Positions 1 through 39,907 of a stretch of 39,907 nucleotides of DNA are shown here, piece after piece. This stretch comes from a virus. The stretch's first letter is position 1; every line of letters begins with the position of its first letter. The notes beneath the pieces are model-generated. The model searched no databases. It worked only from the letters and a program-made list of their open reading frames with translations, and was not told the DNA's origin. The DNA lies in the IMG/VR virus record IMGVR_UViG_3300031344_000012, positions 1-39,907 of that record. One strand, written 5' to 3'. A program made the translations under genes and the position numbers.

Positions 1-75
1 CCAGCCCCAAAAGATAAGGCTCCTCGCGATGGAGGTCAAGGCTGGACAAACGTGCTTGTCTGTATGTTCCATACA
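1..75 (+). other. Stacked hairpins upstream of the first gene
   Basis: Three adjacent stem-loops can be drawn. Bases 1-6 (CCAGCC) pair with 40-45 (GGCTGG) and enclose an inner CTCC/GGAG stem. ACAA at 46-49 pairs with TTGT at 56-59. TGTATG at 61-66 pairs perfectly with CATACA at 70-75. They lie about 50 bp upstream of the start codon at 126, so they could form a structured 5' leader or part of a small RNA whose start lies outside the window. The region is richer in GC than its surroundings. No known riboswitch or tRNA consensus is recognised. Confidence 0.3.
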
Positions 76-125
76 TTGCGGCTCCGACTGGGCGTGGCTA
101 TATTAGCACAGAAAGGTGGTGTTCT

Positions 126-338
126 ATGAAAAAATCTAAAAGAGATATTTATTACAAATATAAAGTAAAAGAAGAGATATATGGGGAGGTTTGCGGACGC
201 TATCCCAAGAAAGCAATGTATAGGACAAGAGCAAGAGCTCAATCCGTTATTGATCTTGCTGGGAAAGGTAAAGATTTATTTATATATAATTGTTCTTACT
301 GTGGGAATTACCATTTAACAAGTCAAATTCAACGATAA
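126..338 (+). CDS. Small basic protein with a C-terminal CxxC motif
   Basis: A 70-residue, strongly basic protein. The N-terminal half is rich in Lys, Arg and Tyr. The C-terminal part holds NCSYCGNYHLT (CxxC followed by a His four residues later), which suggests half of a zinc site or a small zinc knuckle. The start is supported by AAAGGTGG about eight bases upstream of the ATG. It is the only plus-strand gene at the left edge and converges with the membrane protein gene ending at 347. No family is recognised; small phage CxxC/H proteins often bind nucleic acid or a host protein, but that is only a possibility here. Confidence 0.7.
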   Translation: MKKSKRDIYYKYKVKEEIYGEVCGRYPKKAMYRTRARAQSVIDLAGKGKDLFIYNCSYCGNYHLTSQIQR

Positions 339-352
339 GAATGGTTTTATCG
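333..352. terminator. Short hairpin between convergent stop codons
   Basis: CGATAA at 333-338 and TTATCG at 347-352 form a 6-bp stem with an 8-base loop, and each arm contains the stop codon of one of two convergent genes. The stem is short and there is no clear T-run, so termination is only a weak suggestion. Confidence 0.25.
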
Positions 353-538
353 AAGTCTTGGTATTGGTATATTCGCAGTACCGGCGAATAATCCGAAAGC
401 ACTTAGTACATATAATACTGTGCAGATCACAACAACTACATTTATAATTGTTTTGATCTTCGGGTCTAATGGTAGATAACTATTCACAGCAAAAAGTAGC
501 AGACCTATAACTATTAGAACTATTATTAGTCCTAACAT
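347..538 (-). CDS. Thivi_2564-family two-helix membrane protein
   Basis: A 63-residue hydrophobic protein. Residues 1-19 form one membrane helix (LGLIIVLIVIGLLLFAVN), followed by a short loop with the Pro-Leu-Asp-Pro-Lys-Ile-Lys pattern, then a second helix from about 31 to 53. This helix-PxDPKIK-helix layout is the pattern I associate with the Thivi_2564 family of small bacterial membrane proteins, whose function is unknown to me. It is the last gene of the left minus-strand operon, and its ATG directly follows the TAA of the proline-rich microprotein. Its presence in a phage suggests acquisition from a host or a role at the membrane during infection. Confidence 0.7.
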   Translation of the reverse strand: MLGLIIVLIVIGLLLFAVNSYLPLDPKIKTIINVVVVICTVLYVLSAFGLFAGTANIPIPRLR

Positions 539-619
539 TTATTTACCGTCTGATGGTTTTGGTTGTGGAAATGGTGGTTTTGGTTGTGGTTGTGGTTTTG
601 GGTGTGGATGGGTTGTCAT
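539..619 (-). CDS. 26-residue proline-rich microprotein
   Basis: A 26-codon frame, ATG to TAA, preceded by AGGA seven bases upstream and followed directly by the ATG of the membrane protein gene (TAAATG). Eleven of 26 residues are Pro, arranged as PKPQPQPKPP and PQPKP after a His-Pro start, ending in SDGK. Such runs form polyproline-II helices, and in other proteins they act as stiff linkers or SH3-like ligands. Strong repeats (CCACAACCA) also mean the coding signal could be a by-product of simple-sequence DNA. The ribosome binding site and the back-to-back coupling argue that it is translated. Confidence 0.5.
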   Translation of the reverse strand: MTTHPHPKPQPQPKPPFPQPKPSDGK

Positions 620-662
620 TGTTGTTTCCTAATATAATACAGGAATATGGTTTCCAATACAA

Positions 663-827
663 TCAACCATTCGTCGGAACATTCACAACCAACATAAGTC
701 TCTTTACTACCTTGCTTATTCGCACGCAAGACCTGCATATATCAGAACCATCATCATAATATACTGGACGATCGGGCATCTGATCTTCACAGAGAGTGCA
801 AGTTTTGTATTTGATTTTGTCTGTCAT
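663..827 (-). CDS. 54-residue zinc-ribbon microprotein
   Basis: A 54-residue protein starting ATG at 827, one base after the stop of the upstream Cys-rich gene (TAGgATG). It contains CTLC near residue 10 and CRSC near residue 31, a four-Cys zinc-ribbon spacing, with an acidic YYDDGSD stretch between the knuckles. The C-terminus is hydrophobic and Val-rich. A GAGG lies about 11 bases before the start. It belongs to the run of small Cys proteins in this operon. The function is unknown; a structural zinc site is the only supported reading. Confidence 0.55.
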   Translation of the reverse strand: MTDKIKYKTCTLCEDQMPDRPVYYDDGSDICRSCVRISKVVKRLMLVVNVPTNG

Positions 828-828
828 C

Positions 829-1047
829 CTATTCTAGCCTCGCTAATAGATGTCCCACCTCGCATTCACTCAAATGTTTGATTGGCAATTTTTCATACGT
901 CTCATAGTCATATTGACTATACTCTCCACACGCTGGACAACTACCAGATATCTTATCCAATTTACAATGTGTTTTGCAACCATCACAACTACCCTGTGCT
1001 AATTGTTGAATTGCAGATACGAGTTCTTCATAAGTAGGTTTATTCAT
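829..1047 (-). CDS. Duplicated Cys-rich protein, copy A
   Basis: A 72-residue protein from the ATG that follows GGAGCAAACA; a start four codons earlier would consume this ribosome binding site. It has the Cys pattern CDGCKTHC...CPAC (residues about 21-40), probably one zinc site, and a C-terminal helix ending in HLLARLE. A near-identical central segment occurs in the gene at 2864-3079: the block from the QQLAQGSCDGCKTHC stretch to CPACGEYSQYD is the same in both. The two are therefore a recent duplication with diverged ends. Function unknown. Confidence 0.65.
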   Translation of the reverse strand: MNKPTYEELVSAIQQLAQGSCDGCKTHCKLDKISGSCPACGEYSQYDYETYEKLPIKHLSECEVGHLLARLE

Positions 1048-1059
1048 TGTTTGCTCCAT

Positions 1060-1446
1060 TCATATTAGTAATAATAGTTTCTCTAATCGTTCTTTTCCAT
1101 AAATATGTTTGTTATCAAGTTGTGGAATGTGATTACCATTGATCCAATATTCAGTTTCTCCATCACCCCATTCAATAACAGGTCCATCTTCCCGATGACG
1201 TTTGCCATTGAGATACCAATGTTTGTCTCCATTAGCAAGCTCAATAGCAGGACCATCTTCCCGATGACGTTTGCCATTGAGAAACCAACATTTGGTTCCA
1301 TTAGCATACTCAACAGCAGGCATCGTCAATCCAGTTTCTGGATCAATCTCTTCCCGATGAAGTTTGCCATTGAGAAACCAACACTTGTTTCCATTAGCGT
1401 CAGTTTGACAGTATAGTTTTCCAAGTAGTTTTTTGATGAAGTTCAT
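1060..1446 (-). CDS. HREDGPA-repeat protein A
   Basis: A 128-residue protein made mostly of repeats of about 22 residues with the pattern ANGxKxWxLNGKxHREDGPAIE. Roughly three full copies are followed by a degenerate one (GETEYWINGNHIPQLDN) and a C-terminal helix KERLEKLLLLI. These Gly-Asn/Trp-rich beta repeats resemble the MORN-type repeats seen in many phages, giant viruses and some bacteria; no enzymatic residues are visible. Two further genes at 1466 and 2180 share the same build. A short relic frame coding MNKPECKK lies just upstream and overlaps the start, echoing the start of the neighbouring copy and suggesting unequal recombination. The function is probably binding or scaffolding, by inference only. 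Confidence 0.7.
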   Translation of the reverse strand: MNFIKKLLGKLYCQTDANGNKCWFLNGKLHREEIDPETGLTMPAVEYANGTKCWFLNGKRHREDGPAIELANGDKHWYLNGKRHREDGPVIEWGDGETEYWINGNHIPQLDNKHIYGKERLEKLLLLI

Positions 1447-1465
1447 TTTTTACATTCAGGTTTAT

Positions 1466-1837
1466 TCATATTAGTAGTAAAAACTTTTGCAAGTTTTCTT
1501 TTCCATAAATATGTTTGTTATCTAATTGTGGAATGTGATTGCCATTGATATAGTATCGAGTTTCTCCATCAGCAAATTCAATAGCAGGACCATCTTCTCG
1601 ATGACGTTTGTCATTGAGATACCAAGCTTTGTTTCCATCAGCATGCTCAACAGTAGGCATCGTCAATCCAGTTTCTGGATTGATATCTTCTCGATGAAGT
1701 TTGCCACTGAGATACCAAAATTTGCCTCCATCAGCAAACTCAACAGCAGGTCCATCTTTCCGATGAAATATGCCATTGAGATACCACCATTTGTTTCCAT
1801 TAGCATCAATTTCACATTCAGGTTTATCATTATTCAT
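1466..1837 (-). CDS. HREDGPA-repeat protein B
   Basis: A 123-residue paralogue of its neighbours at 1060 and 2180. It has repeats of the type ADGxKxWYLxGKxHRED, one of them interrupted by the insert INPETGLTMPTVE that the copy at 1060 also carries. It ends with the same YYINGNHIPQLDNKHIYGK segment and a Leu-rich tail (LQKFLLLI). The ATG overlaps the stop of the upstream gene as ATGA. Alignment of the three paralogues shows that whole repeats are gained or lost while the C-terminal 35 residues are kept. Confidence 0.7.
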   Translation of the reverse strand: MNNDKPECEIDANGNKWWYLNGIFHRKDGPAVEFADGGKFWYLSGKLHREDINPETGLTMPTVEHADGNKAWYLNDKRHREDGPAIEFADGETRYYINGNHIPQLDNKHIYGKENLQKFLLLI

Positions 1838-2163
1838 ATCAACGCCAATAGTTTTTCTAATCGTTCCAATGTTATATCATATGGTAATAGGCTATTTATT
1901 GTTGCTATCCTTGTCACCGTTATTATTGGAAGACTATTGGTTTTTTGGAGTATCATAGTTGCGTCAACATATGTATTCCAACACACACCATACTCACCTA
2001 AGGTTATGTTCCAATTATAGTAATTAGAACGAACCATTTTACATCTTGGACAGGAATGGAATTCAGGATTTGTATGAATGTGACTTATCCATTTATACTT
2101 CTCCAATCGCATTATATGATTACACCTGCGACAACGCATCCTTTTTCGTGTTCTCCAATTCAT
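1834..2163 (-). CDS. Zinc-finger-like protein with shared C-terminal tail
   Basis: A 109-residue protein starting at the ATG behind GGAGCACACAAC; a TTG five codons upstream is possible but would include that site. The N-terminus is very basic (MNWRTRKRMRC) and leads into CRRC at about residues 11-14 and CPRC at about 38-41, a probable zinc ribbon. The second half is hydrophobic and ends in LERLEKLLALI, the same kind of tail as the HREDGPA-repeat proteins although the rest is unrelated. The bases before the start contain a direct repeat of AATGAATTGGAG, a scar of local duplication. Confidence 0.6.
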   Translation of the reverse strand: MNWRTRKRMRCRRCNHIMRLEKYKWISHIHTNPEFHSCPRCKMVRSNYYNWNITLGEYGVCWNTYVDATMILQKTNSLPIITVTRIATINSLLPYDITLERLEKLLALI

Positions 2164-2179
2164 TGTTGTGTGCTCCAAT

Positions 2180-2467
2180 TCATTTTAGTAGTAATAGTTT
2201 CTCCAATCGTTCTTTTCCATAAATATGTTTGTTATCTAATTGTGGAACGTGATTACCATTGATCCAGTATCGAGTTTCTCCATTAGCAAACTCAACAGCA
2301 GGTCCGTCTTCTCGATGACATTTGCCATTGAGGTACCACCATTTGTCTCCATTAGCACCCTCAATAGCAGGTCCATTTTCCCGATGAAGATTGCCATTGA
2401 GATACCAATATTTGCTTCCATTAGCACTCTCAACAGTAGGTCCGTCTTCCCGATGATTGTCAGTCAT
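2180..2467 (-). CDS. HREDGPA-repeat protein C
   Basis: A 95-residue member of the repeat family at 1060 and 1466. It begins inside a repeat (NHREDGPTVES) and carries two complete ANGxKxWYLNGxxHRExGPA units, the terminal ETRYWINGNHVPQLDN unit and the helix ERLEKLLLLK. The ATG overlaps the preceding stop codon (ATGA). The absence of any N-terminal sequence outside the repeats suggests truncation or repeat loss relative to its sisters. The function is unknown. Confidence 0.68.
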   Translation of the reverse strand: MTDNHREDGPTVESANGSKYWYLNGNLHRENGPAIEGANGDKWWYLNGKCHREDGPAVEFANGETRYWINGNHVPQLDNKHIYGKERLEKLLLLK

Positions 2468-2679
2468 TTCAATACCAGCATCTTCTCGAACCCCTCTGCA
2501 TCAACATTAGCATTATTATATTCATTATATGCTTTGATGAATGCTGCTGGTGTTTCTTTATCAATCAGCGTACCATCACCATATCCATCTTCTTTTATTT
2601 GAACCATTCCAATTCCCATCCACAATGGATCAGTCCAGTATTCTATTGCTAATTTTAGGTGCTCGCGATGGGATGTCAT
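2464..2679 (-). CDS. Small acidic protein, unknown
   Basis: A 71-residue protein beginning MTSHREHLK at an ATG that overlaps the previous stop (ATGA); a start five codons upstream would lie inside the previous gene. It is rich in Tyr, Trp and Asp/Glu, has a Gly-rich turn (DGYGDGTL), and ends in VDAEGFEKMLVLK, a variant of the Leu-rich C-terminal tail found on four neighbours. No family is recognised. Confidence 0.6.
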   Translation of the reverse strand: MTSHREHLKLAIEYWTDPLWMGIGMVQIKEDGYGDGTLIDKETPAAFIKAYNEYNNANVDAEGFEKMLVLK

Positions 2680-2867
2680 TGGTGCCCAGCCCATTCTATT
2701 AGATCATCGATCGCATCGGACTGTGTTGATGGATTGAAAAACTTCTCTGCGAATGCAGTTTGCTCTGCCTGTGAAGCTTGCTTATACCAAGCACTAAATA
2801 TGGCAATTAGTATCTGGTGCTCACCAAATATGGCAATTAGTGTCTGGTGCTGTTGTATTGTTTTCAT
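2676..2867 (-). CDS. Small protein with an internal 10-residue duplication
   Basis: A 63-residue protein translated from an ATGA overlap with the upstream Cys-rich gene. The N-terminus contains a tandem duplication of ten residues, HQTLIAIFGE followed by HQILIAIFSA, which corresponds to the 30-bp DNA repeat listed separately. The rest is helical and Ala/Gln-rich with an acidic end (DAIDDLIEWAGHQ). The function is unknown. Confidence 0.6.
   Translation of the reverse strand: MKTIQQHQTLIAIFGEHQILIAIFSAWYKQASQAEQTAFAEKFFNPSTQSDAIDDLIEWAGHQ
2796..2851. repeat. 30-bp tandem direct repeat, two copies
   Basis: The 26-base unit AATATGGCAATTAGT plus TCTGGTGCT and its flanks occurs at 2796-2821 and 2826-2851 with one mismatch. 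The period is 30 bp, so the reading frame is kept and ten amino acids are duplicated in the gene at 2676. Confidence 0.85.
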
Positions 2868-3079
2868 TTTAGCCGATCCAATAATTGTCCGACCTCACAT
2901 TCTGGTTTATGTATTGCTGGAAGTATTTCATAACAATCATCGTCATATTGACTATACTCTCCGCACGCTGGACAACTACCAGATATCTTATCCAATTTAC
3001 AGTGTGTTTTGCAACCATCACAACTACCCTGTGCTAATTGTTGAATTGCGTATACGAGTTCTTGATATGTAGGTTTCAT
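2864..3079 (-). CDS. Duplicated Cys-rich protein, copy B
   Basis: A 71-residue paralogue of the gene at 829-1047. Both begin with Met-(Asn)-Lys-Pro-Thr-Tyr, share CDGCKTHC and CPACGEYSQYD, and end with a charged C-terminal helix (CEVGQLLDRLK). DNA identity is near complete over about 125 bp of the centre (for example 2950-3072 against 930-1050) and falls at both ends. The ATG overlaps the stop of the upstream gene. A single structural zinc site is likely from the Cys spacing; the role is unknown. Confidence 0.65.
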   Translation of the reverse strand: MKPTYQELVYAIQQLAQGSCDGCKTHCKLDKISGSCPACGEYSQYDDDCYEILPAIHKPECEVGQLLDRLK

Positions 3080-3378
3080 TTATTGCCCTTCACTTTGTTC
3101 CACAACCATTTTATACCACTGAATGACATACCAGATCGTCGTTGTGGTGCTATAACTTCACAAGGTAGGTTATAGTCTTCGTATGATAGGTTTGTATCCA
3201 TTGAAGCCTCTAACATCCAAACTGGTAATATCACGCGGTAGGCACCTTTTCCAACCATATAACTATATACACCGAAAGGTTCGATCTTCCAACCATTAGC
3301 AACAAGAATATCTTCAACATTTATTAGTTGTTGTTCATTGTTTGCTCCATTCATATTTTCAATAGATTGTATTTTCAT
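3076..3378 (-). CDS. Unknown 100-residue protein
   Basis: A 100-residue protein, ATGA-coupled to its upstream neighbour. It has a short N-terminal Asn/Gln-rich stretch, a central beta-rich part (GWKIEPFGVYSYMVGKGAYRV) and a basic C-terminus ending KGNK, the same four residues that end the gene at 3375. The DNA for the N-terminus contains GGAGCAAACAATGAA, the start signal used by other genes of this operon, but in a different frame where it opens a three-codon dead end. That is a visible trace of recombination between neighbouring genes. No family is recognised. Confidence 0.6.
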   Translation of the reverse strand: MKIQSIENMNGANNEQQLINVEDILVANGWKIEPFGVYSYMVGKGAYRVILPVWMLEASMDTNLSYEDYNLPCEVIAPQRRSGMSFSGIKWLWNKVKGNK

Positions 3379-3698
3379 TTATTACCCTTGCGGTAGGCTT
3401 TAACTTCTTCAACCTTTTTATTGAAGTCTTCATCACCAGTATATTTTTCCAATATATCTACATAATCTTCTGCTTCCCAGTATAGAGATAACTCTTCCAT
3501 TGCCATATCATAGTCTGTTTGGACTTCGTTTGTGATAACTCGACGACGTCCATTGCAATGATGACAGAGTTTTGTTCCGAATATGGATGATATATGACAA
3601 CGAGGTTCTCGACCTTTACCACCACAGCATTGGCATTGCTGTATCTTGTCATAATTATCTCTTATAGATTGTAATTCTTCATAAGTAGGTTTATTCAT
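3375..3698 (-). CDS. Zinc-finger (DnaJ-type CxxCxGxG-like) protein
   Basis: A 107-residue protein from the ATG behind GGAGCAAACA. It has CQCCGGKGRE near residue 22 and CHHCNGRRR near residue 45, a spacing like a single pair of DnaJ-type CxxCxGxG knuckles, followed by an acidic Tyr-rich helical half and a Lys-rich end. Its first residues (MNKPTYEEL) match copy A at 829, so the start region has been exchanged. A role in binding a partner protein or nucleic acid is plausible but not shown. Confidence 0.6.
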   Translation of the reverse strand: MNKPTYEELQSIRDNYDKIQQCQCCGGKGREPRCHISSIFGTKLCHHCNGRRRVITNEVQTDYDMAMEELSLYWEAEDYVDILEKYTGDEDFNKKVEEVKAYRKGNK

Positions 3699-3834
3699 TG
3701 TTTGCTCCATTCATTATATCATTGCAATTAGGACATAGCAACGATGTATGCCCTTCTTCTTCTACGTGTTCTGTCATCGTGTTAGCGTCGAACATTTTAC
3801 CACAATCATCGCAACACTTTTGTTGTTGTATCAT
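3691..3834 (-). CDS. 47-residue zinc-ribbon microprotein
   Basis: A 47-residue protein whose ATG overlaps the stop of the upstream gene (ATGA) and whose end overlaps the start of the next gene by eight bases. It has CCDDCGKMF at residues 7-15 and CPNC at 34-37 with a His-containing acidic stretch between them (TEHVEEEGH), a typical two-knuckle zinc ribbon. Its last codons encode MNGANNE and are the same DNA that serves as ribosome binding site and start for the following gene. Function unknown. Confidence 0.6.
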   Translation of the reverse strand: MIQQQKCCDDCGKMFDANTMTEHVEEEGHTSLLCPNCNDIMNGANNE

Positions 3835-4022
3835 TTTGACTGCCTTGGAGATATATGTGTTTGACGATGCGGTTCATATTTGAATGGATTACCAGACCAA
3901 TTCCATTGTTCTGATGGTTGATAATCTATTTTGATTAGATATTCCTTGAATGTTATATCGCTGTGATATTGTTGCCAGTCGTGTCGTAGTATTGATCGTT
4001 TTAGTTTTGATTGTGTGCTCAT
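3831..4022 (-). CDS. Small basic/aromatic protein, unknown
   Basis: A 63-residue protein with a strong ribosome binding site (TAGGAG, seven bases before ATG), which overlaps the stop codon of the 18-residue membrane peptide upstream. It is rich in Gln, Ser, Tyr, Trp and His (for example EQWNWSGNPFKYEPHRQTH) and contains no Cys. It is probably cytosolic. No family is recognised. Confidence 0.6.
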   Translation of the reverse strand: MSTQSKLKRSILRHDWQQYHSDITFKEYLIKIDYQPSEQWNWSGNPFKYEPHRQTHISPRQSK

Positions 4023-4032
4023 TTTTATTCTC

Positions 4033-4089
4033 CTAAAAGTATAGCACCAGATATACTACTAAAAGTATAAATATTAATGCAAGTATCAT
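4033..4089 (-). CDS. 18-residue transmembrane microprotein
   Basis: A 19-codon frame (ATG to TAG) encoding MILALIFILLVVYLVLYF, a single uncharged membrane helix with no other sequence. It is preceded by AAGGACGGG about six bases upstream of the ATG. Its stop codon sits inside the TAGGAG ribosome binding site of the next gene, so translation of the two is probably linked. Alternatively, the stretch could simply be a promoter-like AT-rich spacer, since the only other feature in this 85-bp gap would be a promoter. Confidence 0.5.
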   Translation of the reverse strand: MILALIFILLVVYLVLYF

Positions 4090-4107
4090 TTTCCCGTCCT
4101 TATTAGA

Positions 4108-4581
4108 TTACTCATTGCCGTTAGCCTTGCGCCAGTCGCGAATGAATGATACTTCTTCTTCTGTAAGAAGCATTGGTGTGAGCGGACCTTCTAGTAGCCG
4201 TTTCATATCTTTTACGAATTGCTTTTTCTTTGTTGCAGTCTTTTCTATACTTGGACCTCGTCCTGCTCGTTCTATTACTGCTCCGCCTGCTTTGAGCTTA
4301 TTTGATAATTTGCTAACAGTGCTATTAGCGGTTCCTACTGCGTGTGCTATCTCGGTCTGTTTCTTTCCTGCTAATAGCATTTCGTTTATCTTATTGACCT
4401 GTTGTTGTGTTAGTGGTACTTTCTTTCCGCCTGGCATATCTTCTTCTTCCTTTCTATGTGGTTTGTATTTCCTAAAATAGTTAATATGTTTATCTTCTGG
4501 TATGATACCTTCCTCAAGCCATAATTGAAATTCACTCTCTGTTCTAAATAATCGTCTCGTGAAATCAAGTAGATTGATCAT
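4108..4581 (-). CDS. Helix-turn-helix DNA-binding protein
   Basis: A 157-residue protein. The middle (about residues 56-93) reads LTQQQVNKINEMLLAGKKQT followed by EIAHAVGTANSTVSKLSNKL, a clear resolvase/Hin-type helix-turn-helix with TEIA in the first helix and STVSKL in the recognition helix. The N-terminal 45 residues are charged. A Met-Pro-Gly-Gly-Lys-Lys internal start directly before the HTH could make a shorter form. It overlaps the upstream HTH gene by 17 bp. It is probably a transcription regulator of the accessory operon or of the switch between operons. Confidence 0.7.
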   Translation of the reverse strand: MINLLDFTRRLFRTESEFQLWLEEGIIPEDKHINYFRKYKPHRKEEEDMPGGKKVPLTQQQVNKINEMLLAGKKQTEIAHAVGTANSTVSKLSNKLKAGGAVIERAGRGPSIEKTATKKKQFVKDMKRLLEGPLTPMLLTEEEVSFIRDWRKANGNE

Positions 4582-4978
4582 ATTTATAGAGTTTCTTTAT
4601 GATTTTCCTATACTTATCTGATGATAAGATTATCTTTGGAACTCGTCTCACTATGCCGCCTGCAGGTTTTATATTATTCCTATCGCTATAATCTACATTC
4701 CCAATAATACACTTTACTACTGACGATTGATTTATATTGAGCTCTTTTGCAATCTCATCCTGTGATCTATCTTGTAATATCCTTTCAACTACTATAAATT
4801 GCTTATCAGTTAGATGCTGTTTCAATTCATCAATAATGATGGAGAAGGCTTCTGCATTCATCTCTATTACATTCTCATCAATAATTGATTGTTCAACATA
4901 TGGTGTCCATTTAAGTTGTTCGTCGCTGACTTGTATCTCGGCAAACTTATATTGCATCTCTCTAACTCGCTTGTTCAT
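4565..4978 (-). CDS. Sigma-region-4-like HTH protein
   Basis: A 137-residue protein. The region from about residue 56 (LTDKQFIVVERILQDRSQDE, then IAKELNINQSSVVKCIIGN) has the layout of sigma-70 region 4: a first helix, then SQDEIA and SSVVK as the two HTH helices. It is followed by IKPAGGIVRR. The plus-strand gene at 8883 has the same order (LTDHQ, SQQEIS, STVCK, GN, YGGIHRK), so the two are distant paralogues. It is the first gene after the 5002-5051 hairpin and starts with TAGG upstream of the ATG. A role as a sigma-like or promoter-binding regulator is inferred. Confidence 0.65.
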   Translation of the reverse strand: MNKRVREMQYKFAEIQVSDEQLKWTPYVEQSIIDENVIEMNAEAFSIIIDELKQHLTDKQFIVVERILQDRSQDEIAKELNINQSSVVKCIIGNVDYSDRNNIKPAGGIVRRVPKIILSSDKYRKIIKKLYKYDQST

Positions 4979-5001
4979 ATGAATACCTATATCAGAAAGA
5001 G

Positions 5002-5051
5002 AAATACCGTCTATTATACGGAAAGGACCTAACGTATAATAGACGGTATTT
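5002..5051 (-). terminator. Perfect 18-bp inverted-repeat terminator
   Basis: Arms 5002-5019 and 5034-5051 are exact reverse complements over 18 bp (AAATACCGTCTATTATAC) with a 14-base loop. It lies eight bases past the stop of the ssDNA-binding-like gene; read on minus, the stem runs into TTTCTCTTTC. It probably terminates the ssDNA-binding transcript. The arm also carries TATAAT, so it could double as an operator or promoter for the downstream HTH gene. Confidence 0.7.
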
Positions 5052-5058
5052 AGTTTTA

Positions 5059-5604
5059 TTATGCAAGTACTACTGCTTCAAATGGAAGCTTTGCAATCTG
5101 TTTGTCCATATATTCTTTGTCAGGATTTGCTAATCGTTCGAGGTATTTCATATCGAACTCGTCTACTGCAAGTAATTCACTGGCAGATAGCGGACGTCTT
5201 GGTTTTGGTGCTACTCGATAATATGTGCTTGCTCCACCGTCTGGATTCTTTATGATATTGATATCATATCCGATTGGATCACCCCAGTCGGCATCATTGA
5301 CTAATGCTTGTATTCCTGTGTATATTAGTTGTCCGAAGTCTAATACTTTGATTGTATCATCGGATCGGTCTAATACTGCTGCGTAAAAGTGGATCTGTTC
5401 TTTTACTGGGAGAGAAGTTGTAAGATTAAGTTTGGTGTCTTTACTTACATTGATCCAATGTTTGTTATCGATGTTGTATTTCTTTGCTTTGTATGGATCG
5501 GATACAAAGCGTACGATATTGTTGCCCTTTTGAATTTCGTAGAACTCTGTTTTTACTAAAATTTTCTTATCCGCTTGCTGATCATTCCATAATGAATTGT
5601 TCAT
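5059..5604 (-). CDS. ssDNA-binding protein-like
   Basis: A 181-residue protein from the ATG of MNNSLWND; an upstream GTG/Met 18 codons earlier is less likely. It shows the features of phage single-stranded DNA-binding proteins of the gp32-like OB-fold type: an N-terminal GNNIVRFVSDPYK segment, a central beta strand set (FYAAVLDRSDDTIKVLDFGQ), GDPIGYDINIIKNPDGG, and YYRVAPKPRRPLS near the end. The C-terminus is not strongly acidic. It would coat ssDNA during replication and recombination and fits with the polymerase and endonuclease VII genes just across the divergent control region. It is transcribed alone, with its own promoter and terminator. Confidence 0.6.
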   Translation of the reverse strand: MNNSLWNDQQADKKILVKTEFYEIQKGNNIVRFVSDPYKAKKYNIDNKHWINVSKDTKLNLTTSLPVKEQIHFYAAVLDRSDDTIKVLDFGQLIYTGIQALVNDADWGDPIGYDINIIKNPDGGASTYYRVAPKPRRPLSASELLAVDEFDMKYLERLANPDKEYMDKQIAKLPFEAVVLA

Positions 5605-5617
5605 TGTCTTACTTTCT

Positions 5618-5632
5618 GAATACGTTGTATTC
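5618..5632. promoter_or_regulatory. Operator-like inverted repeat
   Basis: GAATAC GTT GTATTC is a perfect 6-bp inverted repeat with a 3-base centre, lying between the candidate promoter (5667-5695) and the ATG at 5604. It is well placed for an operator or an autoregulatory site. Confidence 0.35.
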
Positions 5633-5666
5633 GTTATCTGCGGTGAACTGCTCACCACATACTATT

Positions 5667-5695
5667 ACTATATCACTGTCTGAGAATTACTGCAA
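5667..5695 (-). promoter_or_regulatory. Candidate sigma-70 promoter for the ssDNA-binding gene
   Basis: On minus, TTGCAG (-35, complement of 5690-5695) and TATAGT (-10, complement of 5667-5672) are separated by exactly 17 bases. Transcription would start near 5660 and give a leader of about 55 bases that contains the inverted repeat at 5618-5632. Confidence 0.5.
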
Positions 5696-5750
5696 TCCAG
5701 GCTTATTCAATTTCTTTTCCACCCTTGTCCAAAAAGAGCTCCAGCTCCAA

Positions 5751-5763
5751 GTTGACCGTCAAC
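5751..5763. promoter_or_regulatory. Operator-like inverted repeat upstream of the plus operon
   Basis: GTTGAC C GTCAAC is a perfect 6-bp inverted repeat with a single central base, ending 16 bp before the start codon at 5780. It may bind a dimeric regulator of the plus-strand operon. No clear -10 box is seen beside it. Confidence 0.3.
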
Positions 5764-5779
5764 CCGAAAGAAGGAACGA

Positions 5780-6139
5780 ATGTCATCCAATAGAATAAAA
5801 CTATTAGAATTAGAACTAAAACTAGCAAAACTAAAAGAATGTTCTTGTAATGATTTTGACTATGAGAACAAGTGTAAAGAATGTGGTGTTGTGTTCGATG
5901 AACACCCAGATGGCTTTCCTAAAGGAAAGGTACAAGTTAAAGTATTGTATGCTAAGATAGATTACTACTCGGAGCGAAATGATTATGGTACTGATACGGA
6001 TTGTGTTCGCGCTACTTGTCCTAACTGCTTACAATCTACCGAGAGTTATGGTGATGGTGACAGCAGTATAAAGAGGTGTCTTGTTCTATTACAACAGCAG
6101 TGTGGTTGTGCTGAGTTCTTTGGAGCAAGTTCTAAGTAA
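5780..6139 (+). CDS. Cys-rich putative zinc-binding protein
   Basis: A 119-residue protein with a strong ribosome binding site (GAAGGA) before ATG. An N-terminal Leu/Lys helix (residues 6-20) precedes Cys pairs CSC, CKEC at about 32-35, CPNC at about 80-83 and CGC at about 108-110, enough for two zinc sites. It is the first gene of the plus operon, ahead of the repeat region and polymerase. The function is unknown; nucleic-acid binding is likely but unproven. Confidence 0.7.
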   Translation: MSSNRIKLLELELKLAKLKECSCNDFDYENKCKECGVVFDEHPDGFPKGKVQVKVLYAKIDYYSERNDYGTDTDCVRATCPNCLQSTESYGDGDSSIKRCLVLLQQQCGCAEFFGASSK

Positions 6140-6144
6140 TAGTT

Positions 6145-6240
6145 CTCTCTCTTCTACTACCTGATTCTTCTACTACCTGATGGGAGAGGATGGGAGAGGA
6201 TGGGAGAGGATGGGAGAGGATGGGAGAGGTAGTGAGAGAG
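6145..6240 (+). repeat. Pyrimidine/purine tandem repeats before the 113-bp element
   Basis: Two copies of the 16-mer TCTTCTACTACCTGAT (6150-6181) are followed by five copies of the decamer TGGGAGAGGA (6181-6230, the last one ending in T). The flanks can pair: CTCTCTC and ACTACC at 6145-6161 match GGTAGT and GAGAGAG at 6228-6240. A purine-rich tract of similar composition precedes the second 113-bp element near 39200-39245. No gene is supported here, although a frame is open by virtue of the repeat. Confidence 0.8.
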
Positions 6241-6349
6241 ACTACGGTACTTAAACAGTATAATATAACTCTTACTTCTCTCGGATCTACCTTGTTTCAT
6301 AGTGTTTCCATTACTTTTTGCCAAAAAACTCGTTTTGCTTCTCCCTTAC
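6237..6349 (+). repeat. 113-bp conserved element, left copy
   Basis: This stretch aligns without gaps to 39263-39375, with about 12 mismatches in 113 bases; the first 65 bases differ at one position. The core begins AGAGACTACGGTACTTAAAC and includes TATAATATAAC and CTCTCGGATCTACC, then a more variable part ending in CAAAAAACTCGTTTT. It lies about 50 bp before the polymerase start, in the same orientation relative to the downstream gene as the right copy. No good -35 box lies 17 bp before the TATAAT. It is probably a phage promoter or replication origin. Confidence 0.85.
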
Positions 6350-6399
6350 CGAACTTATCCGAGACTACCATCAAAAGAAATTAAATACCGTATAGGTTG

Positions 6400-7890
6400 A
6401 TGTTATTATTAGACACACCTACATTTGGCACTACAAAAGGAGATAGAGTGAAGTTCATGAGAAAGGCAGTATCAGCCAATTTTAGAAAGTTTGTTTTCAA
6501 CAAGTATCCAAATCTTTGTAATGACAATCCTATGTCTGAAGTATATAGGAACTTCTTTCGATACTTATGTTTTTCTACTTATGTAGAAAAGAGGGAAGGT
6601 AAGACAAAGGATATGCTTCTAATACCCGCTTGGAAGTTGAAGCAGTTTACCAATCAACCCTTATCCGGACAATTCATTTTAGATAATATGAAAAAGGATG
6701 TATTACCAAACCTTGTTTGGTCGGAGCCATCTAAATTTAGTGATGGGGTAGGATACTTTGGTAGTTGCAGAAGAATACTGAACGATGGTTTTGACGATGA
6801 GATGAATGAAGAACTTGAGTTAGAATTACAAAGAATACCAAGAGCAAAGTCTGGCTTCGTATTCTTTTTTAATGGAAATAATTTTGATCAGTATTGTATT
6901 CGCCAACAAAGATTACAAGAATTATCTCTTCATACAGATTATATTGAAACGTTTGAACTCAATCCTACTCAACGCAAAATATATGATTACCTTAACCGTT
7001 CCGATGGAGAGATCAATGTCCGTAAATTGACAATGAACGCTGCTGCTATCGAGAATGCAATTATACAAATTGAAAACCCTAATAGCCGTAAGATACAGCG
7101 TCGTATCCTAACGTCAATCACAGGTTTTCCTAAGGTCCTTTACGCGCCTTCCAAAGAAGACCGCACACCGCGCCTCTCCTGTATCAATGATAGCTTCATC
7201 ACATTGAAGAGGGAAGTAAGGAAAGCATTCTCTATTGGTTGGACAGAAGTTGATCTTGAAAGTTCTCAATTCTGTATCTTCAGCAAAGAGGTGAATGCTC
7301 CATTATCAGAAAGCCTTATTGCTTCTGATCATAATATATGGGAGTACTTTGCTTCTACCTGTGGTGTTGAACTAACACCAATGGTAAAAAACGATGTATT
7401 CAAACCAACAATGTATGGGATTGTTTTTGGTCAAGGTGATAGAAAACGAAATGAAAGATTGAAGAAGTATAATTTTCTAAATCTATTAGATAATCCTATC
7501 ATAAAGGAGTTGTTAGAATATCGTAATATATATTATAAGAAAATACAGGATGAAGGTTTTATATATGATGCTTGGGGGAATAAATTAGATCTAAAAGAAA
7601 GAATTGAATTATTCGATAAATTGAAATTGAAAAAGAATCCTATAGCATCGCTTGTATCATCTCGCATTCAATCTATCGAGATGTCTATTATAGAACCAAT
7701 ATATGATATTGCAATAGAATATGGAGATACATATCTTTTCCATATATATGGACACCAACACGATGGAATGACAATGTCATTCAATAATAAAGAGAAACAG
7801 CCATATGTATTGAGGCTGATGAGAGAAGCAGTTAGTGAAAGAGCAAAACAATTCGGTATAACAATGAAATTAGAAAGCAAGGATCTATGA
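6400..7890 (+). CDS. Family A (Pol I superfamily) polymerase, exonuclease-less
   Basis: A 496-residue nucleotidyltransferase; I chose the ATG behind ATAGG over the TTG one codon upstream. The C-terminal half follows the Pol A order: PRLSCIND with a basic helix (like PNLQNIP...R.AF), motif A VDLESSQF (Asp near 285), motif B KPTMYGIVFG (Lys near 335, Tyr 339, Phe 343), GFIYDAWGNKLDL, the SSRIQSIEMSII helix with its conserved Gln, and motif C HQHDGM (Asp near 455). The steric-gate Glu of DYSQIE is replaced by Gln, and motif C has Gly after HD. The roughly 230 N-terminal residues are not a recognisable 3'-5' exonuclease. The size and exonuclease-less layout recall the TV-Pol group of superfamily A polymerases. 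Probably the replicative polymerase; RNA polymerase or primase activity cannot be excluded. Confidence 0.75.
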   Translation: MLLLDTPTFGTTKGDRVKFMRKAVSANFRKFVFNKYPNLCNDNPMSEVYRNFFRYLCFSTYVEKREGKTKDMLLIPAWKLKQFTNQPLSGQFILDNMKKDVLPNLVWSEPSKFSDGVGYFGSCRRILNDGFDDEMNEELELELQRIPRAKSGFVFFFNGNNFDQYCIRQQRLQELSLHTDYIETFELNPTQRKIYDYLNRSDGEINVRKLTMNAAAIENAIIQIENPNSRKIQRRILTSITGFPKVLYAPSKEDRTPRLSCINDSFITLKREVRKAFSIGWTEVDLESSQFCIFSKEVNAPLSESLIASDHNIWEYFASTCGVELTPMVKNDVFKPTMYGIVFGQGDRKRNERLKKYNFLNLLDNPIIKELLEYRNIYYKKIQDEGFIYDAWGNKLDLKERIELFDKLKLKKNPIASLVSSRIQSIEMSIIEPIYDIAIEYGDTYLFHIYGHQHDGMTMSFNNKEKQPYVLRLMREAVSERAKQFGITMKLESKDL

Positions 7891-8114
7891 AAAAGAAAAT
7901 AAAGAAGAAGATCGATGTAGAAGCACTAATAGTTGAATGTGAAAAAAATAAGGAAATTATGAAAAACTCACAACCAAAAGAAGAAGTTGAAGAAGAAGAT
8001 GATGAATATGATGATGGAATGTGTTGGGGTTGTTTGGAGGAGACGGATGGTTCGGAGTCTTGTGGCAGAAATGCCTGTAATGCATATATAGAAAATCTAA
8101 TGGGAAGGGACTAA
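7887..8114 (+). CDS. Small charged protein with Cys cluster
   Basis: A 75-residue protein translated from an ATGA overlap with the polymerase stop. It has a very basic start (MKKKIKKKID), a highly acidic middle (EEVEEEDDEYDDG) and a C-terminal CWGC...C...C cluster (residues about 46-64) that could bind one zinc. The tight coupling suggests a polymerase accessory role, but no family is recognised. Confidence 0.6.
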   Translation: MKKKIKKKIDVEALIVECEKNKEIMKNSQPKEEVEEEDDEYDDGMCWGCLEETDGSESCGRNACNAYIENLMGRD

Positions 8115-8119
8115 TAGAT

Positions 8120-8449
8120 ATGAGTAAGTATAGTGAAACTCTAAAACAGATGGTTCTAACAGCAAAGTTCAATAAAAACCTTGTTCTATGTATTCATATG
8201 CGTGGACTACAGGGGTTAAGATATTCTTTTGAAATATGTACGGTTAATGAAAAGGCTTATGCTACCGTAACTGATGCTATCTTAGAAAATGGTAATGGTT
8301 ATCCATTTTTTGAAACAAAACTAAAGTGGAGTCAAAATCATGGTAATAAGATTAATCCCTGTACTATATGTGCCGCTAATGATCCTAGTTGGGGATGGGA
8401 AAGGATCTTCCATAACCCAGAAGCTCAAAAGTTCATGGTGATAGCATGA
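8120..8449 (+). CDS. Unknown 109-residue protein
   Basis: A 109-residue protein with start codon five bases after the upstream stop. It contains CTIC near residue 81, followed by the Trp-rich NDPSWGWERIF segment. The next gene starts inside its stop codon (ATGA). No family is recognised; its place between the polymerase and endonuclease VII suggests a DNA-metabolism role. Confidence 0.6.
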   Translation: MSKYSETLKQMVLTAKFNKNLVLCIHMRGLQGLRYSFEICTVNEKAYATVTDAILENGNGYPFFETKLKWSQNHGNKINPCTICAANDPSWGWERIFHNPEAQKFMVIA

Positions 8450-8886
8450 CATACAATGCCGAAAAGAGACGCCAACATTACATCAAGAATAAGAAACAAG
8501 TTCTTGAATATCAGAATCAGTACTATACTGATCATAAAGAAGAAAGACAAGAGTATTCAAAGCAATACCACCTTGATAATGTAGAGGAGAAGAAAGAATA
8601 TAAATTAGAGGTTAGGTATAGTATTACACAAGAGCAATACAACAAGATGTTTGCTGATCAAAATGGATGCTGTGCTATCTGTGGGAAACACCAGAGTAAT
8701 TATATAAAAGCTCTTCATGTGGATCATGATCATTTTACGGGGGTTACCAGAGAACTGTTATGTGTAGTCTGTAATGTGTATCTTGGACGTATTGAAAACC
8801 CTGAAAGCAAAATCAAGGCTAAAAATCCAAAACTAATCGCAAGAGCAATGAAGTACATCAACAAACACAAAGGGACAATAAAATGA
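8446..8886 (+). CDS. Recombination endonuclease VII (HNH)
   Basis: A 146-residue protein of the T4 gp49/EndoVII family. An N-terminal basic helical stretch of about 55 residues is followed by YSITQEQYNKMFADQNGCC, CAIC (Cys 76 and 79), the beta-beta-alpha metal motif HVDHDHFTGV (residues 91-100), RELLCVVCNVYLG (Cys 106 and 109, Asn 111) and a C-terminal helix. These are the zinc ligands and catalytic His/Asp of the fold. It would resolve branched DNA before packaging. It is coupled by ATGA on both sides. Confidence 0.92.
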   Translation: MTYNAEKRRQHYIKNKKQVLEYQNQYYTDHKEERQEYSKQYHLDNVEEKKEYKLEVRYSITQEQYNKMFADQNGCCAICGKHQSNYIKALHVDHDHFTGVTRELLCVVCNVYLGRIENPESKIKAKNPKLIARAMKYINKHKGTIK

Positions 8887-9335
8887 AAACATACACAAAG
8901 TCTTATGAACAATATGGGAAGGCTTATTATCAAACGCATAAAGAAGAAATGGATGCAAAGTCTATCGCATATGCTAAGAACCCGAAGAACAGGAAACGAA
9001 TAACTGAACGAAACCGCGTCCTAAGATGGGAGAAGAAGGGGTTAGTAGTGCCACAACTTGAATACTCTTTCTACAGAGACACGTTAGAGAAGTTGTCGTA
9101 TGACGATCCATTATGGAATAAACTATTCGCATTGAAGTTGACTGATCATCAGAGAGAATTATTAGATTTGATCAGGTATGGGTATTCTCAACAGGAAATA
9201 TCTGCAATGTATAACAGCACAAATAATTCTACGGTTTGTAAAGCAGTGAATGGGAACCTTGTGTATTTTGAAGATGGAAGCATCAAGAGATATGGTGGCA
9301 TACATCGCAAAGCCAACAAAGCAGGGATACTGTAA
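8883..9335 (+). CDS. Sigma-region-4-like HTH protein, paralogue
   Basis: A 150-residue protein. The N-terminal half (YGKAYYQTHKEEMDAKSIA, then basic Asn/Arg helices) resembles the N-terminal extension of the endonuclease VII next to it. Residues 86-143 carry LTDHQRELLDLIRYG, SQQEIS, NNSTVCKAVNGN and YGGIHRK, the same layout as the HTH protein at 4565. The two lie in opposite-strand operons on either side of the control region, so a role in coordinating transcription is likely. The stop lies just before the shared terminator at 9337. Confidence 0.65.
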   Translation: MKTYTKSYEQYGKAYYQTHKEEMDAKSIAYAKNPKNRKRITERNRVLRWEKKGLVVPQLEYSFYRDTLEKLSYDDPLWNKLFALKLTDHQRELLDLIRYGYSQQEISAMYNSTNNSTVCKAVNGNLVYFEDGSIKRYGGIHRKANKAGIL

Positions 9336-9336
9336 T

Positions 9337-9372
9337 AAAAATAAAACTCCAACTACCTTTCGATAGTTGGAG
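9337..9372 (-). terminator. Rho-independent terminator of the late minus operon
   Basis: CTCCAACTA at 9347-9355 pairs perfectly with TAGTTGGAG at 9364-9372 around an 8-base loop. On minus the stem is followed by TTTTATTTTTATT, a good U-tract, so the late transcript ends here. On plus there is no T-run, but the stem may also limit read-through from the early operon. Confidence 0.8.
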
Positions 9373-9395
9373 GATATCTTCTTAGAGGGGATTTA

Positions 9396-10874
9396 TTAGC
9401 TGTTGTTGTAGTCTACTCTTACTCTTTGTATGATAATGGTTAGAGAAGTTGAAGTTGCGGTTGCCGCACCAACTGTTAGACCAAGATTGGATATGGAAGG
9501 TCGGTTAGCAACAGCTTGCATCATCGAAGAAACGTTTGCTCCAGGAGCTACACCTAATGGTGTATAACCGCTTAGTCCTGGGAAAGAGGTTCCTGCTGAT
9601 AACCCTGTATGTACAAATCCTCTAACTGGTGATTGGCATACAGCAGCAAACTCAAACATAAAACATCCGTCATTAGCTTGCGTTGGTGCATAGAAACCGC
9701 TTGGTTGCTGACCAAAAGCATTACTATCTACTTGTGCACCACCAACAGCTAATTCATAGTTCCATCCGCCTGTTCCTCCTCGGGAACCGAAAGAAAAACT
9801 GCTCATATAATTGGTGTTATCACTATCTATTCCGCAAAAACTATAGACGTTGCTACCAGAAAATCCGCTACCAGAAATAGCACCAATACTAACATATATT
9901 CTAACACGACATCCCCAGTCAATACTAGCGGAAACGGAACTGATTGGTAATCGAATTAATGGAGCTGTTCTACTACCAGAATAGTAACTTGTGCTTTGAT
10001 TAGGATTGACTTGCAATCCTGTTCCATTAGTAATCTTCATTGCAGTAAGATCATTAGCAGAGTTTTCTTTGGTCCATGTTAGTCCACCAATGGTGTATGT
10101 GGTGTTAGATGACATTGTTTGCGTAGACTGTGTAGTGAAGTCAAGGTCTAATGCTGTAACCCATCCTGCTGCTCCAGTTGCTATTGTAGTAGGAGCCCAT
10201 TGAGTTCCATTATATTCTAGAACCTGACCTGTTGTAGGAGCAGTTGATGCTACAGCCACTGTTTGTATTCCCTTGACTGTTTGAGATGTAGATGAACCTG
10301 ATAAGTCTCCTCCAGCAGCGAAGCCAGCAGATAATGTTACTGGTACATACTGAGTTCCATTGTATTCTAAAACCTGATTGCTTGTTGGCGCTGTGGCAGA
10401 GACAGGTATGCCTTGAATACCTTTTACTACCTGACTATTAGGGCTCCCACCTAAATCCCCACTTGCAGAAAAGCTCCCTTCACCTAAAGCATATAACCAT
10501 CCGTATGGTCCACCTTCTAATCTTTCACCTACTGCTACTGGTTGGTTTCCATAACCATCAGGAACATATACTTTGAATGTTGTTGCAAGAGCTGGATTGA
10601 ATACACCAGTAGCATCTAGATTGTTATTTACAACACACTTCATCAGAAGACCAGTATAAGTACCAGTCATTGTGAATGACGCTGTAAGCGTGGAGTTGTT
10701 GGTTATGATGGTTGGAACGGTTGGACCACTCTTATCTGTTCCAATTACTGTTACAGCTAATGACGAGACACCAGCAGGATTGACCAGTGTGATTGTCATT
10801 GCCTGACCTGCAGTAGCAGAATATACTGGTGGACTACCGTTTACTAAGACCGCTGGATTTGCTAGAATGGACAT
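9396..10874 (-). CDS. Tail fibre / receptor-binding protein
   Basis: A 492-residue Ser/Thr/Gly/Asn-rich protein, the last structural gene. After an N-terminal immunoglobulin-like beta region it has two tandem 50-residue modules (residues 134-180 and 185-230) of pattern F.A.GDL.GS..SQ.VKGIQ....A.TAPT..QVLEYNGTQ..P. The rest (about 240-492) is a unique beta-rich domain, probably the receptor-binding tip. The same module occurs in the capsid-side proteins at 27768 and 29973. Position after the gp48-like gene fits a baseplate-attached fibre. Confidence 0.75.
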   Translation of the reverse strand: MSILANPAVLVNGSPPVYSATAGQAMTITLVNPAGVSSLAVTVIGTDKSGPTVPTIITNNSTLTASFTMTGTYTGLLMKCVVNNNLDATGVFNPALATTFKVYVPDGYGNQPVAVGERLEGGPYGWLYALGEGSFSASGDLGGSPNSQVVKGIQGIPVSATAPTSNQVLEYNGTQYVPVTLSAGFAAGGDLSGSSTSQTVKGIQTVAVASTAPTTGQVLEYNGTQWAPTTIATGAAGWVTALDLDFTTQSTQTMSSNTTYTIGGLTWTKENSANDLTAMKITNGTGLQVNPNQSTSYYSGSRTAPLIRLPISSVSASIDWGCRVRIYVSIGAISGSGFSGSNVYSFCGIDSDNTNYMSSFSFGSRGGTGGWNYELAVGGAQVDSNAFGQQPSGFYAPTQANDGCFMFEFAAVCQSPVRGFVHTGLSAGTSFPGLSGYTPLGVAPGANVSSMMQAVANRPSISNLGLTVGAATATSTSLTIIIQRVRVDYNNS

Positions 10875-10875
10875 A

Positions 10876-11904
10876 TTAGTCTCCCCACGCTGTGGATGTT
10901 ATATTGGTATGATAAGTGATGGCTTGGATGAATGTATTGTTTGTAATACTATTGGTGCCGTGGTCATCAATCAGTTGTAGATGATATGAGAACTGATATG
11001 TCTCTATTACATTGTTAGTGCTACAAGTAATAGTAAAAGACTGTCTCGCTGTGCTACTATACGCAGAACCTGGTAATGATACTGCACCACCTAATAAGCT
11101 TTCCACTACACCGCTACTGTTATTGACACGAAAGATATTGAATGAAACAGGATTAGATGGAACTGGACCTGAAGCATTATTAAGCTGATAAGAAACGAAA
11201 ACTAAACTTAAAGTTCCACCATTGTGAACCTTCAATGGAAGATACCAGTAATTGACATCGCTTCTATTGGTATCATAATTGGTGACGCTACCAACGCTAT
11301 TGGCATTGGCTGCCCAATAGTTGAAGCCATTACCACCAGCAGTGCATGGACCTGGTAGACCTTCGGCAAATGATGTAGTAAGTTGTTTGGCTTGAGCAGT
11401 AGCGAATGTCGGGAAGTTAGTTACAGTAAAGTTGCTTGCAGTAGTATTGACTATATTAGTCTGACTACCAGCAGCCATTTGCAGTGTAGTACCTGTAGCA
11501 AACGTAGCTGTTCCTCCTGATATTGTCAGACCACCAAGAACTGTGACAGCACTACTAGCTTCGAAGTTTACTGTTCCATACAAGTTAACTGTAGAACCAA
11601 CTTCTCCATACAATGCGGCACCAGTAGTTATATCTATATATCCAGGTGATGCTACTGTAACAACCCCTTGAACATTCCACGCTGCTCCCAGATCTGTGAT
11701 AATTGCTCCAGATTGGAACTCTACTAATCCAGAAGAAAGTATGTTCAACACCGCACCTGCATCCACATTCACTACGCCTGTTATATCGCCACCAGTTCTA
11801 TTGAGTGAATTGACATGATCGCTGTCTAACTGATTTAGTTCTGCGGACGTGACTCTTTGATTGACTGTAAGACCTGTTCCGAATACTGCTGTAAAATTTG
11901 CCAT
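10876..11904 (-). CDS. Tail fibre shaft, beta-helix-like
   Basis: A 342-residue protein with a good ribosome binding site (AAAGGAAA). It starts ANFTAVFGTGLTVNQRVTSA, a pattern I associate with fibre anchors, followed by repeating short beta strands of Val/Ile/Gly/Ala (about residues 35-160, such as GSTVNLYGTVNFEASSAVTV) that look like a triple beta-helix shaft. The C-terminal half is a beta domain with RQSFTITCSTNN. It sits between the gp48-like protein and the terminal fibre and is probably the proximal fibre part. Confidence 0.65.
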   Translation of the reverse strand: MANFTAVFGTGLTVNQRVTSAELNQLDSDHVNSLNRTGGDITGVVNVDAGAVLNILSSGLVEFQSGAIITDLGAAWNVQGVVTVASPGYIDITTGAALYGEVGSTVNLYGTVNFEASSAVTVLGGLTISGGTATFATGTTLQMAAGSQTNIVNTTASNFTVTNFPTFATAQAKQLTTSFAEGLPGPCTAGGNGFNYWAANANSVGSVTNYDTNRSDVNYWYLPLKVHNGGTLSLVFVSYQLNNASGPVPSNPVSFNIFRVNNSSGVVESLLGGAVSLPGSAYSSTARQSFTITCSTNNVIETYQFSYHLQLIDDHGTNSITNNTFIQAITYHTNITSTAWGD

Positions 11905-11912
11905 TGTTTCCT

Positions 11913-12854
11913 TTAGATTGGTGCGCTATCACAATTATATGCGTTGATTGGATATGGGAATGTACTACTATTACAGTCAGCGAAAAACCCATCAATCCAG
12001 AACGGTTGGTTTGTAAAGTTTGCTGGAACTGATGTAAATGTAAGTGATGTATTGTTTACTATAGTTGCCACTGTTAGCTGATGCCATACCCCTACATTAT
12101 CTGATAGTTCTATTATTGTTCCTGCAGTTATACCGCAAGCACTGTTAGTCAATGTAGTGTGTGTTGTTGTACCATTGTTGATACCTTCTACTGCTGTAAG
12201 TGTTGCAATGTTACCATACCCATCAGAGTTATTGAATGTAGCAGAGAACCAGTCAAAAGATGTCCATGCAGGAAGATAAGAGTTCAATACAGGGAAGATA
12301 AGATATGCTTGGTTCCAAAACGTATACTGACTCATTGAGCTGGGACGGTGTATATCTATATATAATGAAGCAGCAGTGGAGAACCATCCAGCACCAGCAA
12401 CCAATGTATTTAGTCCACCAATGATACCTGTTGGTATACCGCCACCAACAGCAGCACTTTCTGGAATAGTTATTAGTAATTCGAATATCTGTGGAATAAT
12501 CTTATTCATCAATGTGATGATATTACTTTGTGTTGGTATTTGATTTATCAATGCAAACTTAGTTGCTATAGCAGCTCTTCGTAAATCTAATGGTTCATTT
12601 AGTATTGGTTGTAAATTGAATATAGCTTCCCATCGAGAAAGCATAGTATCCATTGTATTCGGATCAAACTGATTAGAAACATTACCATAAACCTGCCATA
12701 TGTTATAACAAGCTCTTGCTAATGCATCACATATAATATCAACGTTAGATAACGTTGTATTTGTGAACTGATTACCAAGCCCCTGAAGGATTGAATCTCT
12801 AATTGTTAATAGATCTGCTCTATTACTATTTCCACATCTAACTGGAACAAGCAT
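11913..12854 (-). CDS. Baseplate protein, Mu gp48 / YmfQ-like
   Basis: A 313-residue protein. The N-terminal 130 residues (ADLLTIRDSILQGLGNQFTN, then CDALARACYNIW and RRAAIATKFA) match the helical region of Mu gp48/YmfQ (DUF2313), which links baseplate J-type wedge proteins to fibres. The C-terminal third is beta-rich and may dock the fibre. The gene order after the gp47-like gene supports this. Confidence 0.65.
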   Translation of the reverse strand: MLVPVRCGNSNRADLLTIRDSILQGLGNQFTNTTLSNVDIICDALARACYNIWQVYGNVSNQFDPNTMDTMLSRWEAIFNLQPILNEPLDLRRAAIATKFALINQIPTQSNIITLMNKIIPQIFELLITIPESAAVGGGIPTGIIGGLNTLVAGAGWFSTAASLYIDIHRPSSMSQYTFWNQAYLIFPVLNSYLPAWTSFDWFSATFNNSDGYGNIATLTAVEGINNGTTTHTTLTNSACGITAGTIIELSDNVGVWHQLTVATIVNNTSLTFTSVPANFTNQPFWIDGFFADCNSSTFPYPINAYNCDSAPI

Positions 12855-13369
12855 TAGTATACCTTGAATGTAATGAATTGACCAACGAAGTCATTGGGTG
12901 CAAATGCTCCCCCTGTTAGCGTATTGAGTATTACTGTGAATTGATTGCTTGAGTTGATTGTAACACTCGCACTTGCTAAAGGTGTACTACCTAAAACATT
13001 TACTGATACATCTGTGACGTTTACTGGTATGCCAGAATTACCGAGAAAATCTGTAATTGATGATGGCATAGTAACAGTTATGTTCCCGGTGCTATTACGA
13101 ACGAATGTAGGATTTTGTGGTAGTTGCCATCCAGCGTATATGCCAGACGTCCATGTAGTGCTACCTGTAATTACAGGAGTACCTGTCGTGCCAACAATCT
13201 GCATACGGCACATAGGAGCAGACTGTAATACAGCTGTAAGATCATTACTACGTTGGTTCATACATACTGCTGGTAATTCAGATGATGGATCCTTAGTTGG
13301 AAAAGCATCGATTAGCTTGGTTACGAGTTGGTAGTTGGTAATTACTGGTTTTTGTGGGAATGATGTCAT
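12854..13369 (-). CDS. Baseplate-associated protein, unknown
   Basis: A 171-residue protein from the ATG of MTSFPQKP, behind AGGA; an upstream start would lie inside the gp47-like gene. It is beta-rich (TVTMPSSITDFLGNSGIPVN and later Val/Thr strands) and has no recognised family. Its position between the gp47-like and gp48-like genes, with a single-base overlap downstream, makes a baseplate or fibre-adaptor protein likely. Confidence 0.6.
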   Translation of the reverse strand: MTSFPQKPVITNYQLVTKLIDAFPTKDPSSELPAVCMNQRSNDLTAVLQSAPMCRMQIVGTTGTPVITGSTTWTSGIYAGWQLPQNPTFVRNSTGNITVTMPSSITDFLGNSGIPVNVTDVSVNVLGSTPLASASVTINSSNQFTVILNTLTGGAFAPNDFVGQFITFKVY

Positions 13370-13370
13370 T

Positions 13371-15098
13371 CTACATCCTATAGATTGCAAAGTTATTCAA
13401 AACAAAGATATTACTTGTTCCAACGCTTGTACCATTATATATGTAAGCAGTTGGAGGGGCAGAATTAGCATAAGCTGGATCTGGATTAGATGGTGTTATA
13501 TTGTTATAATTTAGAAACAATGTGCTATCAGTTATACCGCTACCATTAGGTGTTCCAACGATATTAGTTAATGCAGTACCATAGTATCCAGCGTAATATA
13601 TATCGCCATCATATACTTCTGGACCAGAACTTATTACAGGTTTTACTACCCTATCATCCATTCTGTAAGGGAATGCTAATGTGTCTGCTGGTTGTCTGTA
13701 TGCTCTTGGTAGGAGTGATACGTCTGCGGTTCGTTCCCCAGGTCCCATATTAGTTGTATAATTGATTACCGCATCAACATATGTTTGTGTGTTAGCCGCA
13801 CTCGGGAATATAAAACTACCTGGAAGAGGAGTTCCACCAGTAATAGCATTTAGATAGAATGGAGCATTCAATGCAATATACACAAGAGATGTATGAGCAC
13901 TTAGACTGGGATAATTACTATAAGGAAGATATGTTCCAGTTGTTTGTGCACTATATAATGTATAATCATTAGGTGATAGATAAGATATAGAATATATATT
14001 ACCATTTACTAATGTTTGTCCAACTGGTAATGAGATCCAGAAAGCATTGGGACCATTGGTTGGAACACCGCTTGTATTACCACTAATGGCATACCCATCA
14101 ACTATTCGTATTGCTGGTGTGGTAGATGTAACACCACCAATAGGATTAGGGTCAAGCCACCCACCTCCTGGTCCTGACGGAGACGCTGTGGCAGGATATG
14201 GTAATGATAGTTTGATTACAACATCTATATAATAATTATTTACACCGAATACTTGTGTATCCATACCACTTGTAATGTTTCCTTTAATATATGGTGCTAC
14301 AATGTTTGTTAGAATAGATGTTGGTATATTACGTTGGGGTTCATTCGTTCCAGCATACCCTACTGCGACGACATCTAAGGAAGCAGCACCTCTTGCAGCA
14401 GGATATACGAAAGCAGTTTGGACACTGCTAGACGATTCAGTAGCGAAGTCAATTATTTCAGTAGGATTACCAGAACTTGGTGGGTTGGCAAAGTATGCTA
14501 ACAGTCTTTGTCTTGCTGTCCCATCATCTTCTGGATCGGATGCACCAGTAATAGGACTGGTAGAAGATACAACTACTGTGGACGAGAAGTATGCTGGTGG
14601 CACAACCCATTGTAATGTGCTTCCACCTTCCAGATCTGTTTGTGTACCAACATCAACGCTATACACTGGAATAGGACTATTATTACCATAGGTACCATTG
14701 GTCTGCACAGCATAACGTAATCCAGCATTAGATGTTAGTTGAGTTCCGCTTGCAATGAATGCAGTAGCAGTTAGAGGTGATGTGGTTCCAGAGACTATTC
14801 CATAAGATGGCGCTGCAACACGTCTTGGAATACCATAGATATTTAGCCAACGATCTAACGCTGTGCCTGTGGCAGTATCAGGCATTTGTAAATCGAGGGC
14901 TTGACTTATTGTACTGGTTCCTGTACTAACCTCGTTTGCTACTCCTCTCGCTAACAAGCCAACGAATGAACCAAGAGAAGTATCAGGAGCTACTGGCGTA
15001 GTAGTTCCAGAAGCAATTTGAGCTTCGATATTACCGTTCTTTACAGTTCGTAATATATTGTTTGTTATTGTAGCAGAACTATTTACTGGTAGTGCCAT
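13371..15098 (-). CDS. Baseplate J-like protein (Mu gp47-like)
   Basis: A 575-residue wedge protein. An N-terminal helical region (about residues 30-90, SFVGLLARGVANEVSTGTST, GTALDRWLNIYGIPR) leads to the beta region with the family hallmark LTSNAGLRYAVQT, and SDPEDDGTARQRLLAYFANP near 205-225, followed by V.PAARG. Baseplate J forms wedge arms round the hub. It is longer than Mu gp47 because of a beta-rich C-terminal half (about 310-575), which may carry a fibre attachment domain. Confidence 0.85.
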   Translation of the reverse strand: MALPVNSSATITNNILRTVKNGNIEAQIASGTTTPVAPDTSLGSFVGLLARGVANEVSTGTSTISQALDLQMPDTATGTALDRWLNIYGIPRRVAAPSYGIVSGTTSPLTATAFIASGTQLTSNAGLRYAVQTNGTYGNNSPIPVYSVDVGTQTDLEGGSTLQWVVPPAYFSSTVVVSSTSPITGASDPEDDGTARQRLLAYFANPPSSGNPTEIIDFATESSSSVQTAFVYPAARGAASLDVVAVGYAGTNEPQRNIPTSILTNIVAPYIKGNITSGMDTQVFGVNNYYIDVVIKLSLPYPATASPSGPGGGWLDPNPIGGVTSTTPAIRIVDGYAISGNTSGVPTNGPNAFWISLPVGQTLVNGNIYSISYLSPNDYTLYSAQTTGTYLPYSNYPSLSAHTSLVYIALNAPFYLNAITGGTPLPGSFIFPSAANTQTYVDAVINYTTNMGPGERTADVSLLPRAYRQPADTLAFPYRMDDRVVKPVISSGPEVYDGDIYYAGYYGTALTNIVGTPNGSGITDSTLFLNYNNITPSNPDPAYANSAPPTAYIYNGTSVGTSNIFVLNNFAIYRM

Positions 15099-15106
15099 GG
15101 TATTTC

Positions 15107-15586
15107 CTATAGGGAAAGTGTTCTCTTTATATTTAAGCGTAGATTGGTGTAATTTATTACAACGTTCAGTCTACTTGAAACTTGACTGTCCTGTATAACA
15201 GACACATTATCTAATGTTATACTTCCTTGTTTGATAAGAAGGTTCAATGCTATTTCAACTTCATTAGTTATTTGCGCTTGTATTGTATCAGAATCAAACT
15301 GTAATATATCTGATATGTTGCTTCCAACAGTTGGAACGATTGCAGTTCCCTTTACCGTACTAATCGCAAGAAGAACTTGTTGATCTATACTATTCATACC
15401 AACTAAAACATTATTACTATTATACACAAGATCTAATGCATTTACACCGCCTTGTATTAGTGGGGCATCCATTACTGCTCCAGTGAATGGATTAGGTAAG
15501 AACTCAGATGTAATAACGCCTGCGGCGTCTAAATCACCGAAACCTGCTACACTTAACCCTGCTGCTGAATTGCCTGCTCCTGACAT
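15107..15586 (-). CDS. Baseplate wedge, Mu gp46 / gp25-like
   Basis: A 159-residue protein from the ATG after AAAGGA; an upstream TTG would add six residues. The segment with IDQQVLLAISTVKGTAIVP, IQAQITNEVEIALNLLIKQG and LDNVSVI fits the gp25/gpW-like wedge fold, with polar-Ala N-terminal extension. Its place between the spike block and the gp47-like gene agrees with Mu order. Confidence 0.65.
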   Translation of the reverse strand: MSGAGNSAAGLSVAGFGDLDAAGVITSEFLPNPFTGAVMDAPLIQGGVNALDLVYNSNNVLVGMNSIDQQVLLAISTVKGTAIVPTVGSNISDILQFDSDTIQAQITNEVEIALNLLIKQGSITLDNVSVIQDSQVSSRLNVVINYTNLRLNIKRTLSL

Positions 15587-15593
15587 ATTTCCT

Positions 15594-15860
15594 TTATAAA
15601 ACACAAGTTGGAACGTGATAAGAGTCTAATGCTGCGTAAGCTGTTTCCATTATTATATCTATAGCTGGTAATGCTATTAGTAATGCTTCTGCTATACCAG
15701 GAATAGGTGGTTGAAATGAGAATTGAAACCCAGGCAAAGTATAATTACAACATGTAGTACCAGGAGTTCCTATGTTGATTGCCACTGATGGTGCAGAGGG
15801 CGCGCTAAATGGAAAAGGTAATGTTGGTATAGATGTTGTGTTAGGTTGACAAATGCTCAT
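15594..15860 (-). CDS. Proline-rich baseplate protein, possible spike tip
   Basis: An 88-residue protein rich in Pro, Ser and Ala (TLPFPFSAPSAPSVAINIG), with a Cys-Cys pair and a long hydrophobic helix (IAEALLIALPAIDIIMETAY). It overlaps the spike gene by ATGA. It lies where many contractile-tail phages encode a small PAAR-like tip, but no PAAR repeats are visible, so this is only a positional guess. Confidence 0.55.
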   Translation of the reverse strand: MSICQPNTTSIPTLPFPFSAPSAPSVAINIGTPGTTCCNYTLPGFQFSFQPPIPGIAEALLIALPAIDIIMETAYAALDSYHVPTCVL

Positions 15861-16612
15861 GAGATTGCTACCAATACTGTTTGAGTTGTGACTGCTGTTA
15901 TCGGAACCGATGTACTAGAATCAATTATGTCGGGATGAGGGATTGGTGTTAGAGGAGCAGGGCTACCAACGGTAGATATTATCATTGGAGCATAAGTTGT
16001 GCCAGCACCTAGTTTTGTAATGTTTCCATTGATACGAACTATGTCTGCATTTATAGTGCACATTGAATTTAGATTGACACCAGGAATAGTTGGAAGACCA
16101 CTAACGGAGCCTAAGTGGAATGATGCTCCATCTATTGTTGTAACATGTAATCCTGTAGCATCAAAGATGAACTTACCGAATGGTGCAAAGAACGTCCAAG
16201 CCGTTGCACTAATTGCCATCTGGACATCACTCGTTCCATCTGATGTCATTAATGCGACAGTTTTAGTTGCTCCTGCACACTTGATTCTTGTCTTGCTGTT
16301 TCCATCAGATCCAGCTCCATACATTATTGTATCACCAGGAGACATATTAGCATACATTGCTTGGCTGGTTGGATGTCTTGTACCGAATACAATCTTTCTA
16401 CCATCATCATGCTTTAGTAGTAATACTTCTGCCGCACTTACTCCTGGTATTGGAGCTGGAGGTAAAGAACAAAATCCTACCTGTTGGTAGTATTGACAGT
16501 AAGCCGCTTCACTATCACCACTAAGAATATCACCTATATTGACTAAAACACTATTGTTTTGTTCACCAAGAGTATAAGAAAGTAATTGTTGTCCGATTAC
16601 AATATCACTCAT
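15857..16612 (-). CDS. Baseplate spike protein, Mu gp45-like
   Basis: A 251-residue protein. An N-terminal region with VLVNIGDILSGDSEAAYCQ precedes a gp5/gpV-type OB-like part (EVLLLKHDDGRKIVFGTRH, GDTIMYGAGSDGNSKTRIKC), then a repetitive beta part (FIFDATGLHVTTIDGASFHL, INADIVRINGNITKLGAG) typical of the triple beta-helix spike that punctures the outer membrane. Neighbouring the P-like hub gene fits the Mu order. No lysozyme domain is visible. Confidence 0.75.
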   Translation of the reverse strand: MSDIVIGQQLLSYTLGEQNNSVLVNIGDILSGDSEAAYCQYYQQVGFCSLPPAPIPGVSAAEVLLLKHDDGRKIVFGTRHPTSQAMYANMSPGDTIMYGAGSDGNSKTRIKCAGATKTVALMTSDGTSDVQMAISATAWTFFAPFGKFIFDATGLHVTTIDGASFHLGSVSGLPTIPGVNLNSMCTINADIVRINGNITKLGAGTTYAPMIISTVGSPAPLTPIPHPDIIDSSTSVPITAVTTQTVLVAIS

Positions 16613-18075
16613 CGTAGCCTTAAGGAACTCTTACCTGCACTATTAGTTGCTATACCACCAAAGAATAATGTATTCAATGGAATTAGTTTTAGTTCAGTAA
16701 CAGTCCCTTCACCAGTAGATTTTCTAAAAACACAGTCTTCAATCCAGAATGGTGCATTGATACCAAGCTTTTCATCTAATACAGTTGCAATAGTATTATA
16801 TCTATATATATTACCATTCTGTTGATGATCATCCACTTTGATATGTAGTCTAACAGCATTGCGCATGAAGTCGCTCATACGTCTATGAACACTTGCTTCT
16901 AATGCATCCTGAGTTCTACTCGTTTTATCTTCCCAATATACTACTGTTTGTTTTACGTCTTCGGTGTTGAAAAACCGTTGACTGTCTTGATACAATAGTA
17001 AATTGTCAACTGGATCTAAAATCTTTAGATTATTGAATCTATTTATTCTTGCGAGAATTGATGGTTTTATATATTGACTATTGAATTGTGCTTTACTACC
17101 AGAGGTGGGATTAGCTTGATATGCTCCTGGCATATAACCAAGATATTCATTTACTTTTGCACACTTGATTGTTGTAGTAGCAAAGTCTCCACCACCAGAC
17201 CATCCTTTTGCAATTATAGCGCAGGGCATATTTACAGAATCTATTTCAATCCAGCTCTCGTGCATATTATTGCCATTGCCGTCATACTTGTTTACAAAAC
17301 TATAAATTGGATCCTGTGTATAATCAGGTTGACCAACAACAATACCATCGCCAGCAGGATATCCCCATATATGTAGATGAAATCTTTTAGCGTGTGTTTC
17401 AGCAAAACTATAAGCAGTCTCATGTGGTTCTGGTTTAAGTTTCTTTATCTTTAGAGTTTCAAAATCTATTGGATTATTACTACTTGTAATTACAGTTGTA
17501 GTAGTGCTTACACCATTCATTGTATAAGTGGTTTCAGTAGGAACCCTCTTTACACCAGTAACAATATCTCTAGCTGGAGCATCAGTAGTATAGAACGTAT
17601 CTAATCCATACTGGTTGAATACTGTAGATAGAACATGTCCAAGGCTTTGACCTTCCTGAAACTCGAATGTATTGCTCCAAGGATCTATTCCATCATCAAT
17701 AGCTTGGGCTAACTGGCTTCTTCCACGTATCTCATAGAATGAACCGCCTTTACCTTCTCTATAGTTATGTAATTTGATTTGATCAATATATCCTGTGCTA
17801 ACAACTCTATTGAACTCTATATCTCCATCATTATATTCACAATTCAATGATACGAGTGCATTGTTCTTTAGAACGTTTTTCATCGTTTCTTGAATATGTT
17901 CAGCACCGACATGGAAAGTCCATTCATCTGCTGGTTGCATATAATTCTGATGAAAGTTATACCCCTCATAGTTTTGCATCGTCTGGGCATCAATACGTAT
18001 CTCAGCTAATACATTACCGCTAGCACTACCAATAGTGCTGGCATTTAGAACTCTTAGTGTTATCGTTGAAGGCAT
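16609..18075 (-). CDS. Baseplate hub, Mu gpP / late control D-like
   Basis: A 488-residue protein with the hub layout: N-terminal beta barrel with NASTIGSASGNVLAEIRIDA, the DEWTFHVGAEH segment, a second barrel with YEIRGRSQLAQAIDDG, and the linker EGQSLGHVLSTVFNQYGLD that is characteristic of gpP/gpD-type proteins. It ends with an HRRMSDFMRNAV helix and a beta C-terminus. It forms the trimeric hub beneath the tube and binds the spike encoded next. Confidence 0.8.
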   Translation of the reverse strand: MPSTITLRVLNASTIGSASGNVLAEIRIDAQTMQNYEGYNFHQNYMQPADEWTFHVGAEHIQETMKNVLKNNALVSLNCEYNDGDIEFNRVVSTGYIDQIKLHNYREGKGGSFYEIRGRSQLAQAIDDGIDPWSNTFEFQEGQSLGHVLSTVFNQYGLDTFYTTDAPARDIVTGVKRVPTETTYTMNGVSTTTTVITSSNNPIDFETLKIKKLKPEPHETAYSFAETHAKRFHLHIWGYPAGDGIVVGQPDYTQDPIYSFVNKYDGNGNNMHESWIEIDSVNMPCAIIAKGWSGGGDFATTTIKCAKVNEYLGYMPGAYQANPTSGSKAQFNSQYIKPSILARINRFNNLKILDPVDNLLLYQDSQRFFNTEDVKQTVVYWEDKTSRTQDALEASVHRRMSDFMRNAVRLHIKVDDHQQNGNIYRYNTIATVLDEKLGINAPFWIEDCVFRKSTGEGTVTELKLIPLNTLFFGGIATNSAGKSSLRLR

Positions 18076-18076
18076 T

Positions 18077-19003
18077 TTATGACCAGTATATAACTGTTCC
18101 TACAGTAAGTAAACTAGATAGACTAAGTTGTGGGTTCAATGATATAAGAGTTTCTATTGATAGTTTATCATTATATTGTAATAGATACTTCATAACTTGA
18201 CTTAGTGTTTGTTGTGTCTTTACAGTATAGATATTGTTTGTATTGTTATTACATCTTTGATCATTCAATGCAGATTCAATTACTTCCATACTGGACATCA
18301 TATAACTTGTATTAGCATCATTCAGATTGAATAACTGTGCTTTAGTTATATTTATCTGTGATATGGCATCAGCAGCAGTATAAGATGCTGTGCTGCTAGC
18401 AATACTTGATTGTGTTGTGGGAGCCAGAGCACCAGAAAGTAAACTACTAAAGGTAGTATTACCTGTTGACGGAACATTCGGTAACGAGATGGATGCATTG
18501 GTATCCAGAACATATGTTGTTAGATTTGAATCCAAACTAGTTGCTGACTGAGTTGCGGCACTAACTTCATCAACACCAAGAATGTTATCTTGTCTTACAG
18601 CATCATTGTTTCCGTCTTCTATTAGTGAGAAGTCAATAATCTGTCCATTGGTTATCTCATATGTAGTTTCAGTTGTTCCGTGAACAACCTTTACATTGAA
18701 CTTACCTAATGTTGGATGAACGAACTTTGTTGTTTCATTTAGATCATCATTCAGTACGCGAAGAACGTTTTGAAAGGTTTGTGGAAACAAATCATTAGTA
18801 AAACCTTTTAGTCCAGTAAGGAATAATGCTCTTACTTCAAAGACTAGTGGATTACGAGACATTGATTCAATCTGAGCCCCTGGTACGTTCGGATACCGAT
18901 GTTGAACAATGTCTTGACTAAAATCCATGCGACAATGAACTACAGGAAACTCAAAACCCCCTAAGGAACACTTACGTAATGTACCATTCCAATTACCGCT
19001 CAT
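18077..19003 (-). CDS. Mu gpN-like hub protein with LysM-like end
   Basis: A 308-residue protein. Residues 1-120 (LGGFEFPVVHCRMDFSQDIV, FEVRALFLTGLKGF, FNVKVVHGTTETTYEI) fit the N-terminal domain of Mu gpN, called DNA circularization protein N in databases though it is a tail/baseplate hub component. The last 50 residues (IYTVKTQQTLSQVMKYL ... LISLNPQLS ... LTVGTVIYW) resemble a LysM-like module, the usual end of tail-hub proteins such as P2 gpX. It overlaps the tape measure gene by four bases. Confidence 0.7.
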   Translation of the reverse strand: MSGNWNGTLRKCSLGGFEFPVVHCRMDFSQDIVQHRYPNVPGAQIESMSRNPLVFEVRALFLTGLKGFTNDLFPQTFQNVLRVLNDDLNETTKFVHPTLGKFNVKVVHGTTETTYEITNGQIIDFSLIEDGNNDAVRQDNILGVDEVSAATQSATSLDSNLTTYVLDTNASISLPNVPSTGNTTFSSLLSGALAPTTQSSIASSTASYTAADAISQINITKAQLFNLNDANTSYMMSSMEVIESALNDQRCNNNTNNIYTVKTQQTLSQVMKYLLQYNDKLSIETLISLNPQLSLSSLLTVGTVIYWS

Positions 19004-20985
19004 TGATGACTCCCAGGTAAGTTTGGTCCTTTCGGACCAGCGGACATAGGTGTTTGTTCAAGTGATCCCGTCAGATTAGCGAGTGAAACTACAAGTGATC
19101 CCATCCCTATTAGGAACTTATCTAAAACGCCTTTATCACCTTCATCGTGTGGTGTAGCACCATGTTGTGCAGCAGAACCTGCATTTACCTGTTCCGCTGT
19201 AAGACCACCTGATTTGATCTCTTTATTCAACATATGTGTTCCAACAACGCTACCTATGCCTAGACCTGCTGCTCCAGCTAATGCTGCTGGACCAATCATA
19301 CCTGCAACACCTGCTAATGCAGGAACTGCTACAACAGCTTTACCTATGGCATTAGATGCTATACTTCCAAGAATCTTGCCGCCAGCGGCACCTACCGGAC
19401 CACCTAGCATTGAAAGTGCGAGAGTTTGTTTTAGTCCACCCATAGCACCTGTTAGCATACCCATACCCTGAGTAAGTGCAGGGAAGTTTTTATCTATATC
19501 GGCAGACAAACGATTTAGTTCTGCCTGCATCTTGTCTTGAACCGATGTTGCGTTATCCATCGTAGCTTTGTCGAGATTTAGTTCACTCATTTCTGTTTTA
19601 GTTTTACTTTGAGTCTCACGCTCAATGTAATCTCTTATTGCTTGTCTGCCTGTTCCAGGCTTAGCCATTTCAGCTTTATTATATTCTGCTGTAATAGGAT
19701 TTAGCAAACGTATACCCTGAGCACTAACTTCTGACTGTAGTTTACCAAGATTACCGCGAGCACCAGCAATTACATTCTCAATGATCTGCTCGGATCCAAG
19801 CAATGTTCTGTGCCCTTTATCAGCGAATATATCTTCTCCACGTAATCCCATCTTAGCTAAGCCTTTGGCGTCCTTCCCATGCTTCACTATACTTGAGAAG
19901 AACCTTTCTACAGATTCACTCGCTTGTGCAGCATTGACTGCACCACCTTTGAATGCTATCTGTTCGTAAGACATAACTTGTTGTAATTCTTTTAGTCGTG
20001 CTGGACCATTAACTCCCATATTGGTGACAACGCTCATAGCACGACTAGCGTGTCCTGCTACATCAGCGAATGGTATTTGTGCTGTCTTAGCTATATGTAA
20101 TTCATTGAGAATCATTGCTTGTAATTCATCTTTTGTAATAGTTGGACTTTCAGCAATTATCTGGCTTGCCATTGTTGCTGCTGTCTTTGTTGCAGCGCTA
20201 CTATCTTCTCCACCTTCTGCTTTACCTACTTTGGCAAGGAATGGAGCCATACTTTGAACAAGGTCTGCTCTACCAGTATGTCTTGCAAGTTCGAGTTGTC
20301 CTTCAATCAAATCTGTAGGAGATACTTTTTGTTCTGTAGATTGTGCATAGATATTCTTCATAGTATCAGCAAACTTGATCTCTTTACCAGCACCCATACT
20401 TCTTGTTATATTTGCTAACTCTGCTGCACGTTTACGAACAGTTATATCTTGTTCATAAGCGCTATACATCATACCACCACCGAAAGCTGCCATAGCACCA
20501 CCAGCCATTAGTCCAGCCGTTTGGAATCCCCTTTGAACACCACCACCTATTGCATTAGCTAAGCGTTTTCTACTCGAAAGCTCTTCATGCTCCATCTTAC
20601 GTATTGATTTCATATGAGCTTCGCCTCGTTTATCGAACTCTCTGTTCATCATACGAGTAGCTTGTTCTTCCATTGCTATCTGTTTCTGAACAGATGCTTG
20701 TGCTTGCTTGCCAACACTTAGGTATAGATCTTCATATAGTTTCTTTTGCTTTTTGATAGAAGACTCTTTAGTTTTTAGTTCTTCATCATCTAACTTCTTA
20801 TTCTTTTGTGCTGTCTCTTTGCGAAAACGAGCTTCATCAGCAAGGTCTTTCTTCATTGACTTGGATGCAGCACTTTGCCTCTTAGCTACATTGTCTGTAG
20901 CTCCTGCAACCGATTTCAATCCATTCAAAAGGTCTTGTAGACCTTCTGCTGTAAATTTTACACCTAAAGAACCTAACTCAGCCAT
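19000..20985 (-). CDS. Tape measure protein
   Basis: A 661-residue protein following the tail chaperone frameshift gene. Residues 35-160 form a charged coiled coil (long Lys/Glu/Gln helices), then a GGAMAAFGGGMMYS hydrophobic stretch, a helical middle, and a long Gly/Ala/Val hydrophobic region at about 520-600 (MLGGPVGAAGGKILGSIA and more), typical of tape measures that insert into the host membrane. At 661 residues it suggests a tail of roughly 100 nm, using the usual 1.5 angstrom per residue rule. Confidence 0.85.
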   Translation of the reverse strand: MAELGSLGVKFTAEGLQDLLNGLKSVAGATDNVAKRQSAASKSMKKDLADEARFRKETAQKNKKLDDEELKTKESSIKKQKKLYEDLYLSVGKQAQASVQKQIAMEEQATRMMNREFDKRGEAHMKSIRKMEHEELSSRKRLANAIGGGVQRGFQTAGLMAGGAMAAFGGGMMYSAYEQDITVRKRAAELANITRSMGAGKEIKFADTMKNIYAQSTEQKVSPTDLIEGQLELARHTGRADLVQSMAPFLAKVGKAEGGEDSSAATKTAATMASQIIAESPTITKDELQAMILNELHIAKTAQIPFADVAGHASRAMSVVTNMGVNGPARLKELQQVMSYEQIAFKGGAVNAAQASESVERFFSSIVKHGKDAKGLAKMGLRGEDIFADKGHRTLLGSEQIIENVIAGARGNLGKLQSEVSAQGIRLLNPITAEYNKAEMAKPGTGRQAIRDYIERETQSKTKTEMSELNLDKATMDNATSVQDKMQAELNRLSADIDKNFPALTQGMGMLTGAMGGLKQTLALSMLGGPVGAAGGKILGSIASNAIGKAVVAVPALAGVAGMIGPAALAGAAGLGIGSVVGTHMLNKEIKSGGLTAEQVNAGSAAQHGATPHDEGDKGVLDKFLIGMGSLVVSLANLTGSLEQTPMSAGPKGPNLPGSHQ

Positions 20986-21738
20986 TCATTATCCGTCCTA
21001 GAATACTTGTATCTTTTGTTGCTTTAAATATACTCTCAGCCTTACGCATATTAGGGTCAGTTTCAGTATCTATAATCTGAACATCACCTACAGGCTGGAA
21101 TCCTTGTTGTTGCTGTTGGAGCTTTTCTCTAACTCGCTTAGCCGCGTAATAAGCGAGGAATTGAGGGATTGAAAGTTGTACCACTGGGATACCATAAAAA
21201 CAGAAAAGATTGTTAGCGTCTCCTGATCCAATCGCCCTAAAAAACTTAGTTGATCTTCCTCCGCTGATTTGGATAATACATCCATCCATTCTGTAAATCG
21301 TTCTTCGCTTTTGATTGTATACTGGGGTCTACCTTCTTGTAGCATTGTATACTGTGCCATAATATGTTTTGCTTCTTCTAATGATAAAGCTTTACCTACG
21401 TGCATTGGTGTAGGGAATACAAGTTTTTCTTTATTATCTGGGTGGACAATAACGAACTGTAAGAAGTGTTCTGCTCTAACATTGCTTTCACGATCTTTAT
21501 ATCGTTCTGCCATAACAATGCTATTCTCTGAAAATGTTTTTGTATCTTTTTGAAATATATGATCTACTTCATCTGCTACAGCTGAATCAAGTTGTTTGAT
21601 CTCAGATATAAATAATGTTCGTATACATATCTTACCAATACTAACACCTTTGTCATCATAACGCGGGAAGTCAATTACTTTATATGATCGAGCATTAGTA
21701 GCAAACTTTTCCCATAATTTATCTTCTTTATCAGACAT
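20978..21738 (-). CDS. Tail assembly chaperone, -1 frameshift fusion
   Basis: A 253-residue fusion product: 167 codons of the upstream frame (21738 to 21238), then a slip on T TTT TTA into the -1 frame for 86 codons, ending at 20978 just inside the tape measure gene. The joined sequence reads through ...DQLSFL then RAIGSGDANNLFCFYGI and QFLAYYAAKRVREKLQQQQQ. This is the G/GT-type arrangement of lambda and Mu-like tail chaperones that bind the tape measure and recruit tube subunits. The extension is Gln-rich and helical. Confidence 0.8.
21088..21738 (-). CDS. Tail assembly chaperone, short form (Mu gp41 position)
   Basis: A 216-residue product without frameshift, located between the tail tube and tape measure. 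It is a helical, acidic protein (for example EEAKHIMAQYTMLQEGRPQY) that ends in a low-complexity Ser/Asn tail after the slippery site. A T-run terminator separates it from the tube gene upstream. The short form would be the major product, as G is in lambda. Confidence 0.8.
   Translation of the reverse strand: MSDKEDKLWEKFATNARSYKVIDFPRYDDKGVSIGKICIRTLFISEIKQLDSAVADEVDHIFQKDTKTFSENSIVMAERYKDRESNVRAEHFLQFVIVHPDNKEKLVFPTPMHVGKALSLEEAKHIMAQYTMLQEGRPQYTIKSEERFTEWMDVLSKSAEEDQLSFLGRLDQETLTIFSVFMVSQWYNFQSLNSSLITRLSELEKSSNSNNKDSSL
21238..21244 (-). other. Programmed -1 ribosomal frameshift site
   Basis: On minus the heptamer T TTT TTA lies in the chaperone frame as AGT TTT TTA GGG, the X XXY YYZ form. 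Slipping back one base joins the frame to the second open frame, which stays open to 20978. Confidence 0.82.
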
Positions 21739-21753
21739 ATGTTCCTTATAGTC

Positions 21754-21782
21754 AAAAAACCCACCTCATTTAAGAGATGGGT
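21754..21782 (-). terminator. Terminator after the tail tube gene
   Basis: ACCCACCTC (21759-21767) pairs with GAGATGGGT (21774-21782) around ATTTAA with one G-U pair. On minus the stem is followed by TTTTTT. It would reduce transcription of the chaperone, tape measure and baseplate genes relative to the tube and sheath. Confidence 0.75.
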
Positions 21783-21815
21783 CATAAAGACTATATCAAT
21801 TGTTTTGTTAGTATA

Positions 21816-22196
21816 TTATACTACCTGCCAGATACCAGACTCGCCTTGGAAGTTGAATACATATTTAGTTTCCGCATTCGTTCCGTGTTGAATATCGGAA
21901 TCCATAATGAAACCATCAGCAGTAAATGATGTACCTGAATTACACATTAGTGTTAATGTAACAACTTCTGCATTGAGCTGGAAACCCTCTGTTAGAAGAA
22001 CTGGTCCACCAGCAGGAACGATTTGATCCACTGTGGCTGTGGAGAAAGATGCCCCTTGAGTAACACCAGCGAAGCCAGAGTTGACATCGAATGTGGGAAT
22101 TAGTCCAGAATGGAATGTAGCTTTGACTGAGGATTCCCGAAATATAAGGGATCCATTGATGTATACACGAAGTTTGGTGAATAAAGCGAGTTGCAT
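21816..22196 (-). CDS. Tail tube protein, Mu gpM-like
   Basis: A 126-residue protein directly after the tail sheath gene. It is a compact beta-rich protein (FTKLRVYINGSLIF, VDQIVPAGGPVLLTEGFQLN, TLTLMCNSGTSFTADGFIMD) with the size and position of Mu tail tube. It forms the inner tube through which DNA passes. A terminator follows downstream of it. Confidence 0.75.
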   Translation of the reverse strand: MQLALFTKLRVYINGSLIFRESSVKATFHSGLIPTFDVNSGFAGVTQGASFSTATVDQIVPAGGPVLLTEGFQLNAEVVTLTLMCNSGTSFTADGFIMDSDIQHGTNAETKYVFNFQGESGIWQVV

Positions 22197-22203
22197 TTGT
22201 TCC

Positions 22204-23715
22204 TTAGAGTATTGCCGTTGTTACGTTAAGATCAACGTTAAACTGATGCGCGAGAATGATTGGTTGAATCTCAACCACATAGTTGAATGTTCCAGTAGCT
22301 GTTAGTGATTGGAATGCAACATTGAAATCCTGAATCCAACCATTATCTATGGCTCGTAAGAGTTGCTTATTAATGCTTGCGGTTAGAATGTCTGGTGTTA
22401 CGACCATACTGTTTGGAGCCTTATCACCTGGCTGTGGATTTTGAGCAGCTGTCTTACCATTGAAACTTGTGCTCCACATTTGTTTCAATGCAGAACGAAC
22501 GAGGTTTCCAATGAATACATCGCACCAATCAGTTGCACGTAAGTCTAGTGTGCTCGTGCTTGGATTGACGTGATACATTGTGCAGGCTTTGACGACCTTT
22601 GTCTTACCAGTTGATGTAGTGGCAATAGGTGTTAAGCCGCTCAATAGAGCGTTAACCACGTCTGTGGGAGAAGTCATTGTTCCATCGAATGGAACTCCGA
22701 ATTGCCAGAATGCTTCTGTTCCTGGACGAGTACCAACACCGTCCATATTGAATATAGGGGTTGATTGGTTCTCACAAGCTGCAATAGCTCCTGCTAAGTG
22801 AGCAGCTAATTGTCCTGGAGTATAGTTTGAATTTAGTTCCCATGCACAAGCACCAAATACATTGTTCAATGTATTTGTGAATGATGCTGCTAAAGCTTCT
22901 GTCCCTACATAACCATCTACCATTCTGCATGGTAAGCCTGGCACTGCAAGGTTCTGACTTGTGATTTGTGCTGATAGAAGTCCAGCATTACCATTGACAG
23001 AAGGGTCTTCTGCACCAGAAACAATTAGTGTGAATGTTCGGTTTGCAATGTTAGCAAGTGTGGTAGTCCATACGTCTTCTACTGTTCCACCTGTGAGAGT
23101 TGCGAAGCTTTGTGCGCTGGATGTGATACCAGTGAGACCGTTATTTACTTGGCAAGCGAAACGAATACTGTTGCCACGTGGTCCTTTGTTCTTTGCTGTA
23201 ATAACAACTGTATTGGATGATGCACTAGCAGACATACCCCATTCAGTCTGAGTGTTGATGCTTGTCGCAATGTTTGTGCAGATTGTAGCTGCTGTATCAC
23301 CATTGCTTACTGCTGTCGTTACTTGTGAGCCGAACGCACTGGTTGTGATAGAACCGAATGATGTAGCAGCAGTTCCAGTCAATGTGACTGTGGCAGATGC
23401 AGCACTACCAGTAGACTCTGGAGCTGCAATGAAGTATTTTTTAGTATATGTATTGTCATTTAGATTACCAGCGTTGAATATAACATTTAGTTCTGATCCT
23501 AATCCGAATGTAGATACAACATCAGCATGTGTTAGAACAGTAAAGCCAACAACGTCTGGACCATAGAGTTGATTTACAACTCCTGGAGCGGTGCTTACTT
23601 TATTACCAATATACAATGTCGATGGTGCAGTATCAGGAACGGATCCAGGACCGAGTGGTATGTTTAGTTGTATAAACGAACCAGGAGTTAAGTTTGTGGG
23701 AGAAAGATTCGTCAT
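22204..23715 (-). CDS. Contractile tail sheath protein, Mu gpL-like
   Basis: A 503-residue protein starting after AGGA. The N-terminus (TPGSFIQLNIPLGPGS, APSTLYIGN, ADVVSTFGLGSELN) is typical of Mu-like sheaths, as are SVNGNAGLLSAQI in the middle and the C-terminal segment VTPDILTASINKQLLRAIDN. A Thr/Ser-rich domain at about 110-200 is the variable surface insertion. Its presence shows a contractile, myovirus-type tail. Confidence 0.88.
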   Translation of the reverse strand: MTNLSPTNLTPGSFIQLNIPLGPGSVPDTAPSTLYIGNKVSTAPGVVNQLYGPDVVGFTVLTHADVVSTFGLGSELNVIFNAGNLNDNTYTKKYFIAAPESTGSAASATVTLTGTAATSFGSITTSAFGSQVTTAVSNGDTAATICTNIATSINTQTEWGMSASASSNTVVITAKNKGPRGNSIRFACQVNNGLTGITSSAQSFATLTGGTVEDVWTTTLANIANRTFTLIVSGAEDPSVNGNAGLLSAQITSQNLAVPGLPCRMVDGYVGTEALAASFTNTLNNVFGACAWELNSNYTPGQLAAHLAGAIAACENQSTPIFNMDGVGTRPGTEAFWQFGVPFDGTMTSPTDVVNALLSGLTPIATTSTGKTKVVKACTMYHVNPSTSTLDLRATDWCDVFIGNLVRSALKQMWSTSFNGKTAAQNPQPGDKAPNSMVVTPDILTASINKQLLRAIDNGWIQDFNVAFQSLTATGTFNYVVEIQPIILAHQFNVDLNVTTAIL

Positions 23716-23954
23716 TATAGTCCTATAAGTTTTGCGGTGTATTCATCTGCTGGAATAAGATCTCCAGCAAGTAGTTTTTGAACATAATAAGTTCTGTATC
23801 GAGCGTTTGTAATATCCAGTTCCACTACTTCGCCAGTAGCAACACATTCAAGAGTTTCTTTATTTTGTTTCTTGCCAACATAACGAATCTGTTTGTGATC
23901 AAGTAGTTCAAGATCTTTTACTATAGCTGAAGTTGGTAACACTTTGATTTTCAT
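23715..23954 (-). CDS. DUF2635-like tail protein (Mu gp38-like)
   Basis: A 79-residue protein sandwiched by one-base and four-base overlaps between the tail terminator and sheath genes. It has an N-terminal MKIKVLPTS strand, a GEVVELD turn, and a YRTYYVQKLLAGDLI segment, matching the short DUF2635 pattern (YWRRRLxDGDV) found immediately before Mu-like sheaths. The precise role is unknown. Confidence 0.6.
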   Translation of the reverse strand: MKIKVLPTSAIVKDLELLDHKQIRYVGKKQNKETLECVATGEVVELDITNARYRTYYVQKLLAGDLIPADEYTAKLIGL

Positions 23955-24685
23955 AGATTATCCGTAAAGGTAACGATTGGGTTAGGGTATGGATACTCAG
24001 TTGTGAGGTCCAACGAAGCTTGTGGGTAATTGCTTGGCTCAATAATTGTATTGATTTCTTCGAGTTTCAGTTCTAAATGGAACGACTCAAAAGGAAGGTT
24101 GGTACTAAGTCCGGGAACGTTTATTTGTAGGTTCTCTCCTCTGACAATACCAATAGATGAATAACCAGCAAGTGTTGCTATTGTATAGCCATCGTTGTAT
24201 CCTACGGAATGTCCGTTTTCCGTTGCATTCCATAAAGACTTGCTAATTCCTTCAATAATAGGGCGGAATGTTTCAATATGGGCAAGACGCAATGGGGACA
24301 TAACATATAGCAAATGAACTGTAGTATCCATTTTAGCAGTACTTATATCCTTTTCAGAAGCTGCGAAGTCTCCTCGCCATACACCAAGCATTGGGAAAAC
24401 ACAACTATCATCTTGTAAATATGGAACAATATTCACAGGATAGACACTACCTATGGCATAGCCATCGGGATTGTTCGTAAATGTTGCACCTAATCTAGCT
24501 AATTCGTTTTGAAATCTTGCTCCGACATTGTAATTTATTACAGCAGAATAAAAATCAATCAAATAGTATAATACTGGATCTATATCTTGTAATGCACTAT
24601 TAGTTGTTAGCGGTGTTATTGGGAATAATGTAGTCCCAATAGTAAATGCATTATCATTAAGTTCTGGTGCTGGATATGGGTTCAT
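23951..24685 (-). CDS. Tail terminator-like protein (Mu gp37 position)
   Basis: A 244-residue protein two genes upstream of the sheath. It has a central region with YPVNIVPYLQDDSCVFPMLG and a helix-strand pattern (VHLLYVMSPLRLAHIETFRP) fitting the alpha-beta fold of tail terminators that cap the sheath/tube at the neck. It overlaps its neighbours by four bases on both sides. Confidence 0.55.
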   Translation of the reverse strand: MNPYPAPELNDNAFTIGTTLFPITPLTTNSALQDIDPVLYYLIDFYSAVINYNVGARFQNELARLGATFTNNPDGYAIGSVYPVNIVPYLQDDSCVFPMLGVWRGDFAASEKDISTAKMDTTVHLLYVMSPLRLAHIETFRPIIEGISKSLWNATENGHSVGYNDGYTIATLAGYSSIGIVRGENLQINVPGLSTNLPFESFHLELKLEEINTIIEPSNYPQASLDLTTEYPYPNPIVTFTDNL

Positions 24686-25119
24686 AGGATTGTATTTATA
24701 AAGTCAGTGTATGCGGTTGCTAATGCTTGTGGTAGAAACTTCTTTTCCATTTCAACCATATTAGTGAAGAAGGGTCTAGGTCTGCTGGCAGATACATACT
24801 TACGAAAGAATACTTGACCATTGATTACGAAACGTAATGCTTTGGCGTTTACTGGATATATTTTAGTTCCTAATGGAGCGTTTCCATAATTTACCCAACT
24901 AGCATAATATCTATCTGTTAGAACACCACGTATATAAGGGCTCTCTTTTATTACAGTTGTATGTGATTTGATTCCGTTATCACCATAGTATTGGAACTCA
25001 TGTGTACTTCGTATATGACGAACACCTTCTTCGGCTGCTGCGTCCAGACCTTTTGTAATAGCATTCTGTAGACCCGAAACAATCAATGCTATATTATCTT
25101 GTATGGATCTAGTTGGCAT
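24682..25119 (-). CDS. HK97 gp10-like neck/tail completion protein
   Basis: A 145-residue protein with the gp10 family layout: N-terminal amphipathic helix (IALIVSGLQNAITKGLDAAA), a YASWVNYGN segment like the usual YxxxVEFGT, KALRFVINGQVFF, and the C-terminal RPRPFFTNMVEMEKKFLPQA helix. These proteins join head and tail. The Mu G/gp37 neighbourhood agrees. Confidence 0.75.
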   Translation of the reverse strand: MPTRSIQDNIALIVSGLQNAITKGLDAAAEEGVRHIRSTHEFQYYGDNGIKSHTTVIKESPYIRGVLTDRYYASWVNYGNAPLGTKIYPVNAKALRFVINGQVFFRKYVSASRPRPFFTNMVEMEKKFLPQALATAYTDFINTIL

Positions 25120-25591
25120 CTGTTGCTCTTATAAAAATATAAAACACTACGCGGGTATCAGCCTTTACAGATGTAATCTTATACCTTATTTGTGAAGGAT
25201 AATCAGGACCTGAAACTGATATGTATAATTCTGTTGGACTTATAACAGGAGGCTCAAAGAACAATGGATCATATCCACCTGAAGCTCCATCTATAGCATA
25301 TGTCTGTATGAATGGACCTATCTTTAGATCTCTGTCTCTCAGTTGTCCATTAGATACAGAAACCTCTTTCGATGTGACTTGTCTTAGTCTTGGCGGACAT
25401 TGACCAATTCCACCTACTGTGCTACCATTTAGTGTATCAATGTTTGTAATAATTTCATTACCAAGACCTTGTCGTTTTCCGCTCCATACGTGAGTTTCTA
25501 ACTGTATTGTGTATGGACGTAGATTTATTAGGCTTGGAGTATATAACGCTTGATCTGCGGCAAAACGTATGTAATCAATAGGTGTATTCAT
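25109..25591 (-). CDS. Neck / head completion protein, probable
   Basis: A 160-residue protein at the upstream end of the neck block, starting immediately after the stop of a 14-codon frame (TAAATG) and overlapping the gp10-like gene by 11 bases. It is beta-rich (for example RLRQVTSKEVSVSNGQLRD and QIRYKITSVKADTRVVFYIF). The position suggests a head-closure protein, but no family is recognised. Confidence 0.55.
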   Translation of the reverse strand: MNTPIDYIRFAADQALYTPSLINLRPYTIQLETHVWSGKRQGLGNEIITNIDTLNGSTVGGIGQCPPRLRQVTSKEVSVSNGQLRDRDLKIGPFIQTYAIDGASGGYDPLFFEPPVISPTELYISVSGPDYPSQIRYKITSVKADTRVVFYIFIRATDAN

Positions 25592-25636
25592 TTATATCAT
25601 CTCTGCGGGTGGCGGGAACTCATCTGCTTCTTCCAT
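25592..25636 (-). CDS. 14-codon coupling frame
   Basis: A short frame, MEEADEFPPPAEMI, starting within the stop codon of the zinc-ribbon gene (TAATG) and ending immediately before the ATG of the neck gene (TAA ATG). GGGAG lies five to six bases before the start. It may serve only to carry ribosomes across to the neck gene. Confidence 0.3.
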   Translation of the reverse strand: MEEADEFPPPAEMI

Positions 25637-25791
25637 TATATCTCCCAGTTTCTATATGTTCTGCAATAATAACAGACATAAAATGTTTTGCCATCAAGTA
25701 TGTAGTTCTTTTCAGCGAAGTGCCAAAACTGTGTGCAGACTTTGCACCTCTCACCAAACTCGTTATGTTCTCGTTTCCAAGTGCTATTCAC
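25636..25791 (-). CDS. 51-residue zinc-ribbon microprotein
   Basis: Starts with GTG that overlaps the stop codon of the upstream gene and reads MNSTWKREHNEFGERCKVC at the N-terminus. CKVC (residues 16-19) and CYYC (40-43) are separated by about 20 residues, with a His in between, giving a classic zinc-ribbon. Its place between a membrane protein gene and the neck gene is unexpected. It is too short to be in usual gene lists. The function is unknown. Confidence 0.55.
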   Translation of the reverse strand: MNSTWKREHNEFGERCKVCTQFWHFAEKNYILDGKTFYVCYYCRTYRNWEI

Positions 25792-25966
25792 GCTTTACCG
25801 CTTGCATTAGGGAAGCGTGGTTATCCTGCCCCTGTGTCATTAGGCTGGTGTGGTTATCAGATATACTACGAGCATTCCTTAAGCTCTGAATAAAGGATAG
25901 CATTCCCATAAGAAATGCGGGAAGAGCACCTAAAATTGCTATAATAAAATATTGCCAGCTTGTCAT
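25784..25966 (-). CDS. Small membrane protein (possible holin)
   Basis: A 60-residue protein with one strong membrane helix at residues 5-27 (WQYFIIAILGALPAFLMGML) and a polar C-terminal half with an imperfect repeat of DNHTSLMTQGQ/DNHASLMQ. ATGA overlap with the gene upstream. It is part of a four-gene cluster of short membrane proteins that would be candidates for holin and lysis accessory functions. Confidence 0.55.
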   Translation of the reverse strand: MTSWQYFIIAILGALPAFLMGMLSFIQSLRNARSISDNHTSLMTQGQDNHASLMQAVKRE

Positions 25967-26217
25967 CGTCTCATCTCCAATATCAGTTTCGTTAGGTTAT
26001 CAAGTTTATCTTCAAACTTATCGAAACGCTTTATAATCTCTTCTGACTTTGTATCTAACCTTGTATGTATTTTACCATCAGCAATTTCGTGTTGGTTCAT
26101 CTTCTCCTCAATTGCAGCGAAACGTGCTATAAAGGACTTGAATAACCATCCTGCCACTGCAAGCATAGCTGTCAGAATAGAAGCGAAAACGAAGTGGAAA
26201 GTGCTATTTTGATCCAT
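25963..26217 (-). CDS. XhlA-like membrane protein with coiled coil (possible holin partner)
   Basis: An 84-residue protein with an N-terminal membrane helix (FHFVFASILTAMLAVAGWLF, residues 7-26) followed by a heptad-rich polar helix to the end (EEKMNQHEIADG, IIKRFDKFEDKLDNLTKLIL). The same parts as in the haemolysin XhlA family, in the reverse order (XhlA has the coiled coil first). It could act with the 60-residue protein as a lysis pair, but no endolysin is recognised nearby. Confidence 0.55.
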   Translation of the reverse strand: MDQNSTFHFVFASILTAMLAVAGWLFKSFIARFAAIEEKMNQHEIADGKIHTRLDTKSEEIIKRFDKFEDKLDNLTKLILEMRR

Positions 26218-26270
26218 ATACCAGTATCCTTATATGAGGAATGTTGTGTTCATTATGTTTGTATGCAGTA

Positions 26271-26462
26271 TTATTTTACTTTGGGGTATTTTATTGCATC
26301 AGGTAATTTAGATAAGTCTTTCTTTACATTCGTTTCAATTTGACCAACAAAAGTAGATAATTGTTGTTTTGATTTTGTTTTTAGTTTTGCTTTAACATAT
26401 GGAACACCAACTGCAATATATAAAACTGCTATTGCAACTGTATCTATAATTGATAGTATCAT
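26271..26462 (-). CDS. Small N-anchored membrane protein
   Basis: A 63-residue protein with an N-terminal membrane helix (residues 2-22, ILSIIDTVAIAVLYIAVGVP) and a basic, polar C-terminal region rich in Lys and Gln. Its start overlaps the stop of the gene upstream (ATGA-type). It belongs to the small membrane cluster between the fibres and the neck; the function is unknown, with a lysis-related role possible. Confidence 0.5.
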   Translation of the reverse strand: MILSIIDTVAIAVLYIAVGVPYVKAKLKTKSKQQLSTFVGQIETNVKKDLSKLPDAIKYPKVK

Positions 26463-26698
26463 ATTAGTTCCCTTTTGTAAGTTGTATTACCTATCTTTAT
26501 CTCAAAGTAGTTTATACTATTTAGATGATCTGGTTTCTTTACTTCTTTTAGATGTGTAATGCAAAGAGCGTGGAGAGAGTTGAACTCTTTTGTTGATAGG
26601 TGAACCTTCTTGGATGTTTTGTATCTTGGGAATAGTAGATATGTTAATGCAGAAGAAGAGAAGATTGCTGTGAGAATGATTGTGCTAATAAATATCAT
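26459..26698 (-). CDS. Small N-anchored membrane protein, spanin-like possibility
   Basis: A 79-residue protein from the ATG behind AAAGGT; an upstream start adds eight residues. It has an N-terminal membrane anchor (IFISTIILTAIFSSSALTYL, residues 2-21), then a basic linker and a globular-looking C-terminal part with one Cys. The single anchor plus soluble domain recalls an inner-membrane spanin, but no outer-membrane partner is found, so this is only a possibility. Confidence 0.5.
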   Translation of the reverse strand: MIFISTIILTAIFSSSALTYLLFPRYKTSKKVHLSTKEFNSLHALCITHLKEVKKPDHLNSINYFEIKIGNTTYKRELI

Positions 26699-26797
26699 TT
26701 TTTTACCTTTTTCACAATCCATCTGATAAGAATTATACCGAGTATAATGTATGCTGGAGTCAATGTAAGAATTATTATGATATGATCTGTTGTTATT

Positions 26798-27748
26798 CTA
26801 ATAACATATTGTTAGTTGGCCACTTCCGCCGTTTCCTCCGTTGCCGCCTAATTGTGATGAAGATGTGCCTGATGCTGGTGCTGACCCCCCGCCGCCTCCA
26901 GACCCAGAATTAGCTGCTGCATTAGATCCGTTATTCCCTGCTACACCAATAGAATTACCAGTTGAATTAGGTCCATTCGCTCCATTCGCTCCGTTCCCAT
27001 TCGGGCCAGCTCCCCCGCCAGCTCCTCCGCTTCCTCCACAATGTGTTCCTGATGCGCTACCATTCCCTCCTGCGAAACCCCCTAAATAAGATATTGCTGA
27101 TCCCAATGTGACAGTATTACTAACACCGTTAGTAGCATAATCTGTTGTAGCAAGTGCACTTCCTGTCCGGCTAAAACAACCATAGCCGCCCATAGCCCAT
27201 TGCGGTGAAATCTGATAACCGATCAACACAGCTTGTGGACTTGTATTTAATATAGAGATTGCATATGTTCCATTAGGAACTGTAACAAACCCATTATTTG
27301 CGCCTGGTGTATAACCATCCGAAAGTCCACCACCAGACAAAAAATAACCACTATCTGTATCACCATACCCGCCACCCGCGCCCGGAAACTCTGCTAATGT
27401 TCCAAATCTTGTGCTTCCACCAGAAGTGCCGCTTTGCCCATATCCGTTCGTTCCAACAATAGAAGGGGTTCCCCCAATCCCGCCCGAACCTATTGTAACT
27501 ATATATGATGTGCCTGGGGTGACTGGGACAACAACTGTTGATAAACTACTGCCAGCTCCTCCACTTCCTCCGCCCACGACATATGGATAATTTACTGTAG
27601 TGTAAATTCCAAGATTTGATATGCCGGACGATGCACCCCCGCCTCCGCCGAACCCCATCAATAATACAGATGAAACTCCACCGGGCGCTGTCCAAGTTCC
27701 CGATGCATTGAATGTGATAGTTGTTAGTTGGTTAGATGCGTAAGACAT
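26798..27748 (-). CDS. Glycine-rich adhesin-like protein
   Basis: A 316-residue protein with an AGGAG ribosome binding site. It opens with ITFNASGTWTAPGGVSSVLL, the start of the glycine-rich repeat domain seen in phage adhesins and similar proteins, followed by Gly tracts (GFGGGGGA, VVGGGSGGAGS, GSGGAGGGAG) and short Asn/Ser linkers up to the end. Such polyglycine helix sandwiches form tips of phage fibres and are often host-range determinants. The coding strand is clearly richer in G than its neighbours. Position behind the three fibre genes fits the tip of those fibres. Confidence 0.7.
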   Translation of the reverse strand: MSYASNQLTTITFNASGTWTAPGGVSSVLLMGFGGGGGASSGISNLGIYTTVNYPYVVGGGSGGAGSSLSTVVVPVTPGTSYIVTIGSGGIGGTPSIVGTNGYGQSGTSGGSTRFGTLAEFPGAGGGYGDTDSGYFLSGGGLSDGYTPGANNGFVTVPNGTYAISILNTSPQAVLIGYQISPQWAMGGYGCFSRTGSALATTDYATNGVSNTVTLGSAISYLGGFAGGNGSASGTHCGGSGGAGGGAGPNGNGANGANGPNSTGNSIGVAGNNGSNAAANSGSGGGGGSAPASGTSSSQLGGNGGNGGSGQLTICY

Positions 27749-27767
27749 TTAGAAACTCCTGATCATT

Positions 27768-28868
27768 TTACATTACCTGCCATTGCGTAGTTCCGCCAAC
27801 GCCATTATAGACGAGGCGAATATGTTGATAGTTTGTTGCCATAACGAATGTTGAGTGTCCATCTATGTTTTTACCATTGCCAGAGATTGTTATATTATAT
27901 GTGGCAGCAGAACCAGTGCTATCTTTTATCTCATAACTTTCACCCGAGTGTGGTGAAGATGGCAAAGTTATTGTCTTTCCTGCGCCCGCTACTGTTGTGT
28001 CAACGAAAACTATATAGTCAGCGCCCGCACCAGAATTAGTTTGTTTTATGGTGTAATTGGCTGTTTGTGATTGGGTTCCGAAACTCAACCCTGCTCCAAA
28101 TCTAACAAACTCGCCCCAGCCGCCATAATTGCCAATGGTAATAAATTGACTACCTTGATAACTGAGTTGTAATGATGAAATGGTGGATAGTCCATCAACA
28201 GCAATATTACCAATATTTATATTCATACGAGAATTACCATTATCAATACCAATGTAATTGGTATTGATTGTTGAAAATGTTGTAGCGGTTGTTCCAAACC
28301 AAATAATGGGACAGTTTGCCCCGCCTCCGGGTAGCGTGCCTAACATCATTGCCGTGGTGCCATTACGTTGTAATTTTAGTCCTCCACCTTTTGTGCCCTG
28401 TGGATTTACCCCAAAATTTACGGTAAGATTACCGGGAATAGGATTAGATGATGCACTGGCATAGGGTGGCTGTGGCGAAATTGTAATATCACTTGTTGCG
28501 ATATCACTTGTCTGTGTTGCTTGACTAATCTTGAATGCTGTATTGTTCGCTGCAACTTGTAATGCTGTTGCAGTTCCATTGATAGTAATTGTTCCACCCG
28601 CACTCGCAGATGAATAACTCAATGAACTCACATATTGGTTTGTGCTTGTGCTATTTACAAGATCGTTTGCCCAAGTGACAGATCCACCACTGGAGACTGG
28701 TAGCCATTGTGCTTGTGTGCTAGCATTGTGCCAAGTCAATACATATCCATCTTGTGTGCTACCAAGACTTGTGTTGATTACAGGATTGCCTTGTATCTTG
28801 ATTACAGTTCCAGCAATGTTGCTCCCTGATAAATCACCAGATAATGCGAGTTTGCTATTATAAGCCAT
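27768..28868 (-). CDS. Capsid-side fibre protein 3
   Basis: A 366-residue Ser/Thr/Gly/Asn-rich protein. Residues 1-60 contain the LALSGDLSGSNIAGTVIKIQ and QDGYVLTWHNAS module that also occurs in the fibres at 9396 and 29973. The C-terminal 100 residues (YTIKQTNSGAGADYIVFVDT, KTITLPSSPHSGESYEIKDS, ISGNGKNIDGHSTF) form a beta domain shared with the next two genes. It is probably a trimeric fibre or decoration protein. Confidence 0.7.
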   Translation of the reverse strand: MAYNSKLALSGDLSGSNIAGTVIKIQGNPVINTSLGSTQDGYVLTWHNASTQAQWLPVSSGGSVTWANDLVNSTSTNQYVSSLSYSSASAGGTITINGTATALQVAANNTAFKISQATQTSDIATSDITISPQPPYASASSNPIPGNLTVNFGVNPQGTKGGGLKLQRNGTTAMMLGTLPGGGANCPIIWFGTTATTFSTINTNYIGIDNGNSRMNINIGNIAVDGLSTISSLQLSYQGSQFITIGNYGGWGEFVRFGAGLSFGTQSQTANYTIKQTNSGAGADYIVFVDTTVAGAGKTITLPSSPHSGESYEIKDSTGSAATYNITISGNGKNIDGHSTFVMATNYQHIRLVYNGVGGTTQWQVM

Positions 28869-28901
28869 TTATTTTTCCCATAAGTTTGCCGTGACTAACT
28901 A

Positions 28902-29834
28902 TTAGAGGATTGCATATGTTGAAGTTGTCAATGCAAGAACTTGAACCGACTCATAGTTGTTGTTGATGCTGTATGAACCTGCACCATCAATCGTTTGTGC
29001 TGTATTGGCTGATAGTGAAACTGGATTGGTAAAGCAGTGTCCAGTGCTATCCTTGATTATATACATATTCCCAACAGTTGGACTTGCTGGTAGCGTTACT
29101 GTGAATGTTCCGCTTGTGCTGTCAACGAGAACGATATAGTCGGTAGTGAGAACAGTATAATTTGCTGTTTTAACTGCTGATACATTTGCTTCGTTTCTAC
29201 CGAAGCCTGTGCTATGAACCACTTGTGTGGCTGTGACTTGTATTGCTGTTGTTCCACCAGATTGAATTGTAACGTTGCCAACTGTTGCAGAACCAGATGT
29301 ACCGGAAGATAGAACAAGGCTTCCACCATTGTGTGATGCTCCTGTTGCACCTTGTGCTTGTATAGTTAGAACGCTACCATTGCCAGAAGAAGTGCTTGTT
29401 TGTGTTAGACTAAATCCTGTATTACCAGTTGCAATTACAAATGTTGTTCCTGTCCCATTGATTGCTATAGCCCCACCTGCTGAAGATGAGCTATATGATA
29501 ATGCTGAAACATATTGGTTTGTACTTGTGCTATTAACCAAATCGCTTCCCCAAGTAACTCCGCCTGATGGAGCTGCCCAGTGTGCCGCTGTTGATGATGT
29601 TGCAGTGAGAACGTTCCCAGAAGCTGGTGTTCCTGAAAGAACTATTGTCCCTTGTAATTGTCCGACCGTTGTAACACCAAGAGTATTAGTAACGTCACCA
29701 GACAATGTAGTCCAGGTTGGTGTTGGAGTTCCATTGTTGATTAAAACCTGATTAGCAGTTCCTGCAACTAATGCCGCTACTGGTAGATTGCCTGTGTATG
29801 CCCCGCCGAGTGATAACGATGTATTGTAACTCAA
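28902..29834 (-). CDS. Capsid-side fibre protein 2
   Basis: A 310-residue paralogue. The start codon is TTG, supported by AAGGAAA before it and by the match of MSYNTSLSLGG to MAYNSKLALSG in the next gene. The N-terminal region has the TANQVLINNGTPTPTWTTLS and SGTPASGNVLTATSSTAAHW modules; the C-terminal end (about residues 215-310) is the same beta domain (YTVLTTDYIVLVDSTSGTFT, IIKDSTG, IDGAGSYSINNNYES). The middle is shared almost word for word with the gene at 27768 (WGSDLVNSTSTNQYVSALSY). Confidence 0.7.
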   Translation of the reverse strand: MSYNTSLSLGGAYTGNLPVAALVAGTANQVLINNGTPTPTWTTLSGDVTNTLGVTTVGQLQGTIVLSGTPASGNVLTATSSTAAHWAAPSGGVTWGSDLVNSTSTNQYVSALSYSSSSAGGAIAINGTGTTFVIATGNTGFSLTQTSTSSGNGSVLTIQAQGATGASHNGGSLVLSSGTSGSATVGNVTIQSGGTTAIQVTATQVVHSTGFGRNEANVSAVKTANYTVLTTDYIVLVDSTSGTFTVTLPASPTVGNMYIIKDSTGHCFTNPVSLSANTAQTIDGAGSYSINNNYESVQVLALTTSTYAIL

Positions 29835-29972
29835 GTTAATTTCCTTTGCTTGACAGAAAACTCAAGCTGTTGTAGATTGAAGGTTAGAGGTAAAGATGAA
29901 AAGTAAAAAGATGACTGATGAGTTGTAATAAAAAAGCATTACAACTTAATGCGAAGTTTGCGAAACTAAACC
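29835..29972 (-). promoter_or_regulatory. Intergenic region with an 8-bp hairpin
   Basis: A 138-bp gap between two fibre genes, the largest inside this block. GTTGTAAT at 29922-29929 pairs with ATTACAAC at 29938-29945. On minus the loop contains TTTTTT but the stem is not followed by a T-run, so it is not a classical terminator. No convincing gene lies here. It probably holds a processing site or a promoter for the fibre genes downstream. Confidence 0.3.
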
Positions 29973-30758
29973 TTATATTATATTGAAATAACTGCCGTTG
30001 AAAATTATATCGATGCTTTCGAATTGATTGTTAAGTATATATGTTGTATTCCCATCTATATTGAACCCACCACCAGAAACTGTTAGTGTATAAGTGTTTG
30101 CTAATCCACTTGCATCCTTTACACTGAAAACATCCCCTACTGCTAACCCACTTGGGTTTGGTAATATTACTGTGACACTACTTGTTTCACCAAGTATTAG
30201 AATAACCTGATCATTATCATTCATACTATAATTAGATGATACAACTCTTGTATTATTATTATCTCCAACTGATTTGTAAAACCTATTGGAATTGAGTATT
30301 CCAACTATTGTTCCACCAATCTCTAAATCAATACTTCCATCTGTTGGACCAAGACCTGATGATAATACAATGTTTCCACCACGACTTGATGTTCCAGTAC
30401 TATCTTGTGCTCTTAGTGTAAGAGTTTGTCCTATTGTGCTTGGTGTACTTATTGCGGCTTGTTTTATTGTTGGTGAAAGAATTGATGCAAGAAAGTTGAG
30501 CGTTGTAGCAGATATTCCTGCAATCCCAGCATTGCCTGAAATGCTTAAGACTTGCTGAACTGTATCAGTGCCACCTAAATCCCCGCCAGCAGTAAAACTG
30601 CCAGACATTTGTATAACTGGAACCCATTCTGTTCCATTATATACTAATGTATAACCATCCTGTGGAGTTGTTGGATCAACTGGTATTCCTTGAATGCTTG
30701 TGGCATTGCCATTAGAACCTCCAAAGGCTGTATTACTACCTATAAGTGTATTAGCCAC
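29973..30758 (-). CDS. Capsid-side fibre protein 1
   Basis: A 261-residue paralogue beginning at GTG (MANTLIGSNTAFGGSNGNA) behind AAAGGT. It has the TPQDGYTLVYNGTEWVPVIQ and FTAGGDLGGTDTVQQVLSIS module found in the tail fibre at 9396, and the C-terminal beta domain shared with its two neighbours (YSMNDNDQVILILGETSSVT, FSVKDASG, NIDGNTTYILNNQFES). Confidence 0.7.
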   Translation of the reverse strand: MANTLIGSNTAFGGSNGNATSIQGIPVDPTTPQDGYTLVYNGTEWVPVIQMSGSFTAGGDLGGTDTVQQVLSISGNAGIAGISATTLNFLASILSPTIKQAAISTPSTIGQTLTLRAQDSTGTSSRGGNIVLSSGLGPTDGSIDLEIGGTIVGILNSNRFYKSVGDNNNTRVVSSNYSMNDNDQVILILGETSSVTVILPNPSGLAVGDVFSVKDASGLANTYTLTVSGGGFNIDGNTTYILNNQFESIDIIFNGSYFNII

Positions 30759-30767
30759 AGATTACCT

Positions 30768-31190
30768 TTAGAGTGCAATCCACTCGACAAATAGCCAGAC
30801 ATCAGGACTGCCAGTGGCAGTGTATGTTGGTATTGTAGATGATGATGCAATAGCTAAGCCTGTATATACTCGTTGGAACTGTGTCTCACCTAATGTGAGA
30901 CTGGCTTGACTTCCAGCAGGAACTACAAGCATATTGACTGGAGTTGCACTAGTTGCTGGTTGTACATTTGTATCATGGACTTGAATAGCTCTAGCAGAAC
31001 CACTACTATTGTATGCTGTCATTCCGAGTAAACGACAAACACCATTGTTGATTACTACATACCCATCATAACCAGCAGTCTCTTGACGAAGAACGAAGTT
31101 ATTGATAAGTACATTTGTTGAGACTTGTTTTGTTGCTGGCATACCTGTAGTATATACATTACCACCAATACCATTGTTTGTTTGTGCCAT
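30768..31190 (-). CDS. Virion surface or decoration protein, probable
   Basis: A 140-residue protein from the ATG of MAQTNNGIGGNV, preceded by AAGGAA; an upstream TTG-type start is inside the terminator region. It is all beta (QAYVxx-like strands such as NVLINNFVLRQETAGYDGYV and MLVVPAGSQASLTLGETQFQ) and lacks charged motifs. It is the first gene after the 31211-31244 terminator and lies between capsid and fibre genes, which suggests a capsid decoration or fibre-attachment protein. No family is recognised. Confidence 0.5.
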   Translation of the reverse strand: MAQTNNGIGGNVYTTGMPATKQVSTNVLINNFVLRQETAGYDGYVVINNGVCRLLGMTAYNSSGSARAIQVHDTNVQPATSATPVNMLVVPAGSQASLTLGETQFQRVYTGLAIASSSTIPTYTATGSPDVWLFVEWIAL

Positions 31191-31210
31191 TTGTTGTAAT
31201 TCCTTGTGTA

Positions 31211-31244
31211 AAAGAAAATAGCCCACTATGGGGATAGTGGGCTA
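31211..31244 (-). terminator. Terminator after the capsid gene block
   Basis: TAGCCCACTAT (31219-31229) and ATAGTGGGCTA (31234-31244) form a perfect 11-bp stem with a GGGG loop. On minus it is followed by TTTTCTTT. It ends or attenuates the transcript from the terminase-portal-capsid genes before the fibre genes. Confidence 0.85.
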
Positions 31245-31274
31245 AGTAAAAAAAGATAAGCTAAGGTATAGGTT

Positions 31275-31724
31275 TTATGACCTTGGTATTCGATATGCTA
31301 CGTGTCCACCACCAGTAGGCATCGTCACAACAGGATCAAAATAATTGCCGTCTGGATTGAATGCTAACCTTGATGCTAACTGAGTTAGTAATGCGGGTCC
31401 ATTTACTTCTCTATCCATTGCGAGTGAACGAATAGCGTCGATTTGAACTTCACCTTCTACTTCAGAACTGAGAGTAAGATTTTCATACTGCTCAATACGG
31501 TTCTCAATACTAACAAGTCTATATAGAACATATCTTATAGATTGTTGTGTTTGACCCATATCATCTGGATTGTTAATCATTCCATCGATTGCCTCGAAGA
31601 TACCTTCTAACAATGCATGCGGTGTGGCGAATGCTCTTGGAACCAACATATATGTGCGACATAAGTCTTTCTCTTGTGGAGTAAAGGGTGTCCCTATTGT
31701 TGGAATAGTATATACGATTGGCAT
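31275..31724 (-). CDS. Possible head-tail connector protein
   Basis: A 149-residue, mainly helical protein with a central coiled part (QQSIRYVLYRLVSIENRIEQ), just downstream of the capsid gene and just before the terminator. The N-terminus (IVYTIPTIGTPFTPQEKDLC) is Pro-rich. Connector or head completion proteins sit in this position in many phages, but I do not recognise the family. Confidence 0.5.
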   Translation of the reverse strand: MPIVYTIPTIGTPFTPQEKDLCRTYMLVPRAFATPHALLEGIFEAIDGMINNPDDMGQTQQSIRYVLYRLVSIENRIEQYENLTLSSEVEGEVQIDAIRSLAMDREVNGPALLTQLASRLAFNPDGNYFDPVVTMPTGGGHVAYRIPRS

Positions 31725-31735
31725 TTAGACAGCCT

Positions 31736-32890
31736 TTATGTAGTTGTGATGCCGGTCCACACGCACATACGATTTGGTGCACCCCAGATGAATTGGAGTT
31801 CTGTTGAAGCGAAGGCAGCGAATACACCACCGAGTTCAGCATACCCTCTGTAATAGAGTGGTAGACCAATCTCTGATGTAACACGACCGAACTTCTGAAC
31901 AGCGTTTTCCATACCTTCTGTTGGTGATAGACCTTTGTTGCTGTATGGGATTGCGTCTACTGCGTAGTCTTTGGTTGATGCGAGAAGCATGTAACCATCG
32001 AGATTAGCAGAACTGCTTGATGTCCTGTTTGACCAAGCTGAGTTGACTAGAACTGGAATACCATCATAACTGATACGTGCTTTTCGATCACCTGGAGTTG
32101 ATCGTGCACCTAAGAGGTATGAAGCTTCTTGGCTATCAGCGTTGAATCGTAATGCACCTTGAAGTGATACAGTACTATCTGCAGTTGCTTTTAGTGCTGC
32201 TTCTGTTCGTGGTGAACACATTAGGAAGTAGGTTCCGTCGAATACATCACCTGCTTGTTCGAGAACAGCGGAGAAACCTTCATCCATTGCAGCGGTTGAT
32301 ATTGCACCACCTACTGCTACTGAATTGATTTTTAGCGCTGGGTGTGTTGCAAGTGATTGACCTGCGTATGAACCGTTTGCTAATGCTTGTTCTAGGAGGT
32401 ATAGCCAACCATATGTACCTGGAACAGTTGCACCTGAAGCGATTGAAATGGCAGTGCCATTTCCAATAGCAGCTTGTACTTCTAAGCCACGTGCTAGAGC
32501 TGAATAAGAACCCTTCCAAAGATTTACCAAACGTTGTTTTACTTGAGCTGATGTAATACTCGAATCAAGTGATTCAACGTGTGCTAATTCTGTTTCTGAG
32601 ATTGCGAAACCAGTTCGGAGAATACCGCGAGGTAGAGATAACGTTAGAACGTTGTCTGGATTGAACTCGGTATTTACGTTTACTTGTTCGCCTTCACCTA
32701 CGTAGCCGAATGAAGCTCCACCATCAGACACAGTCCAATAAGCGGCATTTGATGTTCCACGAACGAAGTTACTCATTGATAGAAGGGGTGTACTTCTATT
32801 GATAATGAATTGACCTTCTTTATAGAATTGATGAGGAATGGACGATGCTATATTAGCTGATACGTCTGATGTAAATTGTGGATAAGCCAT
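31736..32890 (-). CDS. Major capsid protein (HK97 fold, probable)
   Basis: A 384-residue protein following a scaffold gene. It has the sequence course of an HK97-type capsid protein without a large N-terminal delta domain: TPLLSMSNFVRGTSNAAYW near the start, FAISETELAHVESLDS, the long helix LVNLWKGSYSALARGLEVQA, the GTYFLMCSPRTEAALKA strand-turn, and SYDGIPVLVNSAW. No separate prohead protease gene is visible, consistent with a scaffold that leaves without cleavage or a protease that I fail to see. Confidence 0.8.
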   Translation of the reverse strand: MAYPQFTSDVSANIASSIPHQFYKEGQFIINRSTPLLSMSNFVRGTSNAAYWTVSDGGASFGYVGEGEQVNVNTEFNPDNVLTLSLPRGILRTGFAISETELAHVESLDSSITSAQVKQRLVNLWKGSYSALARGLEVQAAIGNGTAISIASGATVPGTYGWLYLLEQALANGSYAGQSLATHPALKINSVAVGGAISTAAMDEGFSAVLEQAGDVFDGTYFLMCSPRTEAALKATADSTVSLQGALRFNADSQEASYLLGARSTPGDRKARISYDGIPVLVNSAWSNRTSSSSANLDGYMLLASTKDYAVDAIPYSNKGLSPTEGMENAVQKFGRVTSEIGLPLYYRGYAELGGVFAAFASTELQFIWGAPNRMCVWTGITTT

Positions 32891-32909
32891 TTAAGTAATT
32901 TCCTTGTTG

Positions 32910-33533
32910 TTATCGACGACCGAGTGCTGCCAATATAGCAGCGTCTAAGTCTGGTGTTTCTGCACTAAGCGTACCTTCTTCTGCATTTAAGTTTCTTCCA
33001 GTAGCAAGTTGTGCTACTGTTGGTTTGACTGGAGGAGTAATAGTTTGACTACCACCAGTTCCCTTTGGCGCTAAGTATAACTTAGCATCATCTAATCGAG
33101 CATATGCCCTTGCTCCATCTGCGACAGATAGGTCTTGCCCTGCTATTTTGAGGCGAGGTGTCCCATCAACATCAACATACGCATTACCAACACCTTTGTG
33201 ATATGCCACAGCGTGGTCTACGTGTCTTGGATCAAAGTTATTAGCTAAGAACTCTTTACGAAGCGTTTCATTTAGATTCACCTCCTGTTCCCGCTTGAGA
33301 CGTTTTTCACTGTCGGCTTTTAGTTCGGCGTTTTGTTTTTTCATTACATCGAATTGTTTTAGCAGATCTTGCACTTCAGGTGGAAGTGCTGGATTGACAG
33401 TTGATTCTTCTTTTTTAGGTTGTCGTGCTTCAAACTCTCGGTCTAATCGAGCTGTAAGTCCTTTGTTGACTTCTTTAGCAATTAGAGCTGACAGTTCAGC
33501 TTGAGACATAGAAATAGTTTGTTCATCAGTCAT
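32910..33533 (-). CDS. Capsid scaffolding protein
   Basis: A 207-residue, highly charged protein directly before the capsid gene. Residues 60-100 form a coiled coil (PPEVQDLLKQFDVMKKQNAE, LKADSEKRLKREQEVN) and the C-terminus is acidic then basic (LDAAILAALGRR), the usual binding part of scaffolds. It assembles the prohead and should be absent from the mature virion. Confidence 0.8.
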   Translation of the reverse strand: MTDEQTISMSQAELSALIAKEVNKGLTARLDREFEARQPKKEESTVNPALPPEVQDLLKQFDVMKKQNAELKADSEKRLKREQEVNLNETLRKEFLANNFDPRHVDHAVAYHKGVGNAYVDVDGTPRLKIAGQDLSVADGARAYARLDDAKLYLAPKGTGGSQTITPPVKPTVAQLATGRNLNAEEGTLSAETPDLDAAILAALGRR

Positions 33534-33624
33534 TTGGTTTCCGTTTTTCTTCTAGGATATCGCTCCAGTGGGCGTGTCAAAGCGGAATGCCTTACATTAT
33601 TACTGCAATGTTGTTTCAGTTTGG

Positions 33625-35769
33625 TCAGGCACTTGTTGCACCAGACGCTTGTTGTTTCGAATGTAATTGCATATGCGGTGTATCAGAATCCATGCTACCA
33701 ACGTCTGCAATGTATGCTAATACTGGTATACCACTATCCCTTGCTGCAACAACTCGATGTCTACCATCGATAATTGTATACTTTTCATTATTGTGTGGCA
33801 TGTTAGCAAGAATTATTGGCTTGAGAGCTGAGAAACCTTTATCAGATAGAACCTTCTTGAACTCTTCTACCTTCTCTGTTCCCTGTGGACCTTCTTTGTT
33901 AGCTTTCCAATTCTCTTCACCAAGAAACGATATGTCTGCTACATCAACTTCTACTGGACCTCTCCAGGAGACTTGCTTGACCCATTGTAAATCTTTCTCG
34001 CTATAATCGTCTTTGAGTAATTTATACACTGTCTGCCATTCTATATGTTGACCAGTTTGTAGGTTTGAACCTGTTGGTAAGGCTTGCTGTCCACTTTCAC
34101 CAATCTTCATTGTCGTATCAGAAGACTGTGGATTTGATTGTGGACTTTGAACTGTTGTTTTACCATCAGCGCCTTCTCCTACAGGTTTGCTGTTGATTTT
34201 CTGTTGTAGTTTCCAATCATATATTGGACCGAATAGTATTCCAGCATCACCAGATTCAACTGAAGTCCCTATTTCTTCAATTATCTCTAACTGTTCTTCA
34301 CGACCAATCTTACCGATAAGACTTTGTGCCAGTTTGTTTCGGTACTTCTTATCGAACAATTTAGAACCTATTCCATATCTTGAGAGCTTCTCTGCTCGCT
34401 TGAGAATGGTATCGGTGTCTTCTGGAGGTTCGGTACATAGTCCTTCTACAATCCAAATTGGACTTCCGTCTTCCCTGCTGTCAGAAAGGTCTCGGTAGAC
34501 ATCTTTTGTAACATCAAAAATGATTTCTGCATGGTCTCCCATTAGAAGTTCCATCTGATATCGGCTTTCTCTCATTGCAGCAGCAGAACGTCCTGTTTTA
34601 GAAGAGGTTTGTTTTGAAGCAGAATGTAATTGATTCATAGTCTCATGCATTTGTTCTACTCTATCCTCATTCTGCTTATGAATGAACGTTAGAGCTGAAC
34701 CTTCTGTTTCTACAATCTCAAGAGATTCTTCTTTACCAATCTCTAAGAAGCCTTTGGCATTGAATGTTGCTTGTGGAGCAATTCCTTTTGCTGCTTTGAA
34801 TGAGATACCTTCATTCTTGGCTGGAACAAGTTTGTCCCTCTTTAGAACTGGTATCGTTACACAGGCTCTAGCAGTGGCAGAGTTTTCATATGAACTCATC
34901 TGAAAATGCTCTTGTGCTAGTGGACCAAGCTTGAAGCCTACAGAAAGATTATTAGATAAATCAATACAATAGATTGGAATCTTGCGGAATGAACTATCTC
35001 CTTCGTCCACCATATCTATCAATTCATCTTGTTCTGGATCTTTATCATTCTCATATTGCGGTGTAACGTATAGTTCCCAGTTTGCTGATTTTTCACCAGC
35101 AATCCATACTTTCACTTCATAGTGATGCATTGGAAGAGAATCGAATGTTGGTGCATCCTCAATTCTAAAACCAAGTTTGATCCAAGTATAACGTCCTGTT
35201 TTTGGATCAATATGAAAATCCCATACACATAATTGATCTAATTTATATAATACGTTTCTGTCTTGTCCTGCAATCTCTTCTTCTAATCTATTTATGGGAG
35301 CGATTATCTTCTTTGGAAGATCCATTCCAAAATACCCATACTCTTCTGATAATGCAGTAGCATAACGTTCTTTCATAAAGTTATGGTATGATGAACCCAG
35401 TCCATCACAATTAGATGCGAAGATCTTATAGAAACTGTTATCATCTCCCGCAGATGATCCAGTAGTAGAAGCATCATCTTTATCTTGTGCTTCGTGCACG
35501 AATAGATCTTCAGAGAATAGATTACTCTTATAGATATTCACAAACTTTGGAATGTATGGTCTATAAGCTGATACCTCTACACGTTCGCGGAATGCAGCAT
35601 CTGACTCCTGTTGCATTTTATGCAAAAAGAGTTGTGCTTCTTCCTTTATCTTCCAGCCACCGAGATTGAGCAATCGCATACGATTTACTCTGTCTGGTAA
35701 ATGACAACTGTGCTTGGAAGATAATATAGACCAAGGTACAGATTTTGTTCGTTTTACTTGTTCGTCCAT
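33625..35769 (-). CDS. Portal protein with C-terminal ParB-like domain
   Basis: A 714-residue protein. The first 500 residues fit a phage portal: an N-terminal helical wing (LPDRVNRMRLLNLGGWKIKE, AYRPYIPKFVNIYKSNLFSE), the crown-adjacent middle with KLDQLCVWDFHIDPKTGRYT, and long helices to about 490. From residue 596 it turns into a ParB/Srx-like domain: VEVDVADISFLGEENWK, VEEFKKVLSDKGFSALKPII, then IIDGRHRVVAARDSGIPVLA (the GRHR core at residues 669-672). This is a second domain at the C-terminal end of a portal, where others carry head-morphogenesis or enzymatic domains. It overlaps the methylase gene by 16 bp. Confidence 0.8.
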   Translation of the reverse strand: MDEQVKRTKSVPWSILSSKHSCHLPDRVNRMRLLNLGGWKIKEEAQLFLHKMQQESDAAFRERVEVSAYRPYIPKFVNIYKSNLFSEDLFVHEAQDKDDASTTGSSAGDDNSFYKIFASNCDGLGSSYHNFMKERYATALSEEYGYFGMDLPKKIIAPINRLEEEIAGQDRNVLYKLDQLCVWDFHIDPKTGRYTWIKLGFRIEDAPTFDSLPMHHYEVKVWIAGEKSANWELYVTPQYENDKDPEQDELIDMVDEGDSSFRKIPIYCIDLSNNLSVGFKLGPLAQEHFQMSSYENSATARACVTIPVLKRDKLVPAKNEGISFKAAKGIAPQATFNAKGFLEIGKEESLEIVETEGSALTFIHKQNEDRVEQMHETMNQLHSASKQTSSKTGRSAAAMRESRYQMELLMGDHAEIIFDVTKDVYRDLSDSREDGSPIWIVEGLCTEPPEDTDTILKRAEKLSRYGIGSKLFDKKYRNKLAQSLIGKIGREEQLEIIEEIGTSVESGDAGILFGPIYDWKLQQKINSKPVGEGADGKTTVQSPQSNPQSSDTTMKIGESGQQALPTGSNLQTGQHIEWQTVYKLLKDDYSEKDLQWVKQVSWRGPVEVDVADISFLGEENWKANKEGPQGTEKVEEFKKVLSDKGFSALKPIILANMPHNNEKYTIIDGRHRVVAARDSGIPVLAYIADVGSMDSDTPHMQLHSKQQASGATSA

Positions 35770-36473
35770 ATCAATTCCTTAACTGGGTTTGTCATTCTGT
35801 CGTTTCTATGAAACTGCTTATTGAATGATTGGAATGGTAAATATGCTGGTAGTGTTCCATCCTTAGCAGTGCTTTCGTGAACAATGACTTGTGATCTCAT
35901 AGAAAGACAATGTTTTGCTAACATATCATAATCTAATCTTTGCATTTGTTTATAATACTTATGTCCATATAATGAATATGGCGGATCAACTTCATATGTA
36001 GCATTCTTATGATGAAACGCTGTCATCCCATCTAATTGGAATATCTGCCAATGTTTTATGGCATTGATGTATTGCGCTACCATTGCGCGCTTACCAGCAG
36101 TCCAGCCACCGTTGATGAAATGGCTAATATCAGCAGTCGTTCTACTGGTGTTATTATTCGTTCGTTGATTGTATTGTAATAATAACTGTTGACCTTTTGA
36201 TAATGGTAATGTATCGATTGGTGTAAAAGCAGGAACGTCTTTCGTCAATGGAATATCAAGTATATCTTGTTTTGTAGCAGAATAGATTAGCCAACGCCAT
36301 AGTTCAACTACAGGTTGATGTGTTTCATATAGAATAACATCTTTTTTGTAATGTCTCAATGAATAACAAGCGCTACCAGCGAATGGTTCTACAATAGTGT
36401 TGTGTTGTGGTTCTGGCGTAACAATGCTAACACGCCATTTAGAACCAAAGTATTTGAAGAAAGGTCCAATCAT
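35754..36473 (-). CDS. D12-class DNA adenine N6-methyltransferase
   Basis: A 239-residue methylase of the Dam/D12 class. KYFGSKWR at residues 7-14 is the N-terminal motif; VEPFAGSACYS at 28-38 is the AdoMet-binding FxGxG-type motif I; EVDPPYS at 161-167 is the catalytic DPPY motif IV. The C-terminus contains RSQVIVHES. It overlaps terminase (4 bp) and portal (16 bp), so it is locked into the packaging operon. It probably methylates adenine in phage DNA to evade restriction or mark DNA for packaging. Confidence 0.88.
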   Translation of the reverse strand: MIGPFFKYFGSKWRVSIVTPEPQHNTIVEPFAGSACYSLRHYKKDVILYETHQPVVELWRWLIYSATKQDILDIPLTKDVPAFTPIDTLPLSKGQQLLLQYNQRTNNNTSRTTADISHFINGGWTAGKRAMVAQYINAIKHWQIFQLDGMTAFHHKNATYEVDPPYSLYGHKYYKQMQRLDYDMLAKHCLSMRSQVIVHESTAKDGTLPAYLPFQSFNKQFHRNDRMTNPVKELIWTNK

Positions 36474-37882
36474 GAGAAGTCCGGTAACATATCATAGTTG
36501 AATGGAGGTGCATGACTGTCTTCAAGCATTATCTCTGTAATAGCATAAACGAATGCGTCCAGTCTGTTAGGACTATCTTCTTTGCCCGTTCCAGCATAAT
36601 TACACAATTCTGTTTCAAGCTTGGAATGAAAACCAACAAAATGGATTTCCCCTTGCTCTTGCAATGCTAAGACTGGACGAGCACGAACAAGCTTACCTTT
36701 ATTTGCGTGTATCTTCTTGATTACAGGACGATGGTTCTTTAGGTGAGCTCGTAGAATAAACTCTACCATATCTCCTCCATTATTTACCTCTGCCACTACA
36801 GTATCACAGCGATACTCTTGATATAGTTCTCCTACTTTTGTAGCCCACTTCATAGGAGAGCCAAACATAGTAGCATCCTTTATAACGTAGCATTCCATAT
36901 CTCTTCCAAGACCTACAACGATTATACCACATTCATCCTGACTTTTCTCATCGGTTCCATCTCCAGCAGATGGATCAACAGCAATAACAGTTCTTAGAAA
37001 GAAGCCTAATGGATCAACGTTCTCCCTCTCATCATCTATTACTGGAATCTTATTGACACGAGTTTTATCAATTAGTTCTGGATTCCATAGTGCACCATCA
37101 ATATCAAAAGATACAATCCCATTGATCTCTTGTGCTCCGAATCTTGTACCTTCGTGTTTCTTTAACATTACGTTTTTGAATGAAGCACTTAGGTATGGGT
37201 TTTCCGTCATACTCGCGGTTTTGATACTATAATCCGAATCCTTGTTTGCTATCTTATCAAAGAAACGTCTGAAAAACATTATTGGCTTTGGAGTGCTAGC
37301 AATGAATATCTGAGGGTAATCACCTTTTCTTACAGCAAGATCCAATACTTCAAACCTCTCATCAATGGTATTACTATTACCATCACACCATTTTACGATC
37401 TCATCACAGAAACAGTATTCTAAGTTTGGACCTCGGATTTCACTACTACTGGTATAGACATTGACCTTTACGTCATTTGGACAATGTATAACTCCGCGTT
37501 GAGCATTCCAAGCCCATAGACCTTTCTTTACTTCATCTGGTGGTGCACAAGCAAGGAATAATGGAACTAAGTCATTCTCTACAGCACGAAAGTCAGGACC
37601 AACAATAGCAACAGATTTAGCACCATTTATAACTTTACCGAATAACCAGGAAATACCAGCATAGCTTTTCCCTGCGCCTCTTCCTCCGCAAAGCAGAAAA
37701 TACCTCCAGGGCTTTTGCATAATTCTACCATTCTTCATCCGCATTGGATGAGGTGGTATCTGGTGTGGCATTAGAAACAACTCAGGTTTCATATACAATG
37801 ACTTTATCTCCTTTGGAGATAATGTCGCAAGCTTCTTCATGAACTTGTCTTGTTCTGCTTTTGTTCTTAGATCTGATTTCAT
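36470..37882 (-). CDS. terL: Terminase large subunit
   Basis: A 470-residue packaging motor. The ATPase has Walker A GGRGAGKS (residues 66-73) and a Walker B region LEYCFCDEI (Asp160-Glu161), and the ASTPKP motif III. The C-terminal nuclease shows AVDPSAGDG (Asp 303), VVAEVNNGG (Glu 365) and NRLDAF (Asp 442), the acidic RNase H-like triad. It is directly preceded by the small-subunit gene and followed by the methylase and portal genes, the canonical packaging order. The subfamily was not determined. Confidence 0.95.
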   Translation of the reverse strand: MKSDLRTKAEQDKFMKKLATLSPKEIKSLYMKPELFLMPHQIPPHPMRMKNGRIMQKPWRYFLLCGGRGAGKSYAGISWLFGKVINGAKSVAIVGPDFRAVENDLVPLFLACAPPDEVKKGLWAWNAQRGVIHCPNDVKVNVYTSSSEIRGPNLEYCFCDEIVKWCDGNSNTIDERFEVLDLAVRKGDYPQIFIASTPKPIMFFRRFFDKIANKDSDYSIKTASMTENPYLSASFKNVMLKKHEGTRFGAQEINGIVSFDIDGALWNPELIDKTRVNKIPVIDDERENVDPLGFFLRTVIAVDPSAGDGTDEKSQDECGIIVVGLGRDMECYVIKDATMFGSPMKWATKVGELYQEYRCDTVVAEVNNGGDMVEFILRAHLKNHRPVIKKIHANKGKLVRARPVLALQEQGEIHFVGFHSKLETELCNYAGTGKEDSPNRLDAFVYAITEIMLEDSHAPPFNYDMLPDFS

Positions 37883-38361
37883 TATCTCTTTAGACTTAGT
37901 CTTCTTGCAGTATGTTCAGCCAATTCTTGCATTTCTTCTCTGCTCAATTCACCACTGCCTTTAGTGTTATCTCTAGCATCTTTGATGAATGATGTCTTTA
38001 GGCTATATAACTTGATTAGACGATCTGCAACTTTTAGTCCCATTTCCAGATCTTCTTTTATCAATTTGGATCCAATTCCTTCTAACTGAACTGTTAGAGT
38101 TTCAATTCTTTCAAAATCCTTCTTAATATCCTCAGAAACTTTGTCAATAAAATCATGATCTATTGAAGTTCTTTTTGTTTTGTTGATATAGTTTACAAAG
38201 GAGCGAACAGATCCAATAGAAATCTCTTGATCTAATGTTTTAGATAGCTTTTCCTGTATCTCTTTTCTTGTTAGTCCAGCATTAAGATATTCATTGACAT
38301 TTTGGATTTGTTCCAGTGGAATGGTACCACGATATTCGTTAAGTTTTGCAACGTTTGACAT
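37882..38361 (-). CDS. Terminase small subunit, probable
   Basis: A 159-residue protein from the ATG of MSNVAKLNEYRG; a TTG start 21 codons upstream is unlikely because it would overlap the divergent gene. The N-terminal 60 residues contain an HTH-like segment (NVNEYLNAGLTRKEIQEKLS, ISIGSVRSFVNYI), followed by a helical oligomerisation part and a basic end (ARRLSLKR). Its stop shares one base with the terL start. It would recognise packaging sites. Confidence 0.7.
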   Translation of the reverse strand: MSNVAKLNEYRGTIPLEQIQNVNEYLNAGLTRKEIQEKLSKTLDQEISIGSVRSFVNYINKTKRTSIDHDFIDKVSEDIKKDFERIETLTVQLEGIGSKLIKEDLEMGLKVADRLIKLYSLKTSFIKDARDNTKGSGELSREEMQELAEHTARRLSLKR

Positions 38362-38384
38362 ATAATTTGATGTAAATTGTTTCA

Positions 38385-38403
38385 GTATGGGCAATTTTTG
38401 CCA
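38385..38403. promoter_or_regulatory. Inverted repeat in the divergent promoter gap
   Basis: GGCAA TTT TTGCC (38390-38402) is a perfect 5-bp inverted repeat, extended on both sides with one bulge, located between the divergent TerS and 38424 genes. A TATAAT box lies at 38404-38409 but is too near the plus ribosome binding site to be a promoter for it. It may be a control site for late transcription. Confidence 0.3.
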
Positions 38404-38423
38404 TATAATCTGGAGGTAAACCA

Positions 38424-38900
38424 ATGACAGTTCAAGAAGATATGTATTTTTACTTCAATCAGTTTCCAGTTCTAATAAACGAATGTAGTCATCAAGGAAC
38501 ATTCAAAGATGAATGTTTGTTTGGAATATCGGGAATGGTGTCTCATGCGTTTCCAAGTTATGTAGGTAAAAAGTTTTGGAAAAGATATTATAAAATACAC
38601 GAAAAATATATAAAACTAACAACGAAACAACAAAGAGCATTAGCATTATTATATGATAATGTTTATAATTTTAGACCTAACACAGTAATTGGTGAATTGT
38701 TTGAGACTTGTCATAAATTATATGGTAAGAAAACAAAGTTATTGATTATGACAGAGCATTTTAGTTCAGTAAAAGAATTACTTTATGTTCATAAGAATAA
38801 GAGAAGTCGTAAATTATCAGACAAAGAGAAACAGATCTTGTTCTTACTTGGAGAAGAAATAAGAAATCTATATGAAGAAAGTCATAATGTTCTCCGATAA
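38424..38900 (+). CDS. Unknown 158-residue protein
   Basis: A 158-residue helical protein with the best ribosome binding site of the region (TGGAGGT before ATG). It is rich in Lys and Tyr/Phe (KFWKRYYKIHEKYIKLTT) and ends with a predicted helix (KEKQILFLLGEEIRNLYEES). It is the first gene of the plus operon that diverges from the packaging genes, so it may be a regulator or a packaging accessory; no family is recognised. Confidence 0.6.
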   Translation: MTVQEDMYFYFNQFPVLINECSHQGTFKDECLFGISGMVSHAFPSYVGKKFWKRYYKIHEKYIKLTTKQQRALALLYDNVYNFRPNTVIGELFETCHKLYGKKTKLLIMTEHFSSVKELLYVHKNKRSRKLSDKEKQILFLLGEEIRNLYEESHNVLR

Positions 38901-39153
38901 TGCATTAGCAAAACATTTTGAGATACCAAGAATGACATTGGCAAGAACGCATAAGCTTTGTACTGATGAAGAATGGGAAAGAACAGTTGACTTAGCGTTA
39001 GCAACTGGGAGGAAACCATTCTATTCATTGAGACAGTTAGCTAACATTTATGGTTGTAGTAGAATGCAGATGTGGAGAATAATTACTAAATATGGTAAAG
39101 GAAAGAGAACTATTGGTAGTGGTAAGATAGTAGTTCTATTGATAAATATATAA
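38872..39153 (+). CDS. Helix-turn-helix protein
   Basis: A 93-residue protein (a start at 38887, five codons in, is equally good). It has an N-terminal DNALAKHFEIPRMTLARTHK segment and a second copy YSLRQLANIYGCSRMQMWRI, two helix-turn-helix segments with conserved Arg in the recognition helix, followed by a basic C-terminus KGKRTIGSG. It overlaps the upstream gene by 14-29 bases. It is a likely repressor or activator acting on the nearby 113-bp element or terminase promoters, by position only. Confidence 0.6.
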   Translation: MKKVIMFSDNALAKHFEIPRMTLARTHKLCTDEEWERTVDLALATGRKPFYSLRQLANIYGCSRMQMWRIITKYGKGKRTIGSGKIVVLLINI

Positions 39154-39262
39154 TTGGTAGTAGAAGTAATAATAGTTCTTCTTCTATCTAGTGGTTGTAG
39201 GAGAAGAGGTAGAGAGAGGTAGGAGAGAGGTTGGGAGAGGTAGGAATAAGTTGGTAAGTGAT
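39154..39262 (+). other. Purine-rich gap preceding the right 113-bp element
   Basis: A gap of about 109 bases that contains no supported gene. It has TAGAAG (39161-39166) and TTCTTCTTCTA, which can pair, and then a purine-rich run of GGTAGAGAGAGG and GGAGAGAGG-type units similar to the tandem repeat at 6181-6230. Confidence 0.5.
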
Positions 39263-39375
39263 AGAGACTACGGTACTTAAACAATATAATATAACTCTTA
39301 CTTCTCTCGGATCTACCTTGTTCTGTAGTGTTTCAATTACAATTTTACAAAAAACTCGTTTTACTTGTCCCTAAC
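39263..39375 (+). repeat. 113-bp conserved element, right copy
   Basis: Ungapped partner of 6237-6349 (about 89 percent identity; nearly perfect over the first 65 bases). It ends about 30 bp before the next start codon and is oriented the same way relative to the downstream gene as the left copy, with a similar purine-rich stretch before it. This makes a shared promoter or replication element the best reading. Confidence 0.85.
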
Positions 39376-39406
39376 TAAATATAATGTTTTATAGATAGGA
39401 TCTAAA

Positions 39407-39625
39407 ATGGAAATACCTAATGGAGTAATGATTAGTGGAACTAATATATTCGCTCGACCAGCACTAACGAAACAGGAAGCAATACATAGAATATGTTTTA
39501 TTTATTCAAGACTGCGTGATGACAACTCCATAAAGGGTTTTTATGATCCACACGTAATAAGTTTTATGAGTAAATGGGGTATAACAAAAGAAGATATAGA
39601 TAAACTTTTGATATTATTATATTAA
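39407..39625 (+). CDS. Unknown 72-residue protein
   Basis: A 72-residue protein behind AGGAT, immediately following the right 113-bp element as the polymerase follows the left copy. It has a mixed helix-strand pattern (NIFARPALTKQEAIHRICF, KWGITKEDIDKLLILL) and no Cys or known motif. It may be under the same control as the polymerase. Confidence 0.55.
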   Translation: MEIPNGVMISGTNIFARPALTKQEAIHRICFIYSRLRDDNSIKGFYDPHVISFMSKWGITKEDIDKLLILLY

Positions 39626-39694
39626 TATAGTGTTTTATAGTGTTATAATATGGTGTTATAATATAGTGTTTTATAGTGTTTTATTATATATTAT
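39626..39694. repeat. AT-rich TAGTGTT tandem repeats
   Basis: Five imperfect copies of TATAGTGTTWTA follow the last gene, some including GTTATAATAT. The unit TAGTGTTT also occurs in both 113-bp elements. Short direct repeats in AT-rich DNA beside a palindrome are a common origin layout. Confidence 0.5.
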
Positions 39695-39712
39695 ATAGAA
39701 TATATATTCTAT
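39695..39712. repeat. 18-bp perfect palindrome
   Basis: ATAGAATATATATTCTAT is identical to its own reverse complement over 18 bases. It closes the AT-rich repeat block. It may be a binding site, an unwinding element or a short terminator stem. Confidence 0.6.
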
Positions 39713-39907
39713 GCCTGTATTATAGCTCCACCCCTTGGCAACTATGTAGGGAACCCTTCCACCTAGCATATGGTACCAAACCTGCAATAATGCTAATCCT
39801 ATGCCAAGACAATGGCATAACCCCTGCTATAGCACATAATAAGCCATCAAACGGGCATAGACAATGCATTAGCACTAATGCCACACCCATACATTATATA
39901 TCCCATT
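39713..39907. other. Non-coding right edge
   Basis: No open frame of useful length or ribosome binding site is found on either strand. Short inverted repeats are present, for example TATGCCA/TGGCATA and GCATTA/TAATGC, with more C than the preceding AT block. It may belong to an origin or packaging region that continues beyond the window or, if the genome is circular, into position 1. Confidence 0.4.

Follow-up and report, generated by a model that had tools for sequence, protein, structure and literature searches.

The gene and its relatives

How a tailed phage of about 40 kb might copy its genome with a single large replication enzyme, and whether that enzyme could start DNA chains as well as extend them, are the questions raised by one open reading frame in the window, which is the whole of an IMG/VR record, 39,907 bases long. 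The sequence is that of a myovirus, with genes for a terminase, portal, sheath, baseplate J and hub proteins, and the contig may be incomplete. The polymerase frame itself was confirmed as real (Table 1). Searched singly, its product matched nothing in Pfam, NCBIfam or the PDB and gave one chance match only in PHROG; phage records contained no match, nor did viral contigs scanned with the window protein, the single-strand DNA-binding protein (SSB) of the same phage or two-row alignments, nor genome contigs in an initial scan for polymerase relatives. Thirteen matches to a spaced motif pattern in viral contigs were discarded as chance occurrences with in-frame stops, and the structure model from the single sequence was uninformative. 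Hence the family goes unrecognised from one sequence by every library searched.

Table 1. Positions of the polymerase gene, its motifs and neighbouring features in the window.
Feature	Position	Strand	Details
TV-Pol-lineage superfamily A polymerase (assignment supported by sequence)	6397..7890	+	497 aa; TTG start, or in-frame ATG at 6400
R259, template-hairpin Arg (Pol I R668)	7171..7173	+	Invariant in 14-row and 25-row alignments
Motif A, D286-L-E-S-S-Q291	7252..7269	+	D286 = D705; Q291 at E710 ribose-gate position
Motif B (O helix), K336-P-T-M-Y340-G-I-V-F344-G345	7402..7431	+	Equivalent to K758, F762, Y766, G767
Q425-S-I-E428, QxxE helix of the clade (Q849 of Pol I)	7669..7680	+	Family alignments
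Motif C, H455-D456-G457	7759..7767	+	D456 = D882, second metal-binding Asp
gp32-like SSB, 199 aa	5059..5658	-	PHROG 1192 E=3.7e-9; PHROG 1607 E=1.4e-5
Recombination endonuclease VII	8446..8886	+	Pfam E=7e-22
Non-coding stretch before polymerase	6179..6349		10-bp tandem repeats and a 119-nt repeat recurring at 39257-39375

The only relative detected by tblastn in annotated collections was a Deinococcus peraridilitoris plasmid protein (25%, E=8e-9), with which the window protein has in common the motifs PR, DLExxQ, K...Y..VFG, DA[WF]G, QSxE and HDG. Whole genomes were searched with profiles built from these two sequences and, at E<=0.01, yielded relatives in 7 of 395 Bacteroidota, one of 398 Pseudomonadota and 5 of 400 Chloroflexota genomes, three of the last five being convincing and one of these split; none was found in 111 Deinococcota genomes. 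One clear member (2.5e-68) was identified among 392 Planctomycetota genomes with a 14-row profile, and scanning viral contigs with four family members revealed three IMG/VR relatives (L156, L157 and L158). The family is sparse, occurring in Bacteroidota, Chloroflexota, Planctomycetota and Pseudomonadota, on the Deinococcus plasmid and on these three contigs. Genes of the XerC/D-like recombinase family lie near about eight of the bacterial relatives, which fits carriage by mobile elements. The split Chloroflexota member (L151, 7673-8167 and 10468-11424) is broken into two parts separated by 2.3 kb, both of them 80-87% identical to the unbroken L150 copy, which indicates that an insertion or intron interrupts the polymerase gene, and a single Bacteroidota genome (G331) contains two divergent copies (L143 and L147).

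The relative on the 40,144-bp L158 contig is 34% identical to the window polymerase over the whole protein (3e-79). The window and this contig have terminase, portal, sheath and baseplate genes in common, among other structural genes, and hence the contig represents a related phage; as joining its ends yields one continuous reading frame, it appears to be complete or close to it. Those of its larger non-structural genes that were scanned encode an integrase, an HNH endonuclease and a regulator, with the scan extending to part of the small genes. L156 and L157 belong to a second phage lineage, and the polymerase family is thus kept in at least two. A gene adjoining the polymerase is conserved in this second lineage (58%; L159 7942-8628 and L161 14843-15553), and its product resembles PDB 2k0m together with the C-terminal part of the largest subunits of plant RNA polymerases IV and V.

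Catalytic core and ribose gate

The first-pass annotation had read motifs A, B and C in Pol A order, and this is borne out by the alignment of a 13-row family core with a PolA profile (hhalign, E=1.6e-11 over 266 columns), in which the hairpin Arg, both Asp residues, the O-helix Lys and motif C all line up. When about 100 other phage ORFs were compared with the same profile, no non-PolA score fell below 0.022; searched against the whole PDB, the 14-row profile matched Taq (6.3e-6) and Klenow (8.4e-5), then Bst, Pol theta and Pol nu. Therefore the superfamily A match is beyond chance. Against a local ORF set, a hidden Markov model of the core retrieved E. coli Pol I (1.5e-6) and the phiCbK (8.6e-5) and T7 (4e-4) DNA polymerases. 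The 14-row profile also reaches long frames in 29 Planctomycetota genomes; all 11 of those inspected carry DYSQIE and HDE, and are cellular Pol I. AlphaFold models built from the window protein and its three viral relatives have palm and fingers mostly at pLDDT 75-92 and a poorly modelled N-terminal half, and the best 50 Foldseek matches in the PDB are without exception DNA polymerases of family A (best E=2.3e-7). Kinship to T7 RNA polymerase (RNAP) was considered and found no support, given an hhalign value of 0.22 against a single-sequence template and the absence of this enzyme from the family HMM matches. The affinity in both sequence and fold is with DNA polymerases (Taq, Klenow, theta, nu), not T7-type RNA polymerases. 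With both metal-binding Asp residues, the hairpin Arg and the O-helix Lys in superfamily A order (D286, D456, R259 and K336), the window protein carries what is, by sequence, an intact superfamily A catalytic core. It has no sign of an exonuclease domain, as the earlier reading held: none was matched within its 497 aa in the Pfam, PHROG, NCBIfam and PDB searches.

Two further claims, that the ribose-gate Glu is replaced by Gln in DLESSQ and that motif B has Tyr and Phe exchanged relative to Pol I, hold in the family alignment, where Q291 falls on E710, Y340 on F762 and F344 on Y766; the swap was therefore correctly read. In the 25-row alignment, Glu occupies the E710 position in each of the seven ordinary PolAs and in none of the 18 members of the window clade (Gln in 12, His in five, Asn in one). 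The gate change is common to the whole sampled clade, rather than a quirk of the window protein. Fourteen of these 18 have Tyr at the F762 position, a residue also found there in the T7 and phiCbK DNA polymerases. HDG, which had been singled out against HDE at motif C, is indeed present, but taken alone it is unremarkable, since HDS or HDA stands at this place in the ordinary phage PolAs that were aligned.

The E710A variant of Klenow admits ribonucleotides. In Pol I, E710 sterically blocks ribonucleotides and F762 constrains the nucleotide (PMC9324360); judging from the alignment, both positions are altered in the window polymerase. However, Gln is similar to Glu in bulk and His is not small either, so sugar discrimination may remain.

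Kinship with TV-Pol

The resemblance to TV-Pols that the first-pass annotation remarked upon was supported by both profile comparison and phylogeny. Microcystis phage Ma-LMM01 is reported to carry a TV-Pol element (PMC2579912), which we infer to be gp030, a protein of about 506 aa encoded beside transposase genes and the best family match in that genome. A tblastn search with gp030 led to Calothrix and Polaromonas plasmid proteins encoded near resolvase or recombinase genes. The TV set aligned with the family core at 1.5e-16, the comparison value for PolA against TV being 1.3e-3. Leaving out L148, a family row that lies close to the Polaromonas protein, gave 1.1e-12; an alignment of the window, L158 and Deinococcus proteins only gave 1.5e-10 to TV and 7.9e-6 to PolA. 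On its own gp030 matches the family weakly (0.003-0.007), hence the TV-Pol link runs mainly through Polaromonas.

In a maximum-likelihood tree of 25 rows, the seven ordinary PolAs split from all other sequences at 100/100, placing the polymerase outside them, and the Ma-LMM01 and Polaromonas TV proteins are nested in the window clade. When either the window pair or the TV trio was constrained to lie beside PolA, AU tests did not reject the placement (p 0.17 and 0.38), results which bear on branching order within the clade.

The published TV-Pols (Iyer, Abhiman and Aravind 2008, PMC2579912), as represented by gp030 and WP_181374945 of Polaromonas plasmid pH8NP1, are likewise stand-alone cores of around 500 aa with no exonuclease, and a globular protein of 497 aa without a nuclease domain fits the 400-600 residues given for the group. 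Common to both sides are the hairpin Arg, the two Asp residues, the O-helix Lys, QxxE, HDG and an association with mobile elements, and the two examples have His at the gate position in our alignment. Of the TV-Pol RxxxK signature in the first fingers helix, K336 is kept, whereas Asn332 stands at the place of the Arg, with Lys331 one residue before; in our own alignment several relatives have Lys at that place, and gp030 also lacks the Arg. TV-Pols have a two-helix coiled-coil thumb ahead of the hairpin; in the window protein helices are predicted, with low model confidence, at residues 190-242. The differences are an identity below 25%, an O-helix Tyr where the examples have Leu, and the location in a tailed phage's own genome, not in an inserted transposon. 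The endonuclease VII gene is close to the polymerase gene but unfused, and in the window there is no D5 helicase fusion or neighbour, and no recombinase or transposase neighbour; such linkage is seen in many TV-Pols but not all, and its lack does not exclude a TV-Pol, since the original description already included stand-alone forms. DNA polymerase I (Klenow, Taq) and the T7-like phage DNA polymerases agree with the window protein in palm, fingers, motif order and spacing, but have a Glu gate and an exonuclease domain and form the separate clade. Sequence comparison thus supports placing the window polymerase in the TV-Pol lineage of superfamily A, as a new branch of a known, nearly uncharacterised kind.

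Possible roles in phage replication

That the polymerase is the only replicative enzyme in the window stands in so far as helicase and primase families had no match in any of the 59 ORFs; the earlier reading had, however, overlooked the genes for the SSB and endonuclease VII. Apart from the polymerase, every ORF in the non-structural stretches (1-9395 and after 37,880) is shorter than 200 aa, leaving no room for a large helicase- or primase-sized gene, and among recognised NTPases only the terminase has a Walker A motif. The SSB is possibly a partner of the polymerase, and the endonuclease likely acts in junction resolution. The 119-nt repeat ahead of the polymerase is 89% identical to its second copy near the right end, each lying beside short GGGAGAG-type tandem repeats (stretches 6179-6349 and 39197-39375), and one might speculate that this region is a promoter or origin. 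Just downstream of the SSB gene is a strong inverted repeat with 37-nt arms (4984-5069), possibly a terminator.

Since no other large replication enzyme was found in the phage, the polymerase may both start and extend DNA copies. Our leading proposal, held at slightly less than even confidence, is a TV-Pol-lineage primase-polymerase that starts replication of the genome of this ~40-kb myovirus with the SSB and host factors. By analogy with priming by CcPol-MP, it would begin the complementary strand on SSB-bound single-stranded DNA by making its first stretch, and would then work with, or hand over to, the host helicase and replisome; it may also extend. Loss of the Glu and the O-helix change from Phe to Tyr may relax sugar choice and allow priming from abundant NTPs, which is the least certain step, the bulk of Gln arguing against it. 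TV-Pol kinship, the changed gate, the lack of a helicase or primase among the ORFs and the presence of an SSB in the same phage combine to make this role a prospect approaching, though not reaching, an even one.

TV-Pols have been predicted to prime and polymerise (PMC2579912). CcPol, which is also called TV-Pol, keeps E710 and F762 and uses only dNTPs (PMC7581432), and primes de novo together with a partner resembling an SSB (PMC7581432, PMC10061031). Priming therefore needs no gate loss, and the loss of the gate is no proof of priming. The CcPol-MP primase of SCC elements, compared here by its published description, similarly pairs a small family A polymerase with an element-encoded SSB; there, however, the SSB is the next gene and is followed by a Rep helicase, whereas in the window the SSB gene lies about 740 bp away on the other strand, with no helicase, and both residues that CcPol keeps are altered. 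Counting against a primase-polymerase are this position of the SSB gene, which shares no operon with the polymerase, the failure to find an SSB counterpart in the related phage contigs, the lack of a TV-Pol-type helicase neighbour and the possible incompleteness of the contig.

A rather less probable reading, though still a serious one, is a primer-dependent DNA polymerase of the same lineage, which would do no more than extend host-made primers or recombination intermediates and in which Gln or His serves as the gate of a dNTP enzyme. The best matches are DNA polymerases, both gate residues are bulky, and a phage endonuclease VII and SSB fit recombination-linked synthesis; on the other hand neither an exonuclease nor a processivity factor was found, and TV-Pol kinship and the absent primase point to self-starting.

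Accessory repair or gap filling, with the host replicating the phage genome, is unlikely. The small size and lack of a proofreading domain would suit it, and a repair role has been proposed for the extra phage PolAs of the divPolA2 type (PMC11348598), but divPolA2 accompanies a regular DNA polymerase, whereas no other polymerase was found in this phage, and the window family is kept in more than one phage lineage. The divPolA2 proteins of barbaviruses and Vibrio phages (PMC11348598) also have a compact PolA-like palm, an uncharacterised N-terminal domain and no exonuclease; identity with them was nevertheless rejected, as there is no detectable similarity to the window polymerase and they keep the Glu (DFKAFE), along with FDE, beside a regular PolB. 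Relatives of divPolA2, annotated only as hypothetical, are widespread in Vibrio phages, including ICP1.

A single-subunit RNA polymerase for phage transcription is very improbable: the gate Glu is absent and motif C is without Glu, as in T7 RNAP, but the family profile finds Pol I instead, the motif-A spacing is that of Pol I, and the N-terminal half is unlike the T7 RNAP promoter-binding domain by sequence. Least credible of all is a decayed or inactive polymerase, to which the replaced Glu and the Asn at the O-helix Arg position might point, given an open frame of 497 codons, intact catalytic residues and a related phage retaining 34% identity over the whole length.

If the enzyme is a primase-polymerase, a broader and rather doubtful extension is that the sampled TV-Pol-type clade without the Glu gate consists of mixed-sugar primase-polymerases, one of which, with an SSB, would replace primase, helicase loader and polymerase in ~40-kb tailed phages, a minimal and previously undescribed way of starting replication. 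CcPol, the only TV-Pol with tested activity that we found in the literature, retains both sugar-selecting residues of Pol I; a clade without the Glu, and mostly with Tyr for Phe, therefore offers a natural test of whether family A enzymes need this Glu to make DNA only. The active-site prediction is specific and easily tested, and the TV-Pol group is now placed in tailed phages, as the only large replication enzyme recognised there.

Elsewhere in the window, small adjoining genes at 1058-2496 are built from a 69-nt (23-aa) repeat of approximate form NGxKxWYLNGKxHREDGPAxE, in paralogous copies, and 4565-4978 encodes a small protein with a helix-turn-helix like that of sigma-70 region 4 (Pfam E=9e-5, just below the cut-off).
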